Shown: positions 1 to 64,000 of the stretch, piece by piece | Layout: each line of letters starts with the position of its first letter | Position numbering within the stretch: position 1 is the stretch's first letter | NCBI RefSeq assembly: GCF_001244545.1 | Contig: NZ_LN852693.1 | Coordinates: 193,750-257,749 of the forward strand | Reading direction: 5' to 3' | Source: Candidatus Stoquefichus sp. SB1 | Lineage (GTDB): Bacteria; Bacillota_I; Bacilli_A; Erysipelotrichales; Coprobacillaceae | DNA: 64,000 nucleotides | The notes under the pieces: generated by a model | The model's input: only the letters and a program-made list of their open reading frames with translations | Told to the model about the DNA's origin: nothing | Database searches by the model: none | Position numbers and translations under genes: made by a program

Positions 1-110
1 ATAAGCCCTCCTGCTATAATATGAGTACGGAAGTCTTCGAGGATAAAATGAATATACATGTCTGATGTATCTTTGTTTTGTCCTCTTTTCTTTCATGAAA
101 GGAGATAACT

Positions 111-1565
111 ATGCCTAAGATAACGATTTCATCTACCAGAGTCTATTATCATGAGTTATCCAATGATACTGCTCTCGCTATTCAAAATGACATATCACTC
201 TATCAGTCAATGCTTCATAAGTCTTACAGAGAACTCTATCATAACAACAGCATCAACTCCAGATATCTGAAGGATATCTATCATACCAATGACTACTTTC
301 CTTTAAGTGCTATCAGCGAGGCAAAGGGAATACTGAAGTCACAGAAGACCTGGCATCATAAGTTTATATCAATGAAAAAGAAGAAGCTGAAGAAGATTGA
401 AAGGAAGATGAATCAGGAAGAAAAGTTTCTTAAACGGTATAAAATGACCAAGTCTACTCTTGTAGCGCTTTCTAAAGCGATTACTCATGGTGAAAGACTT
501 CCACCTGTCTACAGATGCAGGGATATGAAGTGGTACAGTCGTGATCCTCTTCACTGCTACTATAGAAATCAGTATATGCTTCTCTATATATTTGAGGTTC
601 AGCATCTCAATAAGCTGATGAAAGCAACACGTCATCGCATCAGGATGCTCAAGTACCGAAAGACAAGAATGGAGCATAAGATAGAAAAGCTTGAAAAGAG
701 GATGAAGCAGATTCGTTTTCATAAAAACAGGTATATGAAGATAACAGGAAGAAGTCAGGGCAAATACTGCAACAATCTGTTCAAGTATGATCACGAAAAG
801 AAGACAATGACATATATCGATACCTATCAGAGAAGACATGCCTTTTCACTTGACTTTCCCTATCGCAGGGAAGAACTGATAAGAGTACTGAATCTGAAGC
901 ATGCCACAAAGGGGAAGGCAGTGTGCTATACCCTGAAGGATAAAGGTGACTACTTCATTATCAGTGCAGCAATAGAACTTGATGTGAAGTATGAGGGATG
1001 CCTGTTTGAAATCACAGGAGGAACAGTTGGAATAGATATCAATAACGACAGGATATCATTAAGCGAGATAGACAGACAAGGGAATCTGATATACTGTCGT
1101 GATTTTCTATTTGACCTTAGCAGTAAGACATCAAGTCAAAGAAAATGGATTATAGAGAACACAGTGAAACAGGTCATCGGATACTGCAGAGAAGTCGGTA
1201 AGCCACTGATTATAGAGGAACTGAACTTTGAAAAGAAGAAAAAGGACTTTGAACTGTATAATCAGAATAAGCAGTATCAGAGAATGCTAAGTGAATTCTC
1301 ATATCGAAAGATCATTGAAAAGCTATACAGTCGCTCATACAAAGAAAGAATAGGAATCAATGAAGTGAATCCGGCGTATACAAGTATCATAGGAAAGTTG
1401 AAATATGCCAGACAGAAGGGAATCAGCATAGATAAGGCAGCATCATATGTGATAGCCAGAAGAGGAATGGGATACAGTGAAAGACTGCCATTAAAACAGT
1501 ATCAGCAAATCAACAAGCCACAACTTACAAGGTGGAGGAACTACAGTCAGCTAGCTGCAGAATGA
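111..1565 (+). CDS. tnpB: TnpB-like RNA-guided nuclease, zinc-ribbon-less
   Basis: A 484-residue protein of the IS605 OrfB/TnpB superfamily. TnpB proteins are RNA-guided DNA nucleases that use an RNA from the element's right end. The three RuvC-type acidic residues can be placed: D309 in GIDINNDRIS, E369 in IIEELNF and D441 in GISIDKAASYV. Canonical TnpB has a four-cysteine zinc ribbon between RuvC-II and RuvC-III; here that interval (about 371-440) has no cysteine. The basic, heptad-like segment at about 85-205 is probably helical. The start has AAAGGAGA 8 nt upstream. The second copy (29981-31423) is identical except for residues about 64-205, where it is diverged and four residues shorter. 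Nuclease activity is inferred, not shown. Confidence 0.8.
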   Translation: MPKITISSTRVYYHELSNDTALAIQNDISLYQSMLHKSYRELYHNNSINSRYLKDIYHTNDYFPLSAISEAKGILKSQKTWHHKFISMKKKKLKKIERKMNQEEKFLKRYKMTKSTLVALSKAITHGERLPPVYRCRDMKWYSRDPLHCYYRNQYMLLYIFEVQHLNKLMKATRHRIRMLKYRKTRMEHKIEKLEKRMKQIRFHKNRYMKITGRSQGKYCNNLFKYDHEKKTMTYIDTYQRRHAFSLDFPYRREELIRVLNLKHATKGKAVCYTLKDKGDYFIISAAIELDVKYEGCLFEITGGTVGIDINNDRISLSEIDRQGNLIYCRDFLFDLSSKTSSQRKWIIENTVKQVIGYCREVGKPLIIEELNFEKKKKDFELYNQNKQYQRMLSEFSYRKIIEKLYSRSYKERIGINEVNPAYTSIIGKLKYARQKGISIDKAASYVIARRGMGYSERLPLKQYQQINKPQLTRWRNYSQLAAE

Positions 1566-1808
1566 GTCATAAAAAAATAGCCAGTTCATCATTATGGTTA
1601 TGATATGAATCAGAGAAAGATTACATGGTCATAGTGAATGAAATGAACTGGCTATTGTATAAAAAGAACTATAGAACAGATTCTCGTCGTACTTACAGAC
1701 AATGCGTTATCTGATAGACAGGAGGAAATGAGATATAGTTATATTCAGATGGTAAGAAACAATCTGGAGCCTGACTATTGGTCAGGTGGAATTATTGAAA
1801 ATAATTCC
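1566..1808 (+). other. IS right end with nested hairpins, candidate omega-RNA region (copy 1)
   Basis: Non-coding tail of the element. A perfect 14-bp inverted repeat (AATAGCCAGTTCAT / ATGAACTGGCTATT) starts 10 nt after the tnpB stop, followed by two terminal hairpins. In characterised TnpB systems the guide RNA covers the 3' end of tnpB plus the right end, and its guide is the sequence just outside the element. If that holds here, the guide begins near 1809 (CTTTCTTG...). The RNA itself is inference. Confidence 0.5.
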
Positions 1809-1897
1809 CTTTCTTGTTTTATCATAGGTTTATAAAAATAAATGAATCAGCACTTGATAATAAGTGTAAACAAATTTTTGATATGGTTATGATATCA

Positions 1898-1926
1898 TTG
1901 ATAGAACTATCTAATAACTGTATAAT
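1898..1926 (+). promoter_or_regulatory. sigma-A type promoter for the DUF3795 gene
   Basis: TTGATA (1898-1903) and TATAAT (1921-1926) are separated by 17 bp, a near-consensus vegetative promoter about 37 nt upstream of the next start codon. It lies outside the IS copy. Confidence 0.65.
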
Positions 1927-1962
1927 ACTCATATAAATTAGAAGTTGTAGGGAGGATATAAG

Positions 1963-2502
1963 ATGAAAGACTTTGAAAGAATAAATTCATTATTTTCTCT
2001 ATGTGGCTTAAACTGTGGGTTATGTTCAATGAAATTAAGTGGACATTGCGGTGGTTGTGGATTTGGAAATCAATCGTGTAAAATAGCAAAATGCAGTTTA
2101 GAACACAACAAAATTGAATACTGCTTTCAATGTGAAGAATACCCTTGCTCTAAATATGAAAGTATAGAGCTTTTTGATTCCTTTATCACACACAGGAATC
2201 AAAAAATAGATATGCTGAAAGCACAAAAAATTGGTATTGAATTTTACAATGCCGAACAAACCGAAAAGTCAAAGTTGCTCAATATACTTTTATCTAATTA
2301 TAATTCTGGCCGTGAAAAAACACTTTATTGCCTTGCAGTCAATCTGTTTGAAGTAGATGAAATTAAAGAGGTTCTTGCGATGACTGAAAATAACACATAT
2401 TTATGTGGGAAATCTGTTAAAGAAAAAGCCGATTATGTAAAAAAACAATTACAGGCATTGGCAGAAAAGAATGGTGTTGAGTTGAAGTTGCGAAAGAAAT
2501 AA
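1963..2502 (+). CDS. DUF3795 cysteine-rich protein
   Basis: A 179-residue soluble protein with a cysteine-dense first third: LCGLNCGLCSMK, then GHCGGCGFGNQSC, then YCFQCEEYPC. This spacing is typical of DUF3795, a family of unknown function thought to bind zinc or an iron-sulfur cluster. The C-terminal half is lysine-rich and helical without recognised motifs. Start chosen at the ATG after GGGAGGATATAAG, with a near-consensus promoter at 1898-1926. It is the first intact gene after the IS copy and appears to be undamaged cargo in an otherwise decaying region. Family assignment is good; function unknown. Confidence 0.8.
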   Translation: MKDFERINSLFSLCGLNCGLCSMKLSGHCGGCGFGNQSCKIAKCSLEHNKIEYCFQCEEYPCSKYESIELFDSFITHRNQKIDMLKAQKIGIEFYNAEQTEKSKLLNILLSNYNSGREKTLYCLAVNLFEVDEIKEVLAMTENNTYLCGKSVKEKADYVKKQLQALAEKNGVELKLRKK

Positions 2503-2529
2503 ATTAGAATTTGGAGTGATAAAAATATT

Positions 2530-2976
2530 ATGCAAACTATTCAACAACAGATCATAGAAGAAATCGCTGATTATTTGAAACCATACAAGGATGAATATAC
2601 CAAACAACATTTTGAGTTCAAGATAACAGACTTTTGGTTAAGTGATAATATCTATCAAGTCGAAATAAATGGATATCATAAAGATAACTATGATACTGAA
2701 CAACAAACAGCTTTTCTATTGCTGAGATTTTTTATAAATTTTGAATATAGACAAGTTCAGATAAGTAACATATTTTTACCAGATTTCTTAAGATATCAGG
2801 GGCTTGGTAAAAAACTAATTTACGTGATATTTACAATATCGAAAGAAGAACATTATGACCTTTTTATTGTTGATATGGTGAATAGTTTTTACCACAGAAT
2901 GATAAAAAGAGGTGCACTGCCGTGTGATGATTGTGATGATGCTGTCCAGATTGTCAGCAATACAGAATTGATTTGA
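2530..2976 (+). CDS. GNAT-like acetyltransferase-fold protein
   Basis: A 148-residue protein. The segment around residues 88-130 (FLPDFLRYQGLGKKLIYVIF, then FIVDMV, then FYHRMIKRGA) fits GNAT motifs A and B, where Q-x-x-G-x-G/A binds acetyl-CoA; here it reads YQGLGKK. The N-terminal 80 residues are less typical. It follows the DUF3795 gene by 27 nt and may share its promoter; a modest TTGGAGTGA site precedes the ATG. The substrate cannot be inferred. An alternative is a GNAT-fold protein without activity. Confidence 0.6.
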   Translation: MQTIQQQIIEEIADYLKPYKDEYTKQHFEFKITDFWLSDNIYQVEINGYHKDNYDTEQQTAFLLLRFFINFEYRQVQISNIFLPDFLRYQGLGKKLIYVIFTISKEEHYDLFIVDMVNSFYHRMIKRGALPCDDCDDAVQIVSNTELI

Positions 2977-3326
2977 TCTTCTATTTATTGTGATTTATCT
3001 TAGGATGATGATAGAAAAAAGTATACTATATGAAGTATTTGTGTAATCATAGACTTACTAGAGATAAATCACTTCTTGAATCTGCTTATGGATATAAGGA
3101 TAAAGTCAAATATTTGATCTTCGTGTAGTACTAGACTTTTGGAATTATAAAATTTAAAATATTCCATACCTGCTTAAATAGATTTCATAGAATTATAAGA
3201 TTTTTCAATCGGTAGTTAAGAATGTTTGAACACTACCAAACATTCGTATTCCTGCAAATCCTCAAGAAAAGCATAGTATCAAATTCAAGTATTAGAAGTT
3301 ATACAGGCCGGTAAAATCAAGAATCT
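2977..3326 (+). other. 350-nt stretch without an intact gene
   Basis: It contains one short reading frame at 3030-3128 (32 residues, ATG to TAG) whose middle, SLLESAYGYKDKVKYLI, resembles a single ankyrin repeat, so it may be the remnant of a larger repeat protein. At 3211-3245 two inverted repeats interleave: GGTAGT pairs with ACTACC, and GAATGTTTG pairs with CAAACATTC, in the order A-B-A'-B', which would allow an H-type pseudoknot or two alternative hairpins. No other gene or clear promoter was seen. Confidence 0.35.
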
Positions 3327-3767
3327 ATGGAGATAAATAATATGCTAACGAAGGAAGCAACACCAGAAGATATTAAGAAATGGAAAAAAATATATAAAGT
3401 GCATCATTCTTCAATGTTTCCAAACAGGAAAATAGGAAGTGAAGTAGATAGTTATTTCAAGAGTAGGTATCCTTACCATGTATATAATAATACAAACTTC
3501 AAAAAAGCAGTTGAATCAAATATTATAGACAATGAGTATTCACGCTGTAAATTGCTTAATAAAATAAAACCAGATATCAAATGCTAATGTATAGGTGATA
3601 TTTTGATTGGTATTGATTTAGTAAGTGGAGAGTTTCATGTGGAAAGTGAGGATATACAAAAGATCGTATCCATATATGATGATTTATTTGTGTATCGAGG
3701 ATTAGATGAAGAAGACTTGAATAATTATTTTTTAGTTGCGGAATACATCAAACTAACACAAAAATAA
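3327..3767 (+). pseudogene. small unknown protein, interrupted by one in-frame TAA
   Basis: The first part (3327-3584, 86 residues) ends at TAA 3585-3587. The same frame continues open for another 59 codons to TAA 3765-3767, reading GDILIGIDLVSGEFHVE and then DDLFVYRGLDEEDLNNYFL. That downstream part looks like ordinary globular protein and has no start codon of its own with a ribosome site. The simplest reading is one gene of about 146 codons broken by a single nonsense change. I do not recognise the family. Alternatives are a real 86-residue protein followed by coding debris, or readthrough. Confidence 0.55.
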
Positions 3768-3792
3768 ATTAGAATTTGAGGAGGAGTTATCA

Positions 3793-4467
3793 ATGGGATT
3801 GTTTTATGGCTTAAAAAAGGAAAAACTGACAAAGGAACAATGTGATAATTTATTAATTAAGCCTGATAAAGAATATTTAAAATCTCTTATTCAAGATGTA
3901 AATAAAAAGTTTGAACAATTTAAATATAGAGATATTGATGAAAATGATTGTGATATATTTTATATTCCAACAAAGAAATTAAGTTATATAGGACTTCAAA
4001 GCGGGTTATCAGAAGAAGCGAGATTAAAGAAAAATAACTTACAAAAAGTTACCAAAATTCGTTCTAATTGTAAAAATTATATTCGCTTAATAGAGAAAGA
4101 TAATCAAATTATTAAAATTGAAAGTATCAAAAAAGGAACTATTGATTCCACATATCTTTCTTATTATGATAAAGGCTATCGCTATTTATTTCCGTACACA
4201 AAGACAGGTTATAGATATCCAACATATATTAGCGTAACATATTTTGAGAATGATCAAGTATCAGAGGAATATTTAGTTCAAAAGGACCAAATCGTTTATA
4301 GTCGATATAGTAAATGTGATGAAAGTAAAGTTGATTACTATTACATCAATTATGTACCTAATGGGAAATACCCTGTTATAGAAGAAAAGATTGGGTATTA
4401 TTTACTTGATTCTTTAGAATATGTAGAAAAGGAATATTATGTTTGGATTCAAGATAGACAGCCATAA
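3793..4467 (+). CDS. hypothetical protein, tyrosine- and lysine-rich
   Basis: A 224-residue soluble protein with an intact frame and a strong GAGGAGGAG site 7 nt before the ATG. It is rich in Tyr, Lys and Asp/Glu, with alternating strand-like stretches such as YISVTYFENDQVSEEYL and YYYINYVPNGKYPVIEEKI in the second half. No signal peptide, membrane segment or catalytic motif was seen, and I do not recognise the family. It sits between two nonsense-broken genes and is preceded by the recurring boundary TAAATTAGAATTTG seen also before 2530. Confidence 0.6.
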   Translation: MGLFYGLKKEKLTKEQCDNLLIKPDKEYLKSLIQDVNKKFEQFKYRDIDENDCDIFYIPTKKLSYIGLQSGLSEEARLKKNNLQKVTKIRSNCKNYIRLIEKDNQIIKIESIKKGTIDSTYLSYYDKGYRYLFPYTKTGYRYPTYISVTYFENDQVSEEYLVQKDQIVYSRYSKCDESKVDYYYINYVPNGKYPVIEEKIGYYLLDSLEYVEKEYYVWIQDRQP

Positions 4468-4522
4468 GTCCCAGCTTAAATAATAATGTTGTTTTAGAAA
4501 ATATATTTAGCGAGGAGAAAAA

Positions 4523-5026
4523 ATGGAAAAGAAGTTATCTGAAATGAGTTTAGAGGCATTATGGAAACTCTTTCCTATCTGTTTGAGTGAGCATCAACCT
4601 TATTGGAAAGAATGGTATACTGATGAAGAAAACTTTTTGAAAAACAGAATTTTAGGAATAGAATGAATAAGCCATATTGGAAGTACGGCAATTTGCTCAA
4701 TTTATGCAAAACCAATTATTGATATTCTTGTAGAGATTTCAAAAGATTATAAATTATCAGACTATAAAAAAGTGATTATGAAAAATGGCTATATTTGTAT
4801 GTCTGAAACTTCTGATCGGATATCTTTTGACAAGGGATATACAGAAAAAGGATTTGCGAAGAGAGTGTTTCACCTTCACTTAAGATATATGAAAGATAAT
4901 GATGAGTTATATTTTAGAGATTATCTCATTGAGCATACTGATATTGCTATTACGTACGAGAAATTGAAATTAGAATTATGGAAAAAATATGAATTCGATA
5001 GGAATGAAAGAAGTTGTGTTTTATAG
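4523..5026 (+). pseudogene. GrpB family (UPF0157) protein, broken by TGA
   Basis: The frame from ATG 4523 reads MEKKLSEMSLEALWKLFPIC and stops at TGA 4664-4666. The same frame then continues ISHIGSTAICSIYAKPIIDI and later FHLHLRYMKDNDELYFRDYL to TAG 5024-5026. Both parts match GrpB, whose members carry R/x-ISHIGSTA at this point, so the TGA most likely replaced an Arg CGA codon. The C-terminus (RNERSCVL) is not typical and the last residues may be lost or replaced. Ribosome site GAGGAGAAA precedes the ATG. GrpB-like proteins have a nucleotidyltransferase-type fold of unclear role. Confidence 0.75.
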
Positions 5027-5378
5027 TTTAAAAGGGGAAATAAAGGATTGAGAAGAACTGAGTGACGATGCAATCGCAAAGTGCAATGGAATGAAAGTAA
5101 GGTGCTGGTTAAAAGATAATTTACAGAGAGTTGGTTTCGCTGATGTTTTTCGAACGCATGATGATAACGGATATGATGATATGATAAAAAATTATATCTT
5201 TTTGTGGACTTTCGATAATTTGGATGAGGATAATCATCAATTGGTGGGAGATGCCAATTCTAAATATGATCAAACATTTATTAAGGTTTATATAGCGGAA
5301 ATTGAAAAAATTGAGGCTATCTTCTATAGCAATCCTAGATGGAGGGCAAAGCTGACAAACCTTTTTCAGTTTGATTAA
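5004..5378 (+). pseudogene. small unknown protein, broken by TGA
   Basis: From ATG 5004 the frame reads MKEVVFYSLKGEIKD, meets TGA at 5049-5051, and continues without interruption EELSDDAIAKCNGMKVRCWL to TAA 5376-5378. An internal ATG (5091) would give a 95-residue product, but the residues before it read as genuine protein, so a nonsense mutation in a 124-codon gene is more likely. The start overlaps the end of the grpB remnant. I do not recognise the family; it is acidic and rich in aromatic residues, with NLDEDNHQLVGD and YSNPRWRAKLTN as distinctive stretches. Confidence 0.55.
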
Positions 5379-5390
5379 ATTGTGCATGAA

Positions 5391-5413
5391 AAAACAGTGA
5401 ATTCACTGTTTTT
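5391..5413 (+). terminator. rho-independent terminator
   Basis: AACAGTG-AATT-CACTGTT stem (5393-5410) flanked by A and T runs, 15 nt after the preceding stop. It can serve both strands, ending the 5004 frame and the converging XRE remnant. Confidence 0.7.
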
Positions 5414-5422
5414 GTTGTACTA

Positions 5423-5633
5423 TTAAATTTTAGTACCATCTTCAAAACTCAAAGTAGGAATGATATTTTGCTCCTAAAGCCTCTACTATTTGGCTTAGTT
5501 CCTCATCAGTAAATGTCCTACGTTTTAATTTCTGATTAAAATTTGCTGGTGTTGTCCCAATGCGTATGGCTAATTTCCTTTACGAAGTGCCAGCAAGGGC
5601 AATTGCAACTTTAATTTGTTTTTCACTTGGCAT
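5423..5633 (-). pseudogene. XRE/Cro-type helix-turn-helix regulator, two lesions
   Basis: On the minus strand the frame from ATG (5631-5633) reads MPSEKQIKVAIALAGTS, stops at codon 18 (TAA, plus-strand 5580-5582), then continues RKLAIRIGTTPANFNQKLKR and FTDEELSQIVEALGAKYHSY. This is a compact Cro/C1-type DNA-binding protein known from mobile elements, where a Gln (CAA) would normally sit at the stop position. Near the end one extra T shifts the frame: removing it restores an FEFEDGTKI tail and TAA at 5423-5425. Two independent lesions make it a clear pseudogene. Between it and the next gene (5634-5861) only short unrecognised frames are seen. Confidence 0.75.
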
Positions 5634-5861
5634 ATCTACATCACCGTTCCATCTTGTAACTTTATGAAAGATAATAAGAAGACAGAGAATTATGAACTCG
5701 GATTAAGAGAACGCATTGTGACATAGCGACACTTATCTGGGCTTTTTTTATCTTTTCAGATATGGAAAAGTAGTTAAAATGCTTGATAAAGAATTTCAAA
5801 ATATTATAATGATATTTGTAAATACTAAATAAGGGTTTAAAAATATTGTTAGGAGGCTGTT

Positions 5862-6305
5862 ATGTATCAAATTACAAAAGCGTATGAGTTATTGTCTGTG
5901 GGGTCAAAGGGAACATCTCTTTATGCCCGTTGGGCAAATCAGTGTGAAATAGGATATCCAGAACTCATAGTTCTTTATGCCCTGAACGCAAAGAACAGAC
6001 TTACTCAAAAGACAATCACAGAAGAATTCGGGCTGATAAAAGCGACAGTAAGTACAGTAATACGTGATTTGAAGAAGAGAGGGCTTATTGTTCTTGAAGC
6101 AAGCAAAGAAGATAGAAGAGAAAAACTGGTTGTTTTTACAGAAGACGGAAAAAAGTATGCGGAAAATATCGTACGGCCATTATTGGAAACAGAAGAACGT
6201 ATTACAAAAAAAATAGGTGATGAACGAATAGAACAGATTATAGACACACTGGATCTTTTTAATATTTTGTTTGAAAAAGAGCTAAAAGTGGTGCATAAGA
6301 AATGA
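5862..6305 (+). CDS. MarR family transcriptional regulator
   Basis: A 147-residue winged-helix protein. Residues 31-95 carry the MarR signature: LIVLYALNAKNRLTQKTITE, then the recognition helix IKATVSTVIRDLKKRGLI and the wing EASKEDRREKLVVFTEDGKK. The flanking helices are the dimer interface. The start follows TTAGGAGGCTG. It precedes the SASA esterase gene (6392) by 86 nt on the same strand, so it may control that gene or itself. MarR proteins usually respond to small phenolic or oxidative signals; the ligand here is unknown. The gene is intact within the decaying island. Confidence 0.85.
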   Translation: MYQITKAYELLSVGSKGTSLYARWANQCEIGYPELIVLYALNAKNRLTQKTITEEFGLIKATVSTVIRDLKKRGLIVLEASKEDRREKLVVFTEDGKKYAENIVRPLLETEERITKKIGDERIEQIIDTLDLFNILFEKELKVVHKK

Positions 6306-6391
6306 GAGAAAGTATGGTAGTGATAGAGACACCCTAATATTTAAGAGAAATGATGTAATGACAAAAAAATGAAAGCGAGAGGAAATTAGTG

Positions 6392-7222
6392 ATGAAATCA
6401 GTTTTACTTATAGGACAATCAAATATGGCAGGACGTGGGTTTTTGAATGAGGTTACGCCGATTTATAATGAAAACATTTTTATGCTAAGAAACGGCAGAT
6501 GGCAAATGATGACAGAACCTATACACTTTGACAGGTCAGTTGCTGGTGTTGGACCAGCGGCTTCCTTTGCACAGGCATGGTGTAACGCAAATAAGGATGA
6601 ACAAATTGGACTTATCCCTTGTGCGGAAGGAGGAAGTTCCATTGATGAATGGAATAAAGAAGGTGCTTTATTTCGTCATGCTGTTAGTGAAGCAAAATTC
6701 GCTATGGAAAACAGTGAATTGATTGCAATTTTGTGGCATCAAGGAGAAAGTGACGGTCGTAGCGAAAAATACAAAAATTATTATCAAAAACTTAATGTTT
6801 TAGTTAATTCATTCAGAAAAGAACTGGGAACTTTGGAAATTCCGTTCATTGTTGGCGGTTTGGGAGATTATTTAGGTAAATCTGGATTTGGAAAAAGTTG
6901 TGTAGAGTATGATTTAATTAACAAAGAATTACATGAATATGCCGAAAATAATAAGAATTGTTATTTTGTAACAGGGGAAAAACTATACTCTAATCCAGAT
7001 GGTATCCATATTAATGCGGAGTCTCAAAGAAGATTTGGCATTAGATATTTTGAAGCTTATCAGACCAAATCCAATATCATCGAGCCATTAGAGAATGAAG
7101 TGAATATAGTAAAGGAATTGTGTGAAAGAGAATACACTATTGCGGAGAAAAGATACATAACACTAGAACAATTTACCTTAGGAAAAGGTTCTATGGAAGA
7201 AGTAATGAATTTTTTAAAGTAA
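6392..7222 (+). CDS. SASA-domain carbohydrate esterase
   Basis: A 276-residue SGNH-like esterase of the sialate O-acetylesterase/CE6 type (SASA domain), expected to remove acetyl groups from sugars. The nucleophile serine lies in LLIGQSNMAG (residues 5-14), the glycine-rich block is CAEGGSSIDEW, the third block is LWHQGESDG, and the Asp/His pair is in DGIHINAESQ near residue 207. There is no signal peptide, so it should act in the cytoplasm. The last 45 residues extend past the domain and look helical. GAGAGGA lies 8 nt before ATG 6392, which is preferred over GTG 6389. Confidence 0.8.
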   Translation: MKSVLLIGQSNMAGRGFLNEVTPIYNENIFMLRNGRWQMMTEPIHFDRSVAGVGPAASFAQAWCNANKDEQIGLIPCAEGGSSIDEWNKEGALFRHAVSEAKFAMENSELIAILWHQGESDGRSEKYKNYYQKLNVLVNSFRKELGTLEIPFIVGGLGDYLGKSGFGKSCVEYDLINKELHEYAENNKNCYFVTGEKLYSNPDGIHINAESQRRFGIRYFEAYQTKSNIIEPLENEVNIVKELCEREYTIAEKRYITLEQFTLGKGSMEEVMNFLK

Positions 7223-7279
7223 AAGATATAACTTCTAGTTTATATAGGAAACAAGCTGAAAATCTCATAAACTGCTGGA

Positions 7280-7501
7280 GTGAACTTTATAAGCTCCCGT
7301 TATCTAATAGGTGAAATATTTGCCTTAAATCTTTTTAAAACAAAATCACAACTTGAAACATTTGGAACTTTTGCTGAAATTCTAATCATTATTGGAATAA
7401 TTATCACAATTACCCTTACAAAGATATTAGCAGTTACTACAGTGCAATTGATAATAATACTTACTTTTGGTAGTTTTGTATGGGATTTGGTATCATTCTA
7501 A
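7280..7501 (+). pseudogene. membrane-protein fragment
   Basis: A 73-codon frame opening at GTG 7280 with two hydrophobic segments (about residues 31-48 and 53-70). The ribosome site is weak (CTGGAG immediately next to the GTG). It sits in a stretch full of broken genes, so I read it as a remnant of a membrane protein rather than a functional gene. The family is not recognised. A genuine small membrane protein remains possible. Confidence 0.3.
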
Positions 7502-7806
7502 AAATTAGAAAAGCGATTATTGCGTTTGAAGATTAATAAATCATGATCTAATTAGTTCAACTATTGAATAAAGCATATGTTACTATACGAAAGTGCTTTG
7601 TAATACTATGAGAAAGAAGGCATCGAAAATCAGTATGGATGACTTAAAAATCAATGTCTGAATTATTTAGCTGTAAGCGTAGATAATACTTCACTTCATT
7701 AAAAAATATTTAAAGAGCATGAATCAGAAAAAGAAGCAGTTACCGAGGAATACTCGACAACTGCTTCTGATGGTAAAAAATACAGCATGAAATACTATAA
7801 ATTTAG
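7502..7806 (+). other. gene debris with a strong internal hairpin
   Basis: No intact gene. Short frames such as KKASKISMDDLKINV (about 7609-7660) and HESEKEAVTEEYSTTASDGK (about 7719-7778) look like pieces of coding sequence. At 7733-7767 GAAGCAGTT pairs with AACTGCTTC (9 bp) around an inner CGAG/CTCG pair, giving a long hairpin inside one of these pieces. It has no following T run, so it is not an obvious terminator. Confidence 0.35.
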
Positions 7807-8130
7807 GAAGATTGCTCAATAAGAATAGATAAATCATATCATGTAGGTGTTGAGGGTATGAAAGAGCATATTACAGCCGTAAGACAAACATATCCAGACT
7901 TGAAAATGACAATAATTCGACAGTATAGTGATGGAGATTATATTATTTCTGAATTTATCGCAGAAGGAACACATAAAGGCAAATGGCTAGGAATGAAACC
8001 AACTGGAAAGAAATTAACTTTTACAGGAGTAGATGTAGATAAAGTTATTGATGGAAAAATTGTTGAGCATAGCGGTGCTATGAATACTTTTGAAACATTG
8101 TTTGAAGAAGAAATTATCAAACCCGCATAG
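7807..8130 (+). pseudogene. SnoaL-like/ester cyclase family protein, N-terminally truncated
   Basis: From just after a TAG the frame reads SIRIDKSYHVGVEGMKEHIT, then DYIISEFIAEGTHKGKWLG and KKLTFTGVDVDKVIDGKIVE. This matches the last two thirds of SnoaL-like (NTF2-fold) polyketide cyclase or ester cyclase proteins, which are normally about 130-150 residues and start some 40-50 residues earlier. ATG 7858 lies in the middle of a conserved strand and has no convincing role as a start. The missing N-terminus and the neighbouring debris point to a truncated gene. Confidence 0.6.
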
Positions 8131-8178
8131 CAATAAATCCCAGTTTGTCTATGAGTGCTATATTATGGAGGTTGAAGA

Positions 8179-8418
8179 ATGAGTAGAATTACAGATGAAA
8201 TTCAGCGTGCAAAGGTTAATAAGATAGTGGTACCTACTGAACTCAATGATCATGATATTATCAGAGGAGTATATGGTATTTTCACTAAAAAAGATGATTA
8301 AAGCATATATATTTACATTGGCAGAACCATTATTCGAGTTTTGGAGAGAGTTGATTATATTGGTGACAACTTTTATTGTGATACAAGTATATTTTGTAAA
8401 GAGAATAAGGACAATTAA
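8179..8418 (+). pseudogene. GIY-YIG domain protein, nonsense codon and internal deletion
   Basis: The frame starts at ATG 8179 (after TGGAGGTTGAAGA) with MSRITDEIQRAKVNKIVVPT and IIRGVYGIFTKKDD, meets TAA at 8299-8301, then continues SIYIYIGRT and IIRVLERVDYIGDNFYCDTS. VYGIF...IYIGRT is the GIY-YIG nuclease core. The spacing between IGRT and the VDYIGDN block looks too short, suggesting an internal deletion as well, and the C-terminal part is missing. Such proteins occur in mobile elements and accessory regions. The alternative-frame 70-residue product over 8246-8458 is a shadow. Confidence 0.6.
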
Positions 8419-8508
8419 AATAATTTGTTTAGAAAAATGGAGAAAACAGTTTGGTTAAATTATTTAAAAGTATAAAATTGTTTAGAATCAATTGAGGGGA
8501 TGATATTT

Positions 8509-9405
8509 ATGGATGAACAGTTATTTAAAATATTGAAAAAGATCTACAATAAAAAAAGATATATCAAGGATGAAAAAGGTAAATATATTGCTATAGAAAA
8601 TGGAGATATATTTGATAGTACAACATGTAAGACAATATATTCAACAGATATTCTTTCGTCTAAAGAAATGCTGTATTTAAATCAGAGTGGCTATGTAGTA
8701 AATGAGATTGTATATGCTACACATGATGAGACAATCCATAAATTAAAAGAGATTATTCAACATCCTCATTTATCATTAGATAATCTATTAACTGCATACA
8801 TTGCAGGATTCGGTAGTTTTCCAAGAGGGAGGCAACCTATATTAAGTTATTTGTTTGCAAGGGCTGTTCCTATTCACACGTTTTGTAAATCATCTAATGG
8901 TAACATTTGTGAAATTTGTAGTTTAGAGAAGGAATATTGGGTTCAAAAAGGAGAAGAAATATTCCGAAATTACTGGGGTTATTCATGGAATGAAATACCT
9001 TCTACTTTTTATTATGATTTAGTTGAATTTTCTAAATTAGATCCTATAATTGCCACAGAAGAGGATTATCGTATTTTTTATTCAGTAATTGATATGATAC
9101 GTCATGCACCAAAAGGAGAAACGCCTGGACAGTTAGAACAAAGAATAAAAAAAGCAAAACTTATTCTTAAATGTGAAAAATATAGACTACGAGGACAGCT
9201 CATGACTTTAGCTGAACTTGGAGTGATGCCTAACCAATATATACCACCCTTGTTTGATGAGTTTACAGACTCTAAGACCTATTATAAAGTTAATAAGAAG
9301 ATTCATGGTAGTCCTCGCTCAGACATAGTTCTTCCATTAAGCGCATGGCGTGGTGAGAATGGTATTTGTGAAAAAAGATTTGAGGAATTATTTGGAACGA
9401 GATAA
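8509..9405 (+). CDS. hypothetical protein with a CxxC pair
   Basis: A 298-residue soluble protein with an intact frame. It has one CxxC pair (NICEICSLEKEYW, about residue 139) that could bind a metal, and a distinctive block YIAGFGSFPRGRQPILSYLF before it. The second half is helical with charged repeats (GQLEQRIKKAKLILK), followed by a proline-containing tail. I do not recognise the family; related proteins may be restricted to gut Firmicutes. GAGGGG lies 9 nt before ATG 8509 and directly abuts ATG 8500, so 8509 is preferred. It closes the accessory island. Confidence 0.6.
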   Translation: MDEQLFKILKKIYNKKRYIKDEKGKYIAIENGDIFDSTTCKTIYSTDILSSKEMLYLNQSGYVVNEIVYATHDETIHKLKEIIQHPHLSLDNLLTAYIAGFGSFPRGRQPILSYLFARAVPIHTFCKSSNGNICEICSLEKEYWVQKGEEIFRNYWGYSWNEIPSTFYYDLVEFSKLDPIIATEEDYRIFYSVIDMIRHAPKGETPGQLEQRIKKAKLILKCEKYRLRGQLMTLAELGVMPNQYIPPLFDEFTDSKTYYKVNKKIHGSPRSDIVLPLSAWRGENGICEKRFEELFGTR

Positions 9406-9598
9406 AATCATTTTATGATTGATATATATTTTTTACTAATGTGAAAGAACTGTTTAATTAGGGGCAAATCTCAACATTTTCTTAGAATTAATTATAGTTG
9501 TTGAAAATATGTCTTAGATTGCCTTAATAACAAAGCTATTGTATAGAGTCATTTAATGCAATATAATATACTTATAAAAAGAAATGAGGTGCAAAAGA

Positions 9599-9652
9599 AT
9601 GTGTGGAGGAATTATTGCTCAAAAGATTGTAATCGCCCATGTTAATCAATAA
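9599..9652 (+). CDS. possible 17-codon leader peptide of the methyltransferase gene
   Basis: ATG 9599 follows GAGGTGCAAAAGA and encodes MCGGIIAQKIVIAHVNQ, ending at TAA 9650-9652. Its last codons lie inside the left arm of the hairpin at 9636-9670, and its stop falls in the loop. This is the geometry of translational-attenuation leaders (as for erm and cat genes), where a ribosome stalled on the leader opens a hairpin over the next ribosome site. Regulation is inferred; the peptide may also be a chance frame. The 193 nt before it (9406-9598) hold no gene. Confidence 0.4.
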   Translation: MCGGIIAQKIVIAHVNQ

Positions 9653-9670
9653 TAATCAAATTAACATGGG
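9636..9670 (+). promoter_or_regulatory. hairpin covering the ribosome-site region of the methyltransferase
   Basis: CCCATGTTAAT (9636-9646) and ATTAACATGGG (9660-9670) form a perfect 11-bp stem with a 13-nt loop. The right arm ends in the first Gs of the GGGAGG ribosome site (9668-9673) of the gene at 9683, so folding should lower access to it. It has no T run and is not a terminator. Confidence 0.55.
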
Positions 9671-9682
9671 AGGAAAGAGAAA

Positions 9683-10414
9683 ATGAAAGAAAATAAATAT
9701 GATAATGAAGCCTTTTTTAAAAAATATAGTGAAATGAATAGATCACAGAATGGTCTAAAAGGAGCAGGAGAATGGTCAGAACTGCAAAAAGTTTTACCTG
9801 ATTTTAATGGAAAATATGTTCTTGATTTAGGATGTGGCTATGGATGGCATTGCATGTACGCTGCTCAAAATGGTGCTAAATATGTTTTAGGTACTGATAT
9901 ATCACAAAAGATGTTAGATATTGCTTTAAAGAAAAATCATCATCCAAATATTGAATATCAGTGTATAGCAATGGAAGATATACAGGGCTTAGAAAACAGT
10001 TTTGATATTGTTTTAAGTTCACTTGCTTTTCATTATGTTTTTGATTATGAACAGTTGATCCAAAACATACATGGCTGGTTAAAACGATTAGGATATCTTG
10101 TGTTTTCTGTAGAACATCCAGTATTTACTGCCCAAGGAAAACAAGACTGGTATTATGATGACGATGGGAATATTATGCATTTTCCTGTTGATCATTATTT
10201 TTATGAAGGAGTCCGTCATGCTCAGTTTTTAGGTGAAGAGGTCATAAAGTACCATCGAACTTTAACAACGTATTTCAATACACTGTTAGTGAATGGTTTT
10301 GAAATATTAAATATTATTGAACCACAACCACCAAAAGATATGATGAATATTGAAGGTATGCAAGATGAAATGCGAAGACCAATGATGCTTATTGTTTTAG
10401 CACAAAAGAAATAA
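9683..10414 (+). CDS. class I SAM-dependent methyltransferase
   Basis: A 243-residue cytoplasmic methyltransferase with the Rossmann SAM-binding motif VLDLGCGYGWHC near residues 45-57, the acidic ribose-binding residue in GTDISQKML, and motif IV region FDIVLSSLAFHYV. The type resembles ubiE/methyltransferase-11 proteins acting on small molecules; the substrate is not evident. It is preceded by the hairpin and possible leader peptide at 9599-9670, which would be consistent with drug-induced translation, and followed by a terminator, so it is a single-gene unit. Start ATG follows GGGAGGAAAGAGAAA. Confidence 0.85.
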   Translation: MKENKYDNEAFFKKYSEMNRSQNGLKGAGEWSELQKVLPDFNGKYVLDLGCGYGWHCMYAAQNGAKYVLGTDISQKMLDIALKKNHHPNIEYQCIAMEDIQGLENSFDIVLSSLAFHYVFDYEQLIQNIHGWLKRLGYLVFSVEHPVFTAQGKQDWYYDDDGNIMHFPVDHYFYEGVRHAQFLGEEVIKYHRTLTTYFNTLLVNGFEILNIIEPQPPKDMMNIEGMQDEMRRPMMLIVLAQKK

Positions 10415-10419
10415 CAATG

Positions 10420-10445
10420 AAAGATATCACAAATGATATCTTTTT
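10420..10445 (+). terminator. rho-independent terminator after the methyltransferase
   Basis: AAAGATATC-ACAAAT-GATATCTTTTT, a stem with a T run 6 nt after the stop codon. Confidence 0.75.
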
Positions 10446-10505
10446 ATATGGATTTTTGCACCAAATTTTGTTAAAATGTGACAGATGATTGAGGAGGGAA
10501 TGCAT

Positions 10506-12947
10506 ATGACGAGTTTTGCTATGATTCCTATTATTGCGTTAATTTTATATTTATTTTTATTTATATCGCTTTTAGTTGTCAAAAAGAATGAAACAATACA
10601 TTCTTTTATGAAATTACTTTTGGTTATGATTGCATGGACAGCAGGATCGTTTTGTATGCGATTAGGTTTGTTTCCTTCTATTGAATTTTGGTTCCATTTT
10701 TCATTAATTGGTATCTTATTGTTTTTACCAATTTTATCTTGTTTTATAAAAAAATACTTAAATTTAAAACAATCCTATTTTCAACAAGGTATTGTTGTAA
10801 TCATTGTTATATTATGGGCTGTTAATTGCTTTTATCCAATTTTTATAGAAACACCCCAACTTATCAATGGAAAGTATGTTTATCAATTTTCCTGGTCAAT
10901 ATTGGTTTTATTTTTGGTTTTAATGATTTCTTTATTACAACTTATTTATAGAATTTATATGGCTAAGAAAAAAAGAATGATTGATTTAAAACAGCTTGTT
11001 CCTATTTTTGTAGGTTTATCATTTTTATTAGCTGGTCATTTGTGTTTATTGATTCCTTTTTTTAGTGGTTTTCCAATTGATGTATTGAGTGGTATCCCAA
11101 TGGCCATTTGTTTATTCTCTGCATTATATAAGGAAAGATTATTTCAATTAAATCTTTTGGTTTCACGAGTTAGTTGTTATTATATTTCAACAATTATTGT
11201 TATGCTTCTTTTTTATGAAATTATTCCACTATTAGAAAAATCAATTAAAAATGCCATAGCCATAACTGATACTCAAGTAACACTCTTTATTTCTTTGATT
11301 GTTATGATTGTGACAATCTTAACATATAGTCTTTTACATCATTTGTTTGATTATGTTTTTGGAAAAACAGAAGTTATTCAAAGTCAATGTTTGAGTTTGT
11401 TTACAAAGCATGTTTCCCAATTAATGAGATTAAATGAAATTGTTGATGAATTAGATATGGCATTAAAAAATGGACTGCAAGTTGAAGAAACATATATTTA
11501 TTTTCATGATGGAGATCGTTATGTTTTAAAAAATAAAGATTTATCGATGGAAATTCAATTCAATGATCAGTTATTACAACTTTTTTATCAAAAAGATTAT
11601 TGTCTTATGATGAAAGAATGCTCTTTTTATATGGAAGATTCCATACTTCAATGGATGCAACAACATCATATAGAATGTTTGTTTTTAATTAGTGATAATA
11701 AAAAGAATATAGGTCTTATTGCTTTGCCTAAAAAAATATCAAAAGAAAAATATACATATAAAGATATAAGTTTTTTAAAGTCACTGTGCTCAGTTGGAAT
11801 GATTGCTATTGACAATGCTGAACTTTATGAGCAGACTTATTTAGAAGCGAGAAAAGATTATTTGACAGGTGTCGCAAATCGTCGGAGATTATTTGAGGTT
11901 TTGGAAGCTTGTGCGCATCAACAATTATTTGCTTTTGGTTCTTTTGTTATGGTGAGTGTGGATGATTTTAAACTCTATAATCAATTATATGGTGATGAAG
12001 CCGGGAATGTTGCTTTAAAAAAAATTGCGCAGACTATCCAAATGTGTATAGGGGTAGATGATTTAGTGGCAAGATATAGCAGCAAGGTCTTTGCCGTTAT
12101 TTTACCTGGGAAGACAGCACAGCAGGCTTATGATATTGCTGAAAAATTTTCTTATAAAATTACCCAATTAAACAAGGGACATGGTGAGGAAGCAATGAAG
12201 GTTTTAACTGTGAGTTGTGGTATTTCTTGTGGTGATTGTATTGATGATGGTTTTGAAAAAGTGTTGCATCAGGCTGATGAGGCTCTTTATTATGCAAAAC
12301 AGATTGGAAAAAACAGAATTGAAATTTATAATAAGGGGAAAATACAAAAAACTTCTTTGGAACTTACTCATTCATCATCTTATATGTCCACTGTCTATGC
12401 ATTGACAGCGGCTATCGATGCAAAAGATCATTACACCTTTAGTCATTCTGAAAATGTTGCTTATTACGCACAAGAACTTGCCAAAGCTTATGGAATGAAC
12501 GAAGAAGGGACGCATATTGTCTATGAGGCTGGTTTATTACATGATATTGGTAAGATTGGAATTGATGAAAGTATTTTAAATAAGCCTGGAAAATTAAGTC
12601 CAGAAGAATATGAGGAAATGAAGAAACATGTCGAATTATCAATTGGCATTATTCGTCATCTGCCTTCATTAGATTATGTTATTCCAGCAGTGATTGGACA
12701 TCATGAACGTTATGATGGAAATGGCTATCCTCGCAGAATATCCGGTCAGAATATTCCTTTAATGGCACGTATTTTGACGATTGCTGACTCTTTTGATGCA
12801 ATGATATCAAAACGTTCTTATAAACCTAAAATGAGTGTTGAAAAAGCTTTATTAATTTTAGAAAAAGAAGCAGGACATCAATTTGATCCTCAACTTGTTG
12901 AAGTTTTTATCAAGATGGTGAAAAATAAAGAGATTGATATAAAATAA
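10506..12947 (+). CDS. membrane sensor with GAF-like, degenerate GGDEF and intact HD-GYP domains
   Basis: An 813-residue signalling protein. Residues 1-285 contain about eight membrane helices. About 300-445 looks like a GAF-type sensor (ending FLKSLCSVGMIAIDNAEL). A GGDEF-fold domain follows (DYLTGVANRR near 453), but its signature motif reads ARYSSKVFAVI near 524 instead of RxGGDEF, so cyclase activity is unlikely. The C-terminal HD-GYP domain is canonical: HD at 679-680 in LLHDIGKIGI and HHERYDGNGYP at 732. HD-GYP proteins degrade cyclic di-GMP or related dinucleotides. GAGGAGGG (10491-10498) supports ATG 10506 rather than 10485 or 10500. The following 100 nt have no terminator hairpin. 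Confidence 0.85.
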   Translation: MTSFAMIPIIALILYLFLFISLLVVKKNETIHSFMKLLLVMIAWTAGSFCMRLGLFPSIEFWFHFSLIGILLFLPILSCFIKKYLNLKQSYFQQGIVVIIVILWAVNCFYPIFIETPQLINGKYVYQFSWSILVLFLVLMISLLQLIYRIYMAKKKRMIDLKQLVPIFVGLSFLLAGHLCLLIPFFSGFPIDVLSGIPMAICLFSALYKERLFQLNLLVSRVSCYYISTIIVMLLFYEIIPLLEKSIKNAIAITDTQVTLFISLIVMIVTILTYSLLHHLFDYVFGKTEVIQSQCLSLFTKHVSQLMRLNEIVDELDMALKNGLQVEETYIYFHDGDRYVLKNKDLSMEIQFNDQLLQLFYQKDYCLMMKECSFYMEDSILQWMQQHHIECLFLISDNKKNIGLIALPKKISKEKYTYKDISFLKSLCSVGMIAIDNAELYEQTYLEARKDYLTGVANRRRLFEVLEACAHQQLFAFGSFVMVSVDDFKLYNQLYGDEAGNVALKKIAQTIQMCIGVDDLVARYSSKVFAVILPGKTAQQAYDIAEKFSYKITQLNKGHGEEAMKVLTVSCGISCGDCIDDGFEKVLHQADEALYYAKQIGKNRIEIYNKGKIQKTSLELTHSSSYMSTVYALTAAIDAKDHYTFSHSENVAYYAQELAKAYGMNEEGTHIVYEAGLLHDIGKIGIDESILNKPGKLSPEEYEEMKKHVELSIGIIRHLPSLDYVIPAVIGHHERYDGNGYPRRISGQNIPLMARILTIADSFDAMISKRSYKPKMSVEKALLILEKEAGHQFDPQLVEVFIKMVKNKEIDIK

Positions 12948-13050
12948 TAAGAAATGTTTTTATAAAAATAAGCATAAAAAGGTGTACAAGCTTAGGCAAT
13001 TGTTATATAGTATTAAAAGTATAATTAAAAATCAATCAGGAGGTTGAAAA

Positions 13051-13902
13051 ATGATTGAAATATTGAAAGCTATCTTATTTGGTATCGTTGAAGGTATTAC
13101 AGAATGGTTACCAATTAGTAGTACGGGACATATGATTTTATTAGATGAATTTATAAAATTAGATGTGAGTGCAGATTTTTATAGTATGTTTCAGGTTGTC
13201 ATTCAATTAGGTGCTATTATGGCTGTTGTTGTTTTGTTTTGGAATGATTTCTTTCCATTTGGAAAGAAAAACAATAAACAACCTATGTCACAAACAGGAA
13301 TTTTATCATTTGTAAAAATGGATAAGATTATCTTATGGTTCAAAATACTTGTGGCATGTGTTCCAGCTGCTATTGTTGGAATCTTGTTTGATGAACAGTT
13401 AGAGGCTTTGTTTTATAATTATCAGACAGTATCTATTGCTTTGATTGTTTTTGGGATTGCCTTTATTGTTATTGAGAATCGTAATCAGGGACGTCAATCA
13501 CATATTAATACTTTAACTGATCTCACTTTTAACACAGCTTTTTTAATTGGGATTTTCCAACTTATTGCAGCTGTTTTTCCAGGGACATCACGTTCGGGTG
13601 CTACAATTGTTGGAGCTTTATTATTAGGAGTCTCTAGAACCGTTGCTGCTGAATTTACGTTCTTTTTAGCAATTCCAGTTATGTTTGGTGCTTCTTTGCT
13701 AAAAATTGTTAAATTTGGTTTTGTTTTTACAAGTCAGGAATTGATTATTTTGGTGATTGGAATGATTGTTGCGTTTATTGTTTCAGTCTTAATTATTCAA
13801 TTTTTGATGAGTTATATTAAAAAACATGATTTTAAAGTTTTTGGATGGTATCGTATTGTTTTAGGATTAATTGTTTTAGGATATTTTATATTTTTAGGCT
13901 AA
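13051..13902 (+). CDS. uppP: undecaprenyl-diphosphatase UppP/BacA
   Basis: A 283-residue integral membrane enzyme that dephosphorylates undecaprenyl pyrophosphate, recycling the lipid carrier for cell-wall synthesis and giving bacitracin tolerance. Both signature blocks are present: GIVEGITEWLPISSTGH near residues 10-26, with the catalytic Glu and Ser region, and FPGTSRSGATIVGALLLGVS near 175-195 with the phosphate-binding Arg. Eight membrane helices fit the family length. The start follows CAGGAGGTTGAAAA. A terminator overlaps the stop codon, so it is transcribed alone or with its own promoter (TATAAT at 13020-13025). Confidence 0.95.
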   Translation: MIEILKAILFGIVEGITEWLPISSTGHMILLDEFIKLDVSADFYSMFQVVIQLGAIMAVVVLFWNDFFPFGKKNNKQPMSQTGILSFVKMDKIILWFKILVACVPAAIVGILFDEQLEALFYNYQTVSIALIVFGIAFIVIENRNQGRQSHINTLTDLTFNTAFLIGIFQLIAAVFPGTSRSGATIVGALLLGVSRTVAAEFTFFLAIPVMFGASLLKIVKFGFVFTSQELIILVIGMIVAFIVSVLIIQFLMSYIKKHDFKVFGWYRIVLGLIVLGYFIFLG

Positions 13903-13930
13903 CACGATAAATAATCGTGTTTCTTTTTTT
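13902..13930 (+). terminator. rho-independent terminator after uppP
   Basis: ACACGAT (13902-13908) pairs with ATCGTGT (13914-13920), followed by TTCTTTTTTT. Confidence 0.85.
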
Positions 13931-13967
13931 ATAAATCATGTAAAATAAAAGAAGGAGGGAATAAGTT

Positions 13968-14333
13968 ATGGCTAAATATGTTAAAGAATTTGAAGGTGAT
14001 TATGATCAATTTATTGATTATTTAAAAAAACGTATTCTTGAGGGAAGTCTATCTGTTAATCTTGAAGAATCACAAAAAACAGTTATTAATGATGTCACAT
14101 GTACAGTTCTTGTTTATGAACGATATAGTTATTCAGGGGGTAATCGTGTGAGCATGAATATTACTATATTAGGATATCAGAAGCATATTCATATAATAGG
14201 GGTGAGTGCTGGTGGGAGTCAAGCGACTTTTTTTAAGATAAATACATTTGGTGAGGAGAGTTTTTTAAAGACGTTGATTTATCCAGTCGAAGAATATATT
14301 GAAAAGTTTACAAAACATGCGAAAGGAATTTAA
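13968..14333 (+). CDS. DUF6054 family protein
   Basis: A 121-residue cytoplasmic protein. The stretches VYERYSYSGGNRVSMNITIL and GVSAGGSQATFFKINTFGEE are what I associate with DUF6054, a small Firmicute family of unknown function. No membrane segment or catalytic motif is seen. It starts after AAGGAGGGAATAAGTT and its stop lies 1 nt before the start of the next gene, so the two are probably co-translated. Its close coupling to a membrane MutS-like ATPase is the only clue to function. Confidence 0.7.
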   Translation: MAKYVKEFEGDYDQFIDYLKKRILEGSLSVNLEESQKTVINDVTCTVLVYERYSYSGGNRVSMNITILGYQKHIHIIGVSAGGSQATFFKINTFGEESFLKTLIYPVEEYIEKFTKHAKGI

Positions 14334-14334
14334 A

Positions 14335-16107
14335 ATGATAAAAGAACAATTTCAACAATCATATCAACAAATCAATCAAAAATGTATACAACTTCAAAAA
14401 CAATCTAATCAGTTTGCGTTTATGCGCTTTGGAATAATTGTTTTGATGATTGTCTGTTTGTTAGTTGGATATTTTCAAACAAAACCATTTTTATATATTT
14501 TTTCAATACTTGGTATTTTTGTATTTGTTTTTATGGTTTATCATCACAATCACATTAAAAAAGAATTGTTATATCAACAAGCTCTGTGTTTAACATATCA
14601 AAATCATCTTAAAAGAATTAATAATCAATGGCATGAATTGATAGATACAGGTGATGAATTTATTGATGAGAAAAGTTATAAAGCTATTGATTTAGATATC
14701 TTTGGGAAACACTCTTTATTTCAGATGATAAATGTTTCTTTTACCCAAAAAGGCAAAGAGACACTTGCTGCGCTTTTAAATGATGATCATTCAATTGATA
14801 ATGTGTTAATGCATCAACAAGCAGTACAGGAGTTAGCTTTGCATGAAGATTTTGTTTTAAAATTAGAAACATTAGGCAAAATGATTCCCCATCAAAAAGA
14901 AAAAATCATTAAACGTTGGCAAGAAGAAAGTTGTCATCTCAACATTTCATCAATAACACCACTTATTTTTATTGTTTCATTGCTGACCTGTTTAGGTTTA
15001 ATAGGGGTGTGCTTTTCAATTGCTATGCCTTATAGTCAAGTTGTCTTAGAAATTGGCGCTGTTTTTCAGTTAGGATTTGCATTTTTATATATTAAAAAAC
15101 ATCAGGAATTATTCGAACCCATTGTCTATTTAGGAAAAGGTTTAGAAAGTTATGCACATATTTATGCACATATTCACAATCAAACATTTCAATGTGCATA
15201 TCTTCAAGAATTGCAAACACAAATTTGTATTGAGGGTCGTGCTTGTGAAGGAATTGAAAAACTTTTAAAAATATCTCAGAGAGTGAATTATCGTCAAAAT
15301 ATTTTTGCCTTTGTTATTTTGAATGCATTTGGCATGTTTGATTTTGTAGTTAGAAATCAATATGCAAAATGGCTCAATGATTATGGTTCATCTATTCAAA
15401 CATGGTTTGATGGGTTGGCAAAGCTTGAAGCTTTGATGAGTTTAAGTGTATTGAAAATTGATGATTTTCAAGTTAGTGTTCCACATATATGTCATGAAAA
15501 AACTTTATCTTTTCAAAACGTTAGACATCCTTTGATTGCTAGTGATAAAGTTGTTGGTAATGATTTTGTGATGGATGAATCATTGTGTATGATTACAGGA
15601 TCGAATATGTCAGGGAAAACGACTTTTATGCGTACAGTCGGTCTGAATTTAATTCTGGCATATGCTGGTGGTTATGTTTTTGCTGATGAAATGGCATGTT
15701 CATGTATGCATATTATGACTTCTATGCGTGTTAAGGATAATGTTGAAGAGGGTATTTCTACTTTCTATGGTGAATTGTTAAGAATTAAAGATATGATAGA
15801 ATATGCTAAAAAGAAAGAACCAATGATATGCTTTATTGATGAAATCTTTAAAGGAACAAACTCACTAGATCGTATTGCGGGCGCACAGGCAACGATAAAA
15901 AAATTATCATTACCTTATGCCTATACCTTTTTAACAACACATGATTTAGAGTTAAGTCATATGAAAGCACAGAATTATCATTTTGATGAATATTATCAAG
16001 ATGAACAAATATGTTTTGATTATCGTATTAAAAAAGGACCATCGCAAACAACAAATGGACAATTTTTATTAAGACAATTAGGTATTTTGGATGATTTTAT
16101 TTCATAA
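14335..16107 (+). CDS. membrane-anchored MutS-like ATPase
   Basis: A 590-residue protein of the DNA mismatch repair MutS C-terminal ATPase superfamily. Two hydrophobic segments near the N-terminus (about 25-70) and another pair near 200-245 suggest membrane attachment. The core and ATPase domains follow: Walker A ITGSNMSGKTTFMRT near 420, Walker B MICFIDEIFKGTNSLDR, and the switch-like TTHDLEL. There is no mismatch-binding domain I or Smr domain, so it is neither MutS nor MutS2; homologues are annotated simply as MutS-related. Start ATG 14335 has GAAAGGA at ideal spacing; ATG 14299 lies inside the previous gene. Confidence 0.8.
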   Translation: MIKEQFQQSYQQINQKCIQLQKQSNQFAFMRFGIIVLMIVCLLVGYFQTKPFLYIFSILGIFVFVFMVYHHNHIKKELLYQQALCLTYQNHLKRINNQWHELIDTGDEFIDEKSYKAIDLDIFGKHSLFQMINVSFTQKGKETLAALLNDDHSIDNVLMHQQAVQELALHEDFVLKLETLGKMIPHQKEKIIKRWQEESCHLNISSITPLIFIVSLLTCLGLIGVCFSIAMPYSQVVLEIGAVFQLGFAFLYIKKHQELFEPIVYLGKGLESYAHIYAHIHNQTFQCAYLQELQTQICIEGRACEGIEKLLKISQRVNYRQNIFAFVILNAFGMFDFVVRNQYAKWLNDYGSSIQTWFDGLAKLEALMSLSVLKIDDFQVSVPHICHEKTLSFQNVRHPLIASDKVVGNDFVMDESLCMITGSNMSGKTTFMRTVGLNLILAYAGGYVFADEMACSCMHIMTSMRVKDNVEEGISTFYGELLRIKDMIEYAKKKEPMICFIDEIFKGTNSLDRIAGAQATIKKLSLPYAYTFLTTHDLELSHMKAQNYHFDEYYQDEQICFDYRIKKGPSQTTNGQFLLRQLGILDDFIS

Positions 16108-16209
16108 GATATAATCGTTCTTTGACTTAAGGATTTACATTTTTATGAAATTGGTATAGACTTTATGCATCAAAAGAAAATCTATACCAAAAGAATAGGG
16201 GGAATAGTT

Positions 16210-16860
16210 ATGGAAGAAAAAACAATGCGTGATATGTTACATTTGACTTTTGGTGAGGAAGTTGGAAATGCTGTTAGTCATGGGGTTATGGCACTTTTAT
16301 GCTTAGGTTTTTTACCGTTTTCAGCAGTTTACTCTTATTTGCGTGGTGGGATAGTTCGCTCTGTAGGTGTTTCTATCTTTATTATATGCTTGTTTTTGAT
16401 GTTTTTAATTTCAACCATTTATCATAGTATGGATTATGCTACAGAACAAAAATATGTTTTTAGAAAACTTGATCATATTTGTATTTATTTAGCCATTGCT
16501 GGAAGCTATACGCCAATTGCTTTGTGTGTTGTCAAAGGTTGGGTTGGTATCCTGATTTTGGTTTTAGAATGGGGTGCTGTTTTGGCTGGAATTCTCTTGA
16601 AATCCATTTCTAAGAAGTCTTATCCAGTTCTTTCAACAACAATATATCTGGTCATGGGATGGACTGCTGTTTTCTTTATTCAGCCTTTATTAAATCATGC
16701 TTCACTTCTTTTTTTAGCATTGATTGTTTTAGGTGGTGTTATGTATTCAGCAGGGGTATTCTTTTATTCAAAGCATAAAAAGTATTTTCATTTTATTTGG
16801 CATTTGTTTATTAATGTAGCAAGTATTCTGCATTTTATAGCCATAGTCTTTTATATGTAA
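16210..16860 (+). CDS. hemolysin III family (PAQR-type) membrane protein, paralogue 1
   Basis: A 216-residue seven-helix membrane protein of the YqfA/hemolysin III family. Signature pieces are STIYHSMDY, FRKLDHICIYLAIAGSYTPI and the C-terminal HFIWHLFINVASILHF; the Ser/His/Asp/His residues are metal ligands in the wider PAQR superfamily. Function in bacteria is uncertain (membrane lipid or stress homeostasis). AGGGGGAATAGTT supports ATG 16210; the upstream start at 16165 lacks a site. A second paralogue lies at 17558, with a divergent DUF1836 regulator between them. The end converges on that gene. Confidence 0.85.
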   Translation: MEEKTMRDMLHLTFGEEVGNAVSHGVMALLCLGFLPFSAVYSYLRGGIVRSVGVSIFIICLFLMFLISTIYHSMDYATEQKYVFRKLDHICIYLAIAGSYTPIALCVVKGWVGILILVLEWGAVLAGILLKSISKKSYPVLSTTIYLVMGWTAVFFIQPLLNHASLLFLALIVLGGVMYSAGVFFYSKHKKYFHFIWHLFINVASILHFIAIVFYM

Positions 16861-16876
16861 AAAAAGAATAACGAGG

Positions 16877-17428
16877 TTATTCTTCAATATCTTGATAATA
16901 GGTATCCAGCAGCTTTTCAGCGATTGTTTTGTATTGATTGCTGATGGCACAAAGTAATAAAATCATCATTGTTAATTGATCATGATCATCAAGATTTATA
17001 TTATTTTCATGGATGAATTCCTGAATAGAAGTTGTTACACAATGTGACAACTCTTTTTTATCTTCTAAAAACTGATTGTAGATAGGTTCTATTTTTTCAG
17101 TACTTTCATGATAAGGCTGTAAGACTTTTTTGATTTCTTGAATAGAAATGGTATTTTTTAGAGAATAGATTAATAACATTTGTAGAATATGATCTTTCGA
17201 ATATTTCTTTCCTTTAATAGGTTTTAAAAGACCTTCTTTGGAATAATTATTAATCATTGTTTTGGTTAAAAGTTTATCATCTTCATATCTTTTATTATCA
17301 GCTAGATTAATATCAAAGAGTGTCATAATCTGATCCATATAAAGATCTAATGAAGGGATATCTTGAGCTTTTAAGTCACTGATATTTTCAACTTTTATGA
17401 GAATATCATCAAATGTATTATTGTTCAT
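16877..17428 (-). CDS. DUF1836 domain protein, possible MerR-like regulator
   Basis: A 183-residue soluble protein on the minus strand. The middle (about 55-105) reads LLTKTMINNYSKEGLLKPIK, then YSKDHILQMLLIYSLKNTIS, a DUF1836 helix-turn-helix-like region resembling MerR-type winged helices, preceded by an aspartate-rich N-terminus. It lies between two hemolysin III paralogues and is transcribed divergently from the second, whose start is 129 nt away, so it may regulate that gene. Ribosome site AGGTG precedes the ATG. Family call is fairly sure; the regulatory role is inference. Confidence 0.75.
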   Translation of the reverse strand: MNNNTFDDILIKVENISDLKAQDIPSLDLYMDQIMTLFDINLADNKRYEDDKLLTKTMINNYSKEGLLKPIKGKKYSKDHILQMLLIYSLKNTISIQEIKKVLQPYHESTEKIEPIYNQFLEDKKELSHCVTTSIQEFIHENNINLDDHDQLTMMILLLCAISNQYKTIAEKLLDTYYQDIEE

Positions 17429-17557
17429 AATTTCACCTCATATTATATCATACATGATTTTAAAAAAAATAACAACATCTCGTTGACATTTATATAAAAT
17501 AGAATATAATAAATATGTAATATAGTTATCATTACTATATAAAAAGGAGTTGAAAAC

Positions 17558-18208
17558 ATGAAAAAGTTATTTCAAAAAGCTATGGATCCAATAAGCAGTG
17601 AAACACATTTTATTGGTGCTTGTTTATCTGTGGTGGGATTATTCATAATGATATTTGTTGGTATCAAACGTGATACTGCACCCTTTGTGATGGGGGCTGC
17701 GACTATATTTGGGATTTCATTAATTGCATTGTATAGTGCAAGTTGTATTTACCATTATTTTCAGGGAAGTCAAAAAATAAAAACAATTTTAAGAAAATTA
17801 GATCATTCAATGATTTATGTCTTAATTGTTGGAACTTATACACCGGTTGCTGTTTATTGCATGTCAGCACCACATGTTTATTATTTTTTAGGAATTTTGT
17901 GGACGATTGCATTGATTGGTATTGTTGTTAAGGTTTGCTGGTTAAATGCTCCTAGAGCGATTGCTACGGCTATTTATCTTATTTTAGGATGGGCAATTGT
18001 CTTTGATTTTCAGTCATTTGGTGGGATTCCAGGAAATTGTTTATCATTAATTGCTGCTGGTGGAATTGCTTATTCAATTGGTGCATTTATCTATATTTTT
18101 AAAAAACCAAATTTAACAGAGCGATTTGGTTTTCATGAACTGTTTCATATTTTTGTGATGCTAGGATCTTTCTTGCATTATCTGGCTATTCTTATCTATG
18201 TTCTTTAA
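17558..18208 (+). CDS. hemolysin III family membrane protein, paralogue 2
   Basis: A 216-residue seven-helix protein with the same signature set as the 16210 gene: SASCIYHYFQ, LRKLDHSMIYVLIVGTYTPV and GFHELFHIFVMLGSFLHYLA. The two are about the same length but clearly diverged, so the duplication is old. It is expected in the cytoplasmic membrane. The start follows AAAAGGAGTTGAAAAC, and a strong terminator overlaps the stop. The divergent DUF1836 gene upstream shares the intergenic region. Confidence 0.85.
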   Translation: MKKLFQKAMDPISSETHFIGACLSVVGLFIMIFVGIKRDTAPFVMGAATIFGISLIALYSASCIYHYFQGSQKIKTILRKLDHSMIYVLIVGTYTPVAVYCMSAPHVYYFLGILWTIALIGIVVKVCWLNAPRAIATAIYLILGWAIVFDFQSFGGIPGNCLSLIAAGGIAYSIGAFIYIFKKPNLTERFGFHELFHIFVMLGSFLHYLAILIYVL

Positions 18209-18229
18209 AAGCACAAATGTGCTTTTTTT
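18207..18229 (+). terminator. rho-independent terminator
   Basis: AAAAGCACA-AA-TGTGCTTTTTTT overlapping the stop codon of the hemolysin III gene. Confidence 0.85.
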
Positions 18230-18276
18230 CTTTGCTTTATGTCGTGAATTTGCTTATAATAGAAACAGGTGATAAA

Positions 18277-18786
18277 ATGAGAAAAATAAATTTAACATAT
18301 AAAAATATATTATTATATGTCATATCGTTTGGTATTATTGTGGGAGGCGATCAGATTACAAAGATTATTGTTGATCATACGCTTTCATTAGGAGCAAGTT
18401 ATTCTATTATAGATAGTTTCTTCTATTTTACATATTCCCATAATGATGGTGCAGCATGGGGAATATTTTCTGGAAAACTGGAATTGTTCTTTGTTATTGC
18501 TATTGTTGCAGCCGTTGGACTGATTTATTATTTTATTCAATCTGAAGCTTATCAAAAGTTAACAAGGTTTGGAATTGTTTTGATTTTTAGTGGGATGATT
18601 GGAAATTTAATTGATCGTGTTTGTTTGGGTTATGTTAGAGATTTTATTGATTTTATTATATTTGGTTATGATTTTCCTATTTTTAATGTTGCTGATATGG
18701 CTATTACAATAGGGTTTATCTTGGTCATTATAGAAGTAGGAATAGAGGAGTATAAAGCATGGAAGATATCAAAATCAGAATTATAG
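18277..18786 (+). CDS. lspA: lipoprotein signal peptidase (signal peptidase II)
   Basis: A 169-residue membrane aspartyl protease that removes signal peptides from lipoproteins such as the BMP protein encoded at 43433. It has four membrane helices, the conserved GGDQITK block near the N-terminus, NDGAAWGIF, GMIGNLIDR with the first catalytic Asp, and FPIFNVADMAI with the second. ATG 18277 after AGGTGATAAA is preferred over the start at 18217, which falls right behind the preceding terminator. The gene overlaps rluD by 28 nt, as in many Firmicutes where lspA and rluD are co-transcribed. Confidence 0.95.
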   Translation: MRKINLTYKNILLYVISFGIIVGGDQITKIIVDHTLSLGASYSIIDSFFYFTYSHNDGAAWGIFSGKLELFFVIAIVAAVGLIYYFIQSEAYQKLTRFGIVLIFSGMIGNLIDRVCLGYVRDFIDFIIFGYDFPIFNVADMAITIGFILVIIEVGIEEYKAWKISKSEL

Positions 18787-19676
18787 AAGAACAGTCGGGA
18801 AAGCGCATTGATAAAGTTTTAGCTCAAATGCTTCCTGATTTTTCAAGAACACAAATTCAACAGCTGATGACAGGCGGTCATGTTTGTGTTAATGATAAAG
18901 TTGTAAAAGCAAGTTATAAAGTTGAAAATCAAGATGAGGTTTTGGTTCATATTCCTGAACCAGAGAGTTCAGATATTTTACCAGAAAATATCCCTTTAAA
19001 GATTGTCTATGAAGATCAGGATGTCATTGTTGTTGATAAACCAAGTGGGATGATTGTTCATCCTTCAGCTGGGATTTATACTGGAACATTGGTGAATGCA
19101 CTCTTATATCATTGTCAGGATTTATCTGGCATTAATGGTGTAATGCGTCCGGGAATTGTTCATCGTATTGATAAAGAGACAAGTGGTTTATTGATGGTTG
19201 CTAAAAATGATATGGCCCATCAAAGTCTTAGTGAACAATTACAGGAACACACGGTGACACGACGTTATTTGGCATTGGTTCATGGTTTGATTCCTCATGA
19301 ATTTGGACGTATTGAAGCTCCGATTGGACGTGATCCTCATGATCGTCAAAAAATGACATGTACTGATAAAAATGCAAAAGAAGCAATTACAAATTTTAAG
19401 GTTCTTGAACGTTTTAAAGATATGTCTTTAGTTGAATGTCGTTTGGAAACGGGTCGTACACATCAAATCCGTGTACATATGCAATATATTGGTTATCCTG
19501 TTTATGGTGATCCACAATATGGATTAAGACGTGATGATACGACGCATGGACAATATTTACACGCCAAAATTCTTGGATTTATTCATCCAAGAACTGGAGA
19601 AGAAATGTATTTTGAAAGTGATTTGCCAGATTATTTTGAAGAAAAATTAACAGAATTACGCAATCAAATGGAGTAG
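18759..19676 (+). CDS. rluD: RluD-type ribosomal RNA pseudouridine synthase
   Basis: A 305-residue RluA-family enzyme converting uridines to pseudouridine in 23S rRNA. The N-terminal S4 RNA-binding domain (about 13-75) contains GKRIDKVLAQMLPDFSRTQI. The catalytic motif is HRIDKETSGLLMVAKND with the nucleophile Asp near residue 138, and the RTHQIRVHM block follows. It overlaps lspA by 28 nt and is followed after 11 nt by the dCMP deaminase gene, implying one operon. RluB/C/D specificity cannot be settled by eye. Confidence 0.9.
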   Translation: MEDIKIRIIEEQSGKRIDKVLAQMLPDFSRTQIQQLMTGGHVCVNDKVVKASYKVENQDEVLVHIPEPESSDILPENIPLKIVYEDQDVIVVDKPSGMIVHPSAGIYTGTLVNALLYHCQDLSGINGVMRPGIVHRIDKETSGLLMVAKNDMAHQSLSEQLQEHTVTRRYLALVHGLIPHEFGRIEAPIGRDPHDRQKMTCTDKNAKEAITNFKVLERFKDMSLVECRLETGRTHQIRVHMQYIGYPVYGDPQYGLRRDDTTHGQYLHAKILGFIHPRTGEEMYFESDLPDYFEEKLTELRNQME

Positions 19677-19687
19677 GAGGTAAGAGG

Positions 19688-20152
19688 ATGTCTAAAGTCA
19701 TTAGTTGGGATCAGTATTTTATGGGAATTGCGAAGTTATCAGCGTATCGTTCTAAAGATCCAAATACTCAAGTTGGTGCATGTATTGTAACACCAGAACA
19801 TAAAATTGTTGGTGTAGGATATAATGGACTGCCTTGGGGTTGTGAAGATAATGAGTTTCCATGGGCAAATAGAGATGGTGATATGTATGATACCAAATAT
19901 CCTTATGTTGTTCATGCTGAATTAAATGCCATCTTAAATAGTACTCAAAAACTACATGGATGTCGTATTTATGTATCTTTATTTCCTTGTCACGAATGTG
20001 TAAAAGCAATTATTCAAAGTGGAATACAGGAAATTGTTTATGAAGATGATAAATATAGTGATACACCTAGTGATAAAGCAGCAAAACGTATGTTGAATGC
20101 GGCTGGAGTACGTTATACAAAAATGGAAAAATTTGATATTGAAATCAAATAG
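19688..20152 (+). CDS. dCMP deaminase
   Basis: A 154-residue zinc deaminase of the ComEB/dCMP deaminase type, making dUMP from dCMP for thymidylate synthesis. Zinc ligands are clear: H76 and catalytic E78 in HAELNAIL, and C101/C104 in PCHECVKAII. The substrate-side block GACIVTPEHKIVGVGYNGLP is typical. It ends the lspA-rluD operon; a terminator overlaps the stop codon. Ribosome site GGAGGTAAGAGG. ComEB in Bacillus is the same enzyme, with no proven role in competence. Confidence 0.9.
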   Translation: MSKVISWDQYFMGIAKLSAYRSKDPNTQVGACIVTPEHKIVGVGYNGLPWGCEDNEFPWANRDGDMYDTKYPYVVHAELNAILNSTQKLHGCRIYVSLFPCHECVKAIIQSGIQEIVYEDDKYSDTPSDKAAKRMLNAAGVRYTKMEKFDIEIK

Positions 20153-20174
20153 GAAGTTTCTGACTTCCTTTTTT
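20151..20174 (+). terminator. rho-independent terminator after the dCMP deaminase
   Basis: AGGAAGT (20151-20157) pairs with ACTTCCT (20163-20169), followed by T residues. Confidence 0.8.
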
Positions 20175-20195
20175 AAAACCTTTCAATTTGGACAA

Positions 20196-20222
20196 AATAA
20201 AAAAGAATGGATAGCCATTCTT
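20196..20222 (-). terminator. rho-independent terminator of the RNase HIII-like gene
   Basis: AAGAATGG-ATAG-CCATTCTT (20203-20222); read on the minus strand it is followed by a T run (plus-strand A run 20196-20202). Confidence 0.8.
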
Positions 20223-21138
20223 ATTGATCTTCAATGAGCGCTTTAACTCTTTTGGTATTTGTAAAATTAAGTTTAGCAACCTTCATCAACATCTTTTCGC
20301 CATATTTAGTGGCAATCTTTGCAGCGATAGTATCCACAGCTGTGCTTGTACCTCGACAGAGATTCATTTTTAGACTTTTGGTCATATTTGCATAATACTG
20401 TAGATAGGCATAGCGAGAAAGGATTTCAGCAGCGACAATTGCCATATATTTCTTTTCAGCATCTGATTCAAACATTAAGTCTTTGACAACTATAACTTCA
20501 TTTTTAAGATAGTTAAAATATGTTTTTGGAGAAACAAATTGATTGATCACCTTGACCTTTACATTTTGCTTGACTTTTTGCATTACATTAACTGTAGCCT
20601 GATTGTAAAGCTTTGCTTTAATATTTGCTTGATTGAAACCTTCTTGAACCATTTTGTTATAATGTGAATTATCTAAAATTAATAGACTATAAACCAATTT
20701 GTCTTTAATTAATTTTGCACAATTCACAATATCCTGATTAGAAAGATGAGCCATATCATCAATATTCAATTCTTTTAATAATTCAACATCATCTTCTGTC
20801 ACATAACATGCGACAACACAAATAGGGCCAAGATAGTCAGCTGAACCTGTTTCAGCACATCCAATATGATGAAAAGGGAAAACATCATCAACATTAGATG
20901 TTAAATTTGCGAGTTCTTTCGCTACTTTTTTAGACCAGTGTTTGGCTTCCTGCAAGGCATTTTGTCCGCTTAATTCAACTGTTCCATCAATTTTTGCAAT
21001 GATATCACAACCAATAGCATGCGCTTTAAATATAAGGTTTGTGTCATCAACTGGAACCATTTGGCTATCATAATATTTTTTCATTTTCTCCAATGTACTA
21101 TCTTTCACTTTAAGTATAATTGGTTCCACGATAATCAC
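20221..21138 (-). CDS. RNase HIII-like protein lacking catalytic aspartates
   Basis: A 305-residue protein matching RNase HIII end to end: an N-terminal TBP-like domain, then the RNase H fold, ending KIATKYGEKMLMKVAKLNFT. In active RNase HIII the first catalytic motif is GSDExG and the third is IDQF. Here they read GCAETGSADY (A95 in place of Asp; confirmed as codon GCT) and VINQF (N199 in place of Asp), and the usual DSKKL is DDMAHL. Both aspartates are needed for metal binding in known enzymes, so RNA/DNA hybrid cleavage is unlikely. It may still bind nucleic acid. The frame is fully intact, which argues for a retained non-enzymatic role rather than decay. Confidence 0.8.
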   Translation of the reverse strand: MIIVEPIILKVKDSTLEKMKKYYDSQMVPVDDTNLIFKAHAIGCDIIAKIDGTVELSGQNALQEAKHWSKKVAKELANLTSNVDDVFPFHHIGCAETGSADYLGPICVVACYVTEDDVELLKELNIDDMAHLSNQDIVNCAKLIKDKLVYSLLILDNSHYNKMVQEGFNQANIKAKLYNQATVNVMQKVKQNVKVKVINQFVSPKTYFNYLKNEVIVVKDLMFESDAEKKYMAIVAAEILSRYAYLQYYANMTKSLKMNLCRGTSTAVDTIAAKIATKYGEKMLMKVAKLNFTNTKRVKALIEDQ

Positions 21139-21226
21139 CTCATTATTATTTTAACATAATTTTGTCAATTTTGACAGAACAATTTTCAAATGTTATAATA
21201 ACTAAGTTTATAAGGAGGATTTTATT

Positions 21227-22015
21227 TTGAATTTCCAAATGATTGATCTTATTTTTGTCGTTTTTTTCATATTTATGGCAATTGTTGGCTATATAAAAGG
21301 TTTTGTAACAAGATTATATGATTTTGCAGGGACAATTATTGTTTTGTTTTTATCATATTTTTTGGCAAAACCAATGTCTTCTATTATAATGATATATAAA
21401 TATGATACAACTGATGCTTTTGCATCTATGGTAGGTCAAATGATTAATCAGATCGTTGTTTTTGTTATCTTATTAGTTGTTTTGATGATTATAAAAAAAT
21501 TATTAGGTCTTGCAATTAAACCAGTGTTAAAAGGTTTGATGCAGACATTCTCATTAACTTCTTTTGTAGATAAAGTTTTAGGGTTAATATTAAGTGTTAT
21601 AGAAAGTTTGATTATCGCTTATTTGGTTCTTGTTTTTGCTGTTATTCCTTTTGTGAATAATGGAGCAGCTATAATTCAAGATTCCTTTATAGCAAGTCGC
21701 ATTATTCAATTGGTTCCTGATGTGAGTCAATCTGTCATGGATATGAGTCAGTATTTAAAAACTGATCAGAATACCCAGTTTGATTCTCCTGAAACATTAA
21801 CAAAATTGATGTTATCAGCAATAGATATGAATCTCATTGATAGTCAGCAGGCTGAAAAAATATTATCTGAAAATATTTTGAATCAGCTCAATGAAAAAAA
21901 TATCACTTTAACACCAAAACAAAAACAGCAAATTGAAGTAATTTTAGAAGAATCTGGATATTCCAAAAATGAACTTATGGATATCCTAGGAAAAATAAAT
22001 GTGAGTGGTGAATAA
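21227..22015 (+). CDS. CvpA family membrane protein
   Basis: A 262-residue membrane protein with four hydrophobic helices in the first 150 residues (start IDLIFVVFFIFMAIVGYIKG, typical CvpA/colicin V production family) and a soluble, glutamine-rich tail. TTG 21227 has AAGGAGGA 8 nt upstream and is the probable start; the next ATG (21239) is spaced too far. An extended -10 TGTTATAAT is at 21191-21199. The stop overlaps the mutS2 start (TAATG). The cvpA-mutS2 order (zapA-yshB-polX-mutSB in Bacillus) is conserved in Firmicutes. Confidence 0.85.
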   Translation: MNFQMIDLIFVVFFIFMAIVGYIKGFVTRLYDFAGTIIVLFLSYFLAKPMSSIIMIYKYDTTDAFASMVGQMINQIVVFVILLVVLMIIKKLLGLAIKPVLKGLMQTFSLTSFVDKVLGLILSVIESLIIAYLVLVFAVIPFVNNGAAIIQDSFIASRIIQLVPDVSQSVMDMSQYLKTDQNTQFDSPETLTKLMLSAIDMNLIDSQQAEKILSENILNQLNEKNITLTPKQKQQIEVILEESGYSKNELMDILGKINVSGE

Positions 22016-24324
22016 TGAAAACAATATATGAAACATTAGAAATGAATGAAATCAAACATCAAATCCAAAACTATTGTGCATCTTCTTTAGGAAAGAAGAA
22101 AATTGAGAAATTGGAACTTTTTGATGATATTGATGATTTAAATGAAGCATTAGATAAAGTTGATGAAGCTATGAAATTGGTATCCATTCAAGGGAGAATG
22201 CCGCTTGGTGGATTAAGTGATATTTCACTCTATTTAGAGAAAGCAAATCGGGATGGGATATTGCAAGGTGAAGAACTTTTAAAGTTCCTTAATCATCTAG
22301 AGTGTATTCAAAACGTAAAGAATTATTTATTATCAAGTGAAGTTGAAACAATTTATTTACAAGAGTTAAGTGATGGATTGGTTGAACATCCTCATCTGAT
22401 GAATGAAATCAGAAGATGTATTTTGCCTGATGGTCAGGTGAGTGATCAGGCAAGTCCTACTTTGAGTCATTTAAGAAAGCAAATGAGACAAATTCAATCA
22501 CAGATTCGTTTAAAAATGGATTCTTTGGTCAAAGATTCTCAAGAGATGCTTTCTATTGATCAAATCACAACCAAAAATGATCGTTTAGTATTGCCTGTAA
22601 AAGCAGGATATAAAAGTCAGGTAAGTGGATTAATTCATGCTCAAAGTGCGACTGGACAAACGCTTTATATTGAACCTGAGGTTGTCGTTGGTATGAATAA
22701 TCAATTAAGTGTATATCAAAGTGAAGAAAATGAAGAGATAGCCCGCATTCTTTATGAGTTATCACAAATTGTAAAAGGGCATTATTATCATTTTCGTTTT
22801 AATTTAGAAATTTTAGAAGAACTTGATTTTATTTTTGCAAAGGCACAATATGGTTATTTGCATCACTGTTGTCGTCCAACAGTTGAAGAAAATGGAGAGC
22901 AAGTGACTTTAAAGGAAGCACGTCATCCTCTTATTGATGAGAAGAAAGTGGTAGCAAATGATATTATTTTATCTCAACATCGTATGTTATTGATTAGTGG
23001 AAGTAATACAGGTGGAAAGACAGTAACACTTAAGACCGCTGGATTATTATCTTTAATGGCAATATGTGGAATGCCAGTTCCTTGTTTAGAAGCATGTATT
23101 CCTTTGTTTGATAATATTTATGCTGATTTGGGAGACGAACAGTCAATTGAACAATCGCTTTCAACATTTTCAAGTCACATGATGAAAATTATTGATATTT
23201 TAAAACATGCAACTGATAAGAGTCTGGTTATTTTAGATGAAGTTGGTTCAGGTACTGATCCTCAAGAAGGAGAAAGTTTAGCAGAAGCCATCTTAACGCG
23301 TTTTATTGAAATGGGAACTTTTGTTTTAGCGTCTACACATTATGGAAAATTAAAGACATTTGCTAAAGAACATCCTGAAATTTTAATGGCAGCTGTTTCT
23401 TTTGATTTAGAAGCAATGCGACCAACTTATCATTTGAAACTTGATAGTGTCGGACAATCATATGCAATAGAAATTGCACAATTATTAGGATTGGATCAGC
23501 AAATGATTGAACAAGCTCAAAACTTAAAATTGGCTTCTATGAGTGAACATGAACGTTTAATGGAAGTGTTAGAGAAAAAAGAAGAACAATTATCATTGCA
23601 GCAAATGCAATTGGATGACTTAATGGCCCAAAATCAGAAACTTGAAAAACAGTATCGTCATCAGATTCATCAATTGGATCAGCAAAAAAATGAATTATTA
23701 CAAAAAGCAAAAGATGAGGCTAATTCACTTTTAGAAGAAGCCAAAGAAAATATTGATCTTATTGTTGCATCAATGCAGTCTACTTCTTTAAAACAACATG
23801 AAATTATTCAAGCTAAACATGATTTAGATCAAATGAAATTTATGAATCAAGAACAGGTTGTAAAACAAGAACATGTTTTAAAAGTTGGAGATCATGTCAA
23901 AGTGACAAAAATGAATCGAGAAGGCGATATTATTGAAGTTCTTAAAAACCATATGATTATGGTTTCGCTTGCTGGATTAAATGTGAAATTGCATGAAGAT
24001 GAGGTTGTTTTTATGCACCCTCAAACCAAAGTCAAAAAAGTGAAAAAAGCAAGTGTGAAAAAAACAACTATGAATAAAACAGGAACATATGAAATTAATG
24101 TTATTGGAAAGCGTTATGAAGAAGCAATGGCATTGGTTGATAAGTTTTTAGATGATGCTATTGTTTTAGGATATCCACATGTGCGTGTTGTTCATGGAAT
24201 GGGAACTGGAGCTTTACGTAAGGGAATTAGAAAAATGTTAGATAAGAATAAACATGTTGTCTCTTATCGAGATGGTGGACCTAATGAAGGTGGATTAGGT
24301 GCAACTTTGGTTTATTTTGAATAA
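22015..24324 (+). CDS. mutS2: endonuclease MutS2
   Basis: A 769-residue MutS2 with the core/ATPase region (Walker A ISGSNTGGKTVTLKT near 330, Walker B SLVILDEVGSGTDPQEG, THYGKLKTF), a long glutamine-rich coiled coil (about 500-610), and a C-terminal Smr nuclease domain with VHGMGTGALRKGIRKML near 725. MutS2 opposes homologous recombination and, in Bacillus, acts in ribosome rescue. It overlaps cvpA and uvrC by single bases, so the three are translationally coupled. Length is normal for the family (about 780). Confidence 0.95.
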   Translation: MKTIYETLEMNEIKHQIQNYCASSLGKKKIEKLELFDDIDDLNEALDKVDEAMKLVSIQGRMPLGGLSDISLYLEKANRDGILQGEELLKFLNHLECIQNVKNYLLSSEVETIYLQELSDGLVEHPHLMNEIRRCILPDGQVSDQASPTLSHLRKQMRQIQSQIRLKMDSLVKDSQEMLSIDQITTKNDRLVLPVKAGYKSQVSGLIHAQSATGQTLYIEPEVVVGMNNQLSVYQSEENEEIARILYELSQIVKGHYYHFRFNLEILEELDFIFAKAQYGYLHHCCRPTVEENGEQVTLKEARHPLIDEKKVVANDIILSQHRMLLISGSNTGGKTVTLKTAGLLSLMAICGMPVPCLEACIPLFDNIYADLGDEQSIEQSLSTFSSHMMKIIDILKHATDKSLVILDEVGSGTDPQEGESLAEAILTRFIEMGTFVLASTHYGKLKTFAKEHPEILMAAVSFDLEAMRPTYHLKLDSVGQSYAIEIAQLLGLDQQMIEQAQNLKLASMSEHERLMEVLEKKEEQLSLQQMQLDDLMAQNQKLEKQYRHQIHQLDQQKNELLQKAKDEANSLLEEAKENIDLIVASMQSTSLKQHEIIQAKHDLDQMKFMNQEQVVKQEHVLKVGDHVKVTKMNREGDIIEVLKNHMIMVSLAGLNVKLHEDEVVFMHPQTKVKKVKKASVKKTTMNKTGTYEINVIGKRYEEAMALVDKFLDDAIVLGYPHVRVVHGMGTGALRKGIRKMLDKNKHVVSYRDGGPNEGGLGATLVYFE

Positions 24325-26093
24325 TGAATGAACTTATAAAAAATAAACTCTCTTTATTACCAGCGACACCGGGCTGTTATTTAATGAAAGATAAAGAGGG
24401 GACAATTATTTATGTTGGTAAAGCTAAAAAATTAAAGAACCGTGTCCATTCTTATTTTGTTGGTGCACATAATTATAAAACAACAAAATTGGTTAGTGAA
24501 ATTGTTGATTTTGAATATATTGTTACTGATAGTGAAAAAGAAGCATTACTTTTAGAAATTAATTTAATTAAAGATTATGCACCTAAATACAATATTATGT
24601 TTATGGATAATACATATTATCCATATATACAAATGACCAATGAAGAACACCCACGACTTAAAATAGTTCGTAATGCAAAAGAAAAGAAGGCAAAGCATTT
24701 TGGACCGTTTCCAGATGCAACTGCTGCTAGAGAAACATACAAATTATTAGATCGTCTTTATCCATTAAGAAAATGTAATCATATTCCTAAAAAACCTTGT
24801 CTCTATTATTCTTTAAATCAATGTTTGGCACCATGTATTAATGACGTTGATCCTGAAGTTTATACAGATATGAAAAAATCAATTACAAAATTATTGAATG
24901 GTGATATTAAGGAAAAAGTAGTTGAATTAACTGAAAAAATGAATAAAGCAAGTGAGGAATTAAATTTTGAACAAGCGAAGGAATATCGAGATTTGATTTC
25001 ACATATTCGTTATGTGACTGCCAAGCAGCATGTCCAATTTAATGATCAGGTTGATCGTGATATTTTAGGTTATTATGTTGATCATGGATATTTAAGTATT
25101 CAATTGTTTTTTATGCGCAATGGAAAACTTCTATCACGTGATTTGAACTTAGTTCCCATTAGTGAAAATGTTGAAGATGACTTACAGCAATTTATTGTTA
25201 GTTTTTATCAGAATAATACTTTGCCTAAAGAAATTCTTTTACCACAGGATATTGATGATGATGTTTTAAAAGAAATTTTAGATTGTAAAATTATCAAACC
25301 ACAAAAGGGAAATAAGTATTCATTAGTCCAAATGGCTATTGAAAATGCAAAAGAGTCATTAGAAAAAAAATTCCAGCTTATTCAAAAAAATGAAGCATCC
25401 ACAATAGGGGCTATGCAGCAATTAGGAGAATTATTGCATATCAAAACACCACATGTTATTGAATTGTTTGATAATTCCAATATTCAAGGGGCATATGCAG
25501 TTGCTGGAATGGTATGCTTTAAAGATGGCGTTCCTTCAAAAAAAGACTATCGTAAATTTAAGATTAAGACAGTAGAGGGACCGGATGATTATGGAAGTAT
25601 GCGTGAGGTTATTTATCGACGTTATTATCGAGTGTTAATGGAAGGTTTAACACCACCAGATATGATTATTGTCGATGGAGGATTGGGACAAATTCATGCA
25701 GCTAAAGAGATTATTGATTCATTAAATTTACCTATTGTTATTTGTGGTTTAGCAAAAGATGATAAGCATTCAACAGCAATGTTGTTAGATAGTGAAGGGA
25801 AAACCATTCCAATACATCCTAAAAGTGAATTATTTTTCTTATTAACAAGAATGCAAGATGAAGTCCATCGATATGCGATTAGTTTCCATAAAAATGTTCG
25901 TTCTAAATCATTGTTTTCATCATTATTGGATGATATTGAAGGAATTGGTCCTAAACGTAAAAAACAACTTTTAAATCGATTTAAAAGTGTAAAAAAAATG
26001 AAAGAAGCACCAATTGAAGAATTGATGGAAATATTGCCAGAAAAAGTGGCTGAAGAACTTTATCAATCTTTACACAATGATACGAACGCTTAG
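24324..26093 (+). CDS. uvrC: excinuclease ABC subunit C
   Basis: A 589-residue UvrC, the dual-incision nuclease of nucleotide excision repair. Domains in order: GIY-YIG nuclease (PGCYLMKD and IIYVGKAKKLKNRVHSYF, about 14-45), cysteine-containing linker (RKCNHIPKKPCLYY), UVR motif (about 205-240), RNase H-like nuclease (VELFDNSNIQGAYAVAGMVC, IVDGGLGQIHAA) and C-terminal helix-hairpin-helix (LDDIEGIGPKRKKQLL). Its start overlaps the mutS2 stop (TAATG), giving a cvpA-mutS2-uvrC operon that links two DNA-repair functions. Confidence 0.95.
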   Translation: MNELIKNKLSLLPATPGCYLMKDKEGTIIYVGKAKKLKNRVHSYFVGAHNYKTTKLVSEIVDFEYIVTDSEKEALLLEINLIKDYAPKYNIMFMDNTYYPYIQMTNEEHPRLKIVRNAKEKKAKHFGPFPDATAARETYKLLDRLYPLRKCNHIPKKPCLYYSLNQCLAPCINDVDPEVYTDMKKSITKLLNGDIKEKVVELTEKMNKASEELNFEQAKEYRDLISHIRYVTAKQHVQFNDQVDRDILGYYVDHGYLSIQLFFMRNGKLLSRDLNLVPISENVEDDLQQFIVSFYQNNTLPKEILLPQDIDDDVLKEILDCKIIKPQKGNKYSLVQMAIENAKESLEKKFQLIQKNEASTIGAMQQLGELLHIKTPHVIELFDNSNIQGAYAVAGMVCFKDGVPSKKDYRKFKIKTVEGPDDYGSMREVIYRRYYRVLMEGLTPPDMIIVDGGLGQIHAAKEIIDSLNLPIVICGLAKDDKHSTAMLLDSEGKTIPIHPKSELFFLLTRMQDEVHRYAISFHKNVRSKSLFSSLLDDIEGIGPKRKKQLLNRFKSVKKMKEAPIEELMEILPEKVAEELYQSLHNDTNA

Positions 26094-26129
26094 CGGATTT
26101 TCTCATATAGTAAATAAGGGAGGGTTACG

Positions 26130-26333
26130 ATGCATTCCTTATTAACCAAAAGAGAAAAAGAGATTTTTACATTATTGACAAAAAGTCAATCAACAAGACA
26201 GATTGCTGACAGTTTATGTATTAGTGAAAAAACAGTGAGAAATCATATTTCTAATGTCATACAAAAATTAGGTGTTGATTCAAGAATACAGGCTGTTTTG
26301 GAATTGATTAAGATGAAAGAAATTGATTTCTAG
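26130..26333 (+). CDS. stand-alone LuxR/GerE-type DNA-binding domain
   Basis: A 67-residue protein that is nothing but a GerE/LuxR helix-turn-helix: LTKREKEIFTLLTKSQSTRQ, IADSLCISEKTVRNHISNVI and QKLGVDSRIQAVLELI. It resembles GerE, the late-sporulation regulator of Bacillus, in size and composition, but could also be a truncated response-regulator output domain. The start follows AGGGAGGGTTACG, 36 nt after uvrC, so it may be the last gene of that operon. A long stem-loop terminator overlaps its stop. Confidence 0.8.
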   Translation: MHSLLTKREKEIFTLLTKSQSTRQIADSLCISEKTVRNHISNVIQKLGVDSRIQAVLELIKMKEIDF

Positions 26334-26350
26334 AAATCAATTTCTTTTCT
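26319..26350 (+). terminator. rho-independent terminator
   Basis: GAAATTGATTTC (26319-26330) pairs with GAAATCAATTTC (26333-26344), a 12-bp stem with the stop codon in the loop, followed by TTTTC. Confidence 0.75.
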
Positions 26351-26398
26351 TTAAAAATATCTTCATATGTATTATAATGGTCAAGAAAGGGTGATTGC

Positions 26399-27535
26399 AT
26401 GAAATTGAAAACATGGCATTTGTTTTTGGTTATTATTATCTTATTTGGTTGCTCTTTTTATGTTGTTAATTTGAATTTTGATAAGTTTTATCGCGTTAAT
26501 GGTATTAATAATGATAATCGTGTTTTTATTGAAAAATATTTAGATGAAGATGAACAGGCTTATTTGATAGAAAATCAAATTCCTATTGATCAATTTATTG
26601 AATACATAGAATATGATGATTTTTATTTAGAAAATTATCAATATTACAATTATCTTAAAGATACAAAACGTTATCCAAAGACAGCTGATATATTAGAAAT
26701 TGGGAATAGTCTTTCTACACGTTTAACATATTTGTTTAAAGAACGTGCTTTAAATGAAGCTAAGCTTTTAATTGATAAAACATTAGAAATGACTTTTTTA
26801 AATGAAGAAAATTTTCGTTTTGATTATATAGATATTTATGAATATTTAAAACCTTTATATAATCAGAATGATTATTCATATGTTCAAGATAGTGAATTTT
26901 ATATAACAAAACTTCAGCAGATGGGAATAGACGATAATAATCAGTTGAAAGATGTTATGAAAATGTTAACAACAGCTTATAATCAAAAGAGTTTAAAGAA
27001 TTTATTAACAGTAGAATTACCAGAACGTGTACAGATTGTTTTTAATCCTTATGAATTATCAACTTTAGTGGATAATCGACATTATATAGGTAATTATGAA
27101 CCAAGTGGTTTATTATTAACCCAAGATATTCCAAGGGTGAGATATGCAATGTATTTACAAAGTGATGCATATAGTGCATTATTAAAGATGTATGAAGCAT
27201 TAAGTCAAAATTATAGTGGCTTTTTGTTGAGGGAGGCTTATCAGTCACCACAAACATTATCATCTCAAGAAGTAGGATATAATGAATATCAGTTAGGGTT
27301 AACAATATGTGTAACTCAATCACAGAAGGCTTATAAAGATTTTGAAACAACAGAAATGTCACGCTGGTTACAGGAGCATGCATATGAGTATGGGTTTATT
27401 CTGCGATATCCGCAGGGGAAAGCATCCGTTACAAATCATGCTTATGATGCCCATGTTTATCGCTATGTGGGTAAAAGTCTAGCAAAATCGCTACATGATT
27501 CTCAGATGACATTAGAAGAATATCAAACGCAATAA
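26399..27535 (+). CDS. VanY/M15-like protein without zinc ligands
   Basis: A 378-residue exported protein with one N-terminal hydrophobic anchor (about 6-24; the Cys in LFGCS could be a poor lipobox). The C-terminal part resembles M15B D,D-carboxypeptidases (VanY/DacB): FLLREAYQSPQTLSSQEVGY, then WLQEHAYEYGFILRYPQGK. In active enzymes the zinc motifs are SxHxxGxAxD and ExWH. Here they read NEYQLGLTICV near 296 and DAHVYRYVG near 350, so metal-binding His/Asp and His are replaced. I predict a non-catalytic cell-wall binding relative. It is followed after 19 nt by murI. Confidence 0.65.
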   Translation: MKLKTWHLFLVIIILFGCSFYVVNLNFDKFYRVNGINNDNRVFIEKYLDEDEQAYLIENQIPIDQFIEYIEYDDFYLENYQYYNYLKDTKRYPKTADILEIGNSLSTRLTYLFKERALNEAKLLIDKTLEMTFLNEENFRFDYIDIYEYLKPLYNQNDYSYVQDSEFYITKLQQMGIDDNNQLKDVMKMLTTAYNQKSLKNLLTVELPERVQIVFNPYELSTLVDNRHYIGNYEPSGLLLTQDIPRVRYAMYLQSDAYSALLKMYEALSQNYSGFLLREAYQSPQTLSSQEVGYNEYQLGLTICVTQSQKAYKDFETTEMSRWLQEHAYEYGFILRYPQGKASVTNHAYDAHVYRYVGKSLAKSLHDSQMTLEEYQTQ

Positions 27536-27554
27536 TCAGTGAGGAGAGAAGAAA

Positions 27555-28340
27555 ATGGAGAGACCAATTGGAATATTTGATTCAGGCGTTGGTGGATTGA
27601 CTGTTCTGACGCATTTACAAACAGAATTACCACATGAAAATATGATATATATTGGTGATAACATTCATTGCCCTTATGGCGAAAAAAGTAAGGAACAGTT
27701 ATTATCGTATACACGTCAAATTTGTGATTTCTTTATATCACAAAATGTAAAAATGATTGTCTTGGCATGTAACACAACAAGTGCTAATGTCTTATCAGAA
27801 TTACAAGTTCTTTATCCCCAAATTCCAATTGTGGGTGTTATTCATTCAACTGTTCACGATTTTCTAAATCGTGATACAAAAAATGTTCTTGTGATTGCTA
27901 CACAGGCAACCATACAATCACATAAATATCAGGAATTAATTCATCATTATCACCCTGATATCAATGTTTATGAATTAGCAACTCCAAAACTCGTTCCTCT
28001 CATTGAATCGGGTGAATATAAAAATGGGATTGAAAATACATTAAATCACTACCTGCAGCCTTATTTGGATAAAGTTGATTCGTTAATATTGGGATGTACT
28101 CATTATCCAATAGTTCTTGGTCAGATTCAAAAAGTATTTCCAGATAAAGAGTATATTTCAAGTAGTGAATCTATTTGTCAGGAAGTGTCTTCTTATTTGA
28201 AAGTTCATCAAATGTACTGTCAACAAACAAAATTAGGTGAAATCAAGATTTATACAACGGGAAACCCTAAAGAGTTTCGTTATTCATCAGAAGGATTTTT
28301 TCATTACCAGCAATTAAATATTGAACATTTGCAATTTTAA
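27555..28340 (+). CDS. murI: glutamate racemase
   Basis: A 261-residue cofactor-independent racemase making D-glutamate for peptidoglycan. Signature blocks: IGIFDSGVGGLTVLTHL at the N-terminus, the first catalytic Cys (C72) in VLACNTTSANV and the second (C181) in LGCTHYPIV. Start after GTGAGGAGAGAAGAAA. Order murI-gerM-phosphodiesterase corresponds to racE-gerM-(rph-ysnA)-ysnB of Bacillus, with the two middle genes absent. Confidence 0.95.
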   Translation: MERPIGIFDSGVGGLTVLTHLQTELPHENMIYIGDNIHCPYGEKSKEQLLSYTRQICDFFISQNVKMIVLACNTTSANVLSELQVLYPQIPIVGVIHSTVHDFLNRDTKNVLVIATQATIQSHKYQELIHHYHPDINVYELATPKLVPLIESGEYKNGIENTLNHYLQPYLDKVDSLILGCTHYPIVLGQIQKVFPDKEYISSSESICQEVSSYLKVHQMYCQQTKLGEIKIYTTGNPKEFRYSSEGFFHYQQLNIEHLQF

Positions 28341-28364
28341 GAAGTGAAAATTCACTTCTTTTTT
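28341..28364 (+). terminator. rho-independent terminator after murI
   Basis: GAAGTGAA-AA-TTCACTTC immediately after the stop codon, followed by TTTTTT. Confidence 0.85.
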
Positions 28365-28408
28365 GCATATTTTTAATGAATAAACATATGTTATTTTGAG
28401 GTGGGATT

Positions 28409-29296
28409 ATGAACAAGAAAATAGGTGTTATTTCAGTTTTAATAATATGTTTGACATTTGTATCCTACATTTATTTACGTAAGGATACAAAGCGTGAAGA
28501 AAGTCAGGATGTGTATTTAAAAACGGTAGTGTTTAAAGATAGTGATAATGAATTAATTCCTATTTCAATCAATTTTCATAGTCAGGTTGAATTAGAAGAG
28601 GAAGTTAGGAATTGTATTGATTTTATGAAATCTGAAGAGTTAATTGCTTATGGATTATATCCAGTCTTGAGTAAAGATTTAGAAGTTGAATCAATTCAGG
28701 TAAAAAATAAAATATTGACTATTAATTTTAATGATCAGTTATATTCAAATCAGGATGCTTTAGATATTATTGAAGCATTGACATTTACAATGACTGATAA
28801 TCAGGATATTCAACAGTTAAAATTACAGATTCAAGGCAAAGATGTTTCCTATTTACCTAATAGTACAATCCCATTATCATCATTAACACATGATTTAGGA
28901 TTAAATAATTTTGAAGATGCATCTACATTATTGCATCAGACAATTCCAGTAATGGTTTATAATCAAAAAATCATTAATCAATATTCATATTATGTACCAA
29001 CAACAATTCGAATTGATGAAAATGAATCATTAAAATCTCAAGTGCAGACGATTTTAAGTTATGTTCAAAGTAAAATACATCTTATTGATGCAAAACTAGA
29101 TAATGGATTATTAACAATTGATATTGATTCAAATGTTTTGCTTGATAATGAAAAGATAGATCAGAGTTTAGAAGATTTAATTGTTTTATCATTGTCATCT
29201 TTAAAAGATGTTGAAGATGTTGAAATAAAAATTAATGGAGAAGATGTAAGAACAAAACAATCTTCACAAATTGAATATAACTATATAAAAATATAA
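28409..29296 (+). CDS. gerM: GerM-like protein with two GerMN domains
   Basis: A 295-residue exported protein with one N-terminal membrane anchor (about 5-23) and two tandem GerMN-type domains (about 35-145 and 170-285), each with a helix-strand core such as VQTILSYVQSK and KLDNGLLTIDIDSNVLLDN. In Bacillus GerM is a lipoprotein needed for sporulation and germination; here an uncleaved anchor replaces the lipobox. It lies between murI and the phosphodiesterase as in Bacillus, which supports the orthology. Start follows TGAGGTGGGATT. Confidence 0.75.
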   Translation: MNKKIGVISVLIICLTFVSYIYLRKDTKREESQDVYLKTVVFKDSDNELIPISINFHSQVELEEEVRNCIDFMKSEELIAYGLYPVLSKDLEVESIQVKNKILTINFNDQLYSNQDALDIIEALTFTMTDNQDIQQLKLQIQGKDVSYLPNSTIPLSSLTHDLGLNNFEDASTLLHQTIPVMVYNQKIINQYSYYVPTTIRIDENESLKSQVQTILSYVQSKIHLIDAKLDNGLLTIDIDSNVLLDNEKIDQSLEDLIVLSLSSLKDVEDVEIKINGEDVRTKQSSQIEYNYIKI

Positions 29297-29330
29297 ATAT
29301 TTTTGATATAATAGTCGTCGGTGATAGAGA

Positions 29331-29801
29331 ATGAAAAAAATAGTTGTAATGTCAGATAATCATGGCGATGATAGAATGTTAGAATATGTTAGAGAATGTG
29401 AACCACATGCTGATTATTATATCCATTGTGGAGATAGTGAAGCATATCATAAAGAAATGCTGAGTGGATATATTTGTGTAAAAGGGAATAATGATTGGGC
29501 TCTAGATTTACCTCAAGAAGCTCATTTAGTAATTGAAGATATGCCAATTATCATTACGCATGGACAGCACTTTAGTATGTTTAATCGCGAATTAGCAATG
29601 CATGATTTTTTAACGAGAAATCATTGTCAATTATTGCTTTTTGGTCATACCCATATGCCTTTGTTTCAAAGAGAAGGGGACTATTATTATATTAACCCTG
29701 GTTCAACATCTTTACCACGTGGTGGAAGTGATAGAAGCTATGCAGTTGTGACAATTGATCAGCAACAGGTTACATGTGAATTTAAAAAAATTGAGTTATA
29801 A
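29331..29801 (+). CDS. YfcE/MJ0936-type metallophosphoesterase
   Basis: A 156-residue calcineurin-like phosphodiesterase (YsnB-like). Metal ligands: MSDNHGDD (Asp, His), HCGDSEAY (Asp), VKGNNDW (Asn), ITHGQHF and LFGHTHMP (His). It is cytoplasmic; substrates of the family are uncertain (phosphodiesters in vitro). An extended -10 TGATATAAT at 29304-29312 suggests its own promoter. The start has a weak GGTGATAGAG site. It is followed by a terminator and then by the second IS copy. Confidence 0.9.
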   Translation: MKKIVVMSDNHGDDRMLEYVRECEPHADYYIHCGDSEAYHKEMLSGYICVKGNNDWALDLPQEAHLVIEDMPIIITHGQHFSMFNRELAMHDFLTRNHCQLLLFGHTHMPLFQREGDYYYINPGSTSLPRGGSDRSYAVVTIDQQQVTCEFKKIEL

Positions 29802-29816
29802 AAACTCAATTTTTTT
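29785..29816 (+). terminator. rho-independent terminator
   Basis: AAATTGAGTT (29788-29797) pairs with AACTCAATTT (29803-29812), followed by TTTT; overlaps the end of the phosphodiesterase gene. Confidence 0.8.
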
Positions 29817-29980
29817 ATCTATTAAGAATTTGGATGCGCCATTAAATATATTTGCTTAAAGCATTGAATGATAAGCCCTCCTGCTATAATATGAGTACGG
29901 AAGTCTTCGAGGATAAAATGAATATACATGTCTGATGTATCTTTGTTTTGTCCTCTTTTCTTTCATGAAAGGAGATAACT

Positions 29981-31423
29981 ATGCCTAAGATAACGATTTC
30001 ATCTACCAGAGTCTATTATCATGAGTTATCCAATGATACTGCTCTCGCTATTCAAAATGACATATCACTCTATCAGTCAATGCTTCATAAGTCTTACAGA
30101 GAACTCTATCATAACAACAGCATCAACTCCAGATATCTGAAGGATATCTATCATACCAATGACTACTTCCCTTTAAGTGCAATCAGTGAGGCTAAGGGAA
30201 TACTGAAGTCACAGAAGACCTGGCATCATAAGTCTATATCCATGAAAAAGAAGAAGCTAAAGAAGATTGATCAGGAAGAAAAGTATTTTAATCAGTATAG
30301 AATGACCAAGTATACTCTTGTAGCGCTTTCTAAAGCGATTACTCATGGTGAAGTACTTCCACCTGTCTACAGATGCAGGGATATGAAGTGGTATAGTCGT
30401 GATCCTCTTCACTGCTACTATAGAAATCAGTATATGCTTCTGTATCTGTTTGAGGTTCAGATACTGAATCCACTGATCAGGTCAACAGGACATAAATTAA
30501 AGCAGCTCAGATACAGAAGGACAAGGGTGCTTCGTAGGATAGAAAAACTTGAAAAGAGGATGAAGCAGATTCGCTTTCATAGAAACAGGTATATGAAGAT
30601 AACAGGAAGAAGTCAGGGCAAATACTGCAACAATCTGTTCAAGTATGATCACGAAAAGAAGACAATGACATATATCGATACCTATCAGAGAAGACATGCC
30701 TTTTCACTTGACTTTCCCTATCGCAGGGAAGAACTGATAAGAGTACTGAATCTGAAGCATGCCACAAAGGGGAAGGCAGTGTGCTATACCCTGAAGGATA
30801 AAGGTGACTACTTCATTATCAGTGCAGCAATAGAACTTGATGTGAAGTATGAGGGATGCCTGTTTGAAATCACAGGAGGAACAGTTGGAATAGATATCAA
30901 TAACGACAGGATATCATTAAGCGAGATAGACAGACAAGGGAATCTGATATACTGTCGTGATTTTCTATTTGACCTTAGCAGTAAGACATCAAGTCAAAGA
31001 AAATGGATTATAGAGAACACAGTGAAACAGGTCATCGGATACTGCAGAGAAGTCGGTAAGCCACTGATTATAGAGGAACTGAACTTTGAAAAGAAGAAAA
31101 AGGACTTTGAACTGTATAATCAGAATAAGCAGTATCAGAGAATGCTAAGTGAATTCTCATATCGAAAGATCATTGAAAAGCTATACAGTCGCTCATACAA
31201 AGAAAGAATAGGAATCAATGAAGTGAATCCGGCGTATACAAGTATCATAGGAAAGTTGAAATATGCCAGACAGAAGGGAATCAGCATAGATAAGGCAGCA
31301 TCATATGTGATAGCCAGAAGAGGAATGGGATACAGTGAAAGACTGCCATTAAAACAGTATCAGCAAATCAACAAGCCACAACTTACAAGGTGGAGGAACT
31401 ACAGTCAGCTAGCTGCAGAATGA
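29981..31423 (+). CDS. tnpB: TnpB-like RNA-guided nuclease, copy 2
   Basis: A 480-residue TnpB-like protein, identical to the 111-1565 product outside residues 64-205. The RuvC-like residues are retained (D305, E365, D437 by the four-residue offset), and the zinc ribbon is again absent. In the divergent block RKMN is deleted and segments such as FEVQILNPLIRSTGHKLKQL replace FEVQHLNKLMKATRHRIRML. In TnpB structures the N-terminal half includes the REC lobe, which contacts the guide-target duplex. Both copies are intact, so both could be active. Confidence 0.8.
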   Translation: MPKITISSTRVYYHELSNDTALAIQNDISLYQSMLHKSYRELYHNNSINSRYLKDIYHTNDYFPLSAISEAKGILKSQKTWHHKSISMKKKKLKKIDQEEKYFNQYRMTKYTLVALSKAITHGEVLPPVYRCRDMKWYSRDPLHCYYRNQYMLLYLFEVQILNPLIRSTGHKLKQLRYRRTRVLRRIEKLEKRMKQIRFHRNRYMKITGRSQGKYCNNLFKYDHEKKTMTYIDTYQRRHAFSLDFPYRREELIRVLNLKHATKGKAVCYTLKDKGDYFIISAAIELDVKYEGCLFEITGGTVGIDINNDRISLSEIDRQGNLIYCRDFLFDLSSKTSSQRKWIIENTVKQVIGYCREVGKPLIIEELNFEKKKKDFELYNQNKQYQRMLSEFSYRKIIEKLYSRSYKERIGINEVNPAYTSIIGKLKYARQKGISIDKAASYVIARRGMGYSERLPLKQYQQINKPQLTRWRNYSQLAAE

Positions 31424-31666
31424 GTCATAAAAAAATAGCCAGTTCATCATTATGGTTATGATATGAATCAGAGAAAGATTACATGGTCATAGTGAATGAA
31501 ATGAACTGGCTATTGTATAAAAAGAACTATAGAACAGATTCTCGTCGTACTTACAGACAATGCGTTATCTGATAGACAGGAGGAAATGAGATATAGTTAT
31601 ATTCAGATGGTAAGAAACAATCTGGAGCCTGACTATTGGTCAGGTGGAATTATTGAAAATAATTCC
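31424..31666 (+). other. IS right end with nested hairpins, candidate omega-RNA region (copy 2)
   Basis: Identical in sequence to the right end of copy 1: a 14-bp stem after the gene and two terminal hairpins, the last at 31646-31666. The predicted guide would start near 31667 and run into the 3' end of the ATPase gene (TTTTCTTATTGAA...). The hairpins may now also stop transcription arriving from the ATPase gene, whose own terminator is not visible. Confidence 0.5.
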
Positions 31667-31671
31667 TTTTC

Positions 31672-34278
31672 TTATTGAATAATTTTTATAGCCTTTAAAA
31701 CTTCATCAAAGAGAATAGGTGACATACTCAATAATAATCCAATGGAATAATATTGAATAGGTAATTGGGTTAATCCAAAAATCATTGATAAAGGTGGAAT
31801 AAAGAGAACAGCAGCGACTAAGAGAAATGAAATCAATGCAGCTTTATTTAGCATTGTATTACTTAATATACCAATCTTAAATAATGATTTATGAGAACGC
31901 ATATTATAAGATTGAAAAACTTGTGAAAGGGCAAGGACCATAAAACAAAGAGTACGTCCAGCTTTTACAGAATTCAAAGACGTTTTTCCATAATAGAATG
32001 CAAATAATGATAAACCACCAAATAAAAGTCCCTGAATAGCAATTCTTAAACCTAAACGATGCGCAAAGATACTTTCATTTTTATGTCTTGGAGGCATATC
32101 CATAACTTCATCCTCGATTGCTTCCATACCTAATGCAATGGCTGGTAAACTATCAGTCACAAGATTAATCCAAAGCAATTGCATAGATAAAAGGGGAGCT
32201 TGTTTAAAAATAAGCATTGATGTAAAAACAACAAGAATTTCTCCAATATTTGTTCCAAGAAGATAGCCAATTGCTTTTCTAATATTCTGATAAATGCCAC
32301 GTCCTTCTTTAACAGCTTCAACAATAGTTGCAAAATTATCATCCATCAATGTTAAATCGGCAGCACTTTTAGCAACATCTGTTCCAGTAATTCCCATAGC
32401 ACATCCAATATCGCTAGCTTTTAATGCTGGTGCATCATTAACACCGTCTCCAGTCATAGAAACAACAGCATTTTGACGTTGCCATGCTTTGACGACACGA
32501 ATTTTATCTTCTGGAGAAACACGCGCATAAACTGAAATGTTTTGTACTTTTTGATCAAGTTGTTCATCTGAAAGAAGTGCTAGCTGATGACCAGTCATTG
32601 TTTCATCGCCAGGCTGTAAAATTCCTAACTCTTTAGCAATAGCACTTGCAGTAATAATATGATCACCAGTAATCATAACAGGTTTAATACCTGCCTTTAA
32701 ACATGTTGCTACTGCTATTTTGGCTTCATCACGAGGTGGATCAATCATTCCTACTAATCCCATAAAAGTTAAATTTGTTTCAATCGTTTCACATGTAGGG
32801 TGAGTAGGTATTTCATCTATATATTTATATGCCACCGCAATAACACGCAAAGCATTTTGGCTTAATTCCTCTGCTTTTAGCATAGCTTCATGAAGATTGC
32901 CATATTGACATTTTTTGAGTAGCTCATCACATGCACCTTTTGTAATGACTAAAAACTGATCATCTTTTTTAATAATGACGGACATTAATTTTCTATCTGA
33001 ATCAAAAGGTAATTCATATATACGAGGATATTGCTGATGTAATTGATCAATATCAATATGATTTTTAAGTGTTGCTGCAATAATACTTGTTTCAGTTGGA
33101 TCACCAATATGAATTGTTTCATCATTTTGTTGTGTGACAGAACCATTTGAACATAATGTCCCATATTTTAAGAGTTCTAAAATTTCAGGACAATTCTGTT
33201 CATGGATATCTTCTAAAATCTGCTGATCAGTAAATGCTTTTACAAGAGTCATTTTATTTTGCGTTAATGTTCCTGTTTTATCTGAACATATAACACTTGT
33301 ACTTCCTAATGTTTCCACTGCTGGAAGTTTTTTGACAATTGCATTATGTTTGGCCATTTTTCCAACACCAATTGATAAGACAATTGTGACAATAACAGGC
33401 AAACCTTCCGGAATAGCAGAAACAGCTAATGAAACAGATGTCATAAAGATTTCAATCCAAGAAATTCCATCTAACAATCCAATTATGAAAATAATAATAC
33501 ATATGACAACAGCAAGTATTCCTAATAAACGTCCTAATTCAGCAAGTTTTTGTTGTAAAGGTGTTTTTGTTTCTTCTTCGCGATTTAAGAGTTTTGCAAT
33601 TTTACCCATTTCAGTTTCCATTCCAGTATGAGTGATAATCGCAAGGGCAGTTCCATATGTAATGCAGCAGCCACAATAAAGCATATTAAAGCGATCACCA
33701 ATAGCAACATCATCTGCGTCAATGAGGTTGGCATTTTTATCAACTGGAACAGATTCACCAGTGAGTGCAGATTCTTCAGATTTTAAACTTGAAGCAGCAA
33801 TAATTCTTGCATCAGCTGGTATCAAGTCACCAGCTTCTACTTTGATTAAATCACCAATAACCAAATCTTTAGCATCAATTATTTTTTCCTGATTATCTCT
33901 TATAACACGAGCATGTGGAGAAGAAAGTGACATCAGTGCTTCAAGTGATTTTTCAGCTTTGTTTTCTTGAAAAACACCCATGATTGCATTGAGAACAACA
34001 ATGAATAGGATTAATAAGGGTTCAAAGAATGCTGAAACTTCTTTTTCTTGTAAAGCAATCCCAAATGAAATTGCAGCAGCAATCAATAAGATAATGATCA
34101 TTGCATCTTTGAATTGATCAACAAATTTATTCAAATTTGATTTGTTTTTTGCTTTTTCTAATTGATTAGGTCCATATGTTTTTAACCTTTTCTCTGCTTC
34201 TATGGAAGATAATCCCATCTTAGCATCAGTTTTTAAATTTAAAATCACATCATCAACTGACTGATTATATCCTTTCAT
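31672..34278 (-). CDS. calcium-transporting P-type ATPase (type II)
   Basis: An 868-residue P-type ATPase resembling SERCA/PMCA-like bacterial Ca2+ pumps. Cation_ATPase_N domain at 1-70, phosphorylation motif CSDKTGTLTQNKMT (Asp near 333), the helix-4 ion-binding motif PEGLPV, hinge VSMTGDGVNDAPALKASDIG, and about ten membrane helices ending at IIQ. The NLVTDSLPAIALG segment fits calcium pumps. Start follows AGGAGG. The 3' end adjoins IS copy 2, with 5 nt between the hairpin and the stop codon; the protein does not appear shortened. Confidence 0.9.
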   Translation of the reverse strand: MKGYNQSVDDVILNLKTDAKMGLSSIEAEKRLKTYGPNQLEKAKNKSNLNKFVDQFKDAMIIILLIAAAISFGIALQEKEVSAFFEPLLILFIVVLNAIMGVFQENKAEKSLEALMSLSSPHARVIRDNQEKIIDAKDLVIGDLIKVEAGDLIPADARIIAASSLKSEESALTGESVPVDKNANLIDADDVAIGDRFNMLYCGCCITYGTALAIITHTGMETEMGKIAKLLNREEETKTPLQQKLAELGRLLGILAVVICIIIFIIGLLDGISWIEIFMTSVSLAVSAIPEGLPVIVTIVLSIGVGKMAKHNAIVKKLPAVETLGSTSVICSDKTGTLTQNKMTLVKAFTDQQILEDIHEQNCPEILELLKYGTLCSNGSVTQQNDETIHIGDPTETSIIAATLKNHIDIDQLHQQYPRIYELPFDSDRKLMSVIIKKDDQFLVITKGACDELLKKCQYGNLHEAMLKAEELSQNALRVIAVAYKYIDEIPTHPTCETIETNLTFMGLVGMIDPPRDEAKIAVATCLKAGIKPVMITGDHIITASAIAKELGILQPGDETMTGHQLALLSDEQLDQKVQNISVYARVSPEDKIRVVKAWQRQNAVVSMTGDGVNDAPALKASDIGCAMGITGTDVAKSAADLTLMDDNFATIVEAVKEGRGIYQNIRKAIGYLLGTNIGEILVVFTSMLIFKQAPLLSMQLLWINLVTDSLPAIALGMEAIEDEVMDMPPRHKNESIFAHRLGLRIAIQGLLFGGLSLFAFYYGKTSLNSVKAGRTLCFMVLALSQVFQSYNMRSHKSLFKIGILSNTMLNKAALISFLLVAAVLFIPPLSMIFGLTQLPIQYYSIGLLLSMSPILFDEVLKAIKIIQ

Positions 34279-34453
34279 TTATGAAAACCTCCTTTATATT
34301 TCTTCTTACTTATATTATATCACTCACAATCATTGATTTTAAAAAGAAATGTTATTTATAAAAAATTATTTAATTATAATGCCATTCATGACAAGCGTGG
34401 TATAATAGAAGTAGAGAAAAGATGGCAGTTAGACAATAAAGGAGTGAAGTGTT

Positions 34454-34669
34454 ATGTCAAAAATTACATTAAGCTTTTTAGCACAACCATCATTTTTGGG
34501 TGTTGCTCCAATGATTGAATTCAATCAAAAGTGTTATGAAGTCCAGCAAATTTTACCAATGACAACTTTGCCATCTCCTCACTTTTCATCACGATTGCCT
34601 TTATATACAACACATAAAGGTGATACAAAAATTGTCTTAAATATTGATAGTGTTTTAAAACATCATTAA
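34454..34669 (+). CDS. small hypothetical protein
   Basis: A 71-residue basic protein with no membrane segment, cysteine pair or known motif. I do not recognise it. Support for a real gene comes from context: extended -10 TGGTATAAT at 34398-34406, ribosome site AAAGGAGTG 7 nt before the ATG, and a strong terminator directly after the stop. A second frame (34333-34518) is a shadow over the promoter. Confidence 0.55.
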   Translation: MSKITLSFLAQPSFLGVAPMIEFNQKCYEVQQILPMTTLPSPHFSSRLPLYTTHKGDTKIVLNIDSVLKHH

Positions 34670-34674
34670 GACAG

Positions 34675-34707
34675 AAATAAAGGTAGATAAGCTACCTTTA
34701 TTTTTTT
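34675..34707 (+). terminator. rho-independent terminator
   Basis: AAAGGTAG-ATAAG-CTACCTTT stem (34679-34699) with A and T runs on either side. Confidence 0.8.
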
Positions 34708-34780
34708 AAAAAAATAATCAAAAAACTATTGCAACAAACTTTGAGTTATGATATTATATATGGGCAGTCGAAAAACAGAT

Positions 34781-34857
34781 GTCTACGTAGCTCAGCTGGA
34801 TAGAGCACACGCCTTCTAAGCGTGCGGTCACAGGTTCGAATCCTGTCGTGGACGCCA
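34781..34857 (+). tRNA. tRNA-Arg (anticodon UCU)
   Basis: A 77-nt cloverleaf: acceptor GTCTACG pairs with CGTGGAC, D arm GCTCAGCTGGATAGAGC, anticodon loop CTTCTAA (TCT at 34815-34817), T arm with GGTTCGAATCC, and encoded 3' GCCA. It reads AGA, a common Arg codon in AT-rich genomes. A terminator follows 9 nt later. Confidence 0.97.
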
Positions 34858-34866
34858 TTAGAAATT

Positions 34867-34889
34867 AACACACTTCGGTGTGTTTTTTT
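34867..34889 (+). terminator. rho-independent terminator after tRNA-Arg
   Basis: AACACAC-TTCG-GTGTGTT with a TTTTTT tail; the UUCG tetraloop makes it stable. Confidence 0.9.
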
Positions 34890-35483
34890 GCGCGCAAATC
34901 CTTATTTTATAAGGGTTTTCATATTTTAATCAATTCTTCACTTTTATTTTTTTATATTGTATTTATATCTTTATATTTTTTAAAATCCCACAAATTTTAA
35001 GTAAAAATCCCACAAGAATTATTTTTGCTCTATTTTTTTCATTATTTTGATTCTGATTTTGATTGTCCCATAATACTTTGAACTTTTTTTATGTCATTTC
35101 CAGTTAGTTATAATAAGGTTGTAGCACATGAGTGACGTGGTATATCAAGATAAAGATATACGGATATAGAAAAATTCTTCAAGAGTAAATTGAAAGCAAA
35201 AAAAAATTTAGAAAATTTGGTTCTTGCTAAAAAATTATTAACATATGCAAAGGTTAAACGATAAATAATGAAATAACGGATGATCTAATCAGTTATAAAA
35301 GATTTGATATATGAAAAAATTATAAGTTCAATTGAAAATTATATTACACATATGCAAATTTATTCATTAATTATATGAATCATAATAATGACTTTGCAAA
35401 AAAATTATCACTGCTTTTAAGGAGTATCTTCTTGATGTACTAAAATTCTTTTTATTAACAGACATGGACACCATTTAAAAATC
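34890..35483 (+). other. gene-poor stretch after the tRNA, possible decayed integration site
   Basis: About 600 nt without an intact gene. Short frames (for example KFFKSKLKAKKNLENLVLAK near 35168-35264) look like coding debris. Near the end, TGGACACCATTTAAAA (35465-35480) resembles the tRNA 3' end and flank, TGGACGCCATTAGAAA, and is followed by a terminator with no gene before it. This would fit an element that once integrated into the tRNA 3' end and has since been mostly lost. No integrase is recognisable. Confidence 0.35.
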
Positions 35484-35508
35484 AACCTTCTTTTTGAAGG
35501 TTTTTTTT
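35484..35508 (+). terminator. rho-independent terminator without an obvious upstream gene
   Basis: AACCTTC-TTTTT-GAAGGTT followed by TTTTTT. Nearest upstream gene on this strand is tRNA-Arg, which already has its own terminator. Confidence 0.8.
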
Positions 35509-35553
35509 GTTTTTATGTTGTGATATAATAAAAATATGAAAGAAGTGATTGCA

Positions 35554-35910
35554 ATGAATAAAGCCCCTTTTTATAAGAGTCTAGGTTATGCATGGAGTGG
35601 GATATGGGCATGCATAAAAAAAGAAAGAAATATGAAAATTCATCTAGGAATGATGATAGCGGTTATTATATGTGGATTGATTTTTTCTTTAACTTATACT
35701 GAGTGGATAATTTGTATCTTATTATTTGGTATAGTGATGGCTTTAGAGTTGCTTAATACGGCTGTTGAGGCGGTTGTTGATCTGGTGAGTCCTACATATC
35801 ATCCTTTAGCAAAATTAGCCAAGGATACAGCAGCTGGTGCAGTTTTGGTTGCAGCCATTGCAGCGGCAATCATTGGCTTGATGATTTTTATTCCGAAATT
35901 GATATTTTAG
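35554..35910 (+). CDS. dgkA: diacylglycerol/undecaprenol kinase
   Basis: A 118-residue membrane kinase of the DgkA family, in Firmicutes usually phosphorylating undecaprenol. Three membrane helices and the signature ELLNTAVEAVVDL with LAKLAKDTAAGAVL are present, together with KKERNMKIHL near the N-terminus. An extended -10 TGATATAAT lies at 35521-35529; this sits too close to ATG 35536 for a leader, so ATG 35554, which has AGAAGTG upstream, is preferred. Confidence 0.9.
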   Translation: MNKAPFYKSLGYAWSGIWACIKKERNMKIHLGMMIAVIICGLIFSLTYTEWIICILLFGIVMALELLNTAVEAVVDLVSPTYHPLAKLAKDTAAGAVLVAAIAAAIIGLMIFIPKLIF

Positions 35911-36470
35911 AAGTCTTCTTGATGAATGACTTCTTTTTTGATGGATTTTTCCATAATATAAAGATATCCACAAATAAGAATTGTAAAATATATTTCTAAA
36001 TATCCGTTAACTCTGGTAAACACAATGAGTAATAAGCATAAAAACTGAATACCAAGGTCAAAGAACCAATGAATATGTAAATAAATATGAGGATATTGAA
36101 TAGCTAAAAAACGTGTGTAAATAAAAAGGAGAATTAAAAAAATAAGACTAGGAACCATTGAACAAATCACATGCATCATTGAATAGAAATCTTTCCCATT
36201 AAGAGTATATGGACAAAAAGCTCCAATGATCATCATGCTGGCTGCAACAATAATCGATAATTTGATAGCTGATTCTTGATGATGAAGCAAGATAAGAACA
36301 CGATACATTTTATATGCAAAAAAACCAGCACAGATAATGGTGAAAATAACAACTAATAAGTGATAATCAGCAATTGTGGCAACTCCTGTTATATTTTCAT
36401 ACATTAAATTTGCGCGTGTTGCAACGAAAATAGTCATAATGAGAATAAGTAAATATGTCATAAAAAACAC
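35907..36470 (-). CDS. hypothetical multi-pass membrane protein
   Basis: A 187-residue protein with six predicted membrane helices and short loops, ending in a charged tail (MEKSIKKEVIHQEDF). Histidines occur at several membrane-proximal places (IHWFFDLG, MMHVICS). I do not recognise the family; DUF998-like or bacteriorhodopsin-unrelated small membrane families are possible. It converges on dgkA with a 4-nt overlap of stop codons and is divergent from the next gene. Ribosome site GAGGTG precedes the ATG. Confidence 0.6.
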   Translation of the reverse strand: MFFMTYLLILIMTIFVATRANLMYENITGVATIADYHLLVVIFTIICAGFFAYKMYRVLILLHHQESAIKLSIIVAASMMIIGAFCPYTLNGKDFYSMMHVICSMVPSLIFLILLFIYTRFLAIQYPHIYLHIHWFFDLGIQFLCLLLIVFTRVNGYLEIYFTILICGYLYIMEKSIKKEVIHQEDF

Positions 36471-36556
36471 CTCTGCAAAAAATTATATACTTTTTTTTAA
36501 AATTAAAAAGAAAAATCGATAAAAAATGTGTATAGGAATAGTGAGGAGGTAAAAAA

Positions 36557-36865
36557 ATGAAAGCAGTATTAGATGCATTAAGTTTTGAAGCAGGGAATTT
36601 ATGTAATTCCAATTCTGAAGTTCATGTTCAATTTGAATATGAAAAATTAAAAGAAAGGAGAGTGAAATTCTATTTACATGTGTATGTAGGTGTTGAAGAA
36701 ATTGATAATTTCAGATTTTATGTTAAGATCATTTATATTATTGATTGTGAAGATATGATTTTTGATGATGATCAAGTCATGATTGAAAATGCAATTCAAT
36801 GTATGATTCCATCTTTAACTCAAATTGTCATTACGTTAGATACACTTGTGAAAGAAGAAAGGTGA
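36557..36865 (+). CDS. hypothetical protein, strand-rich and acidic
   Basis: A 102-residue soluble protein with alternating strand-like segments (VHVQFEYEKLKERRVKFYLHVYV, split by charged residues) and a DDDQ stretch. I do not recognise it. It has a strong GAGGAGGTAAAAAA site and is transcribed divergently from the membrane protein at 35907, 86 nt away. A 15-bp hairpin overlaps its stop, after which the dpa operon starts. Confidence 0.55.
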   Translation: MKAVLDALSFEAGNLCNSNSEVHVQFEYEKLKERRVKFYLHVYVGVEEIDNFRFYVKIIYIIDCEDMIFDDDQVMIENAIQCMIPSLTQIVITLDTLVKEER

Positions 36866-36886
36866 TTTTTGCCTTTCTTCTTTCAC
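36848..36886 (+). terminator. long hairpin at the end of the 36557 gene
   Basis: GTGAAAGAAGAAAGG (36848-36862) pairs perfectly with CCTTTCTTCTTTCAC (36872-36886), a 15-bp stem whose loop holds the stop codon. Only GTTTT follows, so termination may be partial, or the hairpin may mark a control point before dpaA. Confidence 0.55.
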
Positions 36887-36927
36887 GTTTTAGGTATTTT
36901 GACATAACTTAAGGTGAGGTGGATAAT

Positions 36928-37725
36928 GTGTTAATTTTTGTGAATCATGATGATATGCGTTCTTTGGAATTGATGGAAGAGATGATTCGTCGTGGATATT
37001 ATGTGAGTGATCAATTTAAGGATATGAAGTATGCAGATGTTCTTTATTTAGGGTTGAAAGGACCAGATCGTAAAAATCGTTTGTTGACGCATCAGGAAAC
37101 AATAATGATTGATCAAAAAATGCTGGAAAGCTTAAAAGATAATTGTTTGATATTGACTTTAGTCCATAATGCTTATCTTAATGAATTATCAAAGCAGTAT
37201 CATTTTCGTTATATTGCTTTATTAGATGATGAGAATTTTGTAACGAAAAATAGCATTTTAACGGCTGAAGGGTTAATAGCCTATTTAATTGCACATCGGA
37301 GAATGCCTATATATCACAGTCACATTGATATATTAGGATTTGGGCATTGTGCAAAACCGATTATTGAATATCTTGTTGCAATGCAAGCAAAGGTAAGAGT
37401 TGCTGTTAGAAAAGGTATTTATCAAAAAGATATTGAGGAAATGGGGGCTGAGTATATTCGATTAGATGATTTATCATTATCTCAAAGCGATATTTTAATT
37501 AATACGATACCTTATGTTGTTGTCAAAGAGGATAAGTTAGATCGTGTTAATCATCATATCATGATTATTGATATTGCATCTTATCCTTATGGTATTGATC
37601 ATCACTATGCTTTATCAAAGGGATTAAATTGTCAGATTTTATCATCTATACCTTGTAAATATGCTTATGGTTATGCTGGTAAAATGGTGGCTGATGAAAT
37701 AGAAAGGGAGTTAGAAAATGCTTAA
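36928..37725 (+). CDS. dpaA: dipicolinate synthase subunit A
   Basis: A 265-residue SpoVFA/DpaA protein, with DpaB making dipicolinic acid, the calcium chelator of spore cores, from dihydrodipicolinate. The C-terminal half has a Rossmann motif ILGFGHCAKPIIEYL (about 136-150) and the conserved IDIASYPYGIDHHYA. AGGTGAGG (36912-36919) is correctly spaced for GTG 36928; GTG 36919 overlaps that site. The gene overlaps dpaB by 8 nt. Expression is expected in the mother cell under a late sigma factor, though I cannot identify that promoter. Confidence 0.9.
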   Translation: MLIFVNHDDMRSLELMEEMIRRGYYVSDQFKDMKYADVLYLGLKGPDRKNRLLTHQETIMIDQKMLESLKDNCLILTLVHNAYLNELSKQYHFRYIALLDDENFVTKNSILTAEGLIAYLIAHRRMPIYHSHIDILGFGHCAKPIIEYLVAMQAKVRVAVRKGIYQKDIEEMGAEYIRLDDLSLSQSDILINTIPYVVVKEDKLDRVNHHIMIIDIASYPYGIDHHYALSKGLNCQILSSIPCKYAYGYAGKMVADEIERELENA

Positions 37726-38296
37726 ATTAGGATTTTGTATTACAGGGTCTTTTTGTAGTATGGATGATATGTTATATGTTTTAAAGGAATTGAAAGATGA
37801 TTATGATATTGAGGTCTTTTTAACACCAAATGTGAATACAATGGATACAAGGTTCTATTCACATGTTGAACTGAAAGAAAAAATTCAGGAAATCACTCAA
37901 AAAGAACCTCATACAACTATTCAAGAAGCAGAGGTCTATGGACCAATGAAAAAATTAGATGTTGTTTTGGTTTATCCTTGTGATGCTTCTACTTTAGCAA
38001 AATTAAATCATGGAATTAATGATAATGCAGTAACTATGTTAATTAAATCTTCACTAAGAAATCAAACACCAATTGTTTTAGGAGTTTATTCTAATGATGT
38101 TTTATATGCAAGTGGACAAAATCTTCTTTCTTTAATGGGACGCAAACATTTTTATTTTGTACCAATGTATCAGGATCACTATAAAAACAAACCTAACAGT
38201 ATGATTGCTTGTAAAAAGAAAGTAAAAGATACATTAAACTGTGCTATTCAACATCTTCAATATCAGCCGTTTGTATTAGGCTATAAGGAGGTATAA
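37718..38296 (+). CDS. dpaB: dipicolinate synthase subunit B
   Basis: A 192-residue flavoprotein-like subunit (SpoVFB). It starts LGFCITGSFCSMDD, a Rossmann-like nucleotide-binding turn, and carries VYPCDASTLAKLNHGINDNA, typical of the family. Overlap with dpaA and a 1-nt gap to dapA indicate tight co-expression. It supports the view that the organism forms endospores. Confidence 0.9.
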   Translation: MLKLGFCITGSFCSMDDMLYVLKELKDDYDIEVFLTPNVNTMDTRFYSHVELKEKIQEITQKEPHTTIQEAEVYGPMKKLDVVLVYPCDASTLAKLNHGINDNAVTMLIKSSLRNQTPIVLGVYSNDVLYASGQNLLSLMGRKHFYFVPMYQDHYKNKPNSMIACKKKVKDTLNCAIQHLQYQPFVLGYKEV

Positions 38297-38297
38297 A

Positions 38298-39149
38298 ATG
38301 AAAGAGATATTTACAGCATTAATTACACCATTTAATCAAGATCAATCAATTGATTATCCTGGACTATATCGAATTATGGATAAATTAATAGAAGAGGGGA
38401 ATAAATCATTTTTACTTTGTGGAACAACAGGTGAAACATCAACTTTAAAATTAGATGAACGTCGTCTGCTTGTTGAAAATATACTTGAAAAATATCCAAC
38501 TATCCGTGTCATTGTTGGAATTAGTTCAAATAGCACATCACAGGTTATTCGTCATATCCAAATGTATAAAGATAATCCTCGTATCTATGCTTTTTTAGTA
38601 ATTGTTCCTTATTATATTAAACCAAGCCAAAGCGGTATTTTTAAACATTTTGATTTAATTGCGGCTTCAACAGAAAAAAAGATAATGATCTATAATATTC
38701 CGAGTCGATGTGGTGTTGCGATTGAAGTTAGTACAGTCATTCGTTTAGCAAATAAACATAAAAATATTATTGGTATGAAACAATGTGGTCCATTAGAAGA
38801 AATTCATCAAATTAAAGATGCTTTGCCTCAATTTAAGGTTTATATTGGTGATGATCACTTACTGTTAGAAGGATTAAAACAAAGAGCTGATGGTGTTATT
38901 TCAGTAACGAGCCATCTTGATTATCCATTAATTGATGAAATATGTAAAAATGAAAATGTTTTTGATGATCGTTATTTAAAACTAATTAGTGAATATGTTT
39001 TTATTGAACCATCACCTGCACCTATCAAGTATATCTTAAGTCAGCTTGGGTATATTCAAAATATACTAAGATGTCCCTTAACACCGATTGGAGAAGAATC
39101 GGAAGTGAAGTTAGCACCATTAATTGAAAAATATAAGAAAATGATTTGA
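38298..39149 (+). CDS. dapA: 4-hydroxy-tetrahydrodipicolinate synthase
   Basis: A 283-residue TIM-barrel class I aldolase condensing pyruvate with aspartate semialdehyde, giving the precursor of both lysine/diaminopimelate and dipicolinate. Motifs: LCGTTGETSTL (about 40-50), YYIKPSQSGIF, IYNIPSRCG and the Schiff-base lysine K161 in IGMKQCG. In Bacillus dapA is likewise the last gene of the spoVF group and precedes rnjB; here asd and dapG are absent. Ribosome site AAGGAGGTATAAA. Confidence 0.95.
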   Translation: MKEIFTALITPFNQDQSIDYPGLYRIMDKLIEEGNKSFLLCGTTGETSTLKLDERRLLVENILEKYPTIRVIVGISSNSTSQVIRHIQMYKDNPRIYAFLVIVPYYIKPSQSGIFKHFDLIAASTEKKIMIYNIPSRCGVAIEVSTVIRLANKHKNIIGMKQCGPLEEIHQIKDALPQFKVYIGDDHLLLEGLKQRADGVISVTSHLDYPLIDEICKNENVFDDRYLKLISEYVFIEPSPAPIKYILSQLGYIQNILRCPLTPIGEESEVKLAPLIEKYKKMI

Positions 39150-39262
39150 TGAGAAACATTTTATGTGATATGATAATCATACTTTTGAAAAAACTATACA
39201 CAATAAAGAAAGACATGTATAATGATTATAGCAATATACAAATGAAAAGAAAGGGTGAAAAA

Positions 39263-40957
39263 ATGAAAAACGATATCATTAGGTTTATACCTATGGGTGG
39301 ACAAGCAGAAATGGGTAAAAGCATGTACTGTTTTGAAATCAATGAAAAGATATTTATAATAGATTCAGGTTTCCGTTTTCCTGATTCAGATAAACTAGGT
39401 GTTGATGTGATCATTCCTAGTTTTACATATTTAGAAGAAAGGTTAGATAAAATTGTGGCCATTATTATTACACATGGTCATGATGATGCTATGGCAGCTT
39501 TGCCATATTTGCTTCAAAGTGTCAATGTACCGGTTTATGCACCAAACTTAACAGCGGACTTAATTGAGCAGATGATTGATCGTTTCCAACGACATAATCG
39601 TGTGAAACTGCATTTAGACTTGCATCGTGTGAAAAGAAATGCTTCTATTGATATAGCAGGTGTTCCAATTGAATTTTTCCCAGTGACACATTCTATTCCT
39701 GGAAGTGTTGGTGTGGCATTATGGACAGATAAAGGATATTTGGTTTATAGTGGAGAATTCATTATTGATTTTGGTGCACCAGAGGGATTTAGATGTGATA
39801 TTCAAAAGATGATGGAGATCGGGAAAAAAGGTGTGTTAGCTTTATTGGTGGAATCATCAAGTGCAAAACATGAGGGCTATACTTCTCCTAATCATAAATT
39901 AACAAATCGCATTGATCATATTTTTGAAGACAGTAATGAAAGAATTATTATTTCTAGTTATGCGCAAAATGTTTTTAGAACAAAAGAAATTATTGAATTA
40001 ACTAAGAAGTATAAACGTCAAATTGTTTTCTATGGTAGAGACAAATATGATAATACAAACAGTTTATTACGTATAGGTAAAAAATCAAAAGAACCAATTA
40101 TCGATGTACCTGCCCAATTACTAGGTAAAAAAGAATATATTGGGCAAGCACAATATGATAGTAATTATGTCATTTTATTAAGTGGCAGCCCACGTCATAT
40201 CTATCATGATATTTGTGATATTATTGATGGTGGTGATGAATTATTAAAGTTACGTAAAGGCGATACATTTATCGTTGCATCACCTGTTTTGCCTGGAACA
40301 GAGAAAATTGCCAATAAAGCACATAATGGTTTATATAAGACAGATGCACATATTCATTTGTTGAAAAATAAGGATTTATTTTCAATGCATGCATCTGAAG
40401 AAGATATTAAAGTGATTATTCAGATTTTCAAACCAAAATATTATATTCCAATGAAAGGTGAATATCAGCATTTGATTTTTAATCAGCAGATTGCTGAGGA
40501 AATGGGTATTGATAAAGAACATATCATTATTTTAGATAATGGTGAGAGTATTGCGTTTAAAAATGGAGAATTAATACCTGGACGTGAAACTTTTGAAATT
40601 GAAGATGTCATGATTGATGGTATTGGAATAGGTGATGTTGGTGAAAAGGTGATTGATGATCGTATTCAATTAGCTAATGATGGTGTGGTTATTGTTGGTT
40701 TGACTATCTCTCGTGAAACAAAGGATATTATTGCTCAGACTGATTGTCAAACAAGAGGGTTTGTCTATTTGAAGGATTCAGAGTATGTGATTAAACATAT
40801 CATTGAGATTTGTGAAAATGTTGTTGCAAAATTAAAAGAAGATCCTCAATTAGAAATTGCCGAAATTAGAGCTATGATGAAAGATCAGTCAATGAAATAT
40901 ATTATTAAGGAAACAGGGAAAAAACCAGTTTTTATAGGGGTTGTTGTAGAAATCTAA
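39263..40957 (+). CDS. rnjB: RNase J2-like protein with altered metal site
   Basis: A 564-residue beta-CASP RNase J protein. The MBL motif that is HGHEDH in active RNase J reads HGHDDA (residues 71-76), GDFKFD is GEFIID near 163, and PVHGEYRH is PMKGEYQHL near 398, so several metal ligands are gone. Bacillus RNase J2 also has a degenerate site and acts as partner of J1, and its gene is at the same place (between dapA and spoIIIE). I therefore read it as the J2-type subunit. AAAGGGTGAAAAA supports ATG 39263; upstream in-frame ATGs are unlikely starts. Confidence 0.8.
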   Translation: MKNDIIRFIPMGGQAEMGKSMYCFEINEKIFIIDSGFRFPDSDKLGVDVIIPSFTYLEERLDKIVAIIITHGHDDAMAALPYLLQSVNVPVYAPNLTADLIEQMIDRFQRHNRVKLHLDLHRVKRNASIDIAGVPIEFFPVTHSIPGSVGVALWTDKGYLVYSGEFIIDFGAPEGFRCDIQKMMEIGKKGVLALLVESSSAKHEGYTSPNHKLTNRIDHIFEDSNERIIISSYAQNVFRTKEIIELTKKYKRQIVFYGRDKYDNTNSLLRIGKKSKEPIIDVPAQLLGKKEYIGQAQYDSNYVILLSGSPRHIYHDICDIIDGGDELLKLRKGDTFIVASPVLPGTEKIANKAHNGLYKTDAHIHLLKNKDLFSMHASEEDIKVIIQIFKPKYYIPMKGEYQHLIFNQQIAEEMGIDKEHIIILDNGESIAFKNGELIPGRETFEIEDVMIDGIGIGDVGEKVIDDRIQLANDGVVIVGLTISRETKDIIAQTDCQTRGFVYLKDSEYVIKHIIEICENVVAKLKEDPQLEIAEIRAMMKDQSMKYIIKETGKKPVFIGVVVEI

Positions 40958-40981
40958 GCAAGAGAAAATCTTGCTTTTTCT
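40956..40981 (+). terminator. rho-independent terminator
   Basis: AGCAAGA-GAAAA-TCTTGCT overlapping the stop codon, followed by TTTTC TTTT. Confidence 0.8.
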
Positions 40982-41035
40982 TTTCATTAAGTCAATATTT
41001 TGATATAATGGGAAAAGTGAAAGAAGGTGAAGCTT

Positions 41036-43315
41036 ATGGCCAAGACAAAGCGTTCTAAAAAATCTAAAGAACAAATTATTGAAGAAACATTAAGATTAAG
41101 AATTATATCATTATTGTTAATTTTCCTGATTGTAATTGCTGCTTTAAGGTTAGGGGTCATTGGTCAAACTCTTCATCAGTGTTTTGCTTTTATGGTTGGT
41201 AATTTATTTGGTGTTGTCTATTTAGGTTTGATTCTTTTTTTGTGTTATATCATATATAAAGCAACAATTCCTCGTTTGAATGGACCAGAGGCTATTGGTA
41301 TTTATTTGATTTCAGTCAGTGCTTTAACAATGGCTTCAATTCCTAGTAATCCACAAGTGAAAGGATTAGGGGTTATTAATACATATATTCAAAGTCGTTT
41401 AAATAATAAAGGTGGTTTTTTAGGAACTGTTTTTTATGGTGTCTTTAGCTCTTTGTTTGATAATTTAGGAGCACTTATTTTAGCGATTGTGATTCTTTTG
41501 ATTGGATGTGTCTTATTGTTTAGTAAAATTTATATGAAACATCAATCTCAAGTTAAGAAAAAGAAGAAAAAAACAGTGAAAACCAAAGTTGAGAATCAAC
41601 CAGATCCAGCTGTTCAAACAATTGTTTTAAAAAAGAAATCACATTTCTTTGATTTCCTTTCCAAAGATGAAGAAATTCCTTTATTTCCTGATGATGTTTT
41701 TGAAGATCCAATCGAGCAAACACCTATAGAAGAAGAAATTACAAGTGCCTTTGAATTTGATGAACAAAAGATGAAATTAGATATTAAAGAAATGGAACCA
41801 CCTAAAGAAGAAAAGATTGAAGAAGAAAAAATAATCAAACCAACAATCAAAACATCTTCCCATTATCAATTACCACCATTATCTTTATTATCAACAAAAT
41901 CAACTAACAATGCTTCCAAAGAAAGAAGTTCAGCTAATAAAAATGCTGCTCGACTAACAAGTGTCTTAAAACAATTTGGAGTTAATGCAACAATAGAAAA
42001 TGCATTTATTGGACCAACAATTACAAAATATGAATTAAAATTAGAAACAGGAACAAGAGTCAACAAAATCTTACAATTACAAGATGATATTAAACTTGCT
42101 TTAGCAACCGCTGATATACGTATTGAAGCGCCTATTCCTGGTAAACCTTATGTAGGAATAGAAGTTCCAAATCAGTCGGCTTCAATGGTTGGATTTAAAG
42201 ATGTTTTTAAGACATTACAATCTAGTAAAAAACTTATGGATAACAAACTTGTTGTTGCTTTAGGAAAAGATGTTTCCGGTCAGCCGATTTATGCTGAATT
42301 AGATAAAATGCCCCATTTATTAATTGCAGGAGCTACAGGTTCTGGGAAATCAGTATGTGTCAATACAATTATTTCATCTATTTTGATGCGTGCAAGACCT
42401 GACGAAGTTAAATTAATATTGGTAGATCCTAAAAAAGTTGAATTATCTGTTTATAATGGAATTCCTCATTTATTAGCACCAGTAGTGACTGATCCAAAGA
42501 AAGCAGCTGCTGTTTTAAGAGAAGTTGTTGCAGAAATGGAACGCCGATATGATGTTTTTGCTAGTGTTAATGCTAGAAATATTAAAAGTTATAATGCGTT
42601 TGCGCATGAATATAATGTAGGAAAAGATGAGTCAGAACAAAAAGAAATTCTTTCATATCATGTGATTATATTAGATGAGGTTGCAGATTTGATGATGGTA
42701 GCAAGTAAAGAGGTTGAAGACTGCATTATGCGTATTTCACAAATGGCGCGTGCTGCTGGTATTCATTTAATTGTTGCCACACAACGTCCATCAACGGATA
42801 TTATTACTGGTGTTATTAAAGCCAATATTCCTTCACGAATTGCTTTTGCAGTTTCTTCAAGCATTGATTCACGAACGATTTTAGATACATCAGGTGCTGA
42901 AAAATTATTGGGAAAAGGGGACATGCTATTTTCACCAATGGGTGCTTCATCACCGATTCGTGTTCAAGGTTGTTTTGTTTCTGATGATGAAGTGGCAGAG
43001 ATTGTTCATTATGTGTCTTCCCAACAAGAAGCAATATATGAAGAGCGTTATGTCAATGCCAAGAGTTTATCTTCAGGTTCTTCGACTAGTGGAGATGGTT
43101 ATGACGATGAAGATGAAGAATATGAAAATTGTCGTGAATTTGTTATTCAGGCTCAAAAAGCCAGTACATCTTTATTACAAAGAAAGTTTAGAATTGGCTA
43201 TAATAAGGCAGCACGTATTATTGATCGTTTAGAAGAAGAAGGGGTAATTGGACCTCAACTCGGCAGCAAACCAAGAGAAGTTTTTATACGTCAATATCAT
43301 GAAGAAGATTTATAA
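41036..43315 (+). CDS. ftsK: DNA translocase FtsK/SpoIIIE
   Basis: A 759-residue membrane-anchored DNA pump that clears chromosome from the closing septum, and in sporulation moves DNA into the forespore. Four membrane helices lie at about 20-165, then an acidic linker (EEEI-type repeats, about 220-270), the motor with Walker A LIAGATGSGKSVCVNT near 430 and DEVADLMMVASKEVED, and the winged-helix gamma domain from about 705 (FVIQAQKASTSLLQRKFRIG) that reads orienting sequences. Extended -10 TGATATAAT at 41001-41009; AGAAGG supports ATG 41036 rather than GTG 41027. Confidence 0.95.
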   Translation: MAKTKRSKKSKEQIIEETLRLRIISLLLIFLIVIAALRLGVIGQTLHQCFAFMVGNLFGVVYLGLILFLCYIIYKATIPRLNGPEAIGIYLISVSALTMASIPSNPQVKGLGVINTYIQSRLNNKGGFLGTVFYGVFSSLFDNLGALILAIVILLIGCVLLFSKIYMKHQSQVKKKKKKTVKTKVENQPDPAVQTIVLKKKSHFFDFLSKDEEIPLFPDDVFEDPIEQTPIEEEITSAFEFDEQKMKLDIKEMEPPKEEKIEEEKIIKPTIKTSSHYQLPPLSLLSTKSTNNASKERSSANKNAARLTSVLKQFGVNATIENAFIGPTITKYELKLETGTRVNKILQLQDDIKLALATADIRIEAPIPGKPYVGIEVPNQSASMVGFKDVFKTLQSSKKLMDNKLVVALGKDVSGQPIYAELDKMPHLLIAGATGSGKSVCVNTIISSILMRARPDEVKLILVDPKKVELSVYNGIPHLLAPVVTDPKKAAAVLREVVAEMERRYDVFASVNARNIKSYNAFAHEYNVGKDESEQKEILSYHVIILDEVADLMMVASKEVEDCIMRISQMARAAGIHLIVATQRPSTDIITGVIKANIPSRIAFAVSSSIDSRTILDTSGAEKLLGKGDMLFSPMGASSPIRVQGCFVSDDEVAEIVHYVSSQQEAIYEERYVNAKSLSSGSSTSGDGYDDEDEEYENCREFVIQAQKASTSLLQRKFRIGYNKAARIIDRLEEEGVIGPQLGSKPREVFIRQYHEEDL

Positions 43316-43318
43316 TTT

Positions 43319-43380
43319 AAGAGAGAGTGGGCATAATATATAAAAATGTTTTAAGTTATGTACAATCTCTCTTTTCATTT
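43319..43380 (+). terminator. long-stem terminator after ftsK
   Basis: AAGAGAGA (43319-43326) pairs with TCTCTCTT (43366-43373), with inner GCATAA/TTATGT pairing, followed by a T-rich tail. Confidence 0.6.
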
Positions 43381-43432
43381 TGTTAATTTAATGTTAAAAT
43401 ATGTGTAGAAATTTGAAGGAGGAAAACTGAAT

Positions 43433-44527
43433 ATGAAAAAAATGTTTGCGTCATTATTGGCATTATCATTAATGCTAGTTGGATGCGGTGGTGGATCAGA
43501 TGAGAAAAAAGATGATACACCAGTGATTGCTTTAGTTACTGATCAGGGAACTATTAGTGACAAATCATTTAACCAATCTGCATGGGAAGCTGTAGAACAG
43601 TATGCAAAGGAAAAAGGCTTAGGTAATAAATATTATAAGCCAGCGACATTTGATACTGCTGGTTATACTGCTCAAATTGAAAATGCAGTTGACAATGGTG
43701 CTAAGGTTATTGTTTGTCCAGGATTTAAATTCTCTGAAACAATTGCAAATGTTCAAGAAAAATACAAAGATGTTAAATTTATTTTAATTGATGCAACACC
43801 TGCTGATGCAAAAGGAAATGCTGTAGATCCAAAAGATAATGTTTATTGTGCATTATATAAAGAACAACAACCAGGATATTTAGCTGGTTATGCTGCTGTT
43901 AAAGAAGGTTATACAAAATTAGGATTTATGGGTGGTATTGCTTTACCAGCCGTTATTAACTATGGTTATGGATATTTACAAGGTGCTAATGATGCAGCTA
44001 AAGAATTAGGTATTAATGTTGAAGTGAAATATGCTTATACTGGTACATTTAATGAATCACCAGATATCAAATCAAAAGCTGCTGGATGGTATAACACTGG
44101 AACTGAAGTTATCTTCTCTTGTGGTGGACAAATTTGTAACTCAGTATTTGCTGCTGCTGAAGAATCAAATAAAATGTCAATTGGTGTAGATAGTGACCAA
44201 AAAGATGCAAGTAAAACTGTTTTAACTTCTGCAATGAAAGGTGTTAAAAAGACAGTTTATGATGAAATCGCTGCTGCATTTGATAACACATTTAAAGGTG
44301 GAGTTCATACACTAGATGCAACTGGTAATTATGTTGGATTATCAGAAGATTTCACAAGATTCAAAAAATTCACAAAATCTGATTATGATAAGGTTTTTGA
44401 AACTGTTAAGAGTGATAAAGTTAAAATCGTTACAAATGCTGATGTAGATAAAAATGCACAAGGTGATCCTAATACAAAAGTATTAAAAGATACATTTACA
44501 AATATTAAAGTTACATATGATAAATAA
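43433..44527 (+). CDS. BMP-family nucleoside-binding lipoprotein
   Basis: A 364-residue lipoprotein: signal peptide with lipobox LMLVGC (Cys18), then the BMP/PnrA domain beginning VIALVTDQGTISDKSFNQSA and containing ENAVDNGAKVIVCPGFKF. BMP proteins bind purine nucleosides for ABC uptake (NupN/BmpA/PnrA). It heads a cluster with an ATPase and two permeases. Start after GAAGGAGGAAAACTGAAT. No purine riboswitch was seen in its leader. The 180 nt to the next gene contain only a weak stem. Confidence 0.9.
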   Translation: MKKMFASLLALSLMLVGCGGGSDEKKDDTPVIALVTDQGTISDKSFNQSAWEAVEQYAKEKGLGNKYYKPATFDTAGYTAQIENAVDNGAKVIVCPGFKFSETIANVQEKYKDVKFILIDATPADAKGNAVDPKDNVYCALYKEQQPGYLAGYAAVKEGYTKLGFMGGIALPAVINYGYGYLQGANDAAKELGINVEVKYAYTGTFNESPDIKSKAAGWYNTGTEVIFSCGGQICNSVFAAAEESNKMSIGVDSDQKDASKTVLTSAMKGVKKTVYDEIAAAFDNTFKGGVHTLDATGNYVGLSEDFTRFKKFTKSDYDKVFETVKSDKVKIVTNADVDKNAQGDPNTKVLKDTFTNIKVTYDK

Positions 44528-44707
44528 TTCAAATCTTGAAAGTTGAATATTTATATGATTATGATGGGGTGAAATCATTTCTTTTGACTTCACTCTTTCT
44601 TTTTGATGTTTATCATTTCTATTATAATGATAGAAAAATTGATAATAGAAAATAAATTTATTTTCGAAATATAAAATTTATAGTATAATAATGGCGAGGT
44701 GAGGATA

Positions 44708-46237
44708 TTGGAATACGCAATTGAAATGCTTAATATTACAAAAGAGTTTCCTGGAATTAAAGCCAATGATAATATTACTCTTCAAGTAAGACAAGGTGAA
44801 ATTCATGCACTTTTAGGTGAAAATGGTGCAGGAAAGTCAACATTGATGAGTATTCTTTTTGGCTTGTATCAGCCAGATGAAGGTCAAATTAAAATCAATG
44901 GTAAAGAAGTTCAGATTAACAATCCAAATGATGCCAATAAATATGCGATAGGAATGGTTCACCAGCATTTTAAATTGGTTCATAATTTTACAGTTTTGGA
45001 AAATATTATTTTGGGTGTTGAAGATACTTCAATGGGATTTATCAAAAAAAATGATGCTCGTAAGAAAGTTGTTGAATTATCCCAAAAATATCATTTAAAT
45101 GTTGATCCAGATGCTTATATTGAAGATATTACAGTGGGAATGCAACAACGTGTTGAGATTCTTAAAATGTTATTTAGAGATAATGATATTTTAATTTTTG
45201 ATGAACCGACGGCTGTTTTGACACCACAGGAAATCGAAGAATTAATGCATATTATGAAAGGATTAATTAAAGAAGGAAAATCAATTATTTTTATTACGCA
45301 TAAGTTAAATGAAATTAAAGCAGTTGCAGATCGCTGTACGATTTTACGTAAAGGTAAATATATTGATACAGTTGATGTTGCAAGTGTTTCAAAAGAAGAA
45401 ATGTCTGAGAAAATGGTTGGTAGAAAAGTTAATTTTAATGTTGAAAAAGATGAAATTGAAACAGGTACAACAATTTTAAAAGTTGAAAATTTAACATATC
45501 ATCCAAAGTCTTCTCATAAAGATATTCTTAAAAATATTTCTTTTCAGGTTCGTAGAGGAGAAATTGTATGTATAGCTGGAATTGATGGGAATGGACAAAG
45601 TGAACTCGTTTATGCGTTGACAGGAATGGTTCCGGTGACGAGTGGACATATTTATTTAAATGATGAAGATATTACAAAAACTTCTATTCGATATAGAAGT
45701 GATTGTGGTATGTCTCATATTCCTGAAGACCGACATAAACATGGTTTGGTTTTGGATTATACATTAGCTGAAAATCTGATTTTACGAAATTATTATAAAC
45801 CTGAATTTGAAAAGCATGGTTTTATTCGTTTTGATAAAATGAATCAGTATGCTAATCAGTTGATTGATAAATTTGATGTAAGATCTGGTGAAGGTGGAAA
45901 ATCAATTGCTAGAGGAATGTCAGGTGGTAATCAGCAAAAAGCAATTATTGCTAGAGAAATTGATAGCAATTCTGATTTACTGATTGCTGTTCAACCAACG
46001 AGAGGATTAGATGTAGGAGCAATTGAATTTATTCATAAACAATTAGTAGAACATCGAGATCATGATAAAGGTGTCTTATTGGTTTCGCTTGAATTAGATG
46101 AAGTCATGAATGTTAGTGATCGTATTTTGGTTATGTATGAAGGAGAAATCGTTGCTGATTTAAATCCTAAAGAAATTGATACGAAAGAATTAGGTCTTTA
46201 TATGGCTGGGTCAAAGAGAGGTGTAGGATATGAATAA
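44708..46237 (+). CDS. ABC transporter ATPase, tandem nucleotide-binding domains (NupO-like)
   Basis: A 509-residue duplicated ATPase as in sugar/nucleoside (RbsA/NupO) importers. First domain: Walker A GENGAGKSTL, signature region ITVGMQQRVEILKML (instead of LSGGQ) and Walker B LIFDEPTAVL. Second domain: GIDGNGQSEL for Walker A, signature RGMSGGNQQKAIIAREI and LLIAVQPTRGLD. The asymmetry is normal for this group. TTG 44708 is favoured by the GAGGTGAGG site; GTG 44699 overlaps it. Overlaps the next gene by 8 nt. Confidence 0.9.
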   Translation: MEYAIEMLNITKEFPGIKANDNITLQVRQGEIHALLGENGAGKSTLMSILFGLYQPDEGQIKINGKEVQINNPNDANKYAIGMVHQHFKLVHNFTVLENIILGVEDTSMGFIKKNDARKKVVELSQKYHLNVDPDAYIEDITVGMQQRVEILKMLFRDNDILIFDEPTAVLTPQEIEELMHIMKGLIKEGKSIIFITHKLNEIKAVADRCTILRKGKYIDTVDVASVSKEEMSEKMVGRKVNFNVEKDEIETGTTILKVENLTYHPKSSHKDILKNISFQVRRGEIVCIAGIDGNGQSELVYALTGMVPVTSGHIYLNDEDITKTSIRYRSDCGMSHIPEDRHKHGLVLDYTLAENLILRNYYKPEFEKHGFIRFDKMNQYANQLIDKFDVRSGEGGKSIARGMSGGNQQKAIIAREIDSNSDLLIAVQPTRGLDVGAIEFIHKQLVEHRDHDKGVLLVSLELDEVMNVSDRILVMYEGEIVADLNPKEIDTKELGLYMAGSKRGVGYE

Positions 46238-47345
46238 TTTAAAAGATAGAATTTCTGCTTTATTCAAAAAAGAAGGCAGTAAGTCTGTTGTCTCATCTTT
46301 GGCTGCGATTGGAATGGGTTTATTGTTTGGACTATTAATTATAGTGATTGCCAATCCATCAGATGCTTTGTCGGGATTTAAATTACTTTTAACAGGTGGT
46401 TTTTATCGTGGTGCAAAAAGTTTAGGACAAGTTTTTTATCTTGCTGTTCCTATTATGATGACAGGGCTTTCTGTTGCTTTTGCTTTTAAATGTGGAGAGT
46501 TCAATATTGGAACACCAGGACAATATATTGTTGGTGCATTTACAGCTGTTTTTGTGGCTTTAAAATGTACATTTATTCCTGATTCAATATTATGGATTTT
46601 CTGTATCTTGGCTGCTGGTATTGCTGGAGCATTATGGGCTATTATCCCAGGTGTTTTAAAAGCCTTTAAAAATGTAAATGTTGTTATTTCATGTATTATG
46701 TGTAATTACATTGGTATGTTATTGGTAATTGAAGGAATTAAAGCTTTCATTTATAATCCGGCTGGAGCTGAATCATTTGCTGTACCAGCATCTAAAGCTA
46801 TACCGGCTTTCGGGTTAGATTTGTTGTTTCCGGATTCAAATATTAACTTTGGAATTATTATTGCTATTGGTTTTTGTATATTAGCTTATATCATTATGAA
46901 TAAAACAACTTTTGGATATGAATTAAAAGCTTGTGGTTATAATTCTAATGCTGCAAAATATGCTGGTATGAATGAAAAGAAATGTATTATTTTATCAATG
47001 GCGATTGCTGGTTTTTTTGCTGGAGTCGGTGGCGCTATTGCTTATCTTTCTGGAACTGGAAAAACATTACCTATCTCTGAAGTTTTACCAAATGAAGGCT
47101 TTAATGGTATTCCGGTTGCACTACTTGGTTTTAATAATCCAATTGGTTGTATTTTTGCGGCTTTATTTATTGGATATATTAATGTTGGTGGTAATTATAT
47201 GCAATCATTAAATATTGCTGTTGAAGTTATTGATATTATTGTTGCATCAATTATCTATTTTAGTTCTTTTACTTTGTTTATTAAGATGATTTTCAATCAT
47301 CATAAGAATAAAAAAATAAAAATAGAAGAAGGAGGGCATGAATAA
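46230..47345 (+). CDS. nucleoside ABC transporter permease 1 (NupP-like)
   Basis: A 371-residue BPD_transp_2 family permease with about ten membrane helices. The family motif is AKYAGMNEKKCIILSMAIAG near residue 245, and there are glycine-rich helices such as GFFAGVGGAIAYLSGTG. It overlaps the ATPase gene by 8 nt and its TAA abuts/overlaps the start of the second permease, so the heterodimer is co-translated. Confidence 0.9.
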   Translation: MNNLKDRISALFKKEGSKSVVSSLAAIGMGLLFGLLIIVIANPSDALSGFKLLLTGGFYRGAKSLGQVFYLAVPIMMTGLSVAFAFKCGEFNIGTPGQYIVGAFTAVFVALKCTFIPDSILWIFCILAAGIAGALWAIIPGVLKAFKNVNVVISCIMCNYIGMLLVIEGIKAFIYNPAGAESFAVPASKAIPAFGLDLLFPDSNINFGIIIAIGFCILAYIIMNKTTFGYELKACGYNSNAAKYAGMNEKKCIILSMAIAGFFAGVGGAIAYLSGTGKTLPISEVLPNEGFNGIPVALLGFNNPIGCIFAALFIGYINVGGNYMQSLNIAVEVIDIIVASIIYFSSFTLFIKMIFNHHKNKKIKIEEGGHE

Positions 47346-48307
47346 TGAATATTGTTTATTTCTTATTTGCGCAAACCTTATTATTTGCTATCCCTTTAAT
47401 GGTTGTTGCTTTAGGGGGAATGTTTTCAGAACGTAGTGGTGTTATTAATATTGCTTTGGAAGGTATCATGATTTTAGGTGGTTTCTTTGGTATTTTCTTT
47501 ATTAATTTCATGCAGACAAATCAGATTTTGTCTGGCCAGGCTTTGTTGCTGGTTGCTTTATTAGTTGCTGGTGTTGTTGGGGCATTGTTTTCACTTTTAC
47601 ATGCATTTGCTTCTATTCACTTAAAAGCTGACCAGACAATTAGTGGGACTGCGTTGAATTTGTTTGCACCTGCTTTGGGATTATTTATTGCTAAAACTGT
47701 TCAAGATGGTGTGCAAAGTGTTATGTTTGAAAATCAATTTAGAATTGAAGCTGTTCCAATACTTTCAGATATTCCGATTTTAGGAGATTTGTTTTTTAAA
47801 AATTGTTATTTAACAACATTTATAGGTATTTTCATTTTAATTGCTTCTTATGTTTTCCTTATGAAAACAAGAATAGGTTTGCGTTTAAGATCATGTGGTG
47901 AAAACCCTCAGGCATCTGATGCGGCTGGAATTAGTGTTTATAAAATGCGATATTTAGGTGTTGTTATATCAGGTTTTCTAGCTGGAGTTGGTGGCCTTAT
48001 TTATATTTTACCAATTAGTACAGAATTCAATTGTAACGTGGCTGGATATGGATTCTTGGCACTTGCAGTATTGATTTTTGGAAATTGGAAACCATGGCGA
48101 ATTGCTGGAGCTGCGTTCTTCTTTGGAGTGACAAAGACGATTGCATATACATATAATTCCATATCGTTTTTAGCAGCGCTTTCTTTGCCTGCGACTGCAT
48201 ATAAGTTAATCCCTTATGTTGCAACTTTAATTTTGCTTGCCTTTACTTCTAAAAATTCGGCAGCACCAAAAGCAGAAGGGGAACCTTTTGATAAAGCAAA
48301 ACGTTAG
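47345..48307 (+). CDS. nucleoside ABC transporter permease 2 (NupQ-like)
   Basis: A 320-residue permease of the same superfamily with ALGGMFSERSGVINIALEGI near the N-terminus and the coupling-helix region GENPQASDAAGISVYKMRYL near 190. With the BMP lipoprotein, ATPase and first permease it forms a complete purine-nucleoside importer. A terminator follows the stop codon by 6 nt. This transporter sits between spoIIIE and the M16 peptidase pair, as in several Firmicutes. Confidence 0.9.
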   Translation: MNIVYFLFAQTLLFAIPLMVVALGGMFSERSGVINIALEGIMILGGFFGIFFINFMQTNQILSGQALLLVALLVAGVVGALFSLLHAFASIHLKADQTISGTALNLFAPALGLFIAKTVQDGVQSVMFENQFRIEAVPILSDIPILGDLFFKNCYLTTFIGIFILIASYVFLMKTRIGLRLRSCGENPQASDAAGISVYKMRYLGVVISGFLAGVGGLIYILPISTEFNCNVAGYGFLALAVLIFGNWKPWRIAGAAFFFGVTKTIAYTYNSISFLAALSLPATAYKLIPYVATLILLAFTSKNSAAPKAEGEPFDKAKR

Positions 48308-48313
48308 AAAACT

Positions 48314-48345
48314 GATCAAGACAATAAGTCTTGGTCTTTTTTATT
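48314..48345 (+). terminator. rho-independent terminator of the nucleoside transporter operon
   Basis: GATCAAGAC-AATAA-GTCTTGGTC stem (48314-48336) followed by TTTTTT. Confidence 0.85.
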
Positions 48346-48399
48346 TTATTTTTTATAAAAATGAGTATAATAGTAATATGTGACAAAAAAGGAGGATTT

Positions 48400-49674
48400 A
48401 TGAAAACTGTATATCAAATGAAGGGATATACTTTGCATCTTATCCCTACAAAGAAATTTAAAACGATTACAATATCTTTGCGAATGCAAAGTCCCTTAAC
48501 TAAAGAAACAACAACATTGCGAACACTTTTAACATTTGTTTTAATTGCGGCAACCAAAGATTATCCATCTACAAAACTTTTAGCAAGTTATCTTGATGAT
48601 AATTATGGGGCTCGTTTATCAACAAATGTAGCAACAAAAGGTCAATCTCAAATTATGAATGTTTATACGAGCTTTGTAAATGATGTATACCTTCCTCAAA
48701 ATGAACAGTTATTGGAAAAACAAATTCAACTCTTGAGTGATCTCTTTTTTAATCCATTTGTTATTGATAATGCATTTGATGAAACAATTGTTGAATTAAA
48801 GAAAAAAGAATTAAAAGAAAGATTACAAGTGGCTAAAGATGATAAATTTTCTTATTCCTTAGATAAATTATTTGAATATATGGGAAAAGATCAAACATTG
48901 GGTGTTCCAAGTACTGGTTATGAAGATGAAATTGAAAAAATTGATGCTCATAGTCTCTATCAGTATTTCTTGAATTGTATTAATGAAGATGAGAAACATA
49001 TTTATGTGGTAGGTGATATTGATGAAACGATTGTAGATATTTTTGAACAGTATTTGCAATTTCCAATGAATACGCATGATTATGCTTCTGCTTATACTTT
49101 TACGAGTGAACGTAAAGAAGTATTAGAAGTTATTGAAAAACAAGATATTACGCAATCTAAATTAAATTTGGGTTATCGTATTGACTGTGATTTTACATCT
49201 TTAAATCATTATGCTTTTACTGTTTTTAATGCTATTTTTGGTGGTTTCTCACAATCACGTCTTTTCCAGGTTGTAAGAGAAGAAAATAGCCTTTGTTATT
49301 ATGTTTCCTCTAGTTATGATGCTTTTAATGGGATTATGCTTGTCAACGCAGGAATAGAGGCTGCTGATTACCATAAGACAATGGATTTAATTGCCCAAGA
49401 ACTCACAAGAATACAAAATGGTGATTTGGCTGATCATGATATTGAAATTGCAAAAATGATGTTAGAAAATGCTTTACGTAAAACTAAGGATGAAGCTGGA
49501 AGTATGATTACCCTTGCTTATAATCGTGATATTACTCATAAAGAAGAGACAAATGATGAATATATTGCAAAATTATTAAATGTTAAGAAAGAGGATATTA
49601 TTAATGTAGCCTCAAAAGTTCAATTAGATACAATTTTCTTCTTAACAGGAAAGGATTTCAATGAAAACAATTAA
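48400..49674 (+). CDS. M16 peptidase-like protein, non-catalytic partner (YmfF-like)
   Basis: A 424-residue M16 (pitrilysin) fold protein of the YmfF type. No HxxEH zinc motif is present, as expected for the non-catalytic half of a heterodimeric M16 peptidase; conserved pieces include ASYLDDNYGARLSTNVATKG and YCVSSSYDAF-like SLCYYVSSSYDAF. AAAGGAGGATTT supports ATG 48400, not the start at 48331. It overlaps the catalytic partner gene by 14 nt. Substrate unknown. Confidence 0.85.
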   Translation: MKTVYQMKGYTLHLIPTKKFKTITISLRMQSPLTKETTTLRTLLTFVLIAATKDYPSTKLLASYLDDNYGARLSTNVATKGQSQIMNVYTSFVNDVYLPQNEQLLEKQIQLLSDLFFNPFVIDNAFDETIVELKKKELKERLQVAKDDKFSYSLDKLFEYMGKDQTLGVPSTGYEDEIEKIDAHSLYQYFLNCINEDEKHIYVVGDIDETIVDIFEQYLQFPMNTHDYASAYTFTSERKEVLEVIEKQDITQSKLNLGYRIDCDFTSLNHYAFTVFNAIFGGFSQSRLFQVVREENSLCYYVSSSYDAFNGIMLVNAGIEAADYHKTMDLIAQELTRIQNGDLADHDIEIAKMMLENALRKTKDEAGSMITLAYNRDITHKEETNDEYIAKLLNVKKEDIINVASKVQLDTIFFLTGKDFNENN

Positions 49675-50947
49675 TTATCAAACCCTTCAAGAAACATTAT
49701 ATTATGAACAAATGGATAATGGATTAAATGTTTATTTGTTACCTAAAAAAGGGTTTTCAAAAACTTATGGTCTCTTTTCAACTCATTTTGGATCAATAGA
49801 TACGACTTTTGTTCCAATTGGAGAAACAGAAATGATAAAAGTTCCTGATGGCATTGCACATTTTTTAGAACATAAAATGTTTGAAATGGAAGATGGTGAT
49901 GCTAGTAATGCTTTTGCAAAACTTGGTGCGAGTACAAATGCATTTACTTCTTCATCACGAACTGCTTATCTTTTTAGTACAACAAGTCATGAAAATGAAT
50001 GTATTGAATTATTATTAGATTTTGTTCAAGATATTTATCTGACACCAGAAAATGTAGAAAAAGAAAAAGGAATTATTAATCAGGAAATTGGTATGTATGA
50101 TGATGATCCTGATTGGCGTTGTTATTTTGGTAGTATTCAAAATCTTTATCAAAAACATCCAGTTAAGATTGATATTGCTGGAACGGTAGAAACAGTTGCG
50201 CAAATTGATAAAGAGACTTTGGAAAAATGTTATCATACATTCTATCATCCAAGTAATATGATGTTATTTGTGGTTGGAAATATTGAACCTAATGAAACCA
50301 TGGAACTTATTCGACATAATCAGGCTCAAAAAGATTTTGAACGTGAAAATATGGTAGAAAGAGCAATTGTTGAAGAACCATATGAAATTGATCAAAAAGA
50401 AGAAGTTTTACAGATGGATGTTGTTATGCCAAAATTAATTGTTTCTATGAAAATAAATGATATTTTACAAGATCCAAAGGAAAAACTGAAACGAGAGTTA
50501 GGAATGAATGTGCTTTTAGATCTTCTTTTTGCAAGAAGTTCATCATTATATGAGAAATGGACACAAGAAGGGCTTATCAACGATAGTTTTAGTGCAAGTT
50601 TCACACAAGAACGTGATTATTCTTTTTTACAAATCGGTGGTGATACAACAAAACCTGAACAGTTAAAAGAGAAAATATTGGATTTGATTGAAGATATGAA
50701 AGACTATCAGATTTGTGAGGAAGAATTTAATCGTGTGAAAAAGAAAAATATTGGGATGTTAATTGGTGTTTTTAATAGTCCTGAAAGTATTGCTAATTTG
50801 TTTAGTCGTTATTATTTTGAAGGTATTATGATTTTTGATTTAATTGATTGTGTCTCAACATTAACATTAGATCAATTAAATGAGCTTAAACAGTTATTTA
50901 ATTTAGACTATACAAGTACATGTATTATTTCACCAAAAAATAGTTAA
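49661..50947 (+). CDS. M16 zinc peptidase, catalytic partner (YmfH-like)
   Basis: A 428-residue M16 peptidase with the inverted zinc motif HFLEHKMF near residue 68 and the downstream Glu in EKEKGIINQEIGMYDDDPDW near 130-150. Together with the 48400 product it should form the YmfF/YmfH pair, cytoplasmic and of unknown substrate. In Bacillus the pair lies downstream of spoIIIE, as here. No ribosome site of its own is evident beyond AACAGGAAAGG inside the preceding gene, indicating coupling. A terminator follows. Confidence 0.9.
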   Translation: MKTINYQTLQETLYYEQMDNGLNVYLLPKKGFSKTYGLFSTHFGSIDTTFVPIGETEMIKVPDGIAHFLEHKMFEMEDGDASNAFAKLGASTNAFTSSSRTAYLFSTTSHENECIELLLDFVQDIYLTPENVEKEKGIINQEIGMYDDDPDWRCYFGSIQNLYQKHPVKIDIAGTVETVAQIDKETLEKCYHTFYHPSNMMLFVVGNIEPNETMELIRHNQAQKDFERENMVERAIVEEPYEIDQKEEVLQMDVVMPKLIVSMKINDILQDPKEKLKRELGMNVLLDLLFARSSSLYEKWTQEGLINDSFSASFTQERDYSFLQIGGDTTKPEQLKEKILDLIEDMKDYQICEEEFNRVKKKNIGMLIGVFNSPESIANLFSRYYFEGIMIFDLIDCVSTLTLDQLNELKQLFNLDYTSTCIISPKNS

Positions 50948-50950
50948 AAT

Positions 50951-50978
50951 AGCCAGTTTGAACTGGCTTGTTCTTTTT
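50951..50978 (+). terminator. rho-independent terminator after the M16 pair
   Basis: AGCCAGTT-TG-AACTGGCT followed by TGTTCTTTTT. Confidence 0.85.
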
Positions 50979-51082
50979 GGGATTGAAAGTGGAGAAATAG
51001 TTCCTGAAAAAGTCTTGGAAAATGGTAAAATCATAAATTTTTATGAAAAATTAAGGAATTTTAAAACATCAATAAAAGGGAG

Positions 51083-51110
51083 TTTACAGATTTTAATTTT
51101 ATGATATAAT
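51083..51110 (+). promoter_or_regulatory. strong promoter for the structured RNA
   Basis: TTTACA (51083-51088), 16-bp spacer, TATAAT (51105-51110) with an extended -10 TG. Predicted transcription start near 51117. The 50979-51082 stretch before it has no gene. Confidence 0.7.
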
Positions 51111-51116
51111 GTGATT

Positions 51117-51278
51117 GACCTAAGAGATATATGTATTTCCTACACTATAGATACGGGAATCTGATTGTTGGTCGATGGTGTTGAATGCCTATCAAGAATA
51201 GGAATCCTAAAATCGAGCACAAGATACCCACCTGAATATACCAGGGATTAATCTAAAAAACTCTTAGGTTTTTCTTTT
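51117..51278 (+). ncRNA. structured RNA, 6S-like candidate or cis-acting leader of ynzC
   Basis: About 160 nt starting at a strong promoter. Closing stem CCTAAGAG (51119-51126) with CTCTTAGG (51261-51268), then TTTTTCTTTT. Inside are GTCGAT/ATCGA pairing, an apical hairpin CCTAT-CAAGA-ATAGG (51188-51202), and CCTG/CAGG (51230-51245) in a large asymmetric bubble. A long rod with a central bubble is the 6S RNA plan, and no T-box, TPP or other riboswitch core is visible. The T run after the closing stem could also terminate before the DUF896 gene. The structure is seen; the identity is inference. Confidence 0.5.
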
Positions 51279-51290
51279 GGAGGAATGAAT

Positions 51291-51521
51291 ATGGCTAAAA
51301 TAAGTGATGAAATGATCAAAGAGATTAATGAGTTAGCTCATAAAAGCAAAACTGTTGGATTAAGTGAAGAAGAAAAGCAAAGACAACATGAATTGCGTCA
51401 AGAGTATTTACGCATTTTTAGAAGTGGTTTTGATCAACAGTTGAAAAGCATTAAGGTTGTTGATGCAAATGGTCGTGATGTAACACCAAAAAAACTCAAA
51501 AAAGCAAAAAAATTGAATTAA
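51291..51521 (+). CDS. DUF896/YnzC family protein
   Basis: A 76-residue protein of the YnzC/DUF896 family: ISDEMIKEINELAHKSKTVG, EEEKQRQHELRQEYLRIFRS and VVDANGRDVTPKK. The family folds as a two-helix coiled hairpin with unknown role, part of the SOS regulon in Bacillus (ynzC). GGAGG (51279-51283) fits ATG 51291 better than ATG 51285. It lies directly downstream of the structured RNA, so expression may depend on readthrough of that RNA. Confidence 0.9.
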   Translation: MAKISDEMIKEINELAHKSKTVGLSEEEKQRQHELRQEYLRIFRSGFDQQLKSIKVVDANGRDVTPKKLKKAKKLN

Positions 51522-51547
51522 TTTATAGAAATTTGTCAAATTGATAT

Positions 51548-51575
51548 TTGCTATTATGCTTAATTTGTGTATAAT
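51548..51575 (+). promoter_or_regulatory. probable transketolase promoter
   Basis: TTGCTA (51548-51553), 16-bp spacer, TATAAT (51570-51575), 35 nt before the start codon. Confidence 0.5.
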
Positions 51576-51610
51576 AACGATGAGTGTGTTTTGAGGAGGA
51601 AAAAGAAGAA

Positions 51611-53584
51611 ATGAATCAATCGGAATTATCAATAGCGACAATTAGATCTTTAGGAATTGATATGATTAATAAAGCAAATTCAGGGCATCCTGGAATGGTA
51701 CTGGGGTCAGCACCAGCTTTATATACCTTATTTACAAAGGAATTAAAGATATTTCCTCAAGAATCTGATTGGTTTAATAGAGATCGTTTTGTTCTTGCAA
51801 GTGGACATGCGTCTTCATTATTATACAGCTTATTACATTTGTCAGGTTTTGATTTGACAATGGATGATTTAAAAGCGTTTAGACAATGGCAAAGCCGTAC
51901 ACCTGGACATCCTGAGTTAGAATTAACTGATGGTGTTGATGCCTCAAGTGGACCTTTAGGACAAGGGATCCCAATGGCAGTTGGAATGGCAATGGCTGAA
52001 TGTTATTTAGCACAACGCTATAACCAAGATGAATATGAAGTTGTCAATCACTATACGTATGCATTATGTGGTGATGGCGATATGCAAGAAGGTGTCACAT
52101 ATGAGGCCGCATCTTTAGCGGGACACCTGGCTTTAGGAAAATTAATTGTTATTTATGATTCAAATCATGTCACTTTAGATGGACCTTTGGATTATTCATT
52201 TAGTGAAGATGTGAAAAAAAGATACGAAGCTATGAATTGGCAAGTTATCTGTGTCAATGATGGTAATGATACAAATGCAATTTTAAAAGCAATCAAAAAA
52301 GGAAAGAAAGAAAGCTTTAAACCAACTTTAATTATTATGGATACAGTGATTGGTTATGGTTCTCAAAATCAGGGAACAAGTAAAGTTCATGGTGCTCCAT
52401 TAGGTGAAGATGATGGAAAAAAAGCAAAATTATCTTATGGATTTGATCATGAAGATTTCTTTGTTCCTGAAGATGTTTATCTTGATTTTCAAAAAAATGT
52501 TATGAATCGTGGTAAACGTGCATTTAATAAATGGAAAAAAATGATGCGTGATTATAAAAATGCATATCCTGAACTTTATAAAGAACTTGCTGATGCAGTT
52601 AAAGGACAATATACATTTGATTATGAAAAAATGCTTCCTGATTATCCTGCAGGATTAAGTGAAGCAACACGTAACACAAGTGAAAAATTAATTAATGAAA
52701 TTGCAAAGCAAAATCCAACGTTTTTATCTGGAACAGCGGATTTAGCATCTTCAACAAAAACAACAATCAAAGACGGTGGGCGTTTTAGTTGTGATGATTA
52801 TAGCGGTCGAAATCTTTATTTTGGAATTAGAGAATTTGCTATGGTGACAATTATGAACGGGATGACCTTGCACCAAGGCGTTAAAGTTGCCTCAGGTGGT
52901 TTCCTTGTTTTTAGTGATTATTTCAAGGCTGCATTAAGAATGGCATGTTTAATGAAATTACCAATTATTTTGCCACTATCACATGATTCAATAGCTGTAG
53001 GTGAAGATGGACCAACACATCAGCCAGTTGAACAATTAGCGATGATGCGTTCAATGGTCAATATTCAGGTTCTAAGACCAGCTGATGCTTTTGAAATGTG
53101 TGCTGCATGGAAAAAAGCAGTAGAGACAACAGATAAACCAACTGCATTGATTCTTACAAGACAAAATGTAACGAATATGACAAATGCAACATTTGATGAT
53201 GTTAATCATGGAGCTTATATTGTTTCATCTGAACAAAATCAATTGGATGGTATTTTGATTGCAACTGGTAGTGAAGTTGAATTGGCAATCAATGCACAAG
53301 CAGAATTGTTGAAAAAAGGACATGATGTGCGTGTTGTTTCAATGCCATCAATGGAATTGTTTGATGCTCAAAGTGATGAGTATAAGGAATCTGTATTACC
53401 TCAATCAATGAGAAAACGTCTTGGTATTGAAATGGCAACTGATTTTGGTTGGTATAAATATATTGGATTAGATGGAAAAATGATTTCTGTTAATCAGTTT
53501 GGTGCCAGTGCTCCAGCTGCTCAAGTGATTGAAGAATATGGCTTTACTGTTGAAAACATTGTGAATACTTTCTTAGCTATGTAA
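51611..53584 (+). CDS. tkt: transketolase
   Basis: A 657-residue thiamine-diphosphate enzyme of the pentose phosphate pathway. Motifs in order: NSGHPGMVLGSAPALY, GHASSLLYSLLHLSGFD, SGPLGQGIPMAVGMA, the ThDP/metal motif GDGDMQEGVTYEAASLAGHL, then the pyrimidine-binding domain with GIREFAMVTIMNGMTLH and SHDSIAVGEDGPTHQPVEQL. Length is normal. GAGGAGG (51593-51599) supports ATG 51611; the 51584 frame extension overlaps this site. Single-gene unit with its own promoter and terminator. Confidence 0.95.
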   Translation: MNQSELSIATIRSLGIDMINKANSGHPGMVLGSAPALYTLFTKELKIFPQESDWFNRDRFVLASGHASSLLYSLLHLSGFDLTMDDLKAFRQWQSRTPGHPELELTDGVDASSGPLGQGIPMAVGMAMAECYLAQRYNQDEYEVVNHYTYALCGDGDMQEGVTYEAASLAGHLALGKLIVIYDSNHVTLDGPLDYSFSEDVKKRYEAMNWQVICVNDGNDTNAILKAIKKGKKESFKPTLIIMDTVIGYGSQNQGTSKVHGAPLGEDDGKKAKLSYGFDHEDFFVPEDVYLDFQKNVMNRGKRAFNKWKKMMRDYKNAYPELYKELADAVKGQYTFDYEKMLPDYPAGLSEATRNTSEKLINEIAKQNPTFLSGTADLASSTKTTIKDGGRFSCDDYSGRNLYFGIREFAMVTIMNGMTLHQGVKVASGGFLVFSDYFKAALRMACLMKLPIILPLSHDSIAVGEDGPTHQPVEQLAMMRSMVNIQVLRPADAFEMCAAWKKAVETTDKPTALILTRQNVTNMTNATFDDVNHGAYIVSSEQNQLDGILIATGSEVELAINAQAELLKKGHDVRVVSMPSMELFDAQSDEYKESVLPQSMRKRLGIEMATDFGWYKYIGLDGKMISVNQFGASAPAAQVIEEYGFTVENIVNTFLAM

Positions 53585-53591
53585 ATATAAT

Positions 53592-53628
53592 AAACTGTTA
53601 ATATTTTTATTAACAGTTTTCTTTTTTT
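53592..53628 (+). terminator. rho-independent terminator after tkt
   Basis: AAACTGTTAATA-TTTT-TATTAACAGTTT, 12-bp stem, followed by TCTTTTTTT. Confidence 0.9.
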
Positions 53629-53665
53629 ATATAAAAGAAAACGGTTTCATTTATGCACTTTTCTA

Positions 53666-53674
53666 TGATATAAT
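53666..53674 (+). promoter_or_regulatory. extended -10 of the hydrogenase operon
   Basis: TGATATAAT 31 nt before the first operon start codon; the -35 region (TTTCAT, 53645-53650) is poor, consistent with an extended -10 or activated promoter. Confidence 0.5.
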
Positions 53675-53704
53675 AATATTAGTTAAAAAGAATGAGGTGA
53701 GAGT

Positions 53705-54196
53705 ATGAAAAAATTGAATCAAAAGTCTTTGGATTTTATAGATGATGTTATCTATAAACATAAAGACAAAAAAGGGCCTATTAAGTTGATGCTTCACGAA
53801 ATTCAAAATGAATTAGGTTATATTCCTTTTGAAGCAATGGAAAGAATGAGTGAAGTTATTCATGAGCCAGTTTCTAAAATTTATGGAGTTGTAACTTTTT
53901 ATTCACAATTTACAACAGAGCCGAAAGGAAAACATGTCATTAGTGTTTGCTTAGGAACTGCTTGTTATGTCAACGGCTCACAAACAATTTTAGATTTATT
54001 AGTCGAAATGACAGGTGCGCCTGTCAATGGAACAAGTGCTGATGGTGTTTTTTCAATTGATGCAACACGTTGTGTCGGAGCTTGTGGATTGGCACCGGTT
54101 GTGAGCGTGGATGGTACTGTTTTTGGTTGTACAAAGCAATTAGAAGACTTAAAAATGCTGGTTCTTGATTACAAAAAGGAGGAAGCTCCAGCATGA
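53705..54196 (+). CDS. hydC: NuoE/HydC-type [2Fe-2S] subunit of NAD-linked hydrogenase
   Basis: A 163-residue thioredoxin-like ferredoxin subunit, like the 24-kDa subunit of complex I. The four [2Fe-2S] cysteines are in CLGTACYV and RCVGACGLAPVV. The N-terminal helix bundle KLMLHEIQNELGYIPFEAME is typical. It transfers electrons between the NADH-oxidising subunit (58048) and the hydrogenase. It is the first gene of a long operon; its stop overlaps the next start by 4 nt (ATGA). Confidence 0.9.
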   Translation: MKKLNQKSLDFIDDVIYKHKDKKGPIKLMLHEIQNELGYIPFEAMERMSEVIHEPVSKIYGVVTFYSQFTTEPKGKHVISVCLGTACYVNGSQTILDLLVEMTGAPVNGTSADGVFSIDATRCVGACGLAPVVSVDGTVFGCTKQLEDLKMLVLDYKKEEAPA

Positions 54197-54546
54197 GACT
54201 AAAAGAGATTTTAGACATTGTGAATGGGCAGGAAGTTTATATTGATGATCCGCATGTGTATGATATTGATTTTCAAAATGCTTTTGGAACTGATTTGATG
54301 TCAGATGCATTGTGTCAATTAAGAGATGCTGATGAAACTGAATTATTAATTACTGGACTTGCGAATATGCAAATTTTCCATACTGCCAATACTCTTGATT
54401 TGGCAGCAATATTAATTGTAAGAGGAAAGCAGGTTGATGAGCATATGATACAAGGAGCTAAAATGAGTAATGTGAGTGTCTTTGTTACTGATTATACAAT
54501 GTATGAAACTTGTGGACGTCTTTATGAAAAAGGACTAGGTAAATGA
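54193..54546 (+). CDS. DRTGG-domain protein 1 of the hydrogenase operon
   Basis: A 117-residue protein resembling the DRTGG domain: MRLKEILDIVNGQEVYIDD, then LMSDALCQLRDADETELLIT, and a C-terminal ligand-type half with GKQVDEHMIQGAKMSNVSVF. DRTGG domains are associated with CBS domains and HPr-kinase-like regulators and are thought to sense ligands. It overlaps both neighbours by 4 nt. A second DRTGG protein is at 56119. Such proteins accompany [FeFe] hydrogenase operons in Clostridia and Thermoanaerobacter; a role in sensing redox or nucleotide state is inference. Confidence 0.75.
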   Translation: MRLKEILDIVNGQEVYIDDPHVYDIDFQNAFGTDLMSDALCQLRDADETELLITGLANMQIFHTANTLDLAAILIVRGKQVDEHMIQGAKMSNVSVFVTDYTMYETCGRLYEKGLGK

Positions 54547-54950
54547 AAAAAGTTTATAAAATAGAAAAGGATAATTATGAAGATGCGGGACAGGCATCGC
54601 GTGATATTAAAATGACTTTAAAAACACTTGGTTTAGATCCAAAGGTTTTAAAGCGTGTTTCAATTGCTTGTTATGAAGCAGAAATTAATTTGGTTATTCA
54701 TTCAGATGGTGGTGCAATTACTTTTGAAATAGACGATGATGGCAAAGTCTATTTATACTTTGATGATGTAGGTCCTGGTATTCCAGATATTCATTTGGCC
54801 ATGACTCCAGGTTATTCTACAGCATCTAAAAAAGCACGTGAATTTGGTTTTGGAGCAGGAATGGGACTGGATAATATGAAAAATTGTGCAACAACTTTTG
54901 ATATTCAATCTTCAAGCGATGGAACCCATTTGCAGATGACATTCGTATGA
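54543..54950 (+). CDS. RsbW/anti-sigma-like ATP-binding protein 1
   Basis: A 135-residue GHKL-fold ATP-binding protein related to serine kinases/anti-sigma factors (RsbW/SpoIIAB type). The N box is ACYEAEINLVIHSDGG, the G1 box DDVGPGIPDI and the G2 box FGFGAGMGLDNMKNCA. It has no transmitter His domain of its own. It overlaps the DRTGG gene before it and the iron-sulfur gene after it by 4 nt each. Such a protein could bind or phosphorylate a regulatory partner; partners are not in the window. Confidence 0.8.
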   Translation: MKKVYKIEKDNYEDAGQASRDIKMTLKTLGLDPKVLKRVSIACYEAEINLVIHSDGGAITFEIDDDGKVYLYFDDVGPGIPDIHLAMTPGYSTASKKAREFGFGAGMGLDNMKNCATTFDIQSSSDGTHLQMTFV

Positions 54951-56122
54951 AACCAGTGATAAGTTGGCTCGATACAAAATGTTCACAATGTATTAAGTGT
55001 TTAAAATCATGTCCAACTGATGCTATTTCTATCGTTGATGAACAGGTTAATATCGATGAAGAGAAATGTATTCATTGTGATGTTTGTATTCAACGTTGTC
55101 CATCACGTGTTTTGAAGGTACAAAGTGCCCATATGAATGAAACACTTCAATGTCACGAATATAATGTTGCTTTGATTCCCACAAGTTTATTATCTGATAT
55201 GAAATCATATGATGATTTTCAAAAAATTTGCCAGGCTATTTTGAAATTAGGATTTGATGAGGTTCATCATTATAGTGATATTGAAGGCTTTTTATATAAA
55301 AAAGCTATCTCGGAAAGTCATGAAAAAGAGGGAATTTGGTTGACTTCTTTTTGTCCAACCATTAATCAATTGATTGAAAAAAATTATCCAACATTACTTG
55401 ATCGTTTGTTGCCATATGATTATCCTGTTGAAATTGCGGCTCGCAGAATCCGTCAGAAATTAAGTGATAAAGATGTTGGTATTTATTCACTATGTGAGTG
55501 CGTTGGGAAGATGACCTTAGCAAAAGAACCATTTGGAAATCAAGATTCTGCAATTGATTATGCGATGACGATATCACATATTTTTCCAAAAATTAATAAA
55601 TTAAAAGATGATCATAAATATCCTATTACAATGAATAGATATGGTGTCAAAAGTAATGTCGAAGATTTGTTTGGTAATCGGAGCCTATCAGTTGTGAGAG
55701 TGGAAGGATTAAATCAAACACAAAGTTTATTAGATTTAATTGAATTTGATCGTATTCAACATGTTGATTTAGTCGCTATGTATGCCTGTTACCAAGGATG
55801 TATAGGTGGTTATTATTTGTGGTCAAATCCTTTTGAAGGTTGTTATAATATTGAAAGTATGATGGATGAATATACTTTAGAAAATATTGAGCTTGATGAA
55901 CATGAATATCGCATTGATCATCAACTTGATCGCCAGGAAATGAAATCAATGAAAGAAAGAATGGCTTGGTTTGCTAAAGTGAATGAAATTCTAGAGACTT
56001 TACCTCAATATGATTGTGGCGCATGTGGTTTTGCTAATTGTCGCAGTTTGGCTCAGAGCGTTGTTGATGGAAAAGTTGATATTCAAAGATGTCGTGTAAG
56101 AAAACAGGGTGAGCAAAAATGA
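54947..56122 (+). CDS. hydrogenase-like iron-sulfur protein with incomplete H-cluster motifs
   Basis: A 391-residue protein: two [4Fe-4S] ferredoxin motifs (CSQCIKCLKSCP and CIHCDVCIQRCP, residues about 13-50), a central part resembling the [FeFe] hydrogenase catalytic domain, and a C-terminal Fe4S domain (CGACGFANC near 357 and a final Cys). In true hydrogenases the H-cluster motifs are TSCxPxW, MPCxxKxxE and ACPGGC. Here they read TSFCPTINQ, SLCECVGKM and YACYQGCIGG, with the second-motif Pro/Lys pattern and one of the usual cysteines altered. It is probably an electron-transfer or redox-sensing relative rather than an H2-producing enzyme. Confidence 0.75.
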   Translation: MKPVISWLDTKCSQCIKCLKSCPTDAISIVDEQVNIDEEKCIHCDVCIQRCPSRVLKVQSAHMNETLQCHEYNVALIPTSLLSDMKSYDDFQKICQAILKLGFDEVHHYSDIEGFLYKKAISESHEKEGIWLTSFCPTINQLIEKNYPTLLDRLLPYDYPVEIAARRIRQKLSDKDVGIYSLCECVGKMTLAKEPFGNQDSAIDYAMTISHIFPKINKLKDDHKYPITMNRYGVKSNVEDLFGNRSLSVVRVEGLNQTQSLLDLIEFDRIQHVDLVAMYACYQGCIGGYYLWSNPFEGCYNIESMMDEYTLENIELDEHEYRIDHQLDRQEMKSMKERMAWFAKVNEILETLPQYDCGACGFANCRSLAQSVVDGKVDIQRCRVRKQGEQK

Positions 56123-56448
56123 AACTTAAAGATTGTATAAATGAATTGGATATAAAGCTAGTGAACCATGCTTCACTAGAAAATGAAATTACGGATATTT
56201 ATATTGGTGATTTATTAAGTTTTGTAATGGCTAATGGAAAAGAAGGTGCTTTATGGCTGACTGTACAAAAACATGTTAATGTTGTTGCGGTGGCTGAATT
56301 AAATGATTTTGCTGGTATTGTTTTTGTCCAAGGTGTGATTCCTGATGATGAAACAATTGAAAAGGCAAATGAATATCATATTCCATTATTGATAAGCCCA
56401 TTAGATGCTTATTCATTAACAAAAGAATTTATGAAATTAGGTATTTAA
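56119..56448 (+). CDS. DRTGG-domain protein 2 of the hydrogenase operon
   Basis: A 109-residue protein similar in plan to the 54193 product: ITDIYIGDLLSFVMANGKEG, ALWLTVQKHVNVVAVAELND and GVIPDDETIEKANEYHIPLL. The two share fold but little sequence, so they probably form different partners or a heterodimer. It overlaps the preceding gene by 4 nt and has a 1-nt gap to the PHP gene. Confidence 0.75.
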   Translation: MKLKDCINELDIKLVNHASLENEITDIYIGDLLSFVMANGKEGALWLTVQKHVNVVAVAELNDFAGIVFVQGVIPDDETIEKANEYHIPLLISPLDAYSLTKEFMKLGI

Positions 56449-56449
56449 T

Positions 56450-57145
56450 ATGTTTTATGACTTACATATCCATTCTGCTTTATCGCCTTGCAGTGATGAT
56501 GATATGACTTTAAATAATATTGTCAATATGGCATATTTAAAGGCACTTGATTTGATTGCGATTACAGATCATAACTCAGTAAAGCAGCTTTATCATTTAG
56601 CCACAGTTGCCAAAGATAAAGTTCGCTATATTTATGGAGTAGAGATTCAAAGTCGAGAAGAAGTTCATATTTTAGGATATTTCTTAGATGATTGTTCTTT
56701 AGATGAAATTCAAGCATTTTTAGATGAGTATTTAATTGAAGAGCCTAATGATGAATATTACTTTGGACATCAATATATTTTTGATGAAATGGATCAAGTG
56801 ATTGCACAGGAAAAAAGATTACTGATTAAATCTTTGGATTTATCCGTAGAAGAAATTATTGATTGGATTCATCAGCATAAAGGGATTGCTGTTTTTGCAC
56901 ATGCTATGAGTGAAAGATTTTCAATTATGCATGTCTTTATGAATATTGATGAGTCATTAGATATTGATGGTATCGAAGTGACAGATCCTCATCAACGTAT
57001 ACAATTAACCGAAAAATATCCATATTTAAAAAACAAGTTATGGTTAATAAATAGTGATGCTCATCGTTTAGATATGATTAATGAGCCAATATATGAAATC
57101 AGTGAAGAAGAATTTTATGGATTGTGGAGGAAGCGTTATGGATGA
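56450..57145 (+). CDS. PHP-domain phosphoesterase
   Basis: A 231-residue PHP metal-dependent hydrolase, like DNA polymerase exonuclease and histidinol phosphatase relatives. Metal ligands: DLHIHSALSPCSDDD at the start, AITDHNSVKQL, GVEIQSREEVHILGYF, AVFAHAMSE, and NSDAHRLDMI near the end. The substrate is unknown; a nucleotide or phosphoprotein linked to the operon's ATP-binding proteins is a reasonable guess. The next gene starts inside its last codons. Confidence 0.8.
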   Translation: MFYDLHIHSALSPCSDDDMTLNNIVNMAYLKALDLIAITDHNSVKQLYHLATVAKDKVRYIYGVEIQSREEVHILGYFLDDCSLDEIQAFLDEYLIEEPNDEYYFGHQYIFDEMDQVIAQEKRLLIKSLDLSVEEIIDWIHQHKGIAVFAHAMSERFSIMHVFMNIDESLDIDGIEVTDPHQRIQLTEKYPYLKNKLWLINSDAHRLDMINEPIYEISEEEFYGLWRKRYG

Positions 57146-57671
57146 ACTAGCTTTAAATATTTTAGATATTGCTTATAATTCTATCCGTGCTGACGCTTCA
57201 TTCGTTCGTATTTCTATTCTTGATAGTATCAAACAAAATATTATTCATATTGAAATAGAAGATAATGGTAAAGGCATGACAGCGGATACTATTGAAAAAG
57301 TGACTGATCCTTTTTATACAACACGAACAACAAGAGTCGTAGGATTAGGTGTTCCACTGTTTAAACAAAACGCTGAATTAACAGGTGGTTCATTGACTAT
57401 TCAGTCACAATTACAGGTTGGAACAAGAGTAACTGCTCAGTTTATTAAAAATCATATTGATACACCTATTATGGGAGATATCATTGAAACAATGTTAACG
57501 TTGATTCAGGCAGATGAACAGATTGATTATGAATTTGAATATGTGACAGATGAAAATTCGTTTGTCATGAAAACCAAGGAAATGAAAGAGATTTTAGGAG
57601 ATGTGAAAATCACAGAACCAGAAGTTCTCTTATGGATAAAAGAGTTTATGAAGGAGGGATTACAGAAATGA
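57138..57671 (+). CDS. GHKL-type ATP-binding protein 2 of the hydrogenase operon
   Basis: A 177-residue protein: MDELALNILDIAYNSIRADA (N box), IEDNGKGMTADTIEKVTDPF (G1/F box) and TTRTTRVVGLGVPLFKQNAE (G2 box), a histidine-kinase-type ATPase domain without sensor or His-phosphotransfer domain, plus a 70-residue acidic tail. GTGGAGGAAGCGTT supports ATG 57138 inside the PHP gene; the start at 57081 is inside that gene and lacks a site. Together with the 54543 protein it gives two separate GHKL proteins in one operon. Confidence 0.8.
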   Translation: MDELALNILDIAYNSIRADASFVRISILDSIKQNIIHIEIEDNGKGMTADTIEKVTDPFYTTRTTRVVGLGVPLFKQNAELTGGSLTIQSQLQVGTRVTAQFIKNHIDTPIMGDIIETMLTLIQADEQIDYEFEYVTDENSFVMKTKEMKEILGDVKITEPEVLLWIKEFMKEGLQK

Positions 57672-58036
57672 AATCATTAGAAGATTTAAAAAAGATTAGA
57701 GAAGCTGCTCAAAACAAAATGACAATGCGTATGGATGATGAACAAAAGTATCGTGTTGTTGTGGGAATGGCAACGTGCGGGATTGCTGCTGGAGCAAGAC
57801 CGGTCTTAAATGCAATTGTTGAAGAAGTTGCAAAGGCTAAACTCCCTGTAACAGTTTTACAGACAGGTTGTATTGGTATGTGTACATTAGAACCAATTGT
57901 TGAAGTTTTTGATAAAAATGATCATAAAACAACATATGTTTTGGTTGATGCTAAAAAAGCTAAAGAAATTGTTGTCCGTCATTTGATGAATGATGAAGTT
58001 ATTGATGACTATACAGTCGGGAAATATAAGAAGTAG
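57668..58036 (+). CDS. small [2Fe-2S] thioredoxin-like ferredoxin
   Basis: A 122-residue thioredoxin-like [2Fe-2S] protein with cysteines in VGMATCGIAAGARP and LQTGCIGMCTLEPIVEVF. It resembles the N-terminal domain of the NADH-binding subunit and the small Hyd-type ferredoxins (HydD/HndA-like). AAGGAGGGATTACAG supports ATG 57668, overlapping the preceding stop by 4 nt. It lies 11 nt before the NuoF-type gene and probably docks there. Confidence 0.85.
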   Translation: MKSLEDLKKIREAAQNKMTMRMDDEQKYRVVVGMATCGIAAGARPVLNAIVEEVAKAKLPVTVLQTGCIGMCTLEPIVEVFDKNDHKTTYVLVDAKKAKEIVVRHLMNDEVIDDYTVGKYKK

Positions 58037-58047
58037 GAGGATAAGAC

Positions 58048-59841
58048 ATGGAAAGAATACAAGTCTTAGTATGCGCTGGAACAGGGTGTACAATTGGTAA
58101 TTCTGGTGATTTGATTGAAGCCTTTCAAAATGAAATCAAATCAATGGGATTAGAAAAAGAAGTCAGTGTTTTACGTACTGGATGTTTAGGTCTTTGTGGT
58201 GTTGGTCCAAATGTTTCTATATATCCTGATAATATTATTTATAAATCTGTTAAGGTTGAAGATGTTAAAGAAATTGTTATGGAACATTTTTATAAAGGCC
58301 GTCCAGTTCAACGATTAATGTTAAATGAATCTGATCAAGAAACAAATGAGATTCATGATATTAATAAAACGAAGTTTTATTCAAAACAAAAACGTATAGC
58401 ATTACATAATTGTGGTGTTATTGATCCTGAGAATATTGATGAGTATATAGCAAAAGATGGTTATTTTGCACTTGGAAAAGTCCTTACTGAAATGCAGCCT
58501 CAAGAGGTTGTTGATGTGATTAAAGCAAGCGGTCTAAGAGGTCGTGGTGGGGGAGGTTTCCCAACTGGACTCAAATGGCAGTTTGCATTAAATGAACCAG
58601 GTGATGAGAAATACGTGATCTGTAATGCTGATGAGGGAGACCCAGGTGCTTTTATGGATCGATCTATCTTGGAAGGAAATCCACATAGTGTCATTGAAGC
58701 AATGGCTATTGCTGCCTATGCAATTGGAGCACATTATGGATATATTTATATTCGTGCTGAATATCCAATTGCTGTTGAAAGATTAAAACATGCGATTTCA
58801 CAAGCTAAAGATTTAGGTTTGTTAGGTCAAAATATTTTTGGTTCTGGCTTTGACTTTGATTTAGAGATTCGTTTAGGCGCAGGTGCATTTGTTTGTGGTG
58901 AAGAAACAGCTTTAATTCAGTCTATTGAAGGTGAAAGAGGAATGCCAAATCCTAAACCACCATTCCCAGCTCATAAAGGTGTATGGGGAAAACCAACAAT
59001 TATTAATAATGTTGAAACTTATGCGAATATTGCTCAAATTATTATCAATGGTGCAGATTGGTTTAAATCAATTGGTACAGAAACATCTTTTGGAACAAAA
59101 GTCTTTGCTTTAGGTGGAAAAATTACAAACACTGGGCTTGTAGAAGTTCCGATGGGAACAACTTTACGTGAAGTTATTTATGAAATTGGTGGTGGATGTC
59201 CAAATCGTAAACAATTTAAAGCAGTTCAAACAGGGGGACCATCTGGTGGTTGTTTAACAGAAAGTCAATTAGATACACCTATTGGTTTTGATGAACTCGT
59301 TAAATTAGGTTCTATGATGGGTTCAGGTGGTATGATTGTTTTGGATGAAGATAACTGTATGGTTGATGTTGCCAGATTCTATATGGATTTTATTGTTGAT
59401 GAATCTTGTGGAAAATGTTCACCATGTCGTATAGGAACAAAACGTATGTTAGAAATACTTGAAGATATTTGTGAAGGTAGAGGAACAATGGAATCGTTAG
59501 ATGAGTTAGAAGTTCTTGCTCATACGATTAAAGATACTGCCCTTTGTGGTTTAGGACAATCTGCTCCTAACCCTGTCCTTTCAACAATTTCTCAATTTAG
59601 AGATGAATATATTGCTCATATTGTTGATAAAAAATGTCCTGCAGGAGTATGTAAAGCCTTATTGTCTTATGAAATTGATGAAGATAAATGTCGTAAATGT
59701 GGTCTTTGTGCAAGACAATGTCCTGCTAATGCCATTGATGGAGAACTTGGAAAAGTTCCATATCGTATTGATCAAGATAAATGTATCAAATGTGGTAACT
59801 GTTTGAAAGCTTGTCACTTTGGTGTCATTACAAGAAAGTAG
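58048..59841 (+). CDS. hydB: NADH-oxidising flavoprotein subunit (NuoF/HydB-type)
   Basis: A 597-residue subunit: N-terminal [2Fe-2S] thioredoxin-like domain (CAGTGCTIGNSGD, about 9-22), NADH-binding GLRGRGGGGFPTGLKW (about 162-177), FMN site AGAFVCGEETALIQSIEGER near 275, [4Fe-4S] ESCGKCSPCRIGTKRM near 450, and two extra C-terminal [4Fe-4S] ferredoxin motifs (CRKCGLCARQCP and CIKCGNCLKACH). This is the NADH/flavin branch of electron-bifurcating or confurcating [FeFe] hydrogenases. Start after TAGGAGGATAAGAC. The gene is 9 nt before hydA. Confidence 0.95.
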   Translation: MERIQVLVCAGTGCTIGNSGDLIEAFQNEIKSMGLEKEVSVLRTGCLGLCGVGPNVSIYPDNIIYKSVKVEDVKEIVMEHFYKGRPVQRLMLNESDQETNEIHDINKTKFYSKQKRIALHNCGVIDPENIDEYIAKDGYFALGKVLTEMQPQEVVDVIKASGLRGRGGGGFPTGLKWQFALNEPGDEKYVICNADEGDPGAFMDRSILEGNPHSVIEAMAIAAYAIGAHYGYIYIRAEYPIAVERLKHAISQAKDLGLLGQNIFGSGFDFDLEIRLGAGAFVCGEETALIQSIEGERGMPNPKPPFPAHKGVWGKPTIINNVETYANIAQIIINGADWFKSIGTETSFGTKVFALGGKITNTGLVEVPMGTTLREVIYEIGGGCPNRKQFKAVQTGGPSGGCLTESQLDTPIGFDELVKLGSMMGSGGMIVLDEDNCMVDVARFYMDFIVDESCGKCSPCRIGTKRMLEILEDICEGRGTMESLDELEVLAHTIKDTALCGLGQSAPNPVLSTISQFRDEYIAHIVDKKCPAGVCKALLSYEIDEDKCRKCGLCARQCPANAIDGELGKVPYRIDQDKCIKCGNCLKACHFGVITRK

Positions 59842-59850
59842 GTGGATAGA

Positions 59851-61599
59851 ATGGGAAAAATAAAATTAACTATTAATAATCGTCAAGTTGAAGCTTATGA
59901 AGGAAAAACTATTTTAGAAGTTGCACGTGAAAATGGCATTCATATACCTACTTTGTGTTATTTAAAGGACTATACAGGTACAGGAGCATGCCGTGTTTGC
60001 CAAGTTGAAGTAGAAGGTGTTAAGAATCTTTGTGCTGCTTGTGTATATCCAGTAAGAGATGGTATGGTTATTAAAACAAATTCAATGCGTGCCCTTGATG
60101 CGCGTCGTCGTGTCGTTGAACTTATTGTTTCTAATCACTCTAAAGATTGTTTGTCATGTATTCGTAATACAAACTGTGAACTGCAACGTCTTTGCCAGGA
60201 ATTAGGTGTCCGTGAAGATGCTTTTAAAGGTGCAAAAACGAACCCAACATTTGATGAAGTTTCACCAGGAGTTGTTAGAAATACATCAAAATGTATTTTA
60301 TGTGGACGTTGTATTGCTGCATGTAAGAAACATCAGGAATTAGGTGTTTTAGGATTTATGGAACGTGGTTTTAAAACAAAGGTTGGTCCTGTTTTTGATC
60401 GTAGTTTGAATGATGTAAACTGTATGCAATGTGGACAATGTATTAATGTGTGTCCAGTAGGTGCATTACAGGAAAAAGAAGAAATTCATAATGTTATAGA
60501 AGCGCTTAATGATCCAACAAAACATGTTGTAGTGCAAACTGCTCCAGCCGTTCGTGCAAGTTTAGGTGAAGAATTTGGTATGCCAATAGGAACACGTGTC
60601 ACTGGAAAAATGGTTGCTGCATTAAAACTATTAGGATTTGATAAAGTTTATGATACGAACTTTGGTGCTGATTTGACAATTATGGAAGAAGGATACGAAT
60701 TTATTCATCGTCTTCAAAATGGTGGTCAATTACCAATGATTACATCTTGTTCACCAGGATGGATTAATTATTGTGAAAAAGAATATCCAGATTTATTAGA
60801 TCATTTGTCATCATGTAAATCACCACATATGATGTTAGGAGCAATGATTAAATCATATTATGCAAAACAACATCAATTAGATCCAAAAAATATTTATGTT
60901 GTTTCTATTATGCCTTGTGTTGCTAAAAAAGGTGAAAAAGAACGTTCTCAAATGATAAAAGATGGTATGAAAGATGTTGATGCTGTTTTAACAACAAGAG
61001 AATTAGGAAAGCTGATCAAAATGTTTGGTGTTAATTTTGTTGATTTAAAAGATGAAGAGTTTGATCAGGATATGTTTGGTGAATACACTGGTGCAGCAGT
61101 TATTTTTGGAGCAAGTGGTGGCGTGATGGAAGCTGCTTTGCGTACTGTTGTTGATGTATTGACAAATCAGGATTTAGATTCAATTGAATATCATGCTGTA
61201 AGAGGTCAACGTGGCTTAAAAGAAGCAACATTACAAGTTGGTGATTTAACAGTTCGTGTTGCTGTAGCACATAGTATGGCTATTGCTAAGCCATTATTAG
61301 ATGAAATTCGTGCCGGACGTTCACCATATCACTTTATTGAAGTGATGGGATGTCCTGGTGGTTGTATCAATGGTGGTGGGCAATCTTATGTTAGTGCACT
61401 TATTAGAAATAGTGGTTTTGATTTTAAAGGTGCAAGAGCAAAAGCGTTATATGATGAAGATCGTTCAATGCCAGCAAGAAAATCTCATAAGAATACTCAA
61501 ATTCAAAAATTATATGAAGATTTCTTAGGTCAGCCTAATTCACATCTGGCTCATGAATTACTTCATACAACTTATGATAAACAGAAAAAATTTAAATAA
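59851..61599 (+). CDS. hydA: [FeFe] hydrogenase catalytic subunit
   Basis: A 582-residue group A [FeFe] hydrogenase catalysing H2 production or uptake. N-terminal [2Fe-2S] ferredoxin domain, His/Cys cluster (HSKDCLSCIRNTNCELQRLC), two [4Fe-4S] motifs (CILCGRCIAACKK, CMQCGQCINVCP) and the H-cluster loops TSCSPGWINYCEKEYP near 300, MPCVAKKGEKER near 354 and MGCPGGCINGGGQ near 500. With the NuoF- and NuoE-like subunits it would form a NADH/ferredoxin-dependent complex. ATG 59851 is placed after TAGGTGGATAG; GTG 59842 overlaps it. Maturases are not in the window. Confidence 0.95.
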   Translation: MGKIKLTINNRQVEAYEGKTILEVARENGIHIPTLCYLKDYTGTGACRVCQVEVEGVKNLCAACVYPVRDGMVIKTNSMRALDARRRVVELIVSNHSKDCLSCIRNTNCELQRLCQELGVREDAFKGAKTNPTFDEVSPGVVRNTSKCILCGRCIAACKKHQELGVLGFMERGFKTKVGPVFDRSLNDVNCMQCGQCINVCPVGALQEKEEIHNVIEALNDPTKHVVVQTAPAVRASLGEEFGMPIGTRVTGKMVAALKLLGFDKVYDTNFGADLTIMEEGYEFIHRLQNGGQLPMITSCSPGWINYCEKEYPDLLDHLSSCKSPHMMLGAMIKSYYAKQHQLDPKNIYVVSIMPCVAKKGEKERSQMIKDGMKDVDAVLTTRELGKLIKMFGVNFVDLKDEEFDQDMFGEYTGAAVIFGASGGVMEAALRTVVDVLTNQDLDSIEYHAVRGQRGLKEATLQVGDLTVRVAVAHSMAIAKPLLDEIRAGRSPYHFIEVMGCPGGCINGGGQSYVSALIRNSGFDFKGARAKALYDEDRSMPARKSHKNTQIQKLYEDFLGQPNSHLAHELLHTTYDKQKKFK

Positions 61600-61605
61600 T
61601 AATGA

Positions 61606-61630
61606 AAGGTTCTAGACAAACTAGAACCTT
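61606..61630 (+). terminator. terminator of the hydrogenase operon
   Basis: AAGGTTCTAG (61606-61615) pairs with CTAGAACCTT (61621-61630), 10-bp stem with a short T-rich tail (TACTTT). Confidence 0.75.
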
Positions 61631-61684
61631 TACTTTGACAAAAAATGCACTCAATAACATGTATAATCAATGTGGTGATTAAAT

Positions 61685-62038
61685 ATGAAATATAAAATAG
61701 TTTATTTAAAAGAAAATTTTCAGGACATTGCAAGTACATATCCATCGTTGATTGAGATGTTATATTCTTCACAACAAAATTCTTATGATACAAAACAGGT
61801 AGAGTTGCTTTTTAAACCTCTTGGACAAAGCAAAGAAAAGCTATTAAAAATGATTCAGGAAAGAGATGATTATCATTATTTTCATGGTGTTCATCAATTA
61901 AACAATCCTATTACTGATGAAAATGTGACAATAAAATTAAATGAATTTGATATTGAAGTTGATGAAAAAAGTGGAAATCATGTTATTTTTGATATTATGA
62001 GGACATTTTCTAAAAACTTTTATATGATTATGGCATAA
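61685..62038 (+). CDS. hypothetical protein
   Basis: A 117-residue soluble protein without recognised motif; charged, with HYFHGVHQLNNP and a DIMRTFSKNF tail. A TATAAT at 61662-61667 and GGTGATTAAAT before the ATG support expression as its own unit. It lies between the hydrogenase operon and the yneF gene. I do not recognise the family. Confidence 0.55.
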   Translation: MKYKIVYLKENFQDIASTYPSLIEMLYSSQQNSYDTKQVELLFKPLGQSKEKLLKMIQERDDYHYFHGVHQLNNPITDENVTIKLNEFDIEVDEKSGNHVIFDIMRTFSKNFYMIMA

Positions 62039-62103
62039 TTGATTTTACAAATCAAATCATTGTATGCTATAATAATCAAGTAATTGAAATGGAGGATTGA
62101 AAA

Positions 62104-62304
62104 ATGTTATATGCTTTTTTAGGACTTGCTGTAGGTCTTGCTATAGGATTCTTCGTATCTCGATATGTATTTAAGAAAAATTTAAAGAAGAATCCACCAA
62201 TCAATGAAAAAATGATTCGTGCAATGTTTATGGAGATGGGACGTAAACCTAACGAGACTCAAATCAAGAGAATTATGAAAAGTATCAATGATCAGTACAA
62301 ATAA
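62104..62304 (+). CDS. YneF family (UPF0154) membrane protein
   Basis: A 66-residue protein with one N-terminal membrane helix (LYAFLGLAVGLAIGFFVSRY) and the typical basic tail PPINEKMIRAMFMEMGRKPNE. This pair of features identifies UPF0154/YneF, a small Firmicute membrane protein of unknown role. Strong GGAGGATTGAAAA site; extended TATAAT upstream near 62068. A terminator overlaps the stop. Confidence 0.9.
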   Translation: MLYAFLGLAVGLAIGFFVSRYVFKKNLKKNPPINEKMIRAMFMEMGRKPNETQIKRIMKSINDQYK

Positions 62305-62323
62305 GGGTGTTCCCTTATTTTTT
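62299..62323 (+). terminator. rho-independent terminator after yneF
   Basis: AAATAAGGG (62299-62307) pairs with CCCTTATTT (62312-62320), followed by TTT. It also lies just before the next start codon, where no ribosome site is seen. Confidence 0.7.
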
Positions 62324-62330
62324 CTATATT

Positions 62331-62972
62331 ATGAAGATATATTTAACACGTCATTCTAAAACCATCTGGAATCATGAAAAAAGATTGCAAGGGAGATGCG
62401 ATTCTCCTTTGACATCTGAAGGAATTGAAAATGCATATGCTTTAAAAAAGTATCTTGAACAATCTCATTTGCATTTTGATTTTATTTATTCAAGTCCAAT
62501 TACGCGTGCTTATAAAACAGCAACACTATTATTTGATGAAAAAAAGATTATCCAAGATTCCCGTTTAATGGAAATGAATTTCGGAATATTTGAAGGAAGA
62601 AAAATATCTGATATTTTAGAAACGGATTTCGAACTATATCATAATCTTTGGAATCATCCAGAATGTTTTACATGTATTCCTCAGGGAGAAAGTTATGATG
62701 ATGTCATGTTACGTGCACAAAGTTTCTTAGATGACCTTCAAAAATTAGATGAAAATAGTACTGTCATGATTGTGACTCATGGTATGTATTTTATCGTTTT
62801 ATTAGCAACGATGTTAGGGTTAGAAAGAAAAGATTATATTAAGCTTAATCAAAAAGTTGTTGAAGGATGTTCTTTAACGGTACTTGAACAACAAAATGGG
62901 CATTATGAATTATTGAATTATAATGACTGTCATTTTTTACCACATGTTATGAATGCTTCTTTTTCAAAATAA
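62331..62972 (+). CDS. histidine phosphatase family protein
   Basis: A 213-residue phosphoglycerate-mutase-like phosphatase. Catalytic His is in LTRHSKTIWNHEKRLQG (the usual RHG is RHS here), phosphate pocket includes SPITRAYKTA, Glu in EMNFGIFEGRK and the second His in VTHGMYF. It could act on small phosphates such as alpha-ribazole phosphate or phosphoglycerate. ATG 62331 follows the yneF terminator with no clear ribosome site, so translation may be weak or leaderless. It converges on plsY. Confidence 0.85.
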   Translation: MKIYLTRHSKTIWNHEKRLQGRCDSPLTSEGIENAYALKKYLEQSHLHFDFIYSSPITRAYKTATLLFDEKKIIQDSRLMEMNFGIFEGRKISDILETDFELYHNLWNHPECFTCIPQGESYDDVMLRAQSFLDDLQKLDENSTVMIVTHGMYFIVLLATMLGLERKDYIKLNQKVVEGCSLTVLEQQNGHYELLNYNDCHFLPHVMNASFSK

Positions 62973-63000
62973 AAAAGACCACATCGCATTGGTCTTTTTT
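62971..63000. terminator. bidirectional terminator between the phosphatase gene and plsY
   Basis: AAAAAAGACCA-CATCGCAT-TGGTCTTTTTT; A and T runs on both sides serve both converging genes. Confidence 0.85.
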
Positions 63001-63608
63001 TACATCCATGTAATTTTACTTTCAGTTCCATTTTTTATTCTTACAATATTTGCTTTATGCTTATAAACAAGTAATCCCACAATACAAGCATTTGTAACAA
63101 TTCCAGCAGTACTATAACCAATAAAAGGCGAAACGACTAATATTGATACAGATGCAAGAATTGATGAAAGAGAAACATATTTTGATATTTTTAATGTTAT
63201 TAAGAAAATGACTATTGCAATAAGAAAGGCAAATATATTTGTCACAAGGGCATATCCAATAGCTACTGAGACAGCTTTACCGCCACGAAATCCAGCAAAA
63301 ATAGGGTAACAATGTCCTATAACACATGCCAAGGCACAAGGATAAATGATATCAACATTTAATCCCATATAATGGGCTATTACTTTTGCCATAAGTATTG
63401 AAATACAGCATTTTGATGCATCCAATAATATGACAGCCATCCCAGCTTTTTTGCCTAAAACTCTACCAGCATTTGTTCCCCCAAGATTTCCAGAACCACT
63501 TTCTCTAACATCAGTATTGTAAAATAATTTTCCAATCACTAATGCAAAAGGTATAGAACCATATAAATAACTCATTATAATGAGTAATATATAAATAAAT
63601 ATATCCAT
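63000..63608 (-). CDS. plsY: glycerol-3-phosphate acyltransferase PlsY
   Basis: A 202-residue membrane acyltransferase using acyl-phosphate, the first step of phospholipid synthesis. Motifs: GSIPFALVIGKL, SGNLGGTNAGRVLGKKAG (acceptor/phosphate loop), and GHCYPIFAGFRGGKAVSVAIG. About five membrane helices. GAGGATGTGAAAAT supports the start at 63608 rather than 63638. It is divergent from parE, a common arrangement with plsY-parE in Firmicutes. Confidence 0.95.
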   Translation of the reverse strand: MDIFIYILLIIMSYLYGSIPFALVIGKLFYNTDVRESGSGNLGGTNAGRVLGKKAGMAVILLDASKCCISILMAKVIAHYMGLNVDIIYPCALACVIGHCYPIFAGFRGGKAVSVAIGYALVTNIFAFLIAIVIFLITLKISKYVSLSSILASVSILVVSPFIGYSTAGIVTNACIVGLLVYKHKANIVRIKNGTESKITWM

Positions 63609-63738
63609 ATTTTCACATCCTCGACCATAATTATACATGAAAAGAGTGAAAAATCAATCATTTTAAAAGCTCAAATCAAGCAAAATATGAGGTTGTTTGA
63701 TTATCCTATGAAAAAATCTAGCATAAGTGACTTGTTTT

Positions 63739-63747
63739 TGATATAAT
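63739..63747 (+). promoter_or_regulatory. extended -10 of parE
   Basis: TGATATAAT, 29 nt before the start codon; no good -35 is seen. Confidence 0.5.
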
Positions 63748-63776
63748 TAAAGAGTTGCGAAGGGAGGATATCATAA

Positions 63777-64000
63777 ATGAAAAAAAATCATTATGATGAA
63801 TCAAATATACAAATTTTAGAAGGTTTAGAAGCTGTTCGTAAGCGTCCTGGTATGTATATTGGATCTACTGATTATCGTGGTTTACATCATCTTGTCTGGG
63901 AAATTGTAGATAATTCAATAGACGAAGCCCTGGCAGGTTTTGGAAATAAAATTACTGTGACAATTGGTAAAGATAATAGTATTAAGGTTGAAGATGAAGG
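63777..64000 (+). CDS. parE: DNA topoisomerase IV subunit B, N-terminal part (cut by window end)
   Basis: The first 74 codons of a GyrB/ParE-type ATPase subunit: [20 protein letters not shown] and [19 protein letters not shown] contain the GHKL N box with catalytic Glu and Asn. The gene runs past the window end. GyrB and ParE are very similar here; ParE is chosen because of the divergent plsY, as in many Firmicutes. Strong AGGGAGGATATCATAA site. Confidence 0.8.

What the first reader, a model, noticed from the sequence alone, without database searches (positions are those of the whole stretch)
20221..21138. Intact RNase HIII-like gene with key catalytic residues replaced
GSDExG is GCAETG (A95) and IDQF is INQF (N199); the DSKKL block is also lost. 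The frame is full length with its own terminator, so the protein is probably maintained. A non-enzymatic nucleic-acid-binding role is possible.
Basis: partly seen in the sequence, partly recalled or inferred. Interest (0 to 1): 0.6.

Follow-up and report, generated by a model that had tools for sequence, protein, structure and literature searches.

The report
Dead RNase HIII kept by bacterial family
A gut-bacterial family took on a different RNA-cutting enzyme (RNase HI), and its old one (RNase HIII) lost the cutting residues yet is still carefully preserved, so it probably does a new, non-cutting job that nobody has described.

Summary
The gene at 20221-21138 (-) is the true rnhC (RNase HIII) orthologue: same fold and same place between the dCMP deaminase gene and cvpA-mutS2 as in relatives. 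It has lost catalytic D97 (A), D202 (N) and the DSK lysine (Bst numbering). This is not one strain's defect: 0 of 40 intact orthologues from its family (Stoquefichus, Kandleria, Sharpea, Thomasclavelia, Faecalibacillus and others) keep the catalytic set; 52 of 52 complete genes checked in the sister family do. The split coincides with RNase HI: every good-quality family genome has an RNase HI, against 1 of 74 sister-family genomes. RNase HII is intact in the window's genome. The dead protein is not decaying: dN/dS is about 0.05 and it is at least as conserved as the active enzyme. Catalytic positions drift; 2'-OH-contact residues (E96, G98, D101) and a new SPKT...VIVVKD segment are fixed; the core became more basic; N-domain hybrid contacts are gone. 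Best reading: a lineage-wide pseudo-RNase HIII, re-purposed after RNase HI took over, probably binding RNA or hybrid without cutting. That binding role is unproven; a protein scaffold is the main rival.

The parts
20221..21138 (-). pseudo-RNase HIII gene (rnhC orthologue with lost active site); most likely translated from 21129
21148..21156 (-). extended -10-like promoter element TGTTAAAAT, similar in relatives
   Evidence: a consensus match, seen again upstream of the gene in most of the 12 relatives printed
21135..21141 (-). ribosome-binding site GAGGTGA shortly before the GTG at 21129
20899..21129 (-). N-terminal TBP-like domain (DUF3378); fold kept, hybrid-contact residues (Bst Y46, S48, K50, Q54) replaced
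20854..20856 (-). codon of A95: catalytic Asp97 (Bst) replaced by Ala
20836..20853 (-). retained ETGSAD (E96-D101): counterparts of residues that contact RNA 2'-OH groups in Ta-RNase H3
20749..20757 (-). DMA in place of the DSK motif
20542..20544 (-). codon of N199: catalytic Asp202 (Bst) replaced by Asn
20479..20532 (-). SPKTYFNYLKNEVIVVKD (residues 203-220): segment newly near-invariant across the family
20455..20457 (-). codon of E228: fourth carboxylate (Bst E232), kept here but drifting in relatives
20203..20222 (-). intrinsic terminator of the gene
19688..20152 (+). dCMP deaminase-like gene, conserved neighbour (locus context)
21227..24324 (+). cvpA and mutS2, divergent neighbours; same arrangement in both families (locus context)

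Best explanation
This is the native RNase HIII gene turned into a pseudoenzyme in the ancestor of its bacterial family. Shown by sequence: RNase HI is present throughout the family (with a hybrid-binding domain in those examined) and nearly absent from the sister family; the rnhC gene stayed in place, lost its catalytic set on one long branch, then evolved slowly. Inferred: RNase HI took over hybrid removal, which freed rnhC from catalysis but not from a second function. Most likely mechanism (inferred): the RNase H core docks on RNA or RNA/DNA through its retained ribose-contact residues and a more basic surface, without binding the two metal ions needed to cut, and so shields, marks or delivers that nucleic acid; the newly fixed SPKT...VIVVKD segment contacts a conserved partner. 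Split confidence: maintained pseudoenzyme about 0.9; nucleic-acid binding as its working mode about 0.5.
For: Orthology: same locus in both families, TIGR00716 match, AF2 model pLDDT 89.5 with best PDB hits Bst RNase HIII. Loss: the signature D97-E98-K132-D202-E232 is DEKDE in 30 of 30 top-scoring and 22 of 22 complete low-scoring sister-family genes, and in 0 of 40 family genes and 0 of 5 extra copies. D-to-N at the third carboxylate is inactive in Tm RNase H2 (PMC3025331); the four carboxylates form the active site of Ta-RNase H3 (PMC4132731). Swap: RNase HI in 36 of 36 good-quality family genomes and 1 of 74 sister-family genomes; the window genome's copy carries the Cauli_VI hybrid-binding domain and intact D-E-D-D residues, as do four relatives read by eye. 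Maintenance: dN/dS 0.052 against 0.092 rluD, 0.109 mutS2, 0.351 cvpA; at matched divergence as conserved as active RNase HIII or more. One fully supported stem of length 1.33, then short branches. Binding mode: E96, G98, D101 fixed; core net charge +6.5 to +7.7 against +1.6.
Against: No biochemistry. N-domain contact residues, second Gly of GxG and the pocket His are lost, and the N-domain itself is gone in the Thomasclavelia/Faecalibacillus branch, so specific hybrid binding is doubtful. The retained E, G and D may be structural. The charge shift is one evolutionary event, so its p-value overstates the support. The order of RNase HI gain and catalytic loss is not resolved.
Confidence: 0.6

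Rival explanations
1. Protein scaffold: the RNase H fold survives only as a protein-interaction module (for example on RNA polymerase, the replisome or another RNase H), and nucleic-acid binding is lost.
For: Newly fixed residues SPKT...VIVVKD, H159, N172, Y248; N-domain hybrid contacts lost and the N-domain deleted in one branch, where a short N-terminus with a shared MN-INMH-like stretch remains. RNase HII is found docked in an E. coli transcription-coupled repair complex (PDB 7uwe among the fold matches).
Against: The ETGSxD ribose-contact counterparts are fixed in nearly all copies and the core became more basic. No partner identified.
Confidence: 0.28
2. Altered or weak nuclease: the protein still cuts, with other metal ligands or only with help, or the Thomasclavelia/Faecalibacillus branch (D97, E98, K132, E232 kept, D202N) keeps trace activity.
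For: E98 kept in 39 of 40; most of the Thomasclavelia/Faecalibacillus branch lacks only D202 among the five residues.
Against: The same D-to-N change abolishes activity in Tm RNase H2; catalytic columns 97, 132, 202 and 232 change 5, 14, 8 and 8 times on the tree, and all 31 non-family rows are DEKDE; N-domain also lost in that branch.
Confidence: 0.08
3. Decaying redundant gene after acquisition of RNase HI.
For: RNase HI/HIII redundancy is documented (PMC1950709); N-domain lost in one branch.
Against: dN/dS 0.05-0.15, 41 of 43 genomes retain it, conservation at or above that of the active enzyme.
Confidence: 0.02

Closest known systems
RNase HIII / RNase H3 (TIGR00716; Bst 2d0a, Ta 4py5)
   Same: Fold, domain layout, locus, general sequence; scores above NCBIfam's cut-off for ribonuclease HIII
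   Different: Catalytic D97 and D202, DSK Ser and Lys, second Gly of GxG, pocket His and N-domain hybrid contacts lost; a new near-invariant segment
B. subtilis-type RNase HI without hybrid-binding domain (no activity, coexists with active RNase HIII; PMC1950709)
   Same: A non-catalytic RNase H kept beside an active one
   Different: Mirror image: here HI has intact residues and HIII is dead, and this is fixed across a family
Engineered catalytically inactive RNase H (D-to-N mutants such as Tm RNase H2 D107N)
   Same: Same substitution at the third carboxylate
   Different: Natural, long-standing, and other hybrid contacts have changed too

Membership tests
RNase HIII (rnhC orthologue) | TIGR00716 equivalog match above cut-off | tested here: met
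   170.1 bits, cut-off 161.2
RNase HIII (rnhC orthologue) | Ancestral locus and phylogenetic position | tested here: met
   Between dCMP deaminase and cvpA-mutS2 in both families; family and sister family are separate supported clades
RNase HIII (rnhC orthologue) | TBP-like N-domain plus RNase H core | tested here: met
   DUF3378 just over its cut-off (27.8 vs 27), RNase_HII, AF2 model and Foldseek; N-domain absent in one branch of relatives
RNase HIII (active enzyme) | Four catalytic carboxylates D, E, D, E | tested here: not met
   A, E, N, E here; complete in 0 of 40 family genes
RNase HIII (active enzyme) | DSK motif (Lys described as absolutely conserved) | tested here: not met
   DMA here
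RNase HIII (active enzyme) | GxG motif and N-domain hybrid contacts | tested here: not met
   GSA; Bst Y46, S48, K50, Q54 replaced by K, D, T, S
RNase HIII (active enzyme) | Cleavage of RNA/DNA hybrids | not testable with these tools
   Needs purified protein

The most novel reading that the evidence does not exclude
A new, family-wide non-cleaving RNA or R-loop binding factor derived from RNase HIII, important for growth in these gut bacteria, which protects or positions RNA/DNA hybrids that RNase HI and HII would otherwise remove.
Probability: 0.25. Interest if true: 0.8.

Novelty: new variant of a known kind. Interest (0 to 1): 0.6.

Why it matters
A 2007 survey of 353 genomes found that RNase HI with a hybrid-binding domain never coexists with RNase HIII and proposed that one of the redundant pair is removed. 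This family shows a third outcome: the redundant catalytic activity was lost but the protein was kept under strong selection. That implies RNase HIII has, or can gain, a non-catalytic function, which can be tested in culturable gut bacteria. It also means that automatic annotation as ribonuclease HIII is probably wrong for a whole family.

Tried and rejected
Pseudogene or strain-specific mutation: rejected by selection and family-wide sharing. Sequencing error: rejected, shared by independent assemblies. Replacement by a foreign paralogue: disfavoured by the unchanged locus (the tree has only one distant outgroup, so it does not settle this alone). Top-score bias in the sister-family sample: tested by pulling the lowest-scoring sister-family genes; all 22 complete ones are canonical. 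Missing RNase HI in genome G018: a protein search found it. Phosphate-pocket Tyr/Gln as a lost residue: dropped, the aligned column is Val/Ile in the active sister family too. GC content as cause of the charge shift: low-GC sister-family members are not more basic. Literature: no description of a natural inactive RNase HIII found in the open library; subscription papers were not searched. Not done: a survey of other orders for independent losses, and mapping of conserved residues on 3D coordinates (the tools return none).

Full report
Observation. The gene at 20221-21138 on the minus strand is intact and matches RNase HIII by profile, sequence and fold. Residues A95 and N199 stand at catalytic Asp97 and Asp202 of Bst RNase HIII, and the DSK motif is DMA. 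E96 and E228 keep the other two carboxylates. A conserved GAGGTGA just before the GTG at 21129 makes that the likely start, so the protein is about 302 aa; residue numbers here count from the GTG at 21138. A hairpin with a T tract at 20222-20203 follows the stop, and promoter-like, ribosome-site and terminator sequences are nearly identical in Stoquefichus massiliensis.

The rest of the RNase H set. The genome has a canonical RNase HII (GLDEAGRGP, DSKQL, SDA, KGD; [quoted passage not shown] which residues are catalytic in RNase HI is from my own knowledge). So hybrid removal need not depend on the protein studied here.

Distribution. 41 of 43 genomes of the window's family hold the orthologue; named members are Stoquefichus, Longibaculum, Massilimicrobiota, Kandleria, Sharpea, Eggerthia, Beduini, Thomasclavelia and Faecalibacillus, which I take, from memory, to be the GTDB family Coprobacillaceae. 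One gene (genome G001) has a frameshift; mutS2 also matches in two pieces there, so assembly error is likely. None of 40 aligned genes carries the full set D97-E98-K132-D202-E232. In the sister family, 30 of 30 top-scoring genes do, and so do all 22 complete genes among the lowest-scoring ones. The gene lies in the same place in both families.

The enzyme swap. RNase HI occurs in 35 of 36 good-quality family genomes by profile, and the 36th (G018) has it by protein search. In the order-wide sample, 1 of 74 sister-family genomes has a match, and its RNase HIII is canonical (L124). Kochiwa and colleagues (PMC1950709) reported that RNase HI with this hybrid-binding domain was never found together with RNase HIII and proposed that one of the pair is removed. 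Here both genes are present, but the second is no longer a functional copy of the first.

Selection. Against S. massiliensis dN/dS is 0.052 (rluD 0.092, mutS2 0.109, cvpA 0.351); against four other relatives it is 0.06-0.15, mostly below rluD, lspA and mutS2 and similar to the deaminase. At equal divergence of the neighbouring deaminase, the dead protein is as conserved as the active enzyme of the sister family or more (0.64 vs 0.57; 0.64 vs 0.61; 0.82 vs 0.62). The tree has one fully supported stem of 1.33 changes per column leading to the family, then short branches. The catalytic columns change at least 5 (97), 14 (132), 8 (202) and 8 (232) times on this tree, all on the family side, since all 31 other rows are DEKDE. 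A burst followed by slow evolution, with free drift at catalytic positions, is what a change of function predicts.

What was kept and lost. In the Ta-RNase H3 complex (PMC4132731), E79, E84 and the GxG backbone contact ribose 2'-OH groups; their counterparts E96, D101 and G98 are fixed (39 or 40 of 40), while the second Gly drifts. The DNA-side His (Ta H263; Bst H295) is Asn in 38 of 40. N-domain contact residues Y46, S48, K50 and Q54, near-invariant in the sister family, are replaced (matched to Ta contacts by me from the paper's text), and the N-domain is absent in the Thomasclavelia/Faecalibacillus branch. Newly fixed are S203-T206, N209, V215-D220, H91-I92, H159, N172 and Y248. The core gained about five net positive charges; neither GC content nor the neighbouring deaminase shows the same trend, but this is a single evolutionary event.

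Function. That catalysis is gone is inferred from the lost metal ligands; the same D-to-N change in T. maritima RNase H2 has no activity (PMC3025331). That the protein is maintained is shown by selection. That it binds RNA or hybrid without cutting is the most economical reading of the retained ribose contacts and basic core, at about even odds; a protein scaffold is the main rival. I cannot name its partner.

Novelty. I found no description of a natural, lineage-wide inactive RNase HIII in the open library. It is a new variant of a known kind (a pseudoenzyme) with a plausible evolutionary cause and clear tests.

Noticed in passing
L121:4624-5316 (-), also L044, L045, L047, L048: Faecalibacillus-type genomes carry a second, even more degenerate copy without N-domain (CYETGS or CCDTGS). 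In L121 it starts where a Crp/Fnr-like regulator gene ends, and it falls far below the rnhC cut-off (97 bits).
   Followed up: partly
L120:3461-3600, L122:4560-4695, L027, L031, L035, L028, L030: In the Thomasclavelia/Faecalibacillus branch the N-domain is replaced by a short N-terminus with a shared stretch (MNMNV...MN-INMH), possibly a linear binding motif.
   Followed up: partly
L016 and L049 (genome G001): Frame break in the pseudo-RNase HIII of one single-contig genome; mutS2 beside it also matches in two pieces, which suggests assembly indels rather than gene death.
   Followed up: partly
L026 / L117:3736-4662 (genome G018): An early-branching member keeps D97 and the DSK-position Lys but has Asp at 98, Glu at 202 and Tyr at 232: a different pattern of loss.
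   Followed up: partly
21227-22015: cvpA next door evolves fast (dN/dS 0.28-0.62 against relatives) in contrast to its slow divergent neighbour.
   Followed up: no
genomes G062, G072, G086, G152, G165, G186: A few sister-family genomes show no RNase HIII match by this profile (only a weak match of the RNase HII kind, or nothing); whether they have another replacement was not checked.
   Followed up: no
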